Shown here: positions 1-64,000 of the stretch, in pieces
How positions within the stretch are numbered: position 1 is the stretch's first letter
Layout of the letters: each line of letters opens with the position of its first letter
DNA from: Mesaphorura yosii
Taxonomy: Eukaryota; Arthropoda; Collembola; Poduromorpha; Tullbergiidae
NCBI GenBank assembly: GCA_009869945.1
Contig: WIXG01000154.1
Span: 109,818-173,817, forward strand
Direction of reading: 5' to 3'
DNA: 64,000 bases
Program-made: the position numbers and the translations under genes
The notes under the pieces: model-generated
What the model was told of the DNA's origin: nothing
Databases searched by the model: none
The model's input: the letters and a program-made list of their open reading frames with translations, nothing else

Positions 1-1
1 G

Positions 2-163
2 CACATTTGGAATGAGAAACCGGCCATCGACGAGTTCGAGGCGTGGATCGCTGGGACAAGCGGTCAAGTGGAAAGAAAATGGGAGGAAAGAGCTTATAGC
101 TCGACATACGAAATTACAATTCGTGGTCCGTTGCTCTCGACTCTCGGCCAGGCCTTGAGCTAA
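2..163 (+). CDS. 3' end of an unidentified protein-coding gene (partial)
   Basis: The window opens inside a reading frame that runs 53 codons to a TAA at 161-163. Its last residues read RGPLLSTLGQALS. An AATAAA polyadenylation signal follows about 65 bp later, which supports this being the true 3' end of a + strand gene lying mostly to the left. No domain can be recognised from so short a tail, so no function is proposed. The frame could be fortuitous, but an open frame followed at the right distance by a polyA signal makes a terminal exon the better reading. Confidence 0.45.
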   Translation, partial: HIWNEKPAIDEFEAWIAGTSGQVERKWEERAYSSTYEITIRGPLLSTLGQALS

Positions 164-227
164 AGCACACCTCACGAATTAGGAGTCAGTCTTGCCCAGT
201 CCCTGTTCAATCAAAATGCACTTGTCT

Positions 228-233
228 AATAAA
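228..233 (+). promoter_or_regulatory. Polyadenylation signal AATAAA
   Basis: AATAAA lies about 65 bp after the stop at 161-163 and probably ends the transcript of the partial + strand gene. The rest of 164-578 holds nothing else I can identify; it separates that gene from the convergent chemoreceptor. Confidence 0.45.
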
Positions 234-578
234 ATTGACTTGACTCTGACCGACTTTCGGTGTGTGACGATCTAATGAGAAATTAATGTACTTTCATCCA
301 CGCTAGCAGGAAGGCAGCTGAGGATTGCAATCGATTTATTGGGATTTTCTGTGTTCTAGTCAGTCCTTATCAGTATTATTCATTGTCCAAATTACTACCT
401 TTTAATAGCACAAACAAAGAATCCAGCCCTCGACAAAAACGAACAGTTTCCTGCCGATTGACGAATTCGATTCGACTCGACTCGACATAGTTTCACTTAT
501 TCAAATCTCATTCATCTATGGCTTGGGACCAAATAGAATTTGCATTTGACGTACGACTTGAAATATGATAGAAACTTT

Positions 579-1820
579 TCAACGGAGTGCCATTAGAAGG
601 GAGAGAACCGTCTGCGCCACGACTTCAAGGGTAAGGACAACAAACGTGGTTTTCTTTATGACAGACAGACTCCCGATTTTTAGTGTCATGGGCCTGTAGG
701 TCTTAAATATTCTGAATTGGCTTCTGTACAGGAGGAAGGGCAGAGGTCCACGTCCACGCGCAGGAACGGGAACTGAGTGCTTCATTTGCTTCTCTTTCGA
801 TTTCTGCTTGTTGCCTCGTGCCGAGACAGCACGATTGCTCTTGCGAATGCGCCTCGCCCAGTCATAGAACGAATTCCTGTAATGTTCGCTTGCACTTGTG
901 AATCTGACCGCAAAGTCAAGGCAAGCTTTTGTCCCTCCAAAAACCCCGGCAGTGATCAGAGACAGGCGTACGGCACGTATCGGGCTTTGCAGTGCGACCT
1001 TGACCAGGGTGAATGCGCCAGAGATCTGAATGAGACAGCAGCACGCGAGGCAGGCGCCAAGCGTGTTCTTTAGGAACTCCGTCATGAAGGCATGGATCAC
1101 CTGGTGAGAGCGGAACAAAGTATGCTTGGCTTTTCTGGCTGAGGGCGGATCGGTCGGGTCGAAGGTTAGCCGGTTGAGGAAGTTGGCCATTGAGTGCATG
1201 TAGGTTACTTTGAGAAGCACGAAGAATGCGGCGTTAAAGAAGGTGGCTGCGACCAGGTACGCCCAGAAGAAACTCAGCAGGAGGTTGAGAGTCAAGTATT
1301 CGGACCGAAGAAGGCTGTACAGCCGGTGGCCTTTCTGAATCAGGACAAACACTCCAATCCACGTCACGCACGCCAGCGAGGAAAATGTTACCAGAATGAA
1401 TTTGGAAAAGATTGCTAACGTGTCACGCTGGCGCTGTTGTTGTTTCGCCCTGCTGAGTCCGTACAGCGCTGCCAGTCGTTTAGAGAATAAATGTACAGAC
1501 GAGAGGAGCGATGCAAACTCGTACGGGTACAAAATCGATTGCATTTGGATGGCAAGGGAGTAGATGAACCCAAAAAACGGAAGGGTGAAGTAAATGAGAT
1601 CGAACACGCTGGAGTCATCGGCAAACAGCGGTATTCCATTTAGAATAAGCGGCATCGCCTGAACTGCTATTTTGCACATCGTGACCCATCTCCAGACGCC
1701 AATTCGTGGCGCCACTTCCAATGTGTGCTTGCTTTTGTTGTACTGGTATGGGAGGAACCTGGTCGCGCCTCCAAAACGGATCAGATACGAAAAAAGCTTG
1801 AAGGACTCGTCGGAAATCAT
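579..1820 (-). CDS. Seven-transmembrane chemoreceptor, gustatory-receptor-like
   Basis: Intronless frame, 413 aa from the ATG at 1820 (MISDESF). The frame stays open further upstream to a Met at 1892, but the internal start better matches the N-termini of the two related receptors near 42-45 kb. Several hydrophobic stretches alternate with short polar loops, and the C-terminus (RPMTLKIGSLSVIKK then a final hydrophobic helix) aligns with the C-termini of those receptors. The family consists of inverted seven-pass, probably ligand-gated cation channels of sensory neurons in arthropods; the ligand cannot be predicted. The segment before the last helix carries an unusually basic loop (KSNRAVSARGNKQKSKEK). 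The canonical TYhhhhhQF motif of insect Grs is not obvious, so the assignment to Gr rather than another branch is tentative. Confidence 0.72.
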   Translation of the reverse strand: MISDESFKLFSYLIRFGGATRFLPYQYNKSKHTLEVAPRIGVWRWVTMCKIAVQAMPLILNGIPLFADDSSVFDLIYFTLPFFGFIYSLAIQMQSILYPYEFASLLSSVHLFSKRLAALYGLSRAKQQQRQRDTLAIFSKFILVTFSSLACVTWIGVFVLIQKGHRLYSLLRSEYLTLNLLLSFFWAYLVAATFFNAAFFVLLKVTYMHSMANFLNRLTFDPTDPPSARKAKHTLFRSHQVIHAFMTEFLKNTLGACLACCCLIQISGAFTLVKVALQSPIRAVRLSLITAGVFGGTKACLDFAVRFTSASEHYRNSFYDWARRIRKSNRAVSARGNKQKSKEKQMKHSVPVPARGRGPLPFLLYRSQFRIFKTYRPMTLKIGSLSVIKKTTFVVLTLEVVAQTVLSLLMALR

Positions 1821-1892
1821 GGTCTCGAGAGTTTTTCTTTGCTGGTCGTCGCCGCAGAAGGGAACAAACGAAACGTATTGCAGGCAGGGCAA

Positions 1893-2586
1893 GAATAAAA
1901 GAAAGAACGGAAAACAGCTAGGAGCTTTGACTTGTCTGCCGTGCCATGCCGTAAGTACAAATTGCCAAATTGATGCAATAATACTACTTTAGACCGAGCC
2001 TCGAAATTAAGCAAAGGAAATATGTATTTTTGAATTTTTGTGCACCGGAGGCAATTTTTGATATTGAGTTCTTGCAAGAATTCAGTTTTATTCTAGGAAA
2101 ACTATTTTATTTTGAATCGTAAGAAAGGCAGAATTGCAGAGCTCCATTCTTGCAATTGACAATTTGGGTGCCTTCTTTAACTTCGCTGATTTTTCAAAAC
2201 ACAAAACATGACAGCGACAATTTCTTGATACATCAACAAATTGGCATTCCATCAACTGCTGCAATTATTCGGTGGTCTGACCAGGCACGTCCTTTTCCTT
2301 TTACAAATTGGCTTTAAATTTGAATGTTCAATTTTCTTTACTCAATCGCTGCTGATTACGCGACCATTAAATACGGTGCACTTATTCTTGATTGCATTGA
2401 GCAAGGATTGTTGACGTCTTAACGTGTTTACTTAGCCTCAAGGGTAAAGCCAGAGTAGAGTTAGAGTAGAGAACTTGCATAGGACCAGCCTTGTTTATTC
2501 AAACTTGAAAATTGAATTGAATCACAAAAGGCGTGGCGTGGCGCGTGACAAAGTAAATTGCAGCTAAGTGCAGGTCAACTCTCAAT
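1893..2586. other. Intergenic, no recognisable feature
   Basis: AT-rich sequence upstream of the chemoreceptor. It probably includes that gene's promoter, but I see no clear TATA box or coding segment. Confidence 0.5.
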
Positions 2587-2700
2587 GAAGGGCCACGAGG
2601 AGTGAGACGGAACATAGTGTGCACCACGACTTCAAAAGTGATGAAAAGGAATGTCGTCTTTTTATGACGGACAGATTCCCGATTTTCAGCCTCATCGGTT
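2587..2700 (-). pseudogene. Remnant of a chemoreceptor 3' exon (C-terminal helix)
   Basis: About 115 bp on the minus strand align with the end of the chemoreceptor at 579-1820. The peptide PMRLKIGNLSVIK corresponds to PMTLKIGSLSVIK there. Immediately after that block one base is missing in a T-run (gtcgtcttttt here against gtggttttcttt in the intact gene), so the final helix continues only in a shifted frame. No upstream receptor sequence was found between here and 4.7 kb. It is best read as the leftover of a tandem duplicate that decayed. Confidence 0.65.
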
Positions 2701-4746
2701 CATTTTTTATCGAGGATTATTTCGCATGACACAAAACATGAAATGACACAATGCCAAATTAATCCGAAGCTTTTTAGGAACAGAAAATTCCATTAGCAGT
2801 AAACAACTAAATTAATCTGCAAGAAGCAAAGCGACCTACGGACACGTGAATGGTGAATCACTTGGTTTAATAAATAACCCCTTTCAATTTTCTCGGCCAT
2901 TTAAGATAGTGAGTGATTTCTTCTGAATGCTTTTACAACTACTTTAGAGAAAATGCAAAAGTCAATCTTGAACTTCTTACTGGTGCATTGCAACAAGCTT
3001 TAAATCGTCCCAAGAATTTATTGGACATGTGGCAATTCTGATTTCTCGAACTTTCCAGTATTATTTTGGCGTTCTTTACTTGATTATGAACTCACGACAC
3101 GAGAGAGGGCCAAAATGAATGGAAATCAGGAAGATAAACTGGGCTGTGTACTCTGGCCTGAGTTACAACTCACGTTTAATGGCTAATGGCTGCCGTGCCA
3201 CCATCACTAATTTAATTGGACAGGGATGCCACTGCCCAGTTAAAACCTAATGTGTAATGGAAAAAGAATTTATACAATCGAGCACTGGGGTCTGCTGTGG
3301 GTTCTGTCGGCTTCTTCACACCGCTTGTAAATGAATGATTTGAACTCATCATTAAGAAATTCTAACTTCTAGTCAACAGCTTTTAGCAGCTCGTGTCTTG
3401 TCTCCTGCCGTTCTACCTGACTTTAATTACTGGAAACTGCGTGTAATGGAAGTCGAAACTGAATCAACGAAAGTGAATCTTTCTTCGAGTAATGAACACA
3501 CAATGACGAGCAGATGATCCCGTGATTTCTGTTCCGATCCGCAAAAATGCAAGAATCAACGCCACCACTTGAGCTAGAGCCTCGTCGTTTCAGTAATCTG
3601 GCTTTCTCACGTGCACCTCCGTCATTGCCTGAAGGGCCAGCAGCAGCCCGGCCAGCATCTTGACAGCTGTAACTGTACAATTAAAACACAAGCAGACATA
3701 TAGCGAACTGACGGTTATACTGATAGTAACGAAAGCCGGAGTACTGCAATATTCAATGGTCAGTTACCTTTACCCCATCAAGCACTCCCTAGAAATGAGC
3801 TCCAGCTCTCAGTGTGTTCAGCGGGAGCAGGTTCACTCGGATCCCTCTTTACACAATCAGTCATGGATGGAATACTCTAAAACTCATAATTAGTAGTTAT
3901 GAATTAAGTACGTGAGAAATGCAATTCTTCTAACCTGTTAGGTCTAGGGTTAGGACTAGACACAACATGCTGCACGCTGTTTCGTAATGAATGTGAAGAT
4001 CGTCGAAAGCTATCGCCTTCATCTTCCAGGCATTCGAGATTCAATCGTCGGCTTTGTTCCTCTGTTTGCCTTTTGAGCTTGGCTTGAGATTTGGGCTGTT
4101 GCAAGTCGGAGATGTTATCGCCAGTAAGAAATGTATAAATGTATAAACTTTTAAAACGGAGTCAGTACCTCCTTGGCCGGACTTTGCGTTGTCTCGTCCA
4201 ATTTTCACCTTGTGATTCATGATTCAAGAAGCTTTTAATTGTCCATGTAAAGGCACAATTACGCTTTAATGACAAAGGCGTGTGCAAGTCTTAATTAGCT
4301 ACTTGCTTAATTGGGTTCAGTTCAGACCGCACCCTCTCCTGGAACATCAGCTTACGTAGGCGTCACTCGTAAATGGCCCAATCAACTGATCACGAGCCCT
4401 GGCGTGCTAGACGGTAATAATGCTCTGCTCGATCTGTAAACTTTGGACATCATGGAACTCACTCGCAAGTTGGCAAAGTCAGGCAGCAGCAGTTAATGAA
4501 AATAGGGTGCTGAATGCTTATTTATTGGAGAAGGCACTATTTTGAGCAACCTTTGCATTTTAAGAGCCACTTAACTGGGAACGTGCCAGCTTAATCTGCA
4601 TTGGCAATTCTCTGCTCTTAATTACGATGAGTAATTAGCTGCTTAATTGTCTTACTTGTAGTGGCTTGTGTGTCTGATCTAATGAATACCAACAGTTTCT
4701 GAATTCTGGCCGTCAGTAGCACGTTCAGCTTCAGTCAGCCTACAGA
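2701..4746. other. Intergenic region upstream of glutaminase
   Basis: About 2 kb without a convincing gene. Minus-strand frames at 3423-3680 (85 codons) and 3904-4104 (66 codons) show no recognisable domain and are not called. The last few hundred bases presumably contain the glutaminase promoter and 5' UTR; no clear TATA box was seen. Confidence 0.5.
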
Positions 4747-7444
4747 ATGGCGACCCATTTCAAGGAATCCGATGCCAAGGCTCCGACAAAGTCCCCCAGC
4801 GCACTGCGAAAGAATTTTTTCACATCATCCTTTAGTAATCTGGTCGAGAAGCGCCTCAGTCTCAAGAAGAAGAAATCCAATCCGACCATGGCGGCTTCGC
4901 TCCCGGCTTCCAATCACCAGGAATCGGCCCCGAGTAGCTTGGATCACGACGGGCACAGTCATGACGAAGCGTACCGAGCCAAGATCATCGCCGAGTACGA
5001 AATAGAAAGATCAAAGGGCTTAGTGGATTCGACAAGGAAAAACACGACAGAAAGTGAGCAGCATTCGACAACAACAAGTAACGAGAGTCTAAACGCTGAA
5101 CTCGGAGTCGGCGCGAGCGAGGGCGTCGCCGTTACAGCGCCGATCGATATCAAAATGGTCAAAATCCAGGAACCGTCGTTAGCGGGGCCTACGATCGAGC
5201 TCATTTCCGCGTCTCCGACTCCATCATCAGGAAGCGGGTCGATAGCGCAAAAGAAGAACAGATCAGCATCGATGCAGTGGGTCGCTATGCTGACTGAGGA
5301 CGGGGTTCAGGTGAATGCGGGGGAGTACGGAGACGACGAGGCGGAGGGCGACGACCTTTCTCAGAGCATGCAGAGCCTGGAAAAGCGCAAAAACTGGTTC
5401 AACAAGGTCGGCGAGAATGAGCCAGAAGAAACTAACAGCCAGGACGAGTCGGCGATCAGCGCACTGTACAAGAAACTGCGCAAGAATTCGACCTCGCCTT
5501 CGTTAAGGGACAGAAACACGCCAGAGCCTGAGCAGGCATCGTCTCCGGCTCGATACGTGGACAATCTCATCTTCGACATGTTTATGATCAGCGAGGATGC
5601 AGAAGAAGTCGTGCTTATCGGGACCTTTCTCGCCGCGCTCGAGCGCACTGGCCTCGGGCGTGGCGACCCACGCCTCGTCGAGCTATTCGAGAACCTGCGC
5701 CGAATCCGTAGGCAAATGGAGCTGAATGGCAAGCCGACCAGTTCGATCGAGACGCTGAAGCTGGACCGAAACGCGTTCAAGGCTGCCATCACGGACAACA
5801 TCGTCCTCATCTCGAAGGCATTCCGCCAGCAATTTGTAATCCCGGAATTCCAGAGCTTCTGCGGCTACATTGAGGACATGTACAACAAATGCAAGGATTT
5901 GAAGGGCGGGAAAGTTGCGAATTCTGTTCCTCAGCTGGCGAACGTGAACCCAAACTTCTGGGGCGTGTCCGTCTGCACGGTGGATGGGCAGCGATTCTCA
6001 ATCGGAGACACGAAGAACCCGTTTACCATTCAGTGCTGCAGGTAGGCTCACTTTTAACTTAAATATTAATTGGTAAGCTAATTAATTCACGATTCAAATC
6101 TTGTTCACTTCGCAGTAAGCCATTAGCATACGCAATTGCACTGAATGAACTTGGCGAGGAGCTCGTGCACCAGTACGTTGGTCAGGAACCTTCTGGGCGC
6201 ACATTTAACGAGCTGGTGCTCGATTACAATAGTAAGCGCACACTCAATTAACTAACTACGCAGCTAGACAACCTTTAACTTAATTACTGCGCATTTACTT
6301 AGAGAAACCACACAATCCAATGGTGAACGCTGGTGCAATTATTGTGTGCTCACTCCTCAAGCAATTTGTGAAGCCAGAAATGAGTCTGGCTGAAAAATTC
6401 GACTACACTTACCAATACTTCAAGGTAGGTGGATAATGAATGTACACATTGGATACGAATTAGCAATTTTCTACAGAAACTGGCTGGAGGAGAGTACATT
6501 GGCTTTAACAACGCCGTCTTCCTCTCCGGGCGGGAGGCAGCTGACCGGGACTACGCCCTGGGATTCTACATGCGGGAGAACAAATGTTTTCCGGAGGGCA
6601 CCAATCTCGAGGAGTGCATGGACTATTACTTCCAGATGTGCAGCATGGAGTCAAACTGCGAGTCAATGTCCATCATGGCAGCAACACTCGCCAACGGCGG
6701 CATCTGCCCCATTAGCGGAGAGAAGATTCTGAACCCAGACTCGGTTCGGGACGTGTTGGCGTTGATGCACTCGTGCGGAATGGTCGACTACTCAGGACAG
6801 TTTGCGTTCAAGGTCGGACTGCCCTGCAAGTCGGGGCTGAGCGGGGCCATCATGCTCACTGTCCCCAACGTGCTTGGCATGGCGGTCTGGAGCCCTCCGC
6901 TGGACAATCTGGGCAATTCCGTCCGTGGAGTCGCCCTGTGCCAGGAACTGGTTCAGGTGTTCAATTTCCACAAGTACGACAACTTGAAGCACGCCTCGGA
7001 CAAGGTCGACCCACGCAAGCATCGCTATGAGACGAAGGGCATGAACATCGTCAACTTGCTCTTCTCCGCGGCGTCCGGTGACGTGACTTCCATGCGTCGC
7101 CATCACTTGTCCGGACTCTGCATGAATGCAGCGGATTACGACGGCCGCACTGCGCTGCACTTGGCTGCTGCAGAGGGGCATCTTGAGTGTGTGGATTATC
7201 TGTTGCGGCAGTGTCACGTGAAGCATGATCCCGTGGATCGGTAAGCCTTGAGCAATCTTCCATCGTCCGATTCTCCATCGAATGATTGCACTGACTCACA
7301 ATTTCCTTCCTAATTAGATGGGGACATCACCCAATTTACGACGCGGAGAAGTTTGGACACTTTCATGTGGCAGAGTTCTTGCGCAAATGGGAGGCAGATC
7401 TAGAAAGTGGGAAGACGGGAGGCAGCATGGAAGTCGAACCGTAG
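4747..7444 (+). CDS. GLS: Glutaminase-family protein (GLS-like) with altered active site
   Basis: Five exons (4747-6041, 6116-6231, 6303-6424, 6477-7240, 7318-7444) give 807 aa. Residues 1 to about 265 are a poorly conserved, low-complexity extension. Then comes the GLS N-terminal helical region ([11 protein letters not shown] area), the beta-lactamase-like glutaminase domain (about 380-690) and C-terminal ankyrin repeats ([13 protein letters not shown]). Glutaminases hydrolyse glutamine to glutamate and ammonia in mitochondria using a Ser-x-x-Lys pair. Aligning from memory with human GLS, the lysine (K433) and neighbouring Gln429 are kept. The nucleophile Ser286 is Cys430, Tyr249 is Ser393, Glu381 is Gly, Asn388 is Asp, Tyr466 is Val and Val484 is Leu. 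Asn335 and Tyr414 are kept. The fold is clear; normal glutaminase activity is doubtful. It may be a pseudoenzyme or have a changed substrate. Confidence 0.9.
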
Positions 7445-7992
7445 TCGTAAATATGAATGCAACAATGTCATGTTATAACCGATCTGCGTATTATGCATTT
7501 TGTGCCTATTCTGCCTATTAAAAATTTAAACATTCATGCAGGAGAGCGGGCTGTTCAATCGCTTCCATTCTCAGCTTCTGAAATACAATATAATATGGAA
7601 CTTGTCTAGGAGTACTCGTTTTCCAATAGTGTGGCCGATTTTCCTTATGAAGCCATTTGGATCTGACACGGAGACTTTGAATCTTAAGTTAGAATTGAAC
7701 TGAATGCGATACAACTTTGTAAATTTTCGCAAAATGCTCCAGCTGCTGCGGTTAGGTTAGGTTAAGAGGTGCCAATTTCTTCCGCCAAATTTGAATATTT
7801 ATAATTAAATATGAAGACATCACTCTCACCAGAATTCGCCAACTTCTATTCTGCCTTGCTTCTGTGCCCAAAGTCCTATATGGCTTCCCTTATGAGAAGT
7901 CGAGTCGTAAAAATAAATGCAAGTATGTCATGTCATAAGCGTTCTGCTCATTATGCATTATGTGCCTGTGCCTGTTCTGACTATTAAAACCT
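7437..7992 (+). repeat. Direct duplication of the glutaminase 3' end
   Basis: The stop-codon/3' UTR region 7437-7520 is repeated at about 7905-7992. Both copies share an ordered series of blocks: agtcgtaaa, aatgca, tgtcatg, tataa or cataa, tattatgca or cattatgca, tgtgcct, ttctg, ctattaaaa. Divergence is around one base in five. No coding sequence for the rest of glutaminase is found with the second copy, so it is a relic of a partial tandem duplication. The stretch between the copies and on to 8289 has no other feature. GGTTAGGTTAGGTTA near 7750 is a short telomere-like run. Confidence 0.65.
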
Positions 7993-8289
7993 GAAGCATG
8001 AACGTCTTTCCTCTTTCGTTTGCTTCTCCACGTTTTGCCACGCTTCACTTAATTTATGTCAGCAGCTGCAAAATGACTTTATTACCAGAGAAAAGTTGAC
8101 ACGGGTGAGGTTGAGTTGAAGATATTTAGATTTGACATTCGATAAAGAATATGAATGAATAAAATACTTGACTAGAAGATTTGGAGACTGGATGAGTATT
8201 ACTTGGTACTGTTGCACTGCAATGCAGCTGCTGCTGGTGAACAAAATCGAAAATCTGAAAGAAGACCGACAGCTTCCGTCGAAGACGGT

Positions 8290-9225
8290 TTAACCAGTCA
8301 TCATCTCCATGAATTCTGTGGGCAGAAAACAAAAGATTCTCTTTATCAAATCAAATGCACAAAAACTAAAACACGAAAAAAAACCGACAGCGCAAATGAA
8401 AGAGCAATTAAAAAATTGGTCCAGTGCCAAGATTCTTTTGTTGATAATGAGAGACAGGCATGCGTGAAGTCGCAAGTCGGCAAGTCACCTGCCTGTCTTT
8501 CACGATCATTAGCCAGCAATTAGAGGAGTTGAAATAAAAAGTGTCGTCAAAATTCTGTTTGCATACCGTCAAAGTCGACTGTGCCCGAGCCGTCCTCATC
8601 CACCTCTTCAATGATGCCGTCCAGCTCCGCTTCGGAGAGAGTGTCATCAATCTCGTGCATGATTTGCTTCAGTGTTTTGGTTGTAATGTAGCCTTGGCCT
8701 GATCATTAATCATACGCGACAGCAATTAGTCAGTCAGTCAGCCTGTCGTAGTGACATTTCACACTTTTCTCTTCTCACTTACCGTCTTTGTCGTACAGCC
8801 TGAACGCTTCCTTCAGCTCGCGTGCCACGTCCGCGTCGTCCTCCTCAATGATGAACTTGGCCGCGAGCGTGCAGAATTCGGTAAATTCAATCTCACCAGA
8901 GCCGTCAGCGTCGACTTCGGCGATCGTCTCGCGCAGGGTCTCGCTGGTGAAGGCCGTTCCCATCATGTGCAGGATGGAGCCGACCATTTCCGGGGTGATG
9001 TAACCCTTTCCCTGCGAAAACGTGTCGAACGCCTTCTGCAAGACTGAAAACCAGCAAAGCAAGAGTATGAGCATGAGGTAGTTTACAATTTGTAACATAC
9101 AAATCGTCATATCACTTACTGGCAATCTGAGCCTTGTCCAAATCCGACTGCAACAGACAATAGACAACAATTTATCAAAAATATCGAAAAAATTGACGCG
9201 AGCGTAAAAAAAAATTGCTTACCAT
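8290..9225 (-). CDS. TpnC: Troponin C
   Basis: Five exons on the minus strand: 9223-9225 (only the ATG), 9120-9147, 8783-9043, 8567-8698, 8290-8315. They total 450 nt, 149 aa, ending EFMEMMTG as in other arthropod troponin C proteins. Four EF-hands are visible. Loop II (55-66, [12 protein letters not shown]) and loop IV (131-142, [12 protein letters not shown]) have all calcium ligands. Loop I (around 19-30) is degenerate and loop III (95-106, [12 protein letters not shown]) lacks the final Glu. Binding at sites II and IV only is the arthropod pattern. The protein is the calcium sensor of the thin filament in striated muscle, with troponin I and T. Calmodulin is excluded by the degenerate loops and the C-terminus. 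Confidence 0.92.
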
Positions 9226-9443
9226 TTTCTGGCCGAATTCTTTTTGGGTGCTTGTACGCTGAAACCCGAGACGAGACGAGAATAAGATGCAAAACTCGAG
9301 TGAAGACGCGGATCTCTGAGTCGTGTTTCGATGGAATGAGACAGAAAATCGGATTTTTCTCTTCCCCGACTAAGACCAGCACCAACCAAGATTACACGTA
9401 TTAAATTACGGTCTTGTGCGGAAACGAAACAAGTTTAGAGAAT

Positions 9444-9453
9444 CTATTTATAG
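9444..9453 (-). promoter_or_regulatory. MEF2 consensus overlapping a TATA box, troponin C promoter
   Basis: CTATTTATAG is an exact match to the MEF2 consensus CTA(A/T)4TAG. Read on the minus strand it also supplies TATAAATA, about 220 bp upstream of the troponin C start codon. MEF2 is the standard activator of muscle genes, so a shared MEF2/TATA element fits a troponin gene. Function is inferred. Confidence 0.55.
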
Positions 9454-10686
9454 GAGGCGTTTACATAAATACGGAGGATGAGCTTTTGCTTTTGCTTGGT
9501 TCTTGGAAAGAAAAATTCGCTTCATCTTCGCCTTCATCTTTATCGTATCCGAATTGATGTAGTAATGATGATCTTGTATGTACATTTGTGCCATTTAGGA
9601 GGAGTAGGCCGAATAGGCAGCATGCTTTCTTATTTTTACCCATGACAACGAAGATTCAAGATTTTTTTGACTCAACTGCTTTTTGCTGGTTGAATTCTGC
9701 TGGCTGCTGTGGCTGTGCTGAGTTATGATCGCACGCAACTGTGCACATTTGTCGACAAAAAGCTATTAAAACTGTAAAACTGAAATAACGCAGATTGAAT
9801 CTCTGCCAAAATTAAAATCAGCATCGTCTTTCTAGATTTCTGTTGTAGAAATGGACATGTAAACAGATGAAATGAGATTTCACAGTGGGAGATTGCCATT
9901 CTGGTGCACCCGTATTCACAACATTCGCTGGCATTTTTATTCATTCATGCTATACATATGCTACAGTTTGCGAATACTTCGACGGTTTCGAGGTCACGAC
10001 TGGAAAATGGTACATTTCAAGCGAATATGAACGCAGCTGAAAGTAAATTCACGACCATCTTCAATAAATCGGTATCCCTTATATTTGAGTTGGGTCTGGT
10101 CACGGGATTGAAACTTTGGACTTCGAGCTCCATACCGAGCGATGCATGAGAAAAATAATCGAGATTTGACGATTCGATGAACGATGACTCGGTTTTTTAG
10201 CGTATATGAATATGAACTTTAACAGCCTGTTGCCAAAAACGGCAAAAAGGTGTGGATGAGCCGAACCTATGTCAGATTAATTGAATTTTAATGTTATTGA
10301 CAGTTACTGACACTGAGACTGTCACACATTTCGAGCCTTCACGGAGAGAACTTGCACGCCTTACCGTCACCGCCCTCTGAGTCTAACCACTCTCCGGAAA
10401 AACCTTACACGCGCGCAAGCACACTGCCCACGCGATAAGATTTAGCTAATGTCCCTTTCGTTGACAAGAACAACAGATTGTTCCAACTGATATGAAATCA
10501 TGTCTTCCTAGAACAGGCGTTTCGTGCGTAGTTTGCTTCTCACGTAATTACATGCTAGTAGCCCTCCACATGTTGCATTGACTGCAAAATGTAAATAACC
10601 CGGAATATTCATATTAATGTAGCACCATGCACCATGAGAAGGAGCGTTGCAGAATGGAGATTGCAGTTGACCGAAATCTATGAGCG
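9454..10686. other. Intergenic between troponin C and the SLC17-like gene
   Basis: About 1.2 kb between divergent genes. An open frame at 9904-10149 (81 codons) has no recognisable domain or splice context and is not called. Nothing else stands out. Confidence 0.5.
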
Positions 10687-12286
10687 ATGGTGGAAGCACA
10701 TTCACATTCGAGGAGGAAAAGCCATGCTCCAATTCCAAGTAAGTTACAGGGCTCAGACTCTTAAATTCTGATTTCATTTGGCATGTTGCATGCAATGATT
10801 GATTGATTTTGTCTGCAGAAGGCCGCGGTTACCGCCACAAAATGGTGTACATGTTTTTCACGACCTGCCTGGTCTCGTACTGCCTTCGCTTCAACCTTTC
10901 GATGGCGATGCTGGGAATGGTCAGCCGTTCGAGCAGCAGCGGGAATGGCAATGTCAATCGCACCAACTACACGTGCCCCAACTTGCTGCCCGCTAACAGC
11001 TCCGAGGTGGACACGACGGATGGGGAATTTGAATGGAGCGCTCGTACACAGGCAATGATATCCTCGGCTTTCTTCGTGGGCTACTTCGTGACATCAGTTC
11101 CTGGGGGCGTAGCGGCCCAGCAATACGGAGGCAAATGGGTTGTCGCGGGCGGGCTGATGGCGACCGCCGTCCTGGCACTCGCCATTCCCTTCGCTGCCCG
11201 TACCCATGAATGGGCTCTGATTGGGGTCCGCTTCTTGCAAGGGCTCAGCGAAGGCGTGCTTGCCCCAGCGATGCACGTGATGCTTGCGCGGTGGTGTCCG
11301 CCGCTCGAACGAAGTGAAATGGCATCGACTGCGTTCGCGGGAAGTCCGGCCGGTGCAATCCTCGCCATGCTCCTTTCTGGTCTCATGATTTACTCGCGTG
11401 ACATGGACGCTTGGCCGGAAATCTTTTATATTTCCGGCTCTCTGGGGGTTGTCTGGTGCGTCTTCTGGACGCTGTTCGCATACGAGCAGCCTTGCGACAA
11501 TCCGGACATGAATGCCGCTGAGAAGGAATACATTCGAGCCGCCATTGGAGACCAAGTGCGCGTGCGCCGAGAATATCGGCCAGTGCCTTGGAACGGGATT
11601 CTAAAGTCCAAGGCTGCATGGGCAGTCGTCATCGCCCAGGGCGGGAACGGAATCGGAAACTTTACTTTCATGGGCGCGCTCCCAACGTACCTCAGCAAAG
11701 TACTGCATTACGACATCAAGCTGGTAAGGAGTAACGCAGTAACGACAACTGATAAGGGCGCTGGCGCTGGTACAGTTGCATAATTTTCTATCTACTTGGC
11801 AAACAGAATAGTTGGCTCTCCGGCTTGCCGTATGCGGGCATGCTCCTCGTGATGATAATCAATGGCAAGCTCGCCAGCTGGCTCGTGTCTTCCCGCGCCG
11901 CCACAACGCTTCGAGTGCGCCAAGTTTCCAACACCATCGGTCACTGGCTGGCGGCCGTAGCATTCCTGGCCCTCGTTTTCATCGATTGCAATCGAGAGCT
12001 CGCGGTCACTTTGATCTTTGTCGCAATTTCAGTTGGCGGATCCGCGCCAGTCGGCTTCTTCGTCAACAGCCTCGATATTGCGCCACAACAAGCTGGAGTG
12101 CTGCTGGGGATCGGAAATCTGCTTCCAAGTGCCGTGCTCGTCGTCACGCCGCACCTGATTCCACTGATCGGTAATCATCTCCACTGGCGGCTGCTTTTCG
12201 GTACCGCGGCGGCCGTACTGTTTACCGATAACGTGTTGTACTTGGCTCTCGCGTCGGACAAAGAACAGGATTTTAATCGGAAATAA
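10687..12286 (+). CDS. SLC17-family major facilitator (anion/phosphate cotransporter-like)
   Basis: Three exons (10687-10738, 10819-11723, 11807-12286), 478 aa. The first exon supplies 17 codons after an ATG that directly follows an in-frame stop. About twelve membrane helices are visible. SLC17 hallmarks are the RFNLSMAMLGM first helix, a glycosylatable loop (NRTNYTC), and the helix-4/5 block FLQGLSEGVLAPAM with WCPPLERS. The family comprises sialin, vesicular glutamate/nucleotide carriers and insect inorganic-phosphate cotransporters; which substrate applies here cannot be read from sequence. Length is typical. AATAAA overlaps the stop codon, so the 3' UTR is short. It converges on the SLC22-like gene only 47 bp away. 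Confidence 0.85.
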
Positions 12287-12287
12287 A
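12282..12287 (+). promoter_or_regulatory. Polyadenylation signal overlapping the SLC17-like stop codon
   Basis: AATAAA includes the TAA stop of the SLC17-like gene. The opposite-strand SLC22-like gene ends at 12334, so the two transcripts probably overlap at their 3' ends. Confidence 0.4.
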
Positions 12288-12333
12288 TTAAACACCTAAT
12301 AATAACAATTAACACTGTTCAAATTGGCTATGG

Positions 12334-14943
12334 CTATTGTGTATATCTCTGCTGAGGGTGGCGCCAGATCGGTTCCTTGTGCCCTCCTCCGGGAATCAGC
12401 CGAATCGTTTCCATCGGCGTGGCCCTCGAGCCTCTGGAGCCGCTCGACCCCGATAGGATACTCGATCGATAAGTTTCACCTCGAATCGATGCTCGCATTC
12501 GGTTCCTCAGTTGCACCGGTGTAGGTTCTTCCATCAACGCAGAGGGCTCGGGCTCGGGCTTGGTTTTGGCGCAGATAGGGCAGTTCCAGAAGCTCTGATC
12601 CTTGCCGAATACTTCTCCATCCTCCAGCGTGTTGGGTAGGTCTTCACCAAGGGACTCTGGCAAGAATAGCGAGAGAACACCTCCGGTGATGGCGCTGACA
12701 CCAAGAATCATGCCTGCGAGCACGGGATTGGTGCGCCCTAACGAAGAGATGAACGGCGATACGATGGAGGCAACGTTACCCATTATGTGAATCGTGTTTA
12801 CGCCCTGAGCCCGAATGACGGTCGGCAAAAGCTCGGCGGCGTACTGCAGGCCGATGTTGAGTGCGACGTTGACCCAAAAACGGGAAATGAGCGCCATGGC
12901 TAGCGCGAGAGTCGTCACTGCAGCGAAAAGCAAGTGAAAACAGAAACTGGACACACCTACTTAAGAATTTAGCTTACTGTTAACTGGAACCACAGCCGAG
13001 GCGACGCTGAACACGCCGGAGAGCGTTAGAGAGAAGAACGCGAGCCAGCGCCTCCCAAATCGGTCCAGTGTGAGGATGAGAAGCATGTCAGCCGGGAATT
13101 CGGTGCTGGACGCGACGGTGAAGAGGATGAACGTGTCCTCGCCCAGGTTCAGGATATTCCTCGAGTGGCCATTGTACACGAGTGCGATGAGGCTCCAAAT
13201 CAGAGCCAGTAGGACAAAGTTCTTTGCAATACGCGGCTTGCGAAGTGCATCCATAAACGTCGGCTGCTTCTCTTTCTTGGCTTCCTCGTAAATGGCAATC
13301 GCCGTCTCCTCAAACTCGGCAAAGATGGCCGGGTCCACGTCGCGTTTGTTGACGCGGGCGAAACTGCGGAGAATCCGAGTCGCTTCTTTAATCCGGCCCT
13401 GCGAGATGAGCCAGCGGGCGCTCTCTGGCACGACGAAGATGACGACGATCGCGAAGAGCATCGGGAGGCTGATGGCCAGGGTGAACCAGCGCCAGTCGGC
13501 AATCGCGACGGCAAGCCACGGAAGGACGAGAGTGCCCATCGTGTAAAAGACGGCGATCGAGAGATTGGCAGCGATTGTCCGGTACGTTGGGCCAACATAT
13601 TCAAGAACTGCAATCATCAAGATCAGGTTAATTAATCCAATGCATATGCCAATTTTCAATGGCAGCTTACCCAGCACGTAAATCATCGTAAAGCAATTAT
13701 CGAAGCCCATGCCGCATATGAAGCGGAAGATGCAGAAGACGACGTAGTTATGGTAGAACACTGCAGACAGCGATCCGCCGATGCAGCCGAGGATGTTGGC
13801 CGCCACGAGCGCGGGAAGACGACCACGGCTGTCCGCAATGTACCCGATTCCAACCCCGCCCACGATCGATCCCAGGAAGAAGATGGCCGAGGCAAGCGTG
13901 TCAAGCGTGATCCAGCTCTGCGGGCTACACCACCAGCCAACTTCAGAGACGATTGTTGGGTAGCGGAGATCGGTCGGATTGTGCGCCCACGCGGAGCAAG
14001 CACGAAGTTGCCCGTTCCAGCGTGCGGTGAGGTTCTCGGCGTTGATCCGCACGTTGTTTGGCAGGGTCGTGTTCGTGATGCAGAGGTTGCCGGTCTCGGG
14101 ATTGGCTCTACACTCCCGTTGTTGGCTCTGGGTTGGATTTACGGATGTGGAAGGTCCTTGCAAGGCAAGGTTGCAAGTGCTTCGACGTCCAGCAGCAGTG
14201 CCTGCTGGAGTTGGACTTGGACTTGAGCTCGGTCTTCGTGTGGGTCCGCCTCGCGGATTGTTTGGAACTGGAGAAGGTGCCGCTGTTGGCGGCGGCGGAC
14301 GCCGTGGCTGAGGTTGTTGAGGAGGCAAAGTTGTTCTTGATTCTTTTCGTGGAGGTTCAGTTGTTGTTGGTCTTCTAGTAGACGTAGTAAAGCCCCAGCC
14401 ACCGCTTTCCCAGCCACCGCCGCCCCATCCAGGCGTTGGAAAGCTTGGAGGTCCCTCTCCTGGTTTCTGCCACCATCGTTCGTCCCATTGTCTCTTTCGT
14501 CTTCGCTTCCCCGTGCTCGCGCCTTCTTCCAATTCTACAGTCAGGCACGTGCGATCTGCAGCATTGTATTCACAAGCAAATCTTGAAGGGTCCTGGCCTT
14601 GGTTTTGGCGGCACGCAGCACAGTTACTCCCCGCCTCGCTGACGATGGCCTCAATTTCCTCCTCATTCACACTGTACGTCTGGCAGGGGTCGTAGGCTCC
14701 GTTGAGGAAGGGCACGGTGAGATTCTGTGCCTGTTCCCTCCGAAGCCCGGTGAAGTTGAGGCAGCGGTCCTCGCACCAGTACACTCGCGGGGACAGGAAA
14801 ATGAACACCTGTCCGAAGAGAAGCCATGTCACGAAGAAGCAGAAGGGTGCCTGCACCATGAAGAGAATCTTCTGGTAGAGCCCAAATTCGCCCACGTGAA
14901 TGAGCATCGAGTCAAAATCAATCATTTTGAATTCCGGAGCCAA
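12334..14943 (-). CDS. SLC22-like organic cation/carcinine-type transporter with enlarged extracellular loop
   Basis: Three exons (14943-13671, 13607-12978, 12917-12334), 828 aa. The N-terminus (FDSMLIHVGEFGLYQKILF) is the SLC22 start motif and a helix follows at about 25-50. The first extracellular loop runs to about residue 340 and holds many cysteines, a polybasic RRRKR site at 147-151, and a Pro/Thr/Gly-rich stretch at about 158-255. Eleven further helices follow, with SLC22 blocks (GYIADSRGRLPAL, FRFICGMGFDN, VPESARWLISQGR, LDRFGRRW). SLC22 proteins move organic cations, anions or carnitine-like zwitterions at the plasma membrane; insect carcinine transporters are the nearest type I can suggest. 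Intron 13608-13670 is 63 bp, a multiple of three, with no stop. An alternative start lies at residue 7. Confidence 0.85.
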
Positions 14944-15813
14944 GTCTTAAACTTTTAACACCGTTCGATCGCTGAACGAATTGCAATTTAACACTGCGAA
15001 TTCAATTAATGCTAAAATCAATTAAAACTGTGTAACAATTTAGTGGAAGTGAATAGGAAAATGTTGGTCCGAAATGTCCGGAAATAAGTTTCCAGCAATG
15101 AAACGACGTGCTGACCACAAATTTCCCTGCTTCATTCGTGAATCATTGTCAATGAATTAAAAGTAGCATTTGTTAATACCAAAATGAGTGCTTCGAGTGA
15201 TTAATGGTGCACCTAGGCTCCATGTGACCTGCTCCTGTTTCTTTTCTTGCATCACGTACTCGTATGAACGACGATGGCATGACGTAAATATGCCACCCAC
15301 ACAAACATTACGACAGAGTACGACCTGGTTCGCTGCTGTCTTCGACTTTCGCCATGCCAGAACGCCGAAACATCAGAACTTGAGCCAAGGAGGGTTGAGA
15401 AAGCGAAAGACAGGCAGTGTTACGTGTAAATGATTGCTGTTTACCGTTCGTGTTCGTTCTCGTCGACGTTCTTGATCTGATAAGTGGAATTCTATAAATA
15501 ATCCGTGTCGAATGACTCAGGTAGCAGAAACCACATGCCATGCCATGCCATAAGCCATTATCCAATGCTAAATGGCGTAGCATGACTGGCCTGCATCCGT
15601 GTAGTGTATCGATGCACAACTTATTTTAAGATTCCAATCTCCGATGAGACGAGAGATGATCTTGAGATCGCATTCCTCTTCCTCCGCCTGCGACAGCGAC
15701 TGCATCCTGCTTGCGCACAAATCCCAATTACCAGTTCGTCATTTCTCTTCGCAGTCTGACACTTTTCACGGCAGGTCGAAGTAGAAAATCACGACTCGCA
15801 ACTCGACGCAGTC
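14944..15813. other. Intergenic between divergent genes
   Basis: Divergent promoter region of the SLC22-like gene and the unknown gene at 15814. No clear core promoter motif or coding exon was seen. Confidence 0.5.
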
Positions 15814-16933
15814 ATGGCGTCCGAATTCACACGCAAAAGCATTCTCAACGAGTGCCTGTACAATGGACTCTACGCCCCAGGGGCCGAATCCACCCCACAA
15901 ATCTACAGCCCGTCCGCCAGCTTCCTGACCTCCAAGACACGAATGGCCGATCAGCAAAATGTGAGCCTTTCTTACTGTCACTTAAGCAAGTTTTCCAGAG
16001 AGGAGATTGTTTGGATTGGTTGATTTGCTTTGTTTCCAGGCGCTGAATTACGAACGAATCATGCAGCGCATTCGTGCTGGCGAGCGGCGGTTGCCGTGCA
16101 GTCGCCAGCAGGCTCAGGCTCAGACTGGCCCAGCAAGCCTTGGCGTTGGCGTTTCTCCATCTGGACTCCAGTCGGACGGTCTCCAGCTGCAGGTGACGGA
16201 CCCCACACGAAGAGCGCACAGTCTGAGCCCAAACGCGCTCCTCTTTCAACAGCTCGGAGTGGATTGTGGAACGGGCTCTGGTTCTGGCACTAGCACACCA
16301 AATTTAACTCAGAACGGGTATTGTCCTTATCCTTCAGCCACCACAGTTGCGCTTGCGACCGCGGGGCCAACGCCCGCTTACTCAAACCTGCACTCAAGGC
16401 ACCAGGAATTCTTGCGCAGACGAAGACAGGACAATGCTCTGTTGAGTTTGGGGTTGGAGTCGACAACGCCGACGCTACAGGCATCGACTCAGAGTCGAGA
16501 TCAAGATCCTTCCCTTTACTCGCAGCCACAACTGCAAGGGCAGCTGCCAATTGCAGTTGCAGATGCGGACGGTTTTGGTACCGGTGCCGTTGTCGACATG
16601 AACATGAACCCAGCCGTTGCCCCGTACGCGTACACCACCGGCGCAGTTGCACGCCCAACGTACTCCGTCCGAAGCGTGCCGGTGCGCAACATTGAAGACG
16701 TGAGGGAAATGATCGGCATGCGAAGGCAGTACTTCAGAGACCGATTTCTTGGACACAAGGATGGAGAAGGCGAAGGAGAAGGTGAAGGCGAGCAGGGACA
16801 GAACTCACAGAATCAAGAGCAGGGAGAAGAAAACGCTGAGTGTCACGCTAAGGGCGATGGCCCAGTACAACAAGAAATGGTGACTGAGTCGGTGTCGTCA
16901 GTTGAAGCCCCGCCAGGACCACAAATTGACTGA
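15814..16933 (+). CDS. Unrecognised protein, low-complexity, with acidic GE repeat
   Basis: Two exons (15814-15960, 16040-16933) give 346 aa and splice in frame. I do not recognise the family. The N-terminal 70 residues (SILNECLYNGLYAP, then ALNYERIMQRIRAGERRLP) and a C-terminal block (RNIEDVREMIGMRRQYFRDRF) look structured, probably helical. Between them lies a Gln/Gly/Ser/Thr-rich, probably disordered region. After the second block comes a run of alternating Gly-Glu (GEGEGEGEGE) and an acidic, Gln-rich tail. There is no signal peptide or membrane segment, so a nuclear or cytosolic protein is likeliest. AATAAA at 17003-17008 marks the 3' end. Confidence 0.7.
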
Positions 16934-17002
16934 AACCAGCTGATTGGAGCAGCGTGGAAAGGTACTGCACGCTTAATAGCTTGTGATTCGTGATTATGGA
17001 CA

Positions 17003-17008
17003 AATAAA
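17003..17008 (+). promoter_or_regulatory. Polyadenylation signal AATAAA
   Basis: Lies 70 bp after the stop of the gene ending at 16933 and about 58 bp before the convergent GRHPR copy, so the two genes are tightly packed tail to tail. Confidence 0.5.
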
Positions 17009-17065
17009 TTGCTACTTCGCTTTATTATTGCTTACTCCTGAACTTGAATTTACATTCACTCGGTG

Positions 17066-18189
17066 TTAACAAACTTGTGCTTCCATTTCCTGGCCCGTCA
17101 AAGCAGCGATAATGTTCCTGGACGTCATTGTCGCCATCGCCGTGCGAGTTTCGAGCTCAGCGCTTCCCATGTGTGGAATCAGCACTGAAATCGAATCGAA
17201 GTTAGCACCAGAGTACAAGTCAATCATTCTATTATTCTTCATGCTTTCTGAATGCAATTACCACAGTTCTCCAGTTTCGTCAGCTCGTGATCGGGCGGCA
17301 ACGGTTCAGGCGTCATAACGTCCAGTCCCGCTGCTCGAATTTGGCCCGATTTGAGCGCCTGGACCAAATCTGGCTGATTGACGAGCTCGCCGCGGCTCGT
17401 GTTGACGAGAATGGCGGTTGGCTTCATGCGAGCGAACGCGGCCGCATTAAAAATCCCACGAGTCTGTTGATTCAGTGATGCAATCACGATGATGTAGTCT
17501 GAGTCGGACAACAGCCGGTCAAACGGGACGAATTCGGCGGCAGGCACTTCCGGATGCGGGCTCCTTGACGTGTAGATGAATTTGCGGACCCCGAACGGTG
17601 TCATAAGTGCAAGAATGGCTTGAGCGATGCGCCCAAATCCGAAGAGGCCAACCGTGGAGCCTTTCAGCCCCGTTCCACACATCCACGTCGGAGTCCAGGT
17701 CCACTCTCCCTTGACAAGAGCGCGGTTGCCCTCGAACAGGCGACGAGACGTGGCGAGGAGGATAGCGACGGTCATTTCAGCGACCGTGTCCGTCAGTACG
17801 TTTGGCGTGTTGCCAACTTTTACTCCATATCGTTTCGCGGCAGCGATATCAATGTGATCGTAGCCCACCGACGCATTTCCAATCACCCGGAGGTCGGGAC
17901 CGGCTGACTGCAGAAGTTCGTCGTCGACGCGGATTCCCGACTGGGCGGAGCAGAAAATGGCGTGCACGCCGCGTACTCGGGTCAGGGACTCAGGGCGAGG
18001 GACAGCGCCGGAGCGGTTCCAAATGTCGAGTTCACAACTGCAAAATAAGTAAGCAAATCCTAAGGTCTCAAATCTAAAAGTCTTGCCAATGCACTACACG
18101 TTGAAGAGCTCTTACCCTGCAGCCGCCAAGAGGTCCAACGCCTTTTGCGGGACGCCGTGCAGCCCCACGAAAACTTTAAATCGAGGCAT
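17066..18189 (-). CDS. GRHPR: Glyoxylate/hydroxypyruvate reductase, copy 1
   Basis: Three exons (18189-18116, 18037-17262, 17184-17066), 322 aa, close to the 328 aa of human GRHPR. The protein is a D-isomer 2-hydroxyacid dehydrogenase reducing glyoxylate to glycolate and hydroxypyruvate to D-glycerate with NADPH. Visible landmarks: TPNVLTDTVAEMTVAILLATSRRLFEG, split here by length only, the dinucleotide loop VGLFGFGRIAQAI (the third Gly of GxGxxG is Ala), the catalytic Arg in NTSRGE, the following Glu in MTPEPLPPDH, and the catalytic His in IPHMGSAE. Exon-intron structure is identical to that of the neighbouring copy, so the pair arose by tandem duplication. Confidence 0.92.
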
Positions 18190-18479
18190 TCTGAACGGCT
18201 CCAGCAAAATCGAGCAACCTGTCAACACGTGCTGTGTAATGCTTTTACTTTTGAAATTGACTTTTCTGATTAGTATTTGTACTTTGCGCTCTGAGCTTAG
18301 ACTCACTGAAGAGCAGGCTAGACGAGTTACGTAACATTCAAGTGTGATTTCATCTCTGCCGACTTGTGTGCGGCTCCGGCTTTATTTAACTGTATTTGGC
18401 ATTTGGTCTGGTCATGAATAATAACTAGAATGTATAGTTAATAATTACAGTAATCTTGTAGTGAAGTAAATATCAAGTG

Positions 18480-19595
18480 TTAGCAGACTGTAGCCTCCAT
18501 CTCCTTGCCTTGCAGCGCTAGAAGAATGTTCCTGGACGTCATCGTGCACATTCCGATCCGCGTCTCGATCTCGGCGCTCCCCAAATGCGGAATGAGAACT
18601 GAAACAAACAAATGATACTACAGCCTTTTCTCGTTTCAACTGCCGTACAATTTGACTGCCAATTCGTTCTTACCACAATTGTCTAATTTTGTCAGCTCGT
18701 GGTCAGGCGGCAGTGGCTCCGGGGTCATGACGTCCAGCCCCGCGGCCCGAATCTGTCCCGACTTGAGGGCTTGGACCAAGTCCTGCTGGTTAATAAGATC
18801 TCCTCGACTCGTATTGACGAGAATGGCGCTCTTCTTCATCTTCTCAAACGCCCTCGAGTTAAAAATGCCGCGAGTCTGGTCGTTGCTTGCCGCAATCACA
18901 ATCAGGAAGTCAGACTCGGCGAGGAGACGGTCGAAGGACACGAATTCTGCTGTGTCCACTTCCGGATGAGGGCTCCTTGAATTGTAAATGAATTTCCGCA
19001 CTCCGAACGGGATGAGACGGGCCACAATCGCTTGGGCGATGCGCCCGAATCCAAACAGACCAACAGTCGAGTTCTTGACTCCCCATCCGCAAAGCCACGT
19101 CGGTGTCCAGGCCCACTTTCCTTCCAAGAGAGCACGGTTGCCCTCAAACAGCCTGCGTGATGTCGCTAACAGGATTGCAATTGTCAAATCAGCCACCGCG
19201 TCGGTAAGCACGTTTGGAGTGTTGCCAATTCGGACGTTGTGACGTTTCGCGGCCTCAACGTCCACATGGTCGTATCCAACCGAACAAGTTCCGATCACCT
19301 TCAAGTTTGGACCGGCGGCCTGCAGTAGCTCTTCGTCGACTTTGATTGACGGTGAAGCACAGAAGACTGCGTCGACCCCAGACACCAGTCGCAGGAGATC
19401 AGGACGCGTAATGATGGCGGGTTTGTCCCAAATTAGCAGTTCACATCTGTGAGGAATTGCAATTACAATACAAACATCTCCAGCGATTTAATGACGACGG
19501 CGAATTCCTTACCCTGCATTAGTCAAGATGTCAAGAGCCTCATGGGGCAGGTCTCCACGGGACACGAGGACTTTGGGGCGTTTGGAACCGAACAT
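18480..19595 (-). CDS. GRHPR: Glyoxylate/hydroxypyruvate reductase, copy 2
   Basis: Three exons (19595-19513, 19446-18674, 18598-18480), 324 aa. Intron positions and phases match copy 1 exactly and the last exon has the same length (119 nt). The first exon is three codons longer and the second one codon shorter. The same landmarks are present: VGLFGFGRIAQAI with Ala in the third glycine position, NTSRGD with the catalytic Arg, MTPEPLPPDHEL, and IPHLGSAE with the catalytic His. Most differences from copy 1 lie in the N-terminal substrate half (for example CELLIWDKPAIITRPDLL). Both copies look intact and presumably active. Confidence 0.92.
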
Positions 19596-20407
19596 TCTGT
19601 CTGCCGAATCTGGACGGGAAGCTGAAGAATAAATGAAATGGGTCTTGACCTGTCCGGCTATAAATGAAACTTCATTGTCGACACCACGAATGTTATCTGC
19701 ACCTGCACGCCTGCCTCTCGCTTATGTAATCAGCTGTACTCACTTCTATCCAATACAATGCAGTCAGCAGAGAGCACTTGTTGCTTGCACTCTCTTCCAG
19801 CGTCAACTTCTATTATGGTCTGTGCTGCGCATTGTGGATGCGGTTGTTGATGTGATTTGATTGTGATTTATGCGCATCTCCAGTGTTGTGTTTACAACTT
19901 CCAGGCCACACGCATGTGCAAAGTTGCAAAGGTACCTCGTTCGTTCTTCTATCGCCTGTGTCCCTTGTCCATTGCCCTGCGAGCAGTGACCACGTGCTTG
20001 TGTTCGAAGTTCTGGAATTTAGATCGGGCTAACAGTGGTGCGAGCCTTCGCACTCGCACTTTTCACCTTGCATGCATGCTGCTGCAGCTGCCATTGCCAT
20101 TTTCTGGTACTTCACAGTTCACAAAGTTCACACTCTCGTAACTCGTTCGATTTGAACAATTCAATTCACTTTCAAAAAGCGTGCCTTGGCCGCTTGGGCA
20201 CGCTCATCGGCAGCGTCCGTAGCGTGCTTTCTATTCTTCGCGTGGTGATAATCTCTCTTATCAGTTTCTTCGTCACTTGGTTCATATCACCTTCAAAGCT
20301 AACGCTTGTTCAACAATATCCCACAATTGGCCGACTACTTCTCATGGTGAGATGCAAGCGCCTTGCTGTTGTGACCAGACCGCATAAGAAACACAATCTC
20401 AATCTCA
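19596..20407. other. Intergenic between GRHPR copy 2 and the two-finger gene
   Basis: Divergent promoter region. Long + strand frames at 20035-20424 and nearby carry no domain and end near the start of the next gene; they are read as untranslated sequence. Confidence 0.5.
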
Positions 20408-21351
20408 ATGATCTTCGAAAATGATTCAGGTAAGTGTTACTTAATTCCTATGAAGGGGTTGGTCAGGTCGGAGAAAGTTAATTAATACTGTTATTCATTG
20501 ATGTAGTATGCACAGAAGAGCCGCAAAGATTCGCCTTGGATTTGTCGTTACGAAAGCCAGAGCCAAGTCCCATCTCAGCATCCGTTGCAGTTCAAACTGA
20601 CCCACCATCTTTGGATTCGGATGATCATAAAGTTGAGTTGGAATCGACAAAATCCATGGTGCATGACTGCCAATCACTGGTTAATGTAATCACTACGCAA
20701 ATTGAGACTGACCTGGCAGCATCTGAAGAGGAGTCTATCAAACCAGAAGATGCGATAGAATTGGATCGAGCTGAACTTTCTCACGAATGGCAAGACCATC
20801 CAGTGCCTGTCATTGATCTGCCACAGCAAAGTACAAGTACTATCTCCCCCGACTCGGACCCACCGAATGCGAATGCAAGAATTCCTTCTCTGCCACCTGC
20901 GCCTACGCTGCCATTAGCAATCTGCAACGTGAATGTCGACATCAACCGTACCAAAACTCAAGCCCAATCGAACTCAAACTCCACTGCAACCGTAACTGCA
21001 ACTGCCAACATCTGTGACTCTCGTCGCGCTCAATGGTGCCAAATATGTGGTAAGGTTCTGGCGCACCTCAGCAGCCTGTACAGACACCACCGACTTGCTC
21101 ACAATAAGAATAAGCACACTCAGGCCAGTCAAAGGGTCAAAGACACCAAAAACGGCAAGACTGGCTACAGCTACTTGAAGAAGGGACTGACGATGATGAC
21201 ACTGGAAGATGACGGTAAGCCAACCGTTGCTTGCAACCTGTGTGGGGAGAGCATGTCCAACCTGGCAGATCTCCGACGCCACAAGCTAACGGTGCACAAA
21301 CTGGGAACGCCTGCGTACGCGTACGACTACGGATCACTAATCGATAATTAG
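20408..21351 (+). CDS. Small C2H2 zinc-finger protein with a CtBP-like motif
   Basis: Two exons (20408-20429, 20507-21351), 288 aa. The first exon encodes only MIFENDS plus one base. The N-terminus contains ALDLSLRKPEP, close to the PxDLS motif by which transcription factors bind the corepressor CtBP; the Pro is Ala here. The middle is acidic and Pro/Ser/Thr-rich. Two C2H2 fingers sit at the C-terminus: CQICGKVLAHLSSLYRHHRL with a final His, and CNLCGESMSNLADLRRHK with a final His. The paired spacing resembles the fingers of insect BTB/zinc-finger factors, but no BTB domain is seen. A nuclear DNA-binding regulator is the likely role. AATAAA at 21625-21630 ends the transcript. Confidence 0.8.
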
Positions 21352-21624
21352 ATGCAATTGTTAAAATGCAAATTTTCATTTGTGTCTTGTTCGTGAAAAA
21401 TGGAGAGGAAGGCAAGAGTCAAAAGGGATTTGTGGTCAATTGAGGCAGAGCTTTAAAAGGTGTTAAAAGCATTAACTTTACTTGGAAGCGTGTCCGCAGA
21501 AAAACTCCACCAGATTCGGACTCAGCATTGTTGAATTAGTCTAGGAACACTGGTTTCGGATATTTTCGGAGAAGACCTTAAATTAAAGCCTAGCCCTAAA
21601 TTGTACCAAGTTTAAGTACAGATC

Positions 21625-21630
21625 AATAAA
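21625..21630 (+). promoter_or_regulatory. Polyadenylation signal AATAAA
   Basis: Follows the two-finger gene by 274 bp. The remaining stretch 21631-22283 holds no gene. TATAAAG near 22010, about 270 bp before the phosphatase start, could be that gene's TATA box. Confidence 0.4.
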
Positions 21631-22283
21631 AATCAGTTTTTTAATTTGAAAATGTCATTAAAAGTCGTACGATGTGTTTAGTTACAAGAATTGAACCAAT
21701 TTACTGATCATAAACGGTCGTATAACTTTAACCCCAAAAACATTATCGTTATGTGTCAAACAGAATTTATTGCAATGACTCAAGTCCAAATTCAAGATTG
21801 TAATTCATTCATTCTGCTGGCAGACAATAAATTCAAGAGCACACATTCTTGCGCGGTCTTATTGAATACTAACTGAATAAACTGAATCGATCATTTTTCT
21901 TTGGGACTTCTGCCTCTCAGGATTTCCTTACCTGAAGTTCGATCCATTAGACTTGCAGCCTGTGCTTGAAACACGTGAACTATCGACGTATACTTGTATT
22001 GGCCAAATATAAAGCGAACGTGCAAATCTTGTATGGGTTTTGCAATGTGAGTAAACTTTCGTTATCAATACGTTTTACTATGCTGTATGCAGATTTATTG
22101 TTGTGTAATCTACGTCCGCTCATTCTGCAAAAAATGACTCATTCATTCATCAGCCCAGGTGCTTCATATTCGCGATCAGTTGACATCATTCAGTTCTGTT
22201 CTTTTGCTCTTCACAACTGCATTTCCCGGCAGCACCGTGCTGTATCGTTGTTCTAATAAATTGTTGAAGAAAATTAACGTTAA

Positions 22284-23282
22284 ATGTCCAAGCCCTCTCC
22301 TTTGACAATTGCCGTGATCGGCGATTTTGGTGTAAAATCCGTGCACAGCCATTCCGTAGCACAGTTTGTACGCAACTGGGATCCTGCACTCGTTATCACA
22401 ACTGGCGACAATCTATACTCTACGCCGACAGTCAAGAATTATGCGTCGACCATCGGCGCACTTTATGGTGAGTACCTGCGGAAAGGTGAGACTGATTCGG
22501 GAGTCCAAGTCGCTGAGTCCGAACCCACGTCAAAGTTCCGGTTGCAAATGGTTAGAAATGACAAATCCGAGCTTGCGCCATTGCCAGCGACTAGTCGTTT
22601 CTTTCCCTGCGTCGGCAATCACGACTTTCCATTCGGGCCGTACTGCGACTTTTTTAATCTACCGACTTACTACGGAATCCATTGCGATCACGCCGACTTT
22701 GGACCCAATCTCCTTCGCTTGTACTCGATCAACGACTACATGGAGACGGACGGAAGTTTCAACACGCCTGGCTCCGTTCAGTGCAAGTGGCTGACTCACG
22801 AGCTGCAGCAGGCTCAAGAGGCAGGCTGTACGTGGATCATCGTTTACTTTCATCACCCGCTCATCTGGTCCAGCAGGACTAACGTGAAGAGGACGGGAAA
22901 GAGGCCTCCTCCTCGATTCCCGTTTGAGCAGTACGGCGTGACGTTAATTTTCTGTGGGCACCATCATTTCTACGAAAGAATTCAGCTTGAAACTACGACG
23001 GCGACCGCAAACCCTCTCCAGCAAGTGATCGTGGGCACGGGTGGCCATTCCCTGAGGCCGGGGCCCACACGGGGTCAGGGAGGAAGAGTTCCTGGCAGCG
23101 TAGTGCTGGATGATAGCGGGTACGGGGCGCTCAAGCTCGAAATCAGTGATGTGGAGCTGAAGGCCACGTACTGCGTGGTACAGTCGCCAGATCAGGAGAA
23201 CGCCAAAAGAAAGAAGGGAGGACGGCTCCAGGCACGAGTCGTAGACGAGTTCAGCATCTCAAAAATGCCAAGGAGAAAATGA
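22284..23282 (+). CDS. Metallophosphoesterase, purple acid phosphatase-like, intronless
   Basis: Single-exon frame of 332 aa. The calcineurin-like metal-binding motifs appear in order: GDFG (Asp14), GDNLY (Asp42, Asn43, Tyr45), GNHD (Asn112, His113), FHHP and GHHHFYE. The Tyr after GDN is the ligand that marks purple acid phosphatases of the tartrate-resistant type. There is no signal peptide, whereas animal TRAP enzymes are secreted or lysosomal. The C-terminus is Lys/Arg-rich. Bacterial genomes carry similar single-domain enzymes with the ITTGDN and RFFP-GNHD pattern, so acquisition by transfer is possible. Substrate unknown. Confidence 0.82.
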   Translation: MSKPSPLTIAVIGDFGVKSVHSHSVAQFVRNWDPALVITTGDNLYSTPTVKNYASTIGALYGEYLRKGETDSGVQVAESEPTSKFRLQMVRNDKSELAPLPATSRFFPCVGNHDFPFGPYCDFFNLPTYYGIHCDHADFGPNLLRLYSINDYMETDGSFNTPGSVQCKWLTHELQQAQEAGCTWIIVYFHHPLIWSSRTNVKRTGKRPPPRFPFEQYGVTLIFCGHHHFYERIQLETTTATANPLQQVIVGTGGHSLRPGPTRGQGGRVPGSVVLDDSGYGALKLEISDVELKATYCVVQSPDQENAKRKKGGRLQARVVDEFSISKMPRRK

Positions 23283-23725
23283 GACAGAGACAGCAGGAAT
23301 CCGAAGGTTAGTTCATAATAGTGAATGAATGAAGATCGTAAAGGCGGTGAACGAGTGAGCGAAGTCAAAGAGTCAAGACGAGAATTTGATCTCTGAGCCG
23401 TGCCGGGCTAAAGTTTGTAATTTACGACGTTTATGTAATAATTCGTTCATAATGAACGTACGAAGGCCAAGCACATACAGCCAATGAACCAACACATACA
23501 CACGGTGGAGTGGAGAGACGAGAGAGATCATTTTTCTGGAGTTAATCTTTCACACTGTCATTGAGATGGTTATGCAAGAAGTTAAGAAACTATTGGATTG
23601 TGGTTGACTTGATTTGACTCTTGGCTGTTGACCTTCACTGTCACTCGAGTATCGAGTTTGAACCAACTCGAAGCTAATTAAATTAATACAATTAACTCCA
23701 ACTCGTGCGTGTTTGTGTTCCCAAA
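23283..23725. other. Intergenic, no recognisable feature
   Basis: The 443 bp between the phosphatase and the saccharopine-dehydrogenase-like gene show no clear polyA signal, TATA box or coding segment. Confidence 0.45.
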
Positions 23726-25207
23726 ATGCGCAGATTCGACGTGATCCTTTTCGGTGCGACCGGTTTCACCGGGCGGCAGTGCGTGGAAGTAATCATCGAC
23801 ACGCTGCAAGCGGACCGGAGCCGCCCGTTCACGTGGGCTGTTTCGGGACGCAACACAGACAAGCTGCGGGAAGTGCTGGACACGGTGGGCAAGACAAAGG
23901 GAGTCTCACTGGCCGAAATCGAGTGCATCGAAGCGGACGTGAACGACTACGGCTCCATTTGCGCCATGACGCGGCAATGCCACGTCGTGCTCAACACCGT
24001 CGGGCCCTACGCGAGCTATGGCGAGGTCGTCATCCGAGCCTGCATTCGGGAGAAGACACACCACGTCGACCTGAACGCGGAGCAGCACAATCTGACTCAA
24101 ATGCAGCTCAAATACCACGCCGACGCGGAGGACGCCGACGTGTTCATCGTTGGTTCGTGCGGGTTCGACTCGATTCCGGTGGATTGCGGAATGGCGTACC
24201 TGCAGCATCTTTTTCCGGGGGAACTCAACTCGGTCGAGTGTTACCTGTACACGGGCACTCATCTCTGGAACAATAAAGTCAACTACGGCACGTGGCAGTC
24301 GATGGTCCGTTTTTATGCGGATTTCAGCAAACTGCGGCCGCTGCTCGATAAACTCTGTCCTGATCCACTCCCGTCTCCTGCTCCGGCCCACAAACTCAAG
24401 TCTCGTGGCGTGATTCACTACAACCGGGATGGGGAAGTGGGCTCCTGCCTTCCGTTTCCGGCACCGGACACTTGGACAGTGGAAAGAACGCAGATGCATA
24501 ATTACGTCCAGTACGGAGCGAGGCCGGTGCAGTACGTCAGCTACTTGAAACAGTCCAACATTTTCCTCACACTGCTCATGGCGATCGGAGCCTGCGTGCT
24601 GTGGGTGCTGTCCAGGTGCAGGTGGGGAGTGTATCTACTAGAAAAAGTGAGCCATCCTTAAATAATCTGAATTAAGCCTTAAGCGAATTTGCGAACTGCG
24701 AATACAAGAATTTGGTACTTCCAGTTTCCAGGCTTTTTCTCTTTGGGTTTCGTCAGCCGGCAAGGGCCGACTCGGGAGCAGATGGACAGATTCAAGTTTT
24801 CATTCGCGCTTGTTGGCAGAGGATGGAAGTGTGAGCGTGACCGTGAGTGTGATGCAACAATGACGACGATCGCCATAGACGAGAGTCAGACGCAATCGCA
24901 GAATCAGAATCAGACCCCGGAAGGGGAGCCAAACGAAACCTTAATCGTGAAGGTCGACGGGGTGAATCCAGCCTACGGCGTGACGAACATCTGTCTCCTG
25001 CAGGCAGCACTGACCATTCTTGAGGAGAGCGACCGAATGCCGTCCAGCGGTGGCGTCTACACGCCTGGAGTCGCCTTCGCGTCTACGACGCTTGTTGAGC
25101 GCCTGAACAAGCACGGAGTGACGTTCAGCGTTCTTTCTAGCGTCGGTACCGGCATCGCTCAAGACGACAATCAAAATCCAGTGCTGATTTCTCAAGTTCA
25201 GGCTTAA
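23726..25207 (+). CDS. SCCPDH: Saccharopine dehydrogenase-like oxidoreductase
   Basis: Two exons (23726-24646, 24725-25207), 467 aa against 429 in human. The N-terminus is a Rossmann fold (FDVILFGATGFTGRQ), followed by SGRN and NTVGPYASYGE, and GSCGFDSIPVDCGM, all family hallmarks. A single hydrophobic helix (IFLTLLMAIGACVLWVLS) near 285-305 is the membrane or lipid-droplet anchor seen in SCCPDH. Exon 2 opens with FPGFFSLGFVSRQGPT and ends with LNKHGVTFSVLSS, both matching the family. The extra length lies in exon 2, between the catalytic core and the C-terminal block, and in a short tail. The enzyme's reaction is not established; it is not the lysine-pathway enzyme. Confidence 0.9.
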
Positions 25208-25300
25208 TTTACATCAGGATAATCGGAATGGTCGAATGGCTTTGTTTGGCAGTTTGGCTGGCTGGCCTTGAGTTTAATACTTTGAAAATCACAATCAGAT

Positions 25301-25972
25301 TCATATCAATAAAATCAGATCGCAGTAGTACGCGTAGACTACGCAGAGTTCATAAATGACGGCGACGAAGCTGATGATCGTGTAGAGGAGGATGTACGCA
25401 AGCAACTCCGAGCCGTCCTTCGCGTCGAAGCGCGACCCGGTGCCCGTCTCCAGCAAAGTTTCGATGCTGTAGTGCATCAAAATTATGACACAGGTCACAA
25501 TGCAGATTATCAGAGCGATTATGGCCCAAAGGAGCCAGATGAAGACGAGTGGCTTGGATTTCTGCAAGTAAATTCGTTAGTCATGAGCAATTAGTTTAGT
25601 GATGCCGATTTTATATAAGCAAGGGTCAAGACGAAGGCGAAGCTTACGGCGACAGTGCCCAGCAGCAGCGAAAGAGCCGCAAGCAGGGAGATGACAAACA
25701 CGACGAGCAGGACGATGAGTGTGTTGAAGTATGGATCCTGCTGCACGCTGGAGTAGTACTTGCCCAGCTCGTCCGTGTTCCGAATGTCATTGATGACGAC
25801 GAGGAAGATTAGCACCAGATTGACGATCTGCGGCGCACAAATTCAGAAATCAGTCCGTCATTCTTAACTGATGTTAATGTTTTTAAGCTAATGTAGTTAA
25901 CTTTACCAAATTCAGCACTCCGACGACGGCGGCGCCAACGCGATTCGGACAGCAACCGCAGCAAGGTTGCAT
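25301..25972 (-). CDS. Small four-pass membrane protein, arthropod type
   Basis: Three exons (25972-25907, 25827-25648, 25561-25301), all in phase 0, 168 aa. It starts MQPCCGCCPNRVGA, a cysteine cluster followed by the first helix, and has four hydrophobic helices with a small loop between each pair. The layout (Cys-rich start, four helices, about 170 residues) recalls insect proteins of the DUF4728/MARVEL-like kind, whose role is unknown. There is no signal peptide apart from the first helix and no catalytic motif. Confidence 0.75.
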
Positions 25973-26056
25973 TTTGCTTCGCCTAAAGATCAGATCACGA
26001 CACGAGGCAGTGGCAGAGAAGATGCAATCGCGAAGCAGAGCAGTAGGACACTGATT

Positions 26057-26064
26057 TATTTATA
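26057..26064 (-). promoter_or_regulatory. TATA box of the four-pass membrane protein gene
   Basis: TATAAATA on the minus strand, about 85 bp upstream of the start codon at 25972. The surrounding TTATTTATAG also fits the loose MEF2 consensus. The rest of 25973-26369 contains TTTATT near 26290, the reverse of AATAAA and the likely polyA signal of the zinc-finger gene that ends at 26370. Confidence 0.45.
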
Positions 26065-26369
26065 GTTCAAGTTCCGTCCGACTTCCTGATCCTGACTTCA
26101 ACTTGTTCTTGCTCCATTCGGCTCGAACTAGAACTTTGTTTCTGAGAGTCTAGAGGACAAGATTTGCTGCTGTTTACATTACTCAACTAGATTAGCCATT
26201 TCGCTCGTCGCACTTCAACAGCACGGTACGGTGGTGCCAAAAATAGCAAACATACAAGCACGGAACAGTAAAATAACAAATGCTATGTCTTTATTCACCT
26301 TTATAAGAAATTAGTAAACGAATACTGAAAAACTTTCATCAAGGAGTAAAATCGTAGAAAGTAAATGAA

Positions 26370-28626
26370 TTATGGCGGTCCATAAAACGCAAGCGATGTA
26401 GGCCTCATGCCGTCGAAGTCTACGCTCACTTCGCTGATTGTGATCTTCTCTGCCTCGGCTTCGTGTTGGTCTTTGGCCGCATTTTCGTCCACCGACGCTG
26501 GTTTTGAAGTCTGTGGCTGTGCCTTACCGCCAGCCTTTCGTTTCGACTGTGCCGCCGTCTTGCTCCTCGGCCTCCCGTTGTGAACCTTCATGTGCATGCG
26601 AAGATAGTCACTCACAGCGAAGCGTTTGTCACAAATCTCGCACTTAATCGGCTTCAGCGTCGTGTGAATAATTTCGTGCCGGTCTAGGCAATACTTTTCC
26701 GAGAATGTCTTCCCACAGGTCCTACATTTGAAAGGGCGGTCCTCTGGCGCCGTGTGGACAGCGTAAATATGCTTTTGCAGCTGCGTGCTTTTCTTGTACG
26801 CCTTCGGACACTGTGTGCAAGGGTACCTTCTTATGTCTTCGTGCACCGCTTCGACGTGCGTCTTGAATGCAGCCGCATGGAAGGTTTTGAAGGGGCAACG
26901 ATCGCAGAAAAAGTTGTAGTTGCCCGTGTGAGTCTTCAGGTGCACGTCGAAAAGTCGCTGGTTTCCACACAACCGCCCGCAACCAGGCTCGGGACAACTG
27001 AAAGGGTGTGGGACCGTGGGGTCGGGATGCTTCAGGAGTCTGTGCATTTTCAGACTTAATCGCAATTTGAACATGGCGCCACAAGTCTCGCAAGCGTAAC
27101 GCTTCTCCTTCGAGTGAGTCATGTGGTGGTTCCGCATGTGCTCGCGGGTTCTTGCGGTCTTTCCGCAGATTTTACACTTGAAATTCGGCGTGCCCGGCTC
27201 CATCTGAACGATGACGGTATCGGGGATTTTGGACTTCCGGCATGTGCCGCCTTGCACCCGTAAATGAGTCTGAAACGTCGACTCGGTGTAGAAACGCTTG
27301 CCGCATGTGGAGCAGAAAGTGGCGAATTGCGACGTGCCATGCACCTTATTGTAGTGATACTGAAGGTAGAAATCTCCCTGGAAACGGGCGGAACAAAGCG
27401 TGCACGTGGTGGTCGCGCGCTTGCCCTTCTTCTTAAGCTTCTTGACCTTCTCCTCACGGGGTACCAGCGGCTTCCTTCGCCTTGGCCTTGAAAGTCTTGT
27501 CAACTTTCGTCGTGTCTGTGCCGATTTTTGCGTCTGCGCATTTGATATTGATGAATCCGAACCGTCAACGTCAATTTTCCGGAGTTTCACTGCACAGGTT
27601 TTCAATCTACAGAAATATTCGAAATACTATGGGTTTGACTGAATTCGTCATACTACACATTACGAAGTACGATAATTGCTTAAGAATTACGTACTTTGGA
27701 TCGGCAAGAACAAAATTGTACACCTCGCCTTTACGATCCGATTCGCTGTCGAACTGGTGTTCCATGTGACCAGGGTCGAAGTCGGCGTCATCGTTATCGA
27801 TATCATGGGTACTGTGGCCGAAATCTCCAAGAATTACTTCTGGCTCTTCTGGCTTCCTTAATTTCCTTATTCGAGATCGAGAATTGCTATTCGGTGTTGC
27901 GTAGGTTTTTCTTGGTCGGCTTGTTCGGGGTTGAGTCTCAGTAGGGGAATGTGATGCATTTGTCACTAATGATTCGTCCGCATCTTGGTTCGCAACGGCA
28001 GCTTTTGCTTGAATATCTGGAATATTCAAAATTTGAGGATCAATGCTTAATGCTTTAATCTGCAAGTGTAAGTGGTAACTAAGAAATTATTTCATACCTG
28101 ATACAATCACCTCTCGGAGCTGATCCAGCAGAGAACATTGCGTTCTAGCTTTCTTTCCTCGTCCACGTCCTGCAGATATGCAGCTGTGCAGAGCCAAGCT
28201 ACCTCCAGAGCTGGCGACATGGTCACTGAAGCACTGCTGAATCTGAGTCTCGACCTGATTCCTCGATTTCCCAATCTGCAGCTGCAAACGTCGAACTTGA
28301 TCATATAAGTCGGTAATCCTTGTGATCGTGCCTTCACACACTCCACAAAATACAGGCCACGTGTGTCCGGCAGCAGACGGCAGGTCAGTCTGTAAGGAAT
28401 TCGTACACGAGGGTGATAGCTGGAGCAGTTTGCAGAATGTGCCAACGCTGGCAGTGGTTCTCGGCGAAAATTCTAAAGGCTCCGCGATGATAATTTGACC
28501 TGCTTCAGTTTTGATGGTGATTGCAGCGGATGATGACTGCGTATCCCTTTTCGAGTCTGTAGTACACTGATTGCAAATCAGACACTGCTGAGTGGAGGGG
28601 GCCTTGGTGGGGCTTGTCCGATCCAT
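26370..28626 (-). CDS. ZAD-C2H2 zinc-finger protein A
   Basis: Three exons (28626-28098, 28016-27695, 27606-26370), 695 aa. Exon 1 holds a ZAD domain: the first Cys pair is CLICNQC and the second CGVC, with the conserved TFCKLLQLSP helix between. Exon 2 is a basic/acidic linker. Exon 3 carries nine C2H2-type fingers; the second (CSTCGKRFYTESTFQTHLRV) ends His-x-Cys rather than His-His, and the fifth has the CPEPGCG spacing. ZAD proteins dimerise through the ZAD and bind DNA or chromatin through the fingers; this is the largest transcription-factor class in many insects. Intron positions and phases match genes B and C. Confidence 0.9.
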
Positions 28627-28839
28627 TATTTCCCTGCCTGGATTTGAAAGAAACAAGGAAAGTCAGGAAAAGTTATAAATAAGTCGAGAAACCTTCCTGC
28701 AGTATGAAAAGAATTCAAACGTTATATGAGAGCGGGCGAGTCCAAGTTGCTCTTTGTTACGTGCTGCTGTTGTTGCGTTGCAATTTGATTTTTCTTGTAA
28801 CTTTTAATTACTGTTTTATTTCTCTAAAACTTGACTACT

Positions 28840-29000
28840 ACAGAGTGACCCAAAAGTAACTTGACAGCTTAGAAAGGACCTATCCGACTTTCCCAATGAC
28901 GCCATTAGTTTGTCGGTTTATTTTAAACGAAAGCCCTAAAGTGAGACAAAATTTGCATATGTCTTTTCAAACCTGTCATGTTACTTCTGGGTTACTCTGT
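28840..29000. mobile_element. 161 bp MITE-like element with mariner-type inverted repeats
   Basis: The left end (28840-28866) begins ACAGAGTGACCCAAAAGTAA. The right end (28974-29000), read in reverse complement, begins ACAGAGTAACCCAGAAGTAA. The 27 bp ends differ at three positions. The left copy is preceded by T, so a TA target duplication is possible there; the right side reads TG. There is no coding capacity inside. Tc1/mariner-derived miniature elements have this kind of CAGxGTGxCCCAAAAGT end. It lies between ZAD genes A and B, about 210 bp upstream of gene A's start. Flanks 28627-28839 and 29001-29123 hold nothing else. Confidence 0.7.
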
Positions 29001-29123
29001 GCTTCCTTATCTCATGTACTCTTCTCTACAAAATTACGAAAGAATTAGCTAGAGTTCGAATTTTTTCCCACTACAGATGCTGAAAGCTTCGTTTTTTAGA
29101 CTATTTTCACTTTTTGTAACGGT

Positions 29124-31223
29124 TTACAGTCCCACCAACGACGAAGGCTGAATTTCTGCCCCTGCAACTGCTGGTAGCTCTCTAGATTCAATCAGTGACG
29201 CCGATTTGTTCCTACGCTGTTTTCCCGTATGGGTCCGCATGTGAACTCGGAGATAATCACTCACAGCAAAGCGTCTGTCGCAAATCTTGCACCGAAGTGG
29301 CTTCAAGTTTGTATGCTGAGTGATTACATGCCGGTTCAAACTGTAGTTGTCTGGAAAAGTCTTGGGACACTGTGAGCACTTGAAGGGGCGATCTTCAGGA
29401 GCCGTGTGAGATCCGTAAATGTGTTTCTGCAGCTGAGGCTTTGTCTTATACGCCATTGCACAATGAGGACACTTGAAATTTCGTTGACCTTCGTGGACGG
29501 TCCGGATGTGTGACGAGAGCGTGCCAGGGTAGACAGTTTTATATGGGCAGTAGTTACACAAATGAAATTCGTTCCGGTGTCCCATTTCGTGAAATTCAAG
29601 CTGCTTTCGCGAGCCGAACACTCTTCCACAGCCCGGCTCCGAACAGGCGAATGGATGCGGGACGTTCGGGTCTGCATGCATTGCTAAATTGTGCTGCTCG
29701 AGCGAACGCTGCAAGCTGAATCGATCGCCACAAATTTCGCACGTGTAGCGCTTGGGATTCGCGTGGTTCGCGAGATGATTCTCCATTTGGATTCTGTTAA
29801 TAATGGCCTGCCCACACATTTTGCATTTGTAGTTCGGTGTGCCCACTTCCATCGACACACTGACCGAGTCAGGGAGCTGTGCCTTCAGACACGCCCCGCC
29901 TTGCACGCGTAAATGAGTCTTCAGTGTCTGCTTCGAGAAGAAACGTTTGCCGCACGTGGAGCAGAAAGTTAAATAATGTTTCATATCGTGGACCTTCTTG
30001 CGATGGTACTTCAGGTAACTCTCTTTCGGAAACACCGCTGAGCAATCTGGACATTCGGCCGGACTTTTTGTCTTATTTTTTTTCTTTGGACAGCCTGAGC
30101 CTGGTTTTCGCTTTTCGTATTTCCGTTTTGCTCTTGGAACTTTCCGTTTTGATTTCGACTTTTCTTGGTTTTGCTGAGCCTTCGTAGTGTCGACATCAAG
30201 TTTCGGAATTTTGATTGTGCACGTCCTCGCTCTAAAATAGGAAATATGTGCATCAATAAATCCTCGTTAAGTGCAGAAGCGAAAGTTAGAATCTTCTTAC
30301 TCTTACTTTACGTCACCATATTTGTCGAATATAACGGGATTTTCGGGAGCGAACGAATTGTCGCTCCTGTTATCCTCTTCGTCATCAATGCTAGCGGAGC
30401 GGGAGTATCTTTCGTTGTGGTCAAACTTCCCTATGCTCGCACTGGCATTATTTTGTGCAGATCTACATTTTCTGTAGTAGGCTGGGGGTGGGGCGGTACA
30501 AGAGGACCCCTGCGGATTTTTGACTGAACGAGCTCGTTTGGGCTCACTTGCAGCCAGGACGGGTTCTTGGTCTTCCTTTTCACAATTATTTTTTGAAGAT
30601 GAAGATGACTGCAAATCTACGACAAATGCAACAAATGTCAATTTGCAGCTGAAACTAAAATTGTGATCATTTGCCATTTATTTACCTGTAACAATCAATT
30701 CACGAAGCTGTTCAACAGCAGTGCATTGAGATATTTGGCTTGGGTCTGCGGTAAAATATTTTCGTGGGCGTCCACGACTTCGTCTTATGGTTTTGCAGGT
30801 GTGACTTCCCTGCAATTCCTCGAATCTGGAGACGTGATCACTGAAGCAGTGTTGAATCTGTGCTTCGACTAGATTCCTTGAACAATCAATCTGCAGCTCC
30901 AGTTGACGAACTTGGTCGAATAAGTTTGCGACATCCTGAATGGTTCCTTGGCACTCGGTGCAAAATATTAGCGGTCCATTTGCGGCAACAAGAGGCAGAT
31001 TACCAAGCAATGAAATCGTGCACGCAGGCGAAAGTTGTAGAAGTTTGCAGAAAGTTTCCAAGCTCGCTGGCTCCGGGTCAGGAAGCAGTTGACATTCCCC
31101 ATCTTCAGTTTTGATGTAGGCAACGGAAAAATGTGTCTGTTCTTCAGATAGATTCAGACAGTCTTGACTGAGATCAGCAGCCGTATCTCGATTACAAATC
31201 AGACACTCTTGCACTGTCGCCAT
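29124..31223 (-). CDS. ZAD-C2H2 zinc-finger protein B
   Basis: Three exons (31223-30686, 30616-30307, 30231-29124), 651 aa. The ATG chosen (MATVQECLICN) directly precedes the ZAD. The ZAD has the CLICNRD and CTEC metal pairs and the ETFCKLLQLSP helix also found in gene A. Exon 2 is a Ser/Asp-rich linker. Exon 3 carries nine fingers in the same order and spacing as gene A, including the odd second finger ending in a single Cys and the CSEPGCG finger. The C-terminal finger CKICDRRFAVSDYLRVHMRT is nearly identical to gene A's. A and B are therefore the closest pair in the array. A sequence-specific nuclear regulator is likely; target unknown. Confidence 0.9.
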
Positions 31224-31566
31224 GTCCTGAGTGCTTATGGTAGAACTCACCCCGTCAATCTTCTCCACAATTTAATGAAAGAGTTTTCGAAATTAAGGAT
31301 AATGACATTTTTCTTGTAGTCGAGGAGAAGAAATCAGAAGCTGTTCCTGTCACTTGTGAGCTGCTGACTATTTGAATATGTATGACAGTTCAAAAACTGA
31401 TGTGAGCGGGCAAACAAAGAGCTGCGTTCCAAAATCTTCAATCTTCGTCGTTTCTTATTATGGCTCGATTCAAAACTACTTTTCGGCTTTATTGAGTTCA
31501 TTTGGGAAAGTAAGAAATAAACTAAATCAATCAGTGAGCAGAGCAATTAAACTTAAAAACGGCATT
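31224..31566. other. Intergenic between ZAD genes B and C
   Basis: 343 bp. TTTATT near 31486, the reverse complement of AATAAA, is the likely polyA signal of gene C. No other feature was seen. Confidence 0.45.
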
Positions 31567-33660
31567 TTACAGTCCGACAATCTGCTCAACGTCAGATGAT
31601 TTTTGCTGCTTCGGGTCGGAAGTCACGACTGAAGTCAGAGGTGGTGGTGTATTCATGCCAGTGGTTCTGTCATCACCGCCATCAGTCCCGTCCCTGACTG
31701 CCTCCTCTTGAAATCCAGCACGATCATCTGGCTTGTGCATATTTTTCATATGGAGCCTCAAGTATTCTGGAACCGCAAACCGCCGCTGGCAAATCTGGCA
31801 CTGATTCGGTTTCTCGCCCGTGTGCAGTACTTCGTGCCGCCGTTGATTGTACCCATCACAGAATGTCATTCCACACCCCGGATACTTGCATTTGTACGGT
31901 CTGTCTTCGGGTGACGTGTGCACGGCAAGCATGTGCTTCTTGAGTCCATTCCGTTTGAAAGCGACTCCGCACACCTTGCACTCGTACTTTCGTAGCCCCA
32001 GGTGATCGATCTCGACGTGGATTCGGAGCAGCGTGGCCGTGTAAGTCCTGAAATCACATTGGGTGCACGGAAAGTCCAGCAGGTTGAGGTGGGCGTTTTT
32101 CTGGTGTATGCGGAGGCTTACGCCCGACCCAAATGACCTGCCGCACCCTTCATAGAAACATCTATGCGGGTGCTCAGAGTCAGGCACAGTCTCCGGATGA
32201 ACACATAGTTTGTGGGAAACCAAGCCCAAATTCGTAGTAAAATTATTTCCGCAGATGTCACAAATGTATTCTTTGATTTTTGTGTGCGTTGTGATATGGT
32301 TGAAAACCTTGCTCCTGGTGGTCATTTTGACGTTGCAGATGCTGCATTGGTATTGGTAAGGACCAGCCGCACGAATTACAGTCACGTCCGGTGGAAGGGG
32401 GGGTTTCTTGCAAGTTCCACCTTGCATCTTGGCATGAGTGACCAACCGGGATTTGGTAAGAAAGCGTTTGCCACAGTTTGAGCAGATTTCGGTGAAATCG
32501 GAAAGCTGATGGTTTTTGAGGCAGTGGTAATTCAGTTGAGTTTGACGTTGGAAAGCTGCAGGGCAATCAGTGCAAATGAAGTTCCTTGTGAGATTCCGCC
32601 CTTCTCCGTCTCTACAAATTGGCCTTTTGTCTGGACGCCTCAAGTCGTGATGTTTCACTGCACGTATTGGTGTCGGGCGCTTGGGCTTGCTCGATGCATT
32701 CACCTCCTTCCCTTTTCGCCCTTTAGATTCGACATGCTTCCTGTCCCGGCTCCTTCGACGTGACACCACTGTCGTTGTAATTGTGTTGTGCAAGTTCACT
32801 GTGCATTCTTTCAACCTAAAACCATAATCACGCTGTCATAATGACGTGCAACATTAAACTGAGTTTAGGGTAGCAGGTGCTTCATTTACCGAAATTCCGG
32901 GTACTGCTGTCGGTCAGTGTTACCAGATTCCTGCTCTTGTTGAACATATTCTGTCTTTCCACGTAGTTGGCCTACAGATTCATCGACATTGTGATCCGAA
33001 TCCGAATCCCAGGGCAAATCACGCTGCGGATCGCTTCCCGTGTCGGCGTCGTTCCCTTCATAGTGATTATCATCTTGTACTTCTGATTCAATACGGAGCA
33101 CACGACTTCGAGCTTTCTTCTTCTCCACATCTTCAAGTTCAAATGCAACAGGATTCAGTAAACACGCAGATATCCCTCTTTCTTCAATCTACAAAAAGTT
33201 ACTGGATGTAATTACCTTTCACAAGTATCTCGCGCAATCCATCCATCGTACTCGCTTTGGCCGATCTAATATTCTGGCATTTACGAATTTGTGACTTCAC
33301 CTTGGACTTGAACCGGTCAACCTTCCTCTGCAGTTTTAGGATGTCTTTAAACAGCTGACTGACGCTGCATAAGTTGCACGTACAATCGTCACAAAATATT
33401 CTGTCTCCGCTGGGTAAACCCGTCTGTAATCTCGCACAGGAAGCAGGTGGTAATCCCATCAATTTGCACAATGACCTGACGTGTTCGCCTTCTTCGCTGC
33501 TGGCAGCTCCTTCTAGCAAGAATCGAGGTCGGCGACTTGGACTTGAAGGTTCGGATCCACTCTCGTCAGTCTCCATCTCCACTTTTATGTAGGCGTCGTC
33601 ACCTGGACCGATGGCACAAAGAGCTGCACCACAAATTAAACAGCTGGAGTTGGACTCCAT
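31567..33660 (-). CDS. ZAD-C2H2 zinc-finger protein C
   Basis: Three exons (33660-33216, 33130-32890, 32815-31567), 644 aa. The start MESNSSCLICG leads straight into the ZAD (CLICG and CDDC pairs, LCKLMGLPPASC helix). Exon 2 is an acidic linker. Exon 3 has nine fingers in the same order as A and B, including the second with His-x-Cys ending and two CxxxxC-type fingers (CFYEGCG, CKYPGCG). The finger surfaces and ZAD diverge more from A and B than those do from each other, so C is the oldest split. After the fingers comes a Thr/Ser/Pro tail. The shared intron phases show all three genes derive from one ancestor. Confidence 0.9.
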
Positions 33661-34133
33661 CTTCACAAATTCGGGTAGCCTTCACACCAAACCGGTATTA
33701 GTCAAATAATAACTACTATAATGGTAAATAACGATAAACTCTTGTCAACAAGGATCATAGTGCGCTGCATAAATATTTACGTACGGAACATCCCGCGTAG
33801 GCGAGGTATGTCGAAATATCCTTTGTTTTCGATCCTGAAATTGACCGCTTAATGTAACATGTAACTTGTAACTACGATTAATGACTGATAATATGGGTTT
33901 ATCGGTTTGATTTCACCAGGCTCGGTCCAACGGTATTGCAGGTTTAATCTTATAATGTCTTAAGAACGACTTAGAGGAGTATGTTATTGTCTTTTATTAA
34001 AAGTAGGAAGTTCGTTTCATGAAATTCGCCATTTTCGCCGTTTTACCACCACCTTACCACCATAAGGTCAATTTATCTTGCTTCCAAGTTTAGGTTAACG
34101 TTTAGAGCTAGGCCGAACGCCTAAGGCCGGAGA
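33661..34133. other. Intergenic, no recognisable feature
   Basis: 473 bp separating ZAD gene C from the small frameshifted gene. It includes a short palindrome TTTTATTAAAA near 33995. No coding segment was seen. Confidence 0.45.
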
Positions 34134-34584
34134 CTAAGGAGTGTGGTCAACATCAAGGTAATCCAAGAAGAAGTTGCCGTCGCCGTACTTTTGTCGCTGA
34201 AACTCGCCCTGCGCAGCGACAATGAACGAGAAATTCTGTCCCACTTCGTAGTCCAACACCAGCACTTCCCCACTGACTTGGTCCTTGGCTGCGGTCGCCT
34301 GATCGAGCCGTTTCACTGCGACGTGATCACCCGATCATGAGGTACTCCGTCCTGGCATTCCGATCCTTCCTGTGCACGTTTCCCGAACCCACCTTGACCC
34401 ACGAGACGCTTGCTACTTTCTTAAGCTCTAGTCCGATGTTACCAGATTTCCCAGCTGCGCCCACCGCTGCCTCCAGCTTCTTATTGTTAAAACCCACCCA
34501 AATATCCTCGGCGTACGCGTTGGCGATGTGTGTGATGTTGCTCCAGTGAAAGACACCCTCAACTACGTCCTTGAACCAGGACAT
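34134..34584 (-). pseudogene. Small single-exon gene with a one-base frameshift
   Basis: Two frames abut: 85 codons from the ATG at 34584 (MSWFKDVVEGVFHWSN) ending ATG ATC GGG TGA, and a second frame that continues with a coherent sequence (VKRLDQATAAKDQ) to a stop at 34134. They join if one G of the GGG at 34330-34332 is treated as extra, giving about 149 aa. A 15-base gap is too short for an intron. Either the gene is newly broken or the assembly has a homopolymer error. The first half contains WVGFNNKK and WVKVGSGNVH, the second FSFIVAAQGEFQ. I do not recognise the family; it looks like a small beta-rich soluble protein without signal peptide. Confidence 0.6.
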
Positions 34585-35144
34585 GGCAGTGGAGTGGTAA
34601 TAGGATTGAAATGATAGTGATTAATAGATTAATTATTCTAGCTCAAGAATTTGTGAACAGAATTGCAGTCAGTAGCACTTCAGCCAAACCACTCGTCAAC
34701 TATCAAATATACACTAATTGCAGCAGAAGCAGTTGTGAGATTTGGATTTGTGACATTTGCAGTCACGTGCACTTGAGCCGCATCAGCTCAGCACAACTAT
34801 AAACAGAACAAGATAAATATGTTAATATTGAGGGAAGAAATCGTATGAATTTATTTACAACAGAATAAATAACGACAGAATAGAAATTCTTTGAACAGTT
34901 GAACAGTGGCCTTATCGCACTGCATTTATGTACTAATTAATTGTATGACTTTGGTTTTTGTATCTCGTTCTTGTAAAGCACACATATAATTCCAAACCCG
35001 TGACAGACACAAGGATTTCGTCCAGGTTTCTCTTGACTTAGTCTATGCAGCGTAATAGTTAATATAAGTTTGACAAGATAAGTTAACAGTTTCGACGACT
35101 CCATTCTGTTATTGTTTTTGTTCCAGCTTTCTTGCTTTTTTCCA
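34585..35144. other. Intergenic, no recognisable feature
   Basis: 560 bp holding the likely 3' UTR of TBC1D23 (TTTATT near 34853 is a reverse-strand polyA signal candidate) and the upstream region of the frameshifted gene. Confidence 0.45.
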
Positions 35145-37957
35145 TTACTCGTTCAACCGTTCATCAATCTGCTTCTTGACGAGAGCTACAAACTCGCGTG
35201 TGCCGTTGGCCAGGTAGAACCGGTCGCAGTGTGTGATGAGGACACCTTCAGGCGAATTGAGGTCCGCGTCAGCCTCATTGCCACTCGTGCCGTACTTGAA
35301 CGTGATGAGCTCCGGATGCTTTTTCTTGGATGTGATCTTCACGACTGTAGACAGAAGGCGACAAATTGAAATTTCTGCAACGTCGCGTTCGTCCGTCTCC
35401 CGTAGCATGTAAATCTTTGTTGGGGTCACCGCCACATAACCGACGTAGTGGTCACCATTGACCATGACTTCGGAGCACTGATACGAGCCGAGAACTTCGG
35501 ACCTCTTCAGCCAGGCTTTAATGTGCACGCGAGTGCCAACGGCTTCCGAAGCTGCACAAGAGAGATTCATTAAGTTGATTAGTCTTAAGCCTCATTAGCC
35601 TGAGACTTCCCGTTATGAAAAGAATAACTCACCTTCATCGTCAGACCCTTGCTGTTCATCTCCCAAACTGAATACACTTCCAAGATTTCTGTAAGGCCTC
35701 GACTTGTCTTTGTCCCCTGACTTAATGTGGCGTTCGATTGTGCTGGTGGCGTTGATGGCAGATGCTGTGGCCGGATTCACAATGTACTCAAACAATTTGC
35801 CTTTGAGGTCAGCCGTCTTGTTTCGCCACGTGGTGCTGAAAGTGTTCAGCAACATGCGGGACTTGCCCGTTGCCCCACTCTTGACTGGCATGATCTGGGT
35901 GTTGGATGGAGACCTGGAGGCACTTGCATTGCGACAGCATTCGATGCACAAAGTGACGTCATGATCCGCCAAACTACTGTTGTCTTCGGCGGGCTGCAGC
36001 AACTCGTGTAGGGCTTGGTAGCCTCCTGATAGGAGACCCACCTTCTCGGTGCCTCTTTGTAGAAAGGAACTGACAACCATGTTCACGTATTGATCCTCTT
36101 CTTCATGACCTGACCCAACAAAGCAAAGGTGTTCGCCTCCCGCAGCCGAACCCACTTGCTGGGCTTCTTTTTGGGCAAGCAGTAAGCCTTGCACAGCGGT
36201 GGAGAAAGAGACGGGCTCCTGCAGCATAAGCCCACAATCAAGATGGAAGGCGGTGGGTAAATGACCAGCGTTGTATTGTTCAGGTGGTCGACAATCCACA
36301 ACAAAGAACCTGACAGTATTCAGGTAATCGGGTCCAACAGCTGAAATCGACAAAGGAAGATACAGAATGAAAGAATGGGCTTGCATTTTAGCTGAAAATG
36401 AGGGCCTACGCATCTTGATTAACTTACAAGCATCGAGTTGGATTGATTTGGCCACGCGAATGGAATGGAGGAGCTCCTCAGCAGAAATTGGCATACAAAG
36501 TGAATGCATTGCAACCCGACGAGAAGGTGAAGTGGATTGAGCTGATCCGAATGTCAAGAACGACTCAGAACCAAACAGCGCCGATTCAAACATCTGCAGA
36601 AAGAATTAATATAACACACTCTTACAAAGTTTAGCAGGTTGGTGTACTATTTTACTAATCACAATGTTTTACCCTTCGATATGAATTTGGTGTTGCGATT
36701 GCATAATGCTGGGCAATCGTCACGAAATCTGTGATATCATCAGGCTCAAGGTTGTTTGGTAGGCTCTCGAGCAGCTTGATTATCTCAGTCTTTGCATCCG
36801 GACTATTGGCATAAAGCTCGGACACTTGATCTCTGCATAACAGATGCAATTTCAAGTTTAAGGCTAAGTTGATTTAATTTTAACTTTGTTAGTAGCTTAA
36901 TTTTGGTTCTTTACTTACTTTGCATTGATCACAAGTGCCAAAGCCATGTAGAAAGCCAGGAACGGATCTCGGAATTGAAAGTAAATATCCCAAAGCGCCA
37001 CCACGGCCTCCCCATTACAAGTTGGTGTGGAGAAAAGTGTACGGAACCATTCTGCAGTGTACAGCGATGGAATGACTCGCTTTGAGTCGAGCAACGAGCA
37101 CAGAGATGGGTCATGGTACAGCAACAAAAGTCGAAAGATATGAAAAGGAAGCCCTTCGGGGTTGCCGACGTCACGTGGAATGTAATCACGCATTATTGAA
37201 CGGAAACAAGTGTACAGTTGACTGTTGGTAAGGCGCAGAGAGAGCAGAGGTCGGAGAATCAGGAGCCAGCCATTGCTGGTCACATAGTTGATTGACGTAG
37301 ATTTTGAATATGAAGTTAGAATTGACTCCAGATCAGAAGTAAGAGCTAGCCGATCTTCGTCTTCGGTGTTGGCCAGAGTTTCTAAGAAATAAACCGAGAT
37401 TATCAATTCCAATCTATACCATCAGGCTCAGACTGAAAAATAATAATCTACTCACGAACAAAATGCTGGCAATCTGTTCTAAGTGCTTGCTGTTCGGGAA
37501 GATCATAAATGTCGACCAAAGGCTGCTTGGTGGTATACTCGTCCACGTCAAGGCACAACTGCCAAACCTGTGCACGCAAATGAGCCGGAATTCGCCGCCC
37601 CTTACATATTTCTAGCACTCGCTCCAGACAGGATCCGCCAGCATGAGTGTCACCTTGTGAAAGCACCGTCTCGAGCGCTAATCCAAGCTCCCTGCAGCAC
37701 AAACCCACGTTTTATCCATCAATCGTGGCAAAAATTGATTCATAAGGGTCCTTGACTAACCAATTATCAATTCCATCGCCGTCTCCGCCTCCTTTATCAG
37801 CAACCGCACCTCCAGCAGCGGAAGAAACACTGACCTTTGACGGGACTTGTTTGCTCGTTGTTGCTGTGTCTGATTTAGCATCTTCAAACTGATCAGTGTC
37901 ATCACTGTAAGCATCGAAGGTCAGGTGATCGATTTCCACTGAGTCCTCGCGCTCCAT
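35145..37957 (-). CDS. TBC1D23: TBC1 domain family member 23
   Basis: Seven exons (37957-37761, 37691-37456, 37381-36919, 36832-36673, 36593-36428, 36340-35633, 35551-35145), 778 aa. The TBC domain spans about 75-300 (GRRIPAHLRAQVWQL, IMRDYIPRD, PFHIFRLLLLYHDP). A rhodanese-like domain follows at about 410-520 (VRFFVVDCRPPEQYNAGHLP). A C-terminal PH-like domain covers about 645-775 and contains VVKITSKKKHPELITFKYG, nearly identical to vertebrates. In vertebrates TBC1D23 tethers endosome-derived vesicles at the trans-Golgi, joining golgin-97/245 to the WASH subunit FAM21; its TBC domain lacks GAP activity. An upstream exon in frame with the sequence before the ATG cannot be excluded. Confidence 0.93.
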
Positions 37958-38687
37958 CGCATCTGGGTAGGTGAATTTGAACGCTGACGATAGGTGCACA
38001 ATCACTGATCTGTCAATGATAAATACGGCTAATCAATTTACAAAAACAAGAAATTGGATTACTTGGCATAGGATAATATTTCGTTATTGCTTTCTTACCA
38101 GTTACTCCAATTACTCTGATTATCAATGAAGTTGCTGACAGTTGTCAGTAAACACTTTACGATGGGCTAAAAGTAAACACAGTAAAGAATGTTAACGAAC
38201 CTCGAGTCTGACATATGACCAAATAAAAATGAATTCTCAATCAGAGCTGAGCTAGAAAGTATGACGTTAAATCCCGTATTCGTTCGGTTCGTTCTCGAAG
38301 TACGTGGTTTTACGTGTGCGATGCTTTCGTTGTTGGTTGGTCTCTCTCACAACTCTCCTTGCTTGAGGAGGCTGAGTCATACTGCTTGCGATCTCAATTC
38401 GCATTCATTCGTAATTCACAATCGACACACACGTCACAGGTGTCTGCTGTCCGGCGGTCAGGCACGGGCTCAATTTATTACGGGCACACAAAGAACGATA
38501 GCAGCAGTGTGAGATTAACCAATCTTAATGTAAATTATAGCTGGAAATGGTACAACTTAACGCAATTAAATCTAACTTGACCGATTGCTAGGCACAGTAC
38601 ATTCTGCCTCGCCGACGACGACGAGTTCACGACGAGTCGACCCGGTTGCTTGCCTGCAAAAAGAAAACTTTAGTCGTGATAGCTCAG
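37958..38687. other. Intergenic upstream of TBC1D23
   Basis: About 730 bp, presumably containing the TBC1D23 promoter. No domain-bearing frame was seen on either strand. A polypyrimidine-AG at about 38650 on the minus strand could be a splice acceptor, but nothing recognisable follows it. Confidence 0.45.
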
Positions 38688-39222
38688 CATTTTCTTACTT
38701 CATTACAATTTCTCAATTAAAAAGAGCTCCACCTGGTCTGCTGTTGAAGACTATAAGCTGATTCAGAAGCTTGACCAATTTGTTTCGGGATATCGCAAAG
38801 GACATGTTAACAGAAAAGCTTGTGATTTCGGTTAACATCATTACCACATATAGGACCATCAAGAATGGCTCCGTTTTCGGGCTGTCTGTCTTTGAGGCGA
38901 AATAGAACCGGACCACAGTAAACGCGACAACGTATCCATGCCAGACCAAGTAACATGCGTTAAGAAGGAGTTTCCAATTCTTGTTCGCCACCGAAAATCG
39001 TTTAGTATCATGATTCCACTCCACAGCATGGATTTTAGCCAAGGTCGTCCATCTAGCACAATACTCGACCCACTCAAACTCTTTCTTTGTAACCATTTCA
39101 AGTTGAACACTCCCTGTTAAAGTTGGGATCGAAAAAGGGCCTACGACATGTGAGACGAATTGATTAAGGTGAGACGGTTGGGTGCCTGCAATTTATAAGC
39201 TCTGAATTCTCAAAATCGTGCC
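38688..39222 (-). pseudogene. Truncated chemoreceptor fragment, copy 1 of an inverted duplication
   Basis: The coding part (ATG at 39096, stop at 38713) is 127 aa and covers only the N-terminal third of a chemoreceptor. MVTKKEFEWVEYCARW aligns with MATRQELEYIELLVSY of the intact receptor at 43688-44881, and two hydrophobic helices follow. After NSRPGGALFN the frame stops, and no further receptor sequence is found downstream. It carries a TATA-like ATTTATAAG about 95 bp upstream. An almost identical copy in the opposite orientation lies at 63472-64000. With only two helices a working receptor is unlikely; a very short protein cannot be excluded. Confidence 0.7.
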
Positions 39223-39845
39223 TCTACTCTGAGCAAATCGATGAATCAAGGCATTCATGCTCGACATACCAAACAAATGATTCTGTTGTCATCTTTACTG
39301 GTTGGAATTGCGTCTCGGGGAAGTTATCGATTACCATTGATGATGAAGTCAATTAAAGAAGGCACGGACCAAAGCAAATGGATATTTTAATTGAGCCTGA
39401 TTAAGACAATTACCCATTCGAATTATCTTGAATAATTATAATAGGAAATTTTCTTTAAAGCTTTGCTTTCGATAATTCACTTGGCTATCGACATTACTCA
39501 AACATGGCTGGGCAAGAAAACAACATATCCAACATACAAAGAAACTTCAGTATAATATAATTACCACCCAAGAAATGTTGAGAAAATGACTTAATTGAAC
39601 GAATTTATACGAGAACCAATGTCTAGGAAGGAAGTTGAATATTGGACACCCCATCGCATGTAGTTGGAAATGAGAGTCCAGAATCTGGGTGGCATTTCTG
39701 ATATCAATAACAGCATTTAAAAATACTTGGCTAAGTGAATAATTTTATAGTTTGCTTATTAACTGAATTATTCATTTATTCGCTCTACTCACTGGAATGG
39801 TGAAGGATCAATCATTCCGATACTGACAAAATAATTTGGCTACTC
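39223..39845. other. Intergenic, no recognisable feature
   Basis: AT-rich stretch between the chemoreceptor fragment and the decayed immunoglobulin-domain gene. Nothing identifiable. Confidence 0.45.
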
Positions 39846-41619
39846 CTAGTCCACCACTTGCACGGAGAAAGTTCTCGAGTTGGACCGCAGAATACTGCTC
39901 GCAATGCAAATGTAATTACCAGAATCGGAATAGTTTACGGTACGGAATTCAAGAATCAGAGCGCTGGTTTCACTTTCACGCGCAAGAACCTATTCAAATG
40001 GAAAAAGCAGTCGTCAAGTTTCTCCAAAACTGCTCAAAATCGAGCGAATAAAAATAGGGCTTTAGTAACCTGAGTCCTTTTCCCAAACTAGATTTGGCAC
40101 CGGGTCTCCTGTCGCTCCGCACTTCAGGACTTGATTGGTTGCCCCGTAAATGAATTGGACATCAAAGTGCGTGTTCGTCACGATGTGCACTTGTCCCTCT
40201 GCAACTAGGATGTTTTACATTGTAATTAACGAACTATTGCAATATAAACAGAAGCTATGCTCGTAATCACAAGCGTCTACCTTTTCGACCGTCCAAAATC
40301 GGGGTGGACACATTCTTCTAGAGTTCCCGGTCCCAAAACGAGGCCGAAGCGAAGATTTCCTTCGTTGAGTTGGTTATGGTTAGATTGAAATACGAGAAAT
40401 GATTGGCATCCATATCGTATGCATAAACTCTGCTAAAGAAGAAATAAGGCATTGCCACAAACCAACTTAACCAACACAATTGTCTCACCTTCTATTAGCG
40501 TGTCGTTATCAAGCTGCTGGAACCAGATTACTGGTGGCGCTAGGCCATATATCCGAACCCGCAACTTAAAAGTGTACATTTGGTTCACGTAGTACGCTCC
40601 TTCGGAAGGTGCGGAGCCGGAGCGTGAAACTAAAGTTCCCGGAAGTAACTGGAGGTGGCACGTGATGACTAATTACAATTAGCCATCAGACCATTACCTG
40701 AAATCCATCGTACTCAAGATCCAAAGGAAATGATGCGAAACAGCGAATGCGAAGCACTGCAAATCGTACGGGCATAAACTCAGCATTAGCACGCGGCATG
40801 TCAAAGTAATTAACTTTATTCTCGATTGCACAGCTTCAAGGCCTCTGGTTCGCAACCTGAGCTGTGTGATAATGCGATAAAATCAGTAGCAGACGCGTAA
40901 TACTGCTTAATGAGATCGATTGCGCATACAATTAATCATTTACCTTGAAAATCTCCAATCACTCGCACTGTGTCAACATCCAAACACTCGTACTTCACCG
41001 ATGACTTGTTTTGATTCTTAATATTGAGAGTACATGGCACCGTGTCATTACCAAGCGAAAGTTGTCCCGATTTATTATTGGAGTGAGGATCGCCATCACT
41101 TTCGTTTTCGTTGACGCCGGGAAATCACCTCACCAGCAACAAAGAACACCGGGCAAGTTGACAGTACCAGAAGCAGGGCACTGGCACTGACGAAAATCTG
41201 GTTCGAGTTCCAATTTGAGCAATTAGCTCTCAATTTTCCACCGTGAATGGACATGTTGACTTTGTTCTGTTCCCAACCGTCAAACACGGGACCACCAACT
41301 GACTGACAACCAGAGTCGCTGAATGGTTCACATTTTGATCGTTGAATGATGTAAGATTTCTAAGATGCATATGTGTTTTGTATTTGCGCAGCTTCTACGT
41401 TCAACTTGCAGCAATCACTCTCAGGAGAAGTGCAAGATCACCTGTGCAATCGAATGTCAATGCCGGACTTAATTAGCACCTCTCAATTTCGATACAGAGA
41501 GCTGTACCTCAAAGTTTGACCACATCGCCAATGTACTTCGGTTCTGCTTTCAGGAACTTTATTTTGTCGTCCCCGGCTCCGATCGACACCCTGTAATTCG
41601 TAATGGCCGTACTCTTTTT
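39846..41619 (-). pseudogene. Decayed immunoglobulin-domain receptor or adhesion gene
   Basis: No long frame exists, but splicing by eye recovers exon-like pieces on the minus strand: 41619-41512 (ITNYRVSIGAGDDKIKF), a hydrophobic leader around 41250-41110 followed by basic RRQRKRK, about 41115-40944 (SSVKYECLDVDTVRVIGDF), 40756-40698, 40648-40489 (IYGLAPPVIWFQQ), 40429-40281, 40198-40070 (NQVLKCGATGDPVPNLVW) and 39989-39846 (NYSDSGNYICIASS). These are Ig beta-strands with the Cys, Trp and DSGxYxC signatures. Breaks: a frame change after the leader, a TAG at 40318-40320, and phase mismatches at two junctions (40489/40429 and 40070/39989). Other junctions keep phase. It resembles ectodomains of cell-adhesion molecules or receptor kinases; no kinase domain is present. 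Confidence 0.6.
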
Positions 41620-41981
41620 CTGACGGGCATCAACAATTGACAGTCATTTCAGATTGGTCAAACAGTTTTCTTCTTAAAAGGCAATCAACCACTCAACACA
41701 TAAGTATAAGAATAAGATTCTTCATATTCAATTCATATAGTATAATTCGAGTAGACTCTCGTATATAACCACACACTTTCACTTGTGGAGTGTAATTAAA
41801 ACAGGTCAAACATCTCAATTCACGAGTCTAAAATTCTATAATCAATGTGAATCGAATTACCAGTCAGGCAGGTCGAGCTTTTACTGTATTCAAGAAAAAC
41901 AATAGGATTTGAAGCTTCAAGAACTAGTGTTTAGAAGTTTTTCGTGTTTGCTGCGCCAAATTACGAGACGGTGAACAAAAA

Positions 41982-43148
41982 TTACTTGAGAGCAATTAGC
42001 AACCTTCCAGTCAAGTAAATGAGCGCTGCAGTGAACGTGAGTTTGGCAGTCTTTTCCATGTGGTACAGTCCGCCCACGCTGAAACTAAGCCGCGAAAAGG
42101 ATCGCAGGACCCGGCGGGCATGGCTTCTCGTCTCTCCTGGCTCCATCGAGGCGAGGAGACACTCACATTCATGTAAATGCTTGGTGGACAAAATCCAGTA
42201 AATGCAAATGACGTGGCCGCTAATCACCATCAGTGCGTACAGGTACACCGCAGTTCCAAAGAATCCCAGTCTAATTAACAGGTTTGCCGTCGCCCCGCTT
42301 GAAGTTCGTAGCACAACAGCCATCAGCAGCGTCAACATTGAAATGGCTCCAACCCCGTACTTGTAAGTTGGCAGAAGAATCCGACAGTAGGCGGAGTAGT
42401 TGAACCGATTACACAGAATCTGAAGACAGCGGTATTGGAGAATGCCCAGCCCTGTTTCTAAAGATTCGTGTTGGTGGTCATGTTCGTGCTGTCTGGACAG
42501 CGCAGCGTCGATGATGACGTAGAACAGGAAGCTGTACGTCACTGTCGTCTGGAACATTACCGCGGCAGACGCGATTGTGATGCTGCTCAACAGAAGCATG
42601 GCCGAAGCGCAGGCGACTGAGCTGGTCAGCGTGTATATGAAGTACGCCTCTCCCAACATGAAGAAGGCTATGGCGTATGACCCGGCCACGTAAAAAGTTA
42701 CTTCCAGTATGGAAAGGACACGTTCTCGAGATGAAGACCCTGTGACCTGTGAAGATGGTCTCTCCGCAGCTGCGAGGTTGTATTCGCTGTTCAATAGTTG
42801 ATTAAACAGCATGACAAGGTCTCGATTGGAAGTAGTGAACGCAAAGGCGCATCCGCTACAGAGCGCGTACAGGTCCAAGGGCAAGAGATAGAATAACCTG
42901 AGAATTGCCTCCAGTGAATTTGGATCTGCCGGAGTTTTATTGAGAAAGTGTAAGGTTCTGAGAACTGCAACGACCAGAAGCATCAATAGCGAAACGCACA
43001 TGATGCACGGGCCCAGCAGCCGCTTTCCCGGCTGCAGATATTTGCGCTTGTCCTTTGTCGTCACCCAGAATCCGTTAATCACCCACAATCTGCATGCTAA
43101 TTGAATTCCTCTTTCTATAATACGGAATTCTTGTCTCGTGAGGACCAT
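41982..43148 (-). CDS. Seven-transmembrane chemoreceptor, gustatory-receptor-like
   Basis: Intronless, 388 aa from the ATG at 43148 (MVLTRQEFRIIERG). This start is preferred to earlier in-frame positions because it aligns with MATRQELEYIE of the neighbouring receptor. Seven hydrophobic segments are visible. The C-terminal signature LRSFSRLSFSVGGLYHMEKT and a final helix match the neighbour at 43688-44881. Amino-acid identity between the two is modest, so they are old paralogues rather than a fresh duplication. It is presumably expressed in chemosensory neurons; ligand unknown. The 361 bp to its right-hand neighbour pseudogene (41620-41981) hold nothing identifiable. Confidence 0.8.
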   Translation of the reverse strand: MVLTRQEFRIIERGIQLACRLWVINGFWVTTKDKRKYLQPGKRLLGPCIMCVSLLMLLVVAVLRTLHFLNKTPADPNSLEAILRLFYLLPLDLYALCSGCAFAFTTSNRDLVMLFNQLLNSEYNLAAAERPSSQVTGSSSRERVLSILEVTFYVAGSYAIAFFMLGEAYFIYTLTSSVACASAMLLLSSITIASAAVMFQTTVTYSFLFYVIIDAALSRQHEHDHQHESLETGLGILQYRCLQILCNRFNYSAYCRILLPTYKYGVGAISMLTLLMAVVLRTSSGATANLLIRLGFFGTAVYLYALMVISGHVICIYWILSTKHLHECECLLASMEPGETRSHARRVLRSFSRLSFSVGGLYHMEKTAKLTFTAALIYLTGRLLIALK

Positions 43149-43687
43149 CGTGACTTTCGTCACGTGAGCACGGGACTTTGCTTGGCTTGATTTCATTCGG
43201 CGCAAACAATAAATACTCATATTTTTCAACACTATTAATTAAAGCCCGACCGAATGACGTAATTGGTTTATAATCTCCCGTTCAACGGCTGCGTGGCATG
43301 GCTGTGTGGGCTGGTTTAATTAGCGATCGCAATTTGGCACCAGCAGACGTACGCGAATTGCTCTCCACGTGCTGCACGACTAGCTGGCTATTGTTAGCCG
43401 TAATTTTAGCGTAAATTTATAATCGCTTAGTGGAGAATTTGCCCGCCCGTCAAAAATTGATGTGCATTGTTTTGGATTCATTTACATATAAATTGAGTTA
43501 AAGTCAAGTGTAAAGAGGGGATTCAAAGCTTAACTGTTGGTGTCGCACCAACCTTAATGAAATATCTATCGATTTTAATTTCTTTCAAGTGCAAAATACG
43601 CGAAATCAAAAGGCAATACCAAGGAATGTTTCTGTCTCTCCTCATTATTTCCGGGATCTCAATTCGGGTGTTACCCTGTTACCCTTC
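43149..43687. other. Intergenic between chemoreceptors
   Basis: 539 bp; upstream region of the receptor ending at 41982 and 3' region of the one ending at 43688. No clear motif. Confidence 0.45.
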
Positions 43688-44881
43688 CTAAAACTTGTCT
43701 TTCCCAAACAAAATGAGCGATTTTCCAGTCCAATAGAGCAACAGCCCCACCAGTTTGATCTTTGCCTTCTTTTCCATCCAGAACAACCCACCGACATTAA
43801 ACTTGAGAGGGCGGAATGACTCGGCCACACTTAACAGGTATTTCCGCCTGGAAGCTGACTGCATTTTCGGTGCATGCAGACGCCTGAGTCTCCACAGCCA
43901 CGCACGAGAAGTGAGGAAGACGTTACACATGAAGTGGCCAGCCATTGCGATGATCATGTATGCGTACACTACGAGCATGAGCAGCACAACTGCGAGGAAC
44001 GATTCCAGCGACGTCGTCGAATCGGCACGGGCACGACCCGACCCAGAACCGGGTTCTGCAAGGAGGTGAAACGCCACCACGACGGCAGCGACGCCCAGAA
44101 TTCCAATGCCGTACAGAAGAGCGGGCAGGACGACCCGACAGTAGCTTCCCAAGTTGAAGTGGTTCCCGAGTACTGTCAGCGATCTGTAAGTGACCACCTG
44201 CCACTTGATTTCGCTCCTGTCCGACGTCTTTGTCTTGTGCGAAAGAACCGCTCGAACTGCAGAAATGTAGAGGAATGCGGAGACTTGTGAGAATCCAAAG
44301 AGCGGGTTTGACGAACCGATCAAGATGGCCGCGAAGACGGCCCCAGTGACCGTCGCCAACCAGCTCCTCGTGACAATGAATATGTAGTAGGTTTCTAGAA
44401 GACTTATCATATTCGTGGTGGTGAGCGTGCAAGAGAAGAATATGAGGGCAGCATATCTCGAATACTTGTAGCGTCTTCGTTCCCGCTCCAAATTTCCTGG
44501 TCTGCATCGCAGTACAGGGTTGATATTTCGTGTAAAGATGAGTAGAATGTTAAAGAGCGAAGCGATTTCGCCATGCCAGCACGCCTCGAACAGGTGAAGG
44601 CCGAAAGTGGCGACGTACGCTCCAGCCAGCGCAATGTACAGTAGGCGAAAAGGGAGCGGAAATTGATCGGGATTTGATTCGATATTGTAGGTCCGAAATC
44701 CACCGTGAATCAAGAACACAAAGGCCAGAACGAGCAATGAGCGGTTTAATGCCAGTTTCCAAGTTGATTTTTGCCTCTCCAGGAGTCTGGTGTCAGAATT
44801 CCAGTCAGATCGAAGGATACACGCTGAACTCATGTACGAAACCAAGAGTTCAATATATTCCAGTTCTTGTCTGGTGGCCAT
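43688..44881 (-). CDS. Seven-transmembrane chemoreceptor, gustatory-receptor-like
   Basis: Intronless, 397 aa from the ATG at 44881 (MATRQELEYIELLVSY). Seven hydrophobic segments can be traced. The family C-terminus is present: AESFRPLKFNVGGLFWMEKK followed by a last helix. The N-terminal third is the closest full-length relative in the window of the truncated fragments at 38.7 and 63.5 kb, so those fragments derive from this subfamily. Length is standard for arthropod gustatory receptors. No frameshift or stop is seen, and the gene appears functional. Confidence 0.82.
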   Translation of the reverse strand: MATRQELEYIELLVSYMSSACILRSDWNSDTRLLERQKSTWKLALNRSLLVLAFVFLIHGGFRTYNIESNPDQFPLPFRLLYIALAGAYVATFGLHLFEACWHGEIASLFNILLIFTRNINPVLRCRPGNLERERRRYKYSRYAALIFFSCTLTTTNMISLLETYYIFIVTRSWLATVTGAVFAAILIGSSNPLFGFSQVSAFLYISAVRAVLSHKTKTSDRSEIKWQVVTYRSLTVLGNHFNLGSYCRVVLPALLYGIGILGVAAVVVAFHLLAEPGSGSGRARADSTTSLESFLAVVLLMLVVYAYMIIAMAGHFMCNVFLTSRAWLWRLRRLHAPKMQSASRRKYLLSVAESFRPLKFNVGGLFWMEKKAKIKLVGLLLYWTGKSLILFGKDKF

Positions 44882-46520
44882 CGGAAGTCAGAAATGAGGA
44901 ATGGGCGAGAGAACGCAGTGTCAAAATATTTTCTTCATGGAAATATACGTGCGAAGAGGTTCCGATAAATACCAAGCATGGACGCTACTATTTTAGGCCT
45001 GAATTTTATTATTTTATAATTGAATACGCAGCAAGGACAACGAGCCGATGATTTGTATGTCGAAAGACGAAGGCAAAATTATAGGGCGATTGGCCGCCTA
45101 ATTTCGGGTTTAAAGGCATTTCCACTCATGTTTTGGTCAACGCATACAATTTGTACCATTCAGATAATTGTAGCATTCTGGAACCATAAGAAATGGCAAG
45201 CATTAGCAATATTACCGCTTCTCATCCGAAAATAAAACCGGGTTCAGGATGCCCATGCCAGGAGCCGAAACCTAAAATTACCACCTGAACTATTTCAAGC
45301 GTCATTCGTCATTGCTGTGACTTTAAGCAAACACTGCCAGTGCGAGTGTTCTACAACTATCCGTTTTCGCTTCCGGAGATCGATTAGACTGAGCCGAGGC
45401 CTAGGACTGAAACGAGAATGTTCATCGGTTATTTAATCTGGAATCCCGCAATTCACTTAGATTAAAATCGCAGAGGCAACTGTAGCTTTAGAATAAAATT
45501 AGAAATACTTGGAATGCTTAATACGCGTATAGCCAGGCAGCACGAATTAATCACTTGAAACTTGGACGGAAGGCTTGTTGACATTCGGCCGTGACTCTGC
45601 GCTGCTGGAGCGTGTCTGAATTAAGGCTGAGAAACCAATTAAGCACTTGATGAGCATTTAGACCAAATTAATCACAAGTTACGCCGGGGTAGCCGGATTC
45701 CATTGAAAACTTTTGTATTCAAGTGAATAGTGAATGAAGCGAATCTTAATTAAGTCTTGAGGTAAAAGCCTTTGGTTGAATATGTTTTCGCAATTTTTCA
45801 TTAGAAAGTAAATAATATGACTTCAATAGCGACTGTTTCTTCAGACTTTGATTAGGTTGCCTCAGTTAAAATATCAATGAGTAATGCGCAAGATCTTAAT
45901 TTAAATACGATCGATGAATTTCATTATACGAAATCAGGACACCTTTCTTACACAAATGCTCGTCAAATAAATCATAATTAACGTCTAGAGATGTAAGCCT
46001 TTGGTTGATTGCATTTGGACAACGTGCCACAGTCAAAATGAAGCTTTGAAATGTTGACTTAACTAGCGTTTGAGTAATCATATGAATTTAATTGAATTTC
46101 GTTAGTTGAGTCAGCATGCTTATTTTGAGATTTTCTTAAGTATTAAGGCTAATGACAAGTTCAAAGACTCGGACAGGATTGAAGCACACGCAAACCGCAA
46201 ATTAACCGCAGTTCTCCTGCTATTCGGATGTCAATAAGGCCAGAGCCGCCTGAGCAAATCGAACTGCCCGCAATTCTTGAAAAGATGAATGGCTAAATAT
46301 TTTTAATGAGTTTGGATTAAACCACATCATGTGATAGGCTTCTTAAAGTGGCTTAATCAGTGCACAAGAACTGAACCCGAATTGTTCGGCCAAAGATAAA
46401 ACTGAAAACCGATTTCATTGCCAAAGCTCACTCGCCTCCATGCGTTTCTACCGTTGCTACAATTTGCACAGTTCAATTCGCAGGGTCTCCTGTAATTGAA
46501 ATCCAACTGAATTATTCGAA
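44882..46520. other. Gene-poor intergenic stretch
   Basis: About 1.6 kb with no domain-bearing frame. A degenerate direct repeat pairs 45746-45791 with 45972-46018; both contain GCCTTTGGTTGA preceded by TAATTAA. The right end presumably contains the calpain promoter. Confidence 0.5.
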
Positions 46521-49066
46521 ATGCCTCACATGGTGGACGGGAAATGGGTGTACTTTGTAAGCGTGGGCATTTTAATGAGAAGGTGTCTCACCTTACCTCG
46601 ACTATTTTCTCTCGAATTCCAGATTGGTGAGCCCACCTATAAAGACACAGCGTCTTCCGAGCTCTCCATCAAGTCCAAGGTCGGAATCACGCAGGAATAC
46701 AAGAAAATCATAGCGGAACACAATGCTACCAATCCGTTTGAGGATCCGGAGTTTCCGCGAACTGACCCCGCAACAATCGGCCCTATAACATTTGACACGG
46801 CTCAGGGAAAGCAATTTCCAGACTGGGATGGCACCTTCCAATGGAAACGGGCAAAGGTAAGGAAAACTTATCCATTTTGTGCTGCTCTGGTCTTTTCGAA
46901 GCAACCAGGACTTTTTCTCAATCCAGGATCTTTTTGCTTCCTCCCCTGATGCTAAACTCCGTGTGTATAAACCATGTTTTACAACGCTCGGCGGCCCGAA
47001 TGGCGACGAACCACAGTACTCGAGGTTTGATATTCTGCAAGGAATGATGGGTGAGTTGCAACTTCCATTTTCTAACGGGACCATTGAATTCTGCGTCCAT
47101 CCTGCTGACACGGATATCAGAATTATAATTTGGACTCCTTCAATCGTTGCTTTAGGCGACTGTTGGTTTATTTCTGGACTCGCTGAAGTAACCAACAATA
47201 AGAAAATGATAAATGACATCATTCCCCCTGACAACCTGCATAACAATGATTCTGGAGCTTACCATTTCATGTAAGATTTCAGACAGCATGCAAGTACGCT
47301 ACAATGTTCATGCCAAATTCATGTTTCATGTATTGTGCTTCAGTATTGCACACGATGGAGTTTGGGTTGACGTCGTGGTCGACGATTGGTGTCCCTGTGC
47401 GGAATTCGGAGGACCTGGGAAGGGTTATTACATGCTTGGGGTCAACCCTGTCCTGATCAACAATGAGCCGAAATACAAGATTTGGACCATCATGATAGAA
47501 AAGGCCTACGCGAAGTAAGTCTCTCACTAATCGATTCTTAAGCCTAGTCGTTGAGCGTCGTTTTCCTGATGCCATGTTATAAAACTTGATTTCTTGAAAG
47601 ACTAAACGGAAGCTACCACATGATTGAATACAATTTCCCTCACAATGCTATGGAGGACTTGACCGGCGGACTCGGATACACTTTGGGATTCACACCGGAG
47701 AAATTGGCGAAACCTGACTTTGCCGCCGGCATGTGGGACGATCTGAAACGAGATCAGGAGTCGGGCAACAGTTTCATGGTGTTTGGAACCGATGCTGTAA
47801 GGACCTTTCATCACTTAACGCTTTTTTTGTGAGTCGCTCATTTATTCATGCATCAACCAATTTTTTTTTAGAGATTTGGCGCGCCTGGATACAATGGCAT
47901 TCACCAGTTGCACGCCTACACAATGACCGGGGTCGCTGTGCTCGAAGAGGCTGGCAACGTGAAACTGATAAGGATGCGAAATCCTTGGGGACGTGGAGAG
48001 TGGACGGGAGACTGGAGTGACAAGTAAGTCAGATCCGAAGCCGAAGTGTGAAGCGGTCCCCATTTGCATTTGTGTGATATCAACCTCCAATTCAAATGCA
48101 TTCAAAGCTCACCGAAATGGAACACGATTTCCCCGGCCACGAAAGAAAAGCTCGGGTTTGGCGCACGTGAAGATGGAGAATTTTGGATTGATTTTGACAA
48201 CGTGCTTCTTTGCTTCGCTCAACTCGACGTTTGTATTGGAATCACACTGAACCAGACTAAACTCGGACAACCGGGAAAGAAGTTGGAACTCGACACGTAC
48301 CATAAGAGCTGGAGCATTGCGAAGGGTGAAGCGGGTGGTGCAGTGAATCCGGCGAAGAATCCGCAGTTTCTGACGGGAGTCGGAAACCCAGAAGCTAATT
48401 TGGAATATGATCTGCTGATTGCATTGCAGCAGAAGACGACGTTGGCAAACATGCAGAAACTTGACTACGGTTTCAGCGTTTATTGGGTACGGCTTAAACT
48501 GAGCACGTTAAGATCTTAGCATTAGTGCCTAAAGATAAGCCCGTGGACAACTCAATTACTCATTTGCCTCAGGTTGCGGATCCCACCATGCAACGGTGGA
48601 AGATGGAGGATGGATGGCACTTCGGACCGGACTTCTTTGCGGCACCTGAGAACAAGCTGGTTAGAAGCGCTGGTAGCTTATTTGGCTTTGATCAGGTCAA
48701 AACGTTCACTTTTGGACGTGACGTCACCGATCGATTCAAAGTTAAACCTGGTACTTATCTCGTTGTGCCAACAACAGCACAGGTTAGCTCACCAGTCGCC
48801 AAACCAAAATTGAGTCCTCTCTCTTTTTTGTGATCGCACGAGTAAAATTATGATCGGTTCCTGATTACGTATTTCAGCCGAACGTAGAGGCAGACTTTGT
48901 TCTGCGTGTTTGGAGAGACCAAATAATGGCGCTTGAACCCGTAACAGAAATTCAGACTCTGGAAACGCATCTGAACGCTGATGGAACTTGGACCATGACT
49001 TCGTCAGATGCCAAGCTCACTCCAGACGGAACTACCACAACGACTTCGTCAGTTCAAATACTTTGA
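46521..49066 (+). CDS. Calpain-type cysteine protease without EF-hand domain
   Basis: Ten exons (46521-46556, 46623-46856, 46927-47050, 47156-47270, 47344-47514, 47601-47796, 47872-48023, 48108-48486, 48573-48782, 48878-49066), 601 aa. The protease core keeps its triad: Cys134 (GDCWF), His306 (QLHAYTMTG) and Asn329 (RMRNPWG). A beta-sandwich domain follows (EDGEFWIDF to about 570) whose end, [16 protein letters not shown], matches calpain domain III. Within it, about 400-500 is longer than usual. There is no penta-EF-hand domain, so calcium regulation would come from the core itself. Calpains cut cytosolic and cytoskeletal proteins at limited sites. The core starts late because residues 1-90 form a linker. 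AATAAA lies at 49177-49182. Confidence 0.92.
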
Positions 49067-49776
49067 ACGCATTTGGAATTGAATTGAAATTACTGTTTGC
49101 AAATTAAAACACAGTGGCAGTGCTCTTTAATGACATCAGAGAATATTGTCATTTACGGTTTACGTTTTCATCTTCAAATAAATGTTTCGCGAAAATGAGA
49201 TGATTGATAAATTGAAGTCACGTACAACAATTCTCTGGGAACAATTGTCTCGGAACAATTTATAGAAACAACTTATCTATCTTGAGACAATTTTTTAGAT
49301 AAGTATTTGTGTTAGAATTCACGCAATAAATTGTGTATTGCAAAATGACCATCGTAATATGTTGTGACTCGTGAAGTGAAACCGAGTCGATGAGGATTAT
49401 GCAAATCGCCGTTGGCAGTGACATTTTTGACACTTTTCCAGTGCACAGACGACGAGACACAGTCGCAAAGCATGAAGACCGGTTTTCACGAAGAACGCAG
49501 TAAACCAGTGGACACTCGGTACGTCGATCGGTGCAGACACAGATTGCCAGTGTTCATTGACAACTTCGGCTGTACATAAATACTGACTGATAAACGAAGT
49601 ATACAAGAAGAGCACAGGCCAACTGTTGATTACAACTGAAGTTCAACTACCCGCAAGGTTAAAGCGTTCACCACCTGTCGCAATCTTGATTTAGCACTGG
49701 CTGTGATTGCATTGTTGACGTTCCCTGCTCGGGCAGGACTTGGATTCGCAAAAATTGGCAACTGCAACCGCAAAAC
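49067..49776. other. Intergenic with polyA signal and small hairpin
   Basis: AATAAA at 49177-49182 belongs to calpain. Around 49242-49295 an imperfect inverted repeat (AATTGTCTCG and TGAGACAATT) could form a hairpin. The right half is the lipocalin promoter and 5' UTR; no clear TATA box. Confidence 0.45.
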
Positions 49777-50536
49777 ATGCGAAAGTTGACTTCGGTATTC
49801 GCCCTCTTTTTCTGCTTGTCCAGCAACTGGCTCCAGAACGTGACCGGGTCCATCGAAGACTCACTCAAAGAGCAAACATGCTTAAAGCGACCACCAAAAA
49901 GTGTTTTCAAACCAGACACGCATTGGGTAAGCTCGTTGGACTAAAATTGTTCCTTTTCTAAGTTGCAAACTGGCAAATGGCAATGATTTCGATTTTCGTG
50001 TCGTGCAGCTTGAATCAGTCCCACACTGGTACTACAAGTACGGGAGCAAGCTGGGCATTTATCGCACATCCGCCGAGATTCTGAACGTGACCGTCGCAGA
50101 AGTCGACGACGAGACGCTGCAGCAGACTGGATGTCTCGTCATCCGCGTCGTCGGCGACTCACTCATCATGCACGGCTTCGGCCGGAGCCACTCCTGCGAG
50201 CTGGTGCCTGTCAGCGACGGAGCGTTCACCTGCAAGTTTGAGAATACGGACCTCGACGGCTCGATCCACTTCGGCCTCACGGACAACGCGTCGTACGTGT
50301 TCTTCTACACGTGCTGGGACGATCACCTGGCCAGCTGGGGCGTGCTGACGACGAGCCCGGAAATCAGTGCCAAGCAGGACCTCGTCAAGAAAATTCATAA
50401 GCATGCCAAAGCGTTGGGGTTTGACGAGAAGCAGTTCACAGCGCTGCAGTTTGATAGTTGCAAAAAGAAGAAACGAGTGCGGCCACAGTTTGTCGGGGAA
50501 TTCACGAGCACGCTGCCGGACATGCCAGACGCGTAA
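49777..50536 (+). CDS. Secreted lipocalin-like protein
   Basis: Two exons (49777-49926, 50009-50536), both phase 0, 225 aa. The start MRKLTSVFALFFCLSSNWLQ is a signal peptide. Exon 2 opens with VPHWYYKYGSKLGIY, in the place of the lipocalin GxW motif. Later come paired cysteines (CELV and CKFE; YTCWDDHLASWGVLTTSPE), the last matching the YxxxxxC strand and following helix of the apolipoprotein D group. The C-terminal helix (LVKKIHKHAKALGF) and a final Cys fit as well. Lipocalins carry small hydrophobic molecules in extracellular fluid; the ligand is not predictable. AATAAA at 50623-50628 follows. Confidence 0.72.
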
Positions 50537-51256
50537 TAAAACGGCAGTAATAATAATGCCGCGTAGCAATTACGGGAATACATTTTAGTGTTAAAAGTAC
50601 AACTCATTTGCTCATAAAACTCAATAAATCATTCAGATTTCAGTATACGTTACGCCTTCTCTTTTTCCATGCCCGCATAACTTTTCGGGTGTTTTCAAGG
50701 TAACAAGGTGGTGCATAGATCAAAGCATCCGTCAGCATCAAGGCAGCAGGCGATCATGTTTGCTACCGTGCGTCGTGATCTAACTGGCCAATTATTGGAA
50801 AAGCAGTAGACAGTAGACAGCAGAGAGAAGAAGCAAAAGCAGAAACAGGTATGAAGGTCAAGCATACTAGTGTTCTAGCGTAGTACTTTATTACGAAACG
50901 CGTAGGCGATGAAATCAAATCAAGTCACGACCAACGAATGCGAATGGTGTAATTTGCCATCTGCGGTTGCCGTCGTCGGACTAGACCAGCAAGCGCATAG
51001 TCACAAGTTACAACAAAAAAGTAGCCCATTAACAACCCAGCAACGTGTGTGTCAATGCCAGTTTGCAAGTGGTTTCAATTTCAAAGTCAGCTTGTCAGCT
51101 TCATTCTGGCATATCGCTTCTTTTGCGGTGGAAACCTAATTATGTTGTCTCCCGACCGCAATTCACGCAGAGCAGAGCATAAGCAGTAGAGCACACTAGC
51201 AAGAGCATCACTGCTTAAGTGCTAAATTAATTAAGAAGCAAGCAGTGAAATTGAAA
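50537..51256. other. Intergenic with polyA signal
   Basis: AATAAA at 50623-50628 ends the lipocalin transcript. A purine-rich low-complexity stretch lies near 50805-50850. Nothing else is evident before the small secreted peptide gene. Confidence 0.45.
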
Positions 51257-51663
51257 ATGGCAACCGTTGGAACACGACACTTCGGAGGAGGGCTGGCGCT
51301 CGTGCTCCTGGCCCTGGCGCTTTTGTGCATCGTCGTTTCGGCAGAGTCACACTCGACTTCGTCACGATCATGGACAACGGAAGACGGGGGATTTTGCGCA
51401 GAGACGTGTGACAGTTCCACGGGTTGCAAGACCGAATGCCGTGACCAAAATGGAGTTATTACGAGGTACGATTCGTAAATTCCTAACCATCTCAATTCAG
51501 GACTCATATGCCTCTATTCTTATTAAACACCGTATTGCATTGCAGGGAAGACTTTCAGCCCAAGTCTGAAGGGACCATGGCTTCATCCCATTTCCAAGGG
51601 ATCGTTGGCGGACTGGCTTGCTTGATGCTATCAAAATTCGGCAGAGCAATGGTCAATGTGTAA
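51257..51663 (+). CDS. Small secreted peptide with C-x3-C-x5-C-x3-C motif
   Basis: Two exons (51257-51465, 51546-51663), 108 aa. A hydrophobic signal (GLALVLLALALLCIVVSA) ends near residue 33. The mature part is short and Ser/Thr-rich, then FCAETCDSSTGCKTEC gives two C-x3-C pairs five residues apart, the spacing of helical-hairpin peptides held by two disulfides. The C-terminal third (GIVGGLACLMLSKFG) is weakly hydrophobic and could be a GPI-anchor signal, though it is not an ideal one. I do not recognise a family. Candidate roles are a signalling or defence peptide, both speculative. The frame continues correctly across the intron, supporting a real gene. Confidence 0.6.
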
Positions 51664-52162
51664 TTGCGTGATTGTGGCCGTATCACAAGTTTTATTCTTG
51701 TAATTCCTGAGATGACGAGAAAGGCATTGTCTCAATCTCTCATTCAGCTACTTGAATCCATGTATTTAATCAATTTATTCACCGCCGAGTAAAGGTGAAT
51801 CATTTTATTCTTCGTGAGCAAGTTAAGAAATTGAAATTACAAACGTTGCAATACAAAAATTGTCGCCAATATAATACTAAAAGTATCAAGTACCAAGTAC
51901 TAATCTGGTAATTTTATGAAAGTAGAATAGGAAGTACGAGAATCATGAAATTGTATGTACGCTTAAGGCTTGAACTTGTGTTCTAAAAGTAGAACGGGTC
52001 AAATGTCTAACCTAACCTAACTCCTAACTTAACCTAGTGCAATTTAATATGCAAATGTTTTGGTAGAGAAGATGATGTTGACGTTGAGGTGCTGATACTG
52101 AGCAGTTATGTACAATGCCACCTATGCTGATCCGTTAGTTAATTTGTTTAGTTTAAATTCGT
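51664..52162. other. Intergenic between convergent genes
   Basis: 499 bp with no gene. A short CCTAA-type run (taacctaacctaactcctaa) lies near 52010 and resembles the arthropod telomere repeat, but is only a few units long. Confidence 0.45.
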
Positions 52163-55100
52163 TTAAGGCTTGACATCTTTGATGCGAGCGGGAATGAACG
52201 TCTTCTTCACGAACGTATCCTCCACGATCGTAGCATTTGTGTTTGTGTCAACGATTCCTGCAGACGACACACAAACGATGAGAATTAAAAAAATTTCTCT
52301 ATCGAGCGTTTAGCATTAGCATTTGGCAGTTATTACAATTTCCGATCTTACCTTTGTGAATCTGAACTTTCAAATCCTTCTTCGCCGAGGTAGGAGCTTC
52401 GTAGACGCCGATTTGTTCACGGATTTTGTCTGATCCCTGATACTGAACTGGCCTCATCTGTCGTTGTAATGGTGGCTTGATTTCTCCTTCAAGGGCTTGA
52501 GCAGCAGGCGACTGATCGTTTGGATTTGGTTGTTGCTGGTTTTGCAAGGACTCCCTCAGAACTTTCGTTGCGCTGAAGCCACAATTCCCTGACCCGGCAC
52601 CAGAAAATGTTGCTGTCATGGCTGTCAATCTGGGAATACCGCTTCTTCGAGGCAACGATGAAACTCCACCAGCTCTAAATGGTGGCTTCTTTTCGCTTGA
52701 GTTATCCGAGGTCTTGACCACTCTTTGAATCTTTATGGGATTGGGTGTGGAGTAAATGTACTCAGCAACGGGCGAGCTAACAGTTTTGTAGTTTTTCTTC
52801 AACAAAGCCAACGGTGACGCAGGTCTTTCCTTCGTAATCTTCGCAATTTGGATTGGAATAGGCAAAACTGGCTTAATCGGAATCGGAGTTTTTCTCGCCA
52901 CCGGTGACGGATAAATTGTGCTGACCGGTGAAACGATCGTATCTTGAATTGGCCGAGGTTTGGTAAAAGGCAATATTGGTGTCGACATGGAGGCGTGTGG
53001 GGCGTCCGCTCTTTCCTTGTGTGGGCTCCTCAAACCAGTAGCAGGCGACTTGAAGTAGGATTCCTTCTTGCCGCGGAGAAATGGAGACAGCTCGGGTGTT
53101 TTGAATACGGCGTCGGTAGTATCATCTTTACGAGTAGTTGATTTCACTGATTTAGCAAACAAATTCCTCTCAGATCCAGGAGTTCCAGTTCCCGCAGCCG
53201 GGAAAGGTGAAGCAGTTTTGGTAGCAGACCGAATTGGAACTGGTGCAGGCGCTGGTGTTGGGCTCGGTGATGCAAAGAAGGCTCTTTTGATTCCAGATCC
53301 ACTGCCAAATGTTTTCGGACGTAGTGGGGTTACATTTGCCGAAGTTGGTGTTATGCCGGTTTGAATGCGAGAAGTCAGCGGTGTTATTTTCTTGATCCCC
53401 GCAGCCTTTCCACTTCCAGTTAGAGTTGGGATTGGTGCACGAAATAACGGTGAAGGAGTACGTCCAGTGGGAGTCGCTGTCGCAATTCCAGAACGTCTAT
53501 CCAATACAGGAAGAATGGGAGGCCGAGTCTGTTGTGAGGGTCCAATACTTTCTCTTGCTGCCGTCATCGAGAGTTTCTTCGCCACTGCGCGTGGGGATTT
53601 AGTCGTGGACAACATCTGTGACTGAACAATTTCCTCAGTTTTCTTTTCCGCCAATGCCTCCACGAGTGAGCCAATTTCGACATCTGTCTTCTCTTGTGCA
53701 TCAGCCATGGCCAAGATTTTCTCCGTACGAGTAATAGTGTCATCGAATTCGTCCCTGAAATATTTTATTGATGTTCCTTACATGCCACATTTCCTTTCGC
53801 TACGCTACGGGCTACGGTCATATAAAGCGGGTGTTAATTACTTACCCAGAGCTGATGGAGTAGGTGGAGTCGTTAAACAAGACGCTGGACACATTTTGAA
53901 GATCAGAATCAGTGTTGTTCGCTTTATTAGCTTCCTCGTCACACTTTGCGCTTTGGTCCGTCTCCGCCTTGCTCTCTTCCTGGTCTTGGTTTTGAGGAAT
54001 GGTCGCATTATCATCGAATTGCTCCTCTGCAACAATTGGGTTCTCGGCTTCGGTGACTTCTTCAACAGCGGCAGATGCGTTGTTACCTGCTTCACTGATC
54101 TGATTTCCGAAGTTCATACTCTTGTTTTTATTGTTGCTGAACCTCTCGCTACCAATATTTGCCTTTGACACATCTTTCTCCTGCTCAGATGAGTTCTGGT
54201 GGTCTTCCCTCATAGCTGAAGGAGATGTAGTTTCATCTTTTTCCAATGCACTCTCAGGAATTGGACTTGTAGAAGCTGCAGTTGGTTCAGTAATCATCGC
54301 TACTTCACTTTCTGTATCTTGTCCAGAAATTTTATTTTCGATGCATTCAGATTCAGCATGTTCAACATCGTTGTCTTCTTTGTGGTCATTGTTAATACCT
54401 TCGTCAATTTGGTCTTGTACATTCAAGCTAGTCAGCAACATCAATTCAGTATTTCTTTTGACACTGCCTCTGGTTACTCGGCAGGATTGGTTGGGCACTG
54501 GAGTTGAATCCGTATTGAATCTCTTGCTGCCGCGTTTCGGTGTAGATTTGTAGGCTGGAGTCGCTGGAGAATTAATGGGATCTGCAGTTTTGACGATAAC
54601 CTTATCTTCTTCAGAGCATTTGTGAATTACATTTTCTTTGTCTTGAAGCGCCAGCTGACTCATCTGGCGTTCAATGCCCCCCATCGGGGTTGGAACTCTC
54701 GGTGTCGAGGTCGAATCTAACTTGCACTTAATGCACGGAGTGGTTGCCCGGCTCTTCCGACTGCTCCTTCTCAATTCCTGGTTGACGTTGTTGCTTTTGT
54801 TTCCTGCAGGAGTTGGTGTATTTTTGGGAGACAAAGCTAATTGCTCTGGTTCGTCCGCTACCAATGAATCCTCGAAGTCAATTATTCTGTTAGAAACAAA
54901 CTTTTATTTAGTCTTAATCACAGTACTTCCTTACTGCGATTTAGTAAGCAAAGCTATTCATAAAATAATCTTACGTTGATGGCTCGCCGTACAACTCGCC
55001 TCTCGAATCTTCCAATGCCAACCCATGTCTCAAGAGATAAGCTTTTTCTCCGTCACTAACAGGGCCAGTGCAAACTTCATACTTTGCTCCAAGGCTATTG

Positions 55101-55168
55101 TCCAAGAACGAGGAACTGTTGAACTCATCTGCATTCTCACCATTTCCACCTTCGTAATTGTCAGCCAT
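52163..55168 (-). CDS. Long disordered S/T-P-rich protein of unknown function
   Basis: Four exons (55168-54975, 54886-53846, 53754-52352, 52257-52163), 910 aa. The first 65 residues and the second exon are acidic and Asn/Glu-rich with conserved-looking patches (PATPAYKSTPKRGSKRF). A short helical patch follows (MADAQEKTDVEIGSLVEALA). Most of exon 3 is basic and Pro/Ser/Thr-rich with many SP and TP dipeptides, typical targets of cyclin-dependent and MAP kinases. It ends TFVKKTFIPARIKDVKP. No folded domain was recognised. A chromosome- or microtubule-associated protein regulated by phosphorylation would fit this composition, but that is inference. Confidence 0.75.
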
Positions 55169-56967
55169 CGTGCCGTCGTATCAAATCTGTATTTACATAA
55201 AACGGACATGAGTCAATTGAATAATTAGGTACAATTTACAATTTACATCAAGAACAACTCATGTGTAATGTCATGAGTTGTATTCGTACGACTTACCTTA
55301 CCAGAAGTTCTCCAAGGCAAAACCAGTTCAAAGTTACTTCGGCTCGGTTATCACTGCAACAGATTCATTCAACTGCAAATCGGTTGAGTAACTAATAAAT
55401 TAGTTCACAGGTTTTAATTTAAGAAGCCGTAGATCCAACTCATCAAGTTCAACACAACGAAACTGGAAGTCCACTGACTGGACAGTTCAATTCAACGCTC
55501 TCCCTCTCGACACTCGACGTTATGAAACTGACCGTTGAAAGTAAAAGCTGAGTCCGGTCTCTGTCTTTCCCTCTCTCTTCGTGCCGCCGCCGTTTATAAA
55601 GTCGAGTCAAACGGATGAAAGTGAGTGCAAGTAAACATTCATTTGCACTTGATTCGTTGAGCGGTAAACTCCCATTGGCTGAATCGGTTCGTTCACTTCG
55701 CCTTGGCCCGTCTTTGTTCTGTCACACGCTGGCTGCGTTCTTCGGCTTACTGATTCTAAATTCATTCTTTGTGTGTTTTCGCGTGTACTAATTGTCGGTT
55801 TATTTCAGTTGGTGGCTTTCGTGCTGTCGTACATTGTCGTCCTGCTTTATCTAAAATGAACAATTTGCTAGTCATAAAATGCATAATCCACAAGTATTTC
55901 GTCTAAGTAATTGCACCAGAGTAATTAATGTATTAAGTTAATGAGTACAAGACACAGTAAATAAATTCAGCTAACTAGACCGATTTCATGTTCACAGACA
56001 CGTCTAAGAATCAACATGGCACAGTTTTAAGTTAATTGCACGGGTGAATAGTATTCAAAACTTCATGCATCGTCTAATTGTTGGGTTTTGACAGTGGTCA
56101 CTACTGCAAAGGAGGATTAAACGCGCGATTAATGTAAGAACTGTCATTTCACTTGTGAATTATGAATTCATCCCTCGCAACTAGTACATTAATGATCAGC
56201 CACGGATTTGGTCTTATTTGGGCTCGTATTACGGAAAGTTTTGCAAGAAGCAATTACTCTGGACTACATTTTTGAATCTGCTTTGCGGAATTTTGTTGCC
56301 CCTCTTGTTTAGTTGGACCTCCTTCCTTTAAAAAAGAAAGCCAATTAAAATAAAGCATGAAACTTGTGAAATGAGCTCGAATAATTGTACACCCACAATT
56401 TTAATGAACAAACATCTTTCTCCTGGCTCAGTTTCTTAAACGTTATTCGCCAAATATCCAAACGCACATTTTACTTCAAAGCCAACGACGGCAACATGTT
56501 TTCGTCTTCCATCCCTTTGGTTTTGGGTACCATCTCGGGAATTTTAACCTTAAAGAATCTTGTAATTAAGAACGCTCTCGGGACGAGCACCTTTAATGCG
56601 AAGGCTCAAGAACACCGGAGTACTGCAAGACTAGAGCAATGTATCATCATCTTGCACGCCATTTATTCCACTTAGTCAATTTGAGTTGGCGACAATCACG
56701 CTGTCCTACACCATCATTCTACTTCAAATTCATAGCGCGTCATCATAATTCTCTATTCGCACTGCTAATTGACTAATTCTCATTTAGTCCTCTTGTAGTC
56801 AGCACAGTATTCAACCGTAATAGGTCTTCACTGATACGTCGAACTCTTGGCACTACACAGGAGAATCGGCTAAGCAAACTTAATTAAAAAGCATGAACCC
56901 TGTAAAGTACTTCAATTTGAACTTTATTTCACAACAAATTGCAATGATTAAGTTCAAATACTTGTAC
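55169..56967. other. Gene-poor intergenic stretch
   Basis: About 1.8 kb. The left part contains the promoter of the S/T-P-rich gene; TTTATAAA at 55593-55600 is a palindromic TATA-like site about 430 bp from its start. A + strand frame at 56385-56675 (96 codons) shows no domain and is not called. Confidence 0.45.
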
Positions 56968-58194
56968 TTAAAACAAAAGTGCAATGGACGCCAAAACGGC
57001 AGTCAATGAAGTCAAAGTCAAATCAAGCCTCAATCTACTTGATCCATTATTAATGGACACCTTCTCCACATAAGTATTCGGGTTTGTATTGTAACTGTCC
57101 AGCCCCTTCCACCATCCGTAGTGACCTTCACCGCCGTACCGTCCTCCGGGTAGGTCGGGATCCGTGAGTCGTATGTCGCTCTTCCAGGGCTCGTCAAACG
57201 CTTCGAAAAGATACGTGCGGTCTTTATTCTCTGAGGCGAGCTCGTTCATTCCTATCCAGAAGGCTTTCATGTTCTCAAGGTTGTTGTACTTCGAAGGAGC
57301 GTTCTTGCTCCTCCCGGACGAGGGCCAGCCTGTGTCGCCAATCATGTACTGGAAGTCGTCGCTTGGGTTCAGCTTATGCAGGTAATCGTGAATCCTCTCA
57401 AACTGTGCGCTGACGTCTTCGACCGCGGCCTGCACACCTTTCTTGACGGATTCAGTCGATGGGAAGTAGTTGCACATGATGAAGTCGGAGTCAATTACAA
57501 TTTGGGTCAGCGTTTTATTGGCTGGGCCGTTGTCTACGATATGGTGGCAGGTATGCGTCCGGACACCGACCTTGAGCCCGGCCGCCCTGGCGCGCTCCTT
57601 GTTCTGATTAATCAGTTTCAGTACTTCTCCTCCACGCTCGTCGTCATGGATGTACTGATTAGTGAAGATGAGCCCCCAGACTGTGCCGGGATGCTTTGCG
57701 TTTGCTTCTCGTGCTGCGGCGAACGCGGACTCGACTTCTTGCCTGAATATTTCAGGATTCTCGCTCTGGTGAATGCCTTGAGCCATGGATATCAGCGTTT
57801 TCCCGGCTTCGGCGTTCAGCTCGCTGGCAGCTTTCGCGACCAGCCCGTTTGAGTCGCCTTGATCGTATGCCTTGCCAAGACTCCCGACGGTCGTGCCCAT
57901 GCTGTACGTCGCAATGTGAGTGAATTTGGAGGCGATGTGCTTCAACATGATTTTGATGTCATTTAGATTGTACGAGTTCCGTGGCGGAATGTTCTCGCCC
58001 TCCCACTGCTTTGTGTACGGAGAGAAACTGACTCCGACGTACTCTCGATCAAATTCCTGGGCCACGCCCGCGCTGATGCAGCCGATCTGAAAAATATTCC
58101 AGTTTAGAAAGTCAAGCAAACCTTTAATCGACTAGATGGAAAAAGAAATTCTTACCGTCAACACGAATATCGGCCAATATTTTTGTAGTTTCAT
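56968..58194 (-). CDS. Secreted GH17 (beta-1,3-glucanase family) protein with altered catalytic sites
   Basis: Two exons (58194-58156, 58086-56968), 385 aa. Residues 1-22 are a signal peptide and the C-terminus (NNGSSRLRLDLTL then a hydrophobic tail) looks like a GPI-anchor signal. GH17 landmarks: GVSFSPYTKQWEGE at the start, TGWPSSGRSKNAPS and LFEAFDEPWK. GH17 enzymes cut beta-1,3-glucans with two glutamates, in VGNE (acid/base) and SEsGWPS (nucleophile). Here the first motif reads FTNQ (Gln157) and the second GDTGWPS (Asp264). Both glutamates therefore appear replaced, so the protein may bind glucan without cutting it. GH17 is a fungal, plant and bacterial family, making horizontal acquisition likely; the intron and signal show it is now a eukaryotic gene. 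Confidence 0.85.
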
Positions 58195-59442
58195 TTCCAC
58201 AAGTTCACTAGTCGAATTCGAATCGTACACTGCAAATAAAATCGCTACAATTTGTCACCAAGTTCATCGAACAAACGCTGCCGTGGAGAAAAATGCTATG
58301 AAAATAAACCCACGGGATTTCCTTCACATGACGCAAGAGAACAACGACACGATGATTTTGCAACTCGCCGTGAAGAAAGTGGAAGCGGTTGCCGTAATTT
58401 ATTGCTCAAATTCCACGGAATTGGTCAAACGCCAGGAGAGGAAAACGAGTCACGTCTACTGAGTCGGCTGACGTCAAGAAATGAAACACTCGCCAAAATC
58501 AGAAGTGCGGCTTCTGTTTCGCGACTTTATTTATCGGACAGCATAAAAAATGTAATCGTGAGGCAGCCATGGCCAAACATCCGCTTAATTGCGGATCGCA
58601 GCAGTATTTACTATTTACAATGCAGAGTAAAACAAAAAGACATGTGTGTCTTGTCTAAACAAAACCAAGAATGATAAAAGCATGGATGCACGGTTAGGCA
58701 TTAGCATTAGAATCTGTTTACTCTAACAATCTGTGGAATTATCATGCCACCTTCTACGTTCTACCACTTCATCATTTATATGAATTGATGTCTTCTCGGA
58801 ATATTTGCAATTGATAGTGCATAATTTGGCAATGCTACTCAAGTGTACAGGTAAACTTGAATAGTATTTCCAGACAAACCGGACGCTCCAGTGACTTTTT
58901 TGTCCTTCATTTCGCCCAGAGTGATATTCCTACATTCTCGGTTCTGTCATGCTACGTAAAAAGTGTGACTCACTCGAAGACTTCGACTGGGGAAGTAGTA
59001 ACGGGCAAAACAACCAGGCATGAATGCGATCTACGCACAGTCTTTGACTTGCTCCACTTTAATTTATTGAACTCAGCATCCGTCCTTTAAATGAGAAAAT
59101 CAAGACCCGTCGTCATAATCATTCGTCTCCGTCTTAACGTCGAGAATGACATAAAAATAAGACATCCTGCTAGGCCACGCATGACATATATCATCAGTTT
59201 CAAATGCAATGCAAATGTAGAAGTGTCAAATGGCGTGTTGCGTATTTGGTCATATCTCATTTTGCACTGTAAAGTTCATTGCGATTCAATGAATCAAGCC
59301 AAGTCTGTTGGCTAAAATACGCAATGATCTTATTCGCAGCAAACATCCTTCATGATTCACATCCTTTAAAAATTTTAAGGGTATTTAAATGCTGAAATTC
59401 TCGGGCCAGAAGTTTTAATTGAGCCTTGTTTCTCAATTTAAG
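58195..59442. other. Intergenic, no recognisable feature
   Basis: About 1.2 kb upstream of both the GH17 gene and the lectin gene. Open frames at 58136-58674 and 58857-59315 have no domain or plausible splice context. TATTTAAA near 59386, about 55 bp before the lectin start, may be a weak TATA box. Confidence 0.45.
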
Positions 59443-60369
59443 ATGACCAAGACAGAAGAGTCATACCGATTTGACCTGAACGAGCCCAGCATGGCTGAGG
59501 AGCAGCACTCATCGCAGTGGATTGTTTCAAAATGTGACAGATTGAGACTCAGCTCGAGATCAATTCAAGTGGCAACATTGTGTGTAGTAATTTTGACACT
59601 GGTTTTCTCGATAGCATCGTTTTATTTCTCTGCGCGAGGATTATTGGAACATGCCCACGTCCAGACTGGAAGTCCTGACGGCTTCCACAATGCGCTTGCG
59701 CTGGGTTCCGGAAGTGCTGGAAACCGGATTGCTGATGAAGGCGAAAGCGGTTCGAAGTCCGTTACGACCGTGCCTCCTTCTTCGTTACCAAAATACGCAT
59801 TCTCAACTTATGAGGTAAGACATCGCGTCAGTTGTTTGAATTTTGAGAGCATTTCCTTTATGACACGCCTAATTTGACTTTCCAGCTGAATTGGTTCGAA
59901 GCTCTACAGCGTTGTCGGACTTTGGGAATGGAGCTTCTCAGCATCGAAACTCAGATGGAGCAAACATGGATTGGCGACTACATCATCAAAGGTAGGCCAA
60001 ATAATATTCTTAGTAAAAAGCGATCCAATTTCTACGTACATCGAAATACAGTATAACTTTTTTTTTAAATCTGCAGTTAATGTGCCTGGCCCCGAGAATG
60101 TCTGGTGGACATCCGGAACAAATCTCTTCTCGCCTAGCACATCAAATTATTACTGGGCTTCAAATGGTTTACGAATGAATTTTGCTGTCTGGCATAGCCT
60201 CATGCCGAATCGGCCCGATGACCAGCATTGTGTGGAATTGAGATCACACGACATCGGCACTTCGACTGAGGGCCAACTCCGATGGAACGATTTTGAGTGC
60301 TACGGGAAATCAAAGTTCATCTGTGAGTACGCTGATCGAGACCCGCAAAATGGATACACGCTTCTCTAA
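59443..60369 (+). CDS. Type II membrane protein with C-type lectin domain
   Basis: Three exons (59443-59814, 59886-59991, 60077-60369), 256 aa. Residues 1-40 are polar and probably cytosolic; 41-63 is one transmembrane helix (VATLCVVILTLVF), then a Gly/Ser stalk to about 120. The lectin domain occupies about 125-245: ALQRC, LLSIETQMEQ, WWTSGT, then QHCVEL, LRWNDFEC and KFICEY, the standard fold with its conserved cysteines and WND. The sugar-binding EPN/QPD tripeptide position reads MPN, so calcium-dependent mannose binding is uncertain. Such proteins mediate recognition in arthropod immunity or cell contact. Confidence 0.82.
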
Positions 60370-60889
60370 TTTAGACGTTTTAATTTCAAACCCCACACGA
60401 TAATTAGTCAAAATACAAATTGGTTGTCATTTCGAATTAAACGACGAATTCTTGATTTCCGGCTCTGGACAACTTTTCGCTTATTTTTCTTGTTCTCGTT
60501 CCTTTTGCCCAAGTTCGTAATCACTGTTCAGTTTTGCCTGTTTCGCAAGCTCCATGCGAATGCGAATTCCGAAATCAGCAACTACCCCCACCGCGGCCTG
60601 CAAGTTAACTGGCTCTATCTGGGATCAGGTGCAAGAAAGAACGGGGCTGTGAAGTGAGGCATGGTTAATGGTTTCATGAGTCATCGCGTCGTCTCGTCAA
60701 ATTCGCTTATGTGGCCAGGTGGCCTTTCTTTTGCTCATTTTGCTGTTGGCTAATTCACAGTCAATACTAAAATCACACCACCTTAAACTTGTATCTTTAT
60801 CTCATTCTTATCATCTTATCACTTCTTATGGTCATGATTGGCCTTAGAGAGCATAGCCTATTGTTTGTGATTAGTAGTAACCATTAATC
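60370..60889. other. Intergenic, no recognisable feature
   Basis: 520 bp between the lectin gene and the decayed F-box gene. Nothing identified. Confidence 0.4.
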
Positions 60890-62325
60890 ACAAACAAATT
60901 GTGATGCAAGTCATGGAGGCTGTGGTGAAGAGAACTTGTCTTAGGCGCTTGCTTCAACTTCGGCGCACTTGCAAAGTCTGGGACGAGGCCATAACTGCTG
61001 AGCACAAGCATGCCCATAGTCTGATCGAGCTGACAACTGAGCATGATTATCACGAATATATTCAACTAATATCTTAAGTTGGAGCCTTCAACACACCAAA
61101 TTTAGCCTGGACAACGTACAGTTGAATGCGAGCCATGTGCGTCTATATTCTTCAACGCCTGTGGAGCAAGAATCACAACGCTTCATCTTAATTGCGATGA
61201 AACGACTCCAAGCCCTGGCGATTTCCGCACGATTGTATTTGAACTCACTCCATTGCTGCGTAAATTTGAGGTAATTGGAATGGGGATTCAGAAATATTTT
61301 TGGGGACAAAGATCGTCTCTACCCGTAGGAGCTCGAAAATGGTTGTCTGGCGCTCAATGCCCGGAGCCTGACTCGTTATAAGCGTTCATGGCAGACTTGA
61401 TTAACGCTGCCATTAATTTGGAGCGTCTTAAGATATCTGGGCCAGAACTCAATGCAGCCGTGCTCCAGGTCCTTCGTGGCAAGAAGAATCTATACAAGCT
61501 AAAGAAGTTGAGCACGCTGAATTGCAAATTCAATGAAATCATTACGCTGCTCGAGCTGAGCTCAAGACCAACAAATCGGCTGCAAGTTCAAAAATTCGAA
61601 GTCTGTCACGACTCCAGAGACACATTCCGCGAACAGGAAATTTTCCCCTTGTGGGTTCGCTTTCTTGGGCTTCAATCCCAGAGCTTGCGTTCTCTAACAA
61701 TCAGCATTTTTACGATGGAGGGATTTCCAGTGTTCCGGCTTCCATCGATCCCGACTTTGACCCGACTGACCTTACAAGGTGGGAAAGGCACCGTCAGGTT
61801 TGATTGCCCGCTTCCAAGCCTGCAGGTGATCAAATCGGAAGATGGTAGACAAGATCTGCCTGATCCGAATGATATAAAAACGTTGCCAGGCATTGCCGAC
61901 TTGAAATGTATCACAATAACAATTTATGCCTGAAGTTTGAGTTTTAATGTGCGTACTACTTTCCATTTACTTTGCATTTGTAGAGCTGAGGGAGTTCACA
62001 CTGTACACATGCTGTAAGTTCACTTGGCGTGATTCTATTCCACTAACGGACATTAGCGGATACTACGGACTCGTGGTACCTGGAGACAAGCTCTGCACTG
62101 TTAGTATTCAAGGAGTTAATGGAAAAAGTCCGGTAAGCAGCTCAAGCTTCGCGTAAAAGTTAGCCGTTATTGAAAATGGAAAATTGCATTGGTGAGCTCT
62201 TCATTCTAGTTTTCGCCAAAATGGAAAATGCCAGGACGAAATTCAGTGTGCTTTGGGACCTCTCGGAAGCATTGTCTACGACGTGAACGAACTGATTGGC
62301 CAAGCTCCATTCAAAATCTAGTTCT
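60890..62325 (+). pseudogene. Decayed F-box / leucine-rich-repeat gene
   Basis: Coding-like pieces follow one another in the + orientation but in different frames. An F-box at 60890-61077 (LLQLRRTCKVWDEAI) ends in TAA. A block at about 61100-61280 (KFSLDNVQLNASHVRLY) ends in TAA. A repeat-rich piece at 61388-61933 (LERLKISGPELN, LRSLTISIF, PTLTRLTLQGG) has Leu spacing of degenerate leucine-rich repeats. Another at 61982-62141 (LREFTLYTC, CTVSIQGVNG) follows, and a last one ends at about 62322 (GKCQDEIQCALGPLG). No set of GT-AG introns I can see restores one frame. F-box/LRR proteins recruit substrates to SCF ubiquitin ligases; this copy looks dead. Confidence 0.55.
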
Positions 62326-63471
62326 ACGTGCCGACGAATTGTTTCATAGTTATGCTTAAAGCCGTTTTTCTAGTTAATTCTAGTTTTCTAGTTTTTAGTT
62401 AATAGTATCTAGTAATAGTTGTCTTATGATGTGAAATTCATATTCTATTCTGTTGTTATTTCCAATTTTTTAATTTTTCTTGCGTTTGTCACTACTTTTA
62501 AGTGTTCAATCATTTCATAGAAGTGGTGCTCGGAATCGGACACCGGCCAGGCGAATATTGAAATCGCTTCTGCTTTTTAGTTCGACTCGGCGGATTCTAA
62601 TTAAACAATAAAAATAGAATAGAAAGCTCCAGGTGTCATGTCATCTGTCAAAACCACCAGAAAATCTCAAAGGATACAAGTAAACTGTAATTTATGCCTT
62701 CCAAAGTATTCTCCAATAATTATATTTGAGAGCACAACTGTAATGGTGCCATAATTATTTCACTGACGCTTTTAATTGTCTTACTTACTAAATTATGCAT
62801 TAGTATTACACGTATAGGCGATTTATGTCGCACTTGCACTCCCTTCTTTTCTCAACAGATTTCAATTATGAACCCAATTTCAGCAGAATGGAGTTGAGTT
62901 CAGAATGTTTGCCATTTCTTGGTTTCGACTGTCTTGACTTAATATTATGATGGGTAGGAAAGATGATAAGACTGATATTCCAATGCGACTTGTTTTTGTG
63001 CGACGAGACTAGTCGTACGAATTACAGAAGAAAACGAACTTTTGAGAAATATTTCCAATCGGATTCAAGAAAATTGGAGTTGCGCTAAGACAAGCAGTGT
63101 AATTATCTAGATTAGCTCTTACACCTCTTAAGTCTTAAACCCGTGTCTCTTTAATTAAATATTAAGTGAATATGCCACTTGCCATTATTAATCGATAACT
63201 TTATCCAGGCTCCAGATTCCAGCACCAGCCCGATGATTGAAGGTGAAATTTCATATGTCAAATCTGACTTGGAGAACCTGGTTTGATTCTTTTGCTAAAC
63301 GTAGTTTGCTATTTTCCAGTCCTAAAGGTCCGACTTTATAAATAACGGTGTGAATCCAGCCCGCGACATTTTCAACTTTTACAATTCCACTGTCAAGCTC
63401 AACTTCTCTCACCAAACTCAACTTTACTCACTGGAGCTCCCAATTTAGCAAAGCAAAAATGGTGACGAAAC
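62326..63471. other. Intergenic, no recognisable feature
   Basis: About 1.15 kb of AT-rich sequence without a domain-bearing frame or clear repeat. Confidence 0.45.
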
Positions 63472-64000
63472 GGCACGATTTTGAGAATTCAGAGCTTATA
63501 AATTACAGGCACTTAACCGTCTTACCTTAGTCAATTCGTCTCACATGTCGTAGGCTCTTTTTCGATCTCAACCTTAATAGGGAGTGTTCAACTTGAAATG
63601 GTTACAAAGAAAGAGCTTGAGTGGGTCGAGTATTATGCTAGATGGATGTGTCAAAATCCATGCTGTGGAGTGAAATCATGGTACTAAACGGTTTTCGGTG
63701 ACGACCAAGAAATGGAAAATCCTTCTTAACGCATGTTACTTGGTCGGGCATGGATACGTTGTCGCGTTTACTGTGGTCCGGTTCTATTTCGCCTCAAAGG
63801 CAGACAGCCCGAAAACGGAGCCATTCTTGAAGATCCTATACATGGTAATGATGTTAACCGAAATCACAACCTTTTTTGTTAACATGTCCTTTGCGATATC
63901 CCGAAACAAATTGGTCAAGCTTCTGAATCAGCTTATAGTCTTCAATAGCAGACCAGGTGGAGCTCTTTTTAATTGAACAATTGTAAGGAAGTAAGAAAAT
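63472..64000 (+). pseudogene. Broken chemoreceptor fragment, inverted copy 2
   Basis: Nearly identical in opposite orientation to 38688-39222, from the TATA-like upstream region through the truncated coding part to the window edge. The ATG at 63599 begins MVTKKELEWVEYYARW. Relative to copy 1, five bases are missing after GCTAGATGGA, which shifts the frame. A further change turns the Trp codon TGG at the start of GTGGAATCATG into TGA. The downstream part (NACYLVGHGYVVAFTVV to NSRPGGALFN) survives as an open frame at 63698-63976. Copy 2 is therefore more degraded than copy 1. The repeat may extend past position 64000. Confidence 0.75.

Follow-up and report, generated by a model that had tools for sequence, protein, structure and literature searches.

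Can a glutaminase that has lost most of the residues contacting its substrate be kept by selection, and what would such a protein do? The question is raised by gene A, which lies on contig C154 of the Mesaphorura yosii assembly (93 Mb in 1127 contigs), within a stretch of 64,000 nucleotides that is referred to here as the window. A first-pass annotation made from the sequence alone had described a glutaminase-fold protein with a replaced nucleophile at this locus, and had offered two readings of it: a regulatory pseudoenzyme that assembles with a true glutaminase, or an enzyme with a cysteine nucleophile and another substrate.

The catalytic pocket of gene A

Gene A is made up of five exons that together encode 807 amino acids and a single terminal stop codon (Table 1). 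All exon borders are GT/AG, there is no internal stop, and the four introns, at 52-77 nt as calculated from the exon coordinates, are too short for alternative exons. Pfam analysis of the protein places an EF-hand_14 domain at residues 272-366 and a Glutaminase domain at 388-678, followed by ankyrin repeats, which is the domain order of animal (kidney-type) GLS. The match to the Glutaminase family (PF04960, E = 8.5e-107) runs over positions 1-286 of the 286 in the profile, identifying A as a full-length family homologue, and the solved structures closest to it by sequence are kidney-type glutaminases (phmmer against the PDB, best E = 1.7e-160). Human GLS/KGA/GAC (PDB 8gwr, 8ima, 3ss3 and others) likewise has EF-hand_14 ahead of the Glutaminase domain and ankyrins after it, and the order of glutaminase domain then ankyrins is also the one given for the human enzyme in an excerpt of PMC10770349.

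Table 1. Coordinates of gene A and of its replaced pocket residues in the window. Residue changes are given as human GLS residue followed by residue of A.
Feature	Position in window	Strand	Details
Exon 1	4747-6041	+	Long N-terminus, EF-hand_14, start of glutaminase domain; Y249>S393, Q285 kept (Q429), S286>C430
Exon 2	6116-6231	+	K289 kept (K433); activation loop, F318 kept (F462)
Exon 3	6303-6424	+	N335 kept (N479); filament-interface F355 kept (F503)
Exon 4	6477-7240	+	E381>G529, N388>D536, Y414 kept (Y562), Y466>V614, V484>L632; start of ankyrin region
Exon 5	7318-7444	+	End of ankyrin region and stop
Y249>Ser393 (lid Tyr)	5923-5925	+	Codon TCT; TAC in B and C
S286>Cys430 (nucleophile)	6034-6036	+	Codon TGC, within exon 1, 5 nt before exon end
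E381>Gly529	6528-6530	+	Codon GGG; GAA in B and C
N388>Asp536	6549-6551	+	Alignment to human GLS
Y466>Val614 (catalytic Tyr)	6783-6785	+	Codon GTC; TAC in B and C
V484>Leu632	6837-6839	+	Alignment to human GLS

For comparison with the human enzyme, residues were numbered so that the serine of the QSCVKP motif of human GLS is 286, a setting under which the other numbered residues of the papers fit their stated letters. Six of ten pocket residues are replaced in A (Table 1), while Q285, K289, N335 and Y414 are retained. The ten were picked in the first-pass annotation after sight of the sequence, and they agree with published human lists: excerpts of the respective papers name eight of them (Ser286, Tyr249, Asn335, Glu381, Asn388, Tyr414, Tyr466 and Val484) as contacts of DON (PMC4575731), K289, Y414 and Y466 as proton-transfer residues (PMC10770349), and Gln285 as a docking contact (PMC13204110). 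The alignment of A to human GLS is free of gaps over human positions 221-347 (phmmer, PDB), and a 4-aa insertion between N335 and E381 lies away from the named residues. The earlier residue mapping was therefore right for all six substitutions and all four retained residues; the gap-free alignment claimed for 249-286 turns out to be part of a longer one, and the description of an intact frame in five exons agrees with the exon borders, the 807 codons and the one terminal stop. As for the range first assigned to the feature (5900-6900), it spans most of the catalytic domain, but the whole gene occupies 4747-7444.

Two ways in which the canonical residues might have been overlooked were rejected. 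Equivalents of Ser286, Tyr249, Glu381 and Tyr466 do not occur at shifted positions, the alignment being gap-free around Ser286, and a different splice at 6041/6116 cannot restore Ser286 because the cysteine codon lies inside exon 1, upstream of the donor at 6042.

In place of the S-x-x-K motif of active glutaminases, A has C430-C-S-K433; of the proton-transfer tyrosines, Y414 is kept and Y466 is Val; and of the substrate contacts Y249, Q285, N335, E381, N388 and V484, only Q285 and N335 remain. Because the nucleophile, a proton-transfer Tyr, the lid Tyr and amino-acid contacts have all been lost, A is very probably devoid of glutaminase activity, judging from its sequence. On the other hand, the four retained pocket residues, K289 and Y414 among them, weigh against a pocket that is wholly unused.

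Paralogues and the pattern of change

Two further glutaminase genes were found in the same assembly, B on contig C389 (771 aa) and C on contig C711 (819 aa), with gene models assembled manually on the basis of their splice sites and of alignment. Both have all ten pocket residues, and the canonical glutaminase that the first-pass annotation had proposed to look for in this genome is thus present twice. Over human positions 221-533 (n = 313), A is identical to B at 277 positions (88%), to C at 235 and to human GLS at 195; the corresponding values are 252 for B and C, 202 for B and human, and 190 for C and human. B resembles A in that three intron positions in the catalytic domain are common to both, and differs from it in its intact pocket and in having further first exons, in phase, that on inspection by eye resemble a mitochondrial presequence. 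C resembles A in its long N-terminus and in the position of the last intron, but it has the full set of pocket residues, and its intron positions within the catalytic domain are different. The long N-terminus of A shares short stretches with both B and C. Codons 393, 430, 529 and 614 of A, four of the six that changed, are two bases away from their counterparts in B and also from those in C.

To what extent is the change focused on the pocket? B, C and human GLS agree at 180 of the 313 catalytic-domain positions, and A departs from them at nine (H230Y, E233D, Y249S, I250V, S286C, E381G, N388D, Y466V and V484L). Six of the ten pocket positions are changed in this set versus three of the 170 others (Fisher p = 3.8e-7). 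In the mirror comparison, B departs at 0 of 171 positions and C at 20 of 191, none of them in the pocket, although this comparison admits only the four pocket positions kept by A, and B and C retain all ten regardless. A wider reference was provided by 86 bacterial relatives, mostly Proteobacteria by record title, that comprise 6 of 207 matched plasmid records and 80 loci of at least 592 confirmed stretches. At 49 of the positions the bacterial relatives are also at least 95% identical; A keeps 42 of these, and of the seven that it changes, six belong to the pocket (hypergeometric p = 1e-4). Among the matches listed, Y249, S286, K289, N335, E381, N388, Y414, Y466 and V484 occur in 86/86 bacterial relatives, Q285 in 85/86 and Cys at position 286 in 0/86, with the qualification that two patterns served to retrieve 80 of the 86, and that one of these patterns contained QS-x-SK and so required Ser, biasing positions 285-289. 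Scanning for relatives with the A/B/C alignment gave 59 pattern matches in the genome-contig collection and 80 in the viral contig collection, none of which was confirmed. Within residues 385-680, 17 changes are found in A only (B and C being the same); six are the pocket residues, and another five (A392N, I394V, R399N, D401N and M461T) fall within the lid, next to it or within the activation loop.

The rate of change was analyzed in two ways. Comparison of the catalytic domains of A and B gave pN = 0.065 and pS = 0.81 (NG86), indicating that synonymous sites are saturated, and the omega of 0.024 obtained for the A branch with a three-taxon codon model is for this reason a rough value. An omega of 1 on the A lineage was rejected both for the catalytic domain (9.4 log units, p = 1.5e-5) and for residues 270-807 (13.1 log units, p = 3e-7). 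A value of 0.3 was also rejected, 0.1 was rejected weakly (p = 0.013 and 0.004), and a separate omega for the A lineage was not favored over one common omega; in several of the codon-model fits the branch to C was at its upper bound. In relative rate comparisons, A had accumulated more changes than B: 17 vs 4 in the catalytic domain (p = 0.007), 12 vs 3 in the EF region (p = 0.035) and 28 vs 14 in the N-terminus (p = 0.044), with p = 0.11 for the ankyrin region, so some relaxation is possible. The dN/dS measurement suggested in the first-pass annotation thus gives an omega of about 0.02 on the A lineage and rejects neutrality. Its claim of targeted change in the pocket, as opposed to general decay, is borne out by this result together with the share of pocket positions changed and the intact frame and splice sites. 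Gene A combines the features of a pseudoenzyme: it is an intact homologue, catalytic residues are missing, and it is maintained by selection.

Assembly surfaces and localisation

The residues named for the assembly surfaces of glutaminase were compared among the three proteins. The helical-interface residues F355, F373, N375, F378, D412 and Q416 are the same in A, B, C and human GLS, and residue 379 (Q379 in human) is replaced by Leu in each of the three M. yosii proteins. By sequence, A is therefore as human at six of the seven filament-interface positions and as B and C at all seven. A also keeps the R387/E397 pair, which an excerpt of PMC10912226 locates at the filament dimer-dimer interface. 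The activation-loop pair R317/E325 of human GLS is changed in A, B and C, and the loops of A and B differ at one of 27 positions, namely 317 (Thr in A, Met in B). In the wider interface helices A and B differ at 4 of 41 positions, which is not clearly fewer than in the whole domain (36 of 313). Since divergence of these helices is close to that of the entire domain, the surfaces are compatible with co-assembly of A and an active paralogue but are not evidence for it, and conservation of the interfaces is also expected of a homo-oligomer.

Of the phosphate site (R317, K320, R387, Y394 and K398), A keeps R387 and Y394 only. Human K320 and K398 are replaced in A and likewise in B and C. Position 317 is Thr in A and Met in B and C, and in all three position 320 is Glu and position 398 is Asn (window 6116-6231 and 6477-7240; loci L009 and L010). 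With these basic residues absent from all three proteins, phosphate activation of the human type is doubtful. The K253A mutant of human GLS2, in which the lysine matching 320 by number offset is replaced, is described as anion-independent in an excerpt of PMC10912226.

The N-termini bear on where these proteins would meet. In B, two upstream exons (L009 1804-1983 and 2534-2652), which by eye are mitochondrial-presequence-like, join in phase to the core exon at 3716. B also has a long first exon (L009 2767-3467) with the same joining phase as the presequence-like set, and its alternative first exons suggest isoforms for two compartments. In A and C a single exon carries both the long N-terminus and the beginning of the core. 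A tblastn search of window 1-4760 with the two putative B exons found no presequence-like exon upstream of A (best E = 1.0), and the search upstream of C gave one 13-aa match (E = 0.003). An AG at 5534-5535 in A, near the place that corresponds to the B junction, is followed by a codon start, and its phase differs from that in B. A is thus probably not mitochondrial by the route used by B. As it has no B-like presequence exon, A would, if it is located as this suggests, meet only a non-mitochondrial form of B, or C.

What gene A may do

The reading that we place first, tentatively but as one that may well hold, is that A is a pseudo-glutaminase that has lost hydrolysis, whose fold is kept by selection, and which joins an active paralogue as a dead subunit and so tunes its activity or filaments. 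A would enter the tetramers or filaments of that paralogue through the conserved assembly surfaces, and the dead subunit would then modulate the activity or the filament state of its partner. Co-assembly and regulation by A are both steps that we infer. In favor of this reading are the six changed pocket residues and their concentration in the pocket, the filament-interface residues and activation loop that are nearly as in B, the low omega on the A lineage and the presence of two potential partners with intact pockets. The dead paralogues of AdoMetDC and deoxyhypusine synthase in trypanosomatids play a role of this kind. Excerpts of the relevant papers describe an inactive copy beside active relatives for the trypanosomatid AdoMetDC prozyme (PMC5201418), a deoxyhypusine synthase paralogue (PMC3663545) and plant PDX1.2 (PMC6829848). 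For the two trypanosomatid proteins these excerpts report a complex with the active enzyme, whereas for A, which belongs to another enzyme family, the complex is one that we infer. A narrower proposal, that A co-polymerises with active subunits and controls filament assembly or activity from its place within the polymer, is rather unlikely in that specific form. According to an excerpt of PMC10912226, the Y466W change in human GAC prevents hydrolysis and the filaments are persistent. Given the behavior of this dead mutant, a genetically encoded dead subunit would, if the proposal is true, give glutamine breakdown a regulator built into the filament itself. As long as the enzyme is active, any role of glutaminase assembly beyond catalysis is difficult to isolate. 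A paralogue that is naturally dead yet conserved, that has the named assembly residues unchanged and that shares its genome with two active-looking partners would offer a direct test of such a role.

A different role, unlikely but the strongest of the alternatives, would have A as a lone non-catalytic protein outside active-enzyme assemblies, serving either as a ligand sensor or as a scaffold by means of its ankyrin repeats and N-terminus. Its EF-hand_14 and ankyrin domains are intact, it retains the long N-terminus with the short stretches common to B and C, and the Y>S, E>G and Y>V changes should make the pocket more open and less polar, so that it could hold another metabolite. A lone scaffold would have no need, however, of the named filament and tetramer residues, which are as in the active paralogues except at 317.

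About as improbable, and marginally more so, is that A is an enzyme with a cysteine nucleophile, C-x-x-K replacing S-x-x-K, that acts on another amide or amino-acid-like substrate. The Cys that replaces Ser is a possible nucleophile, the four kept pocket residues are at hand, the contacts E381 and N388 are altered as a new specificity would require, and selection has been purifying overall. Against it stand the replacement of the proton-transfer residue Y466 by Val and of the lid Tyr by Ser, as well as the absence of Cys at 286 from the bacterial relatives listed, subject to the Ser-demanding fetch pattern. If A were Cys-dependent, it would represent new chemistry in the family, as the Ser-Lys pair is found in human GLS, in B and C, and in 86/86 bacterial sequences among the matches listed. 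Between the two options of the first-pass annotation, the sequence of A leans toward the regulatory pseudoenzyme over the Cys enzyme with another substrate.

Least probable by a wide margin is a decaying or recently dead pseudogene or a sequence error, which might be suggested by the six changes in the catalytic site and by a rate of evolution somewhat above that of B, but which conflicts with an 807-codon frame whose five exons all have correct borders, with the rejection of omega = 1 over both spans, with the 42 of 49 near-universal positions kept and, for sequence error, with the four codons two bases from both paralogues, unlike single-base errors; gene A is a long-retained paralogue, not a pseudogene.

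Pseudoenzymes as such are common, and a glutaminase one would be the new element here. Among the matches listed, no description of a pseudo-glutaminase was found in the open-licence literature, and that literature gave no match for a glutaminase in a springtail or in Collembola.

Several other features of the window were recorded. The 3' end region of gene A is repeated about 460 bp downstream (window 7443-7533 and 7903-7999) in blocks that are 85% and 82% identical, a partial tandem duplication. Directly downstream of gene A, on the minus strand (8547-9218), are exons of an EF-hand protein that is troponin-C-like by eye, with EF-hand domains detected for 8775-9218. Receptor-like frames in the window matched no Pfam model. 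Three similar C2H2 zinc-finger frames lie in a row at 26370-32835 on the minus strand (the middle one by Pfam, the others by eye); two of the three have, upstream, small frames that contain cysteines and match no Pfam family above its cut-off. Two similar, adjoining D-2-hydroxyacid dehydrogenase frames on the minus strand (17239-18093 and 18636-19487, the first by Pfam and the second by eye) appear to be a tandem duplication. An open frame at 56968-58131, also on the minus strand, has a marginal match to Glycosyl hydrolase family 17 (29.6 bits vs a cut-off of 28.2), a family that is unusual for an animal.
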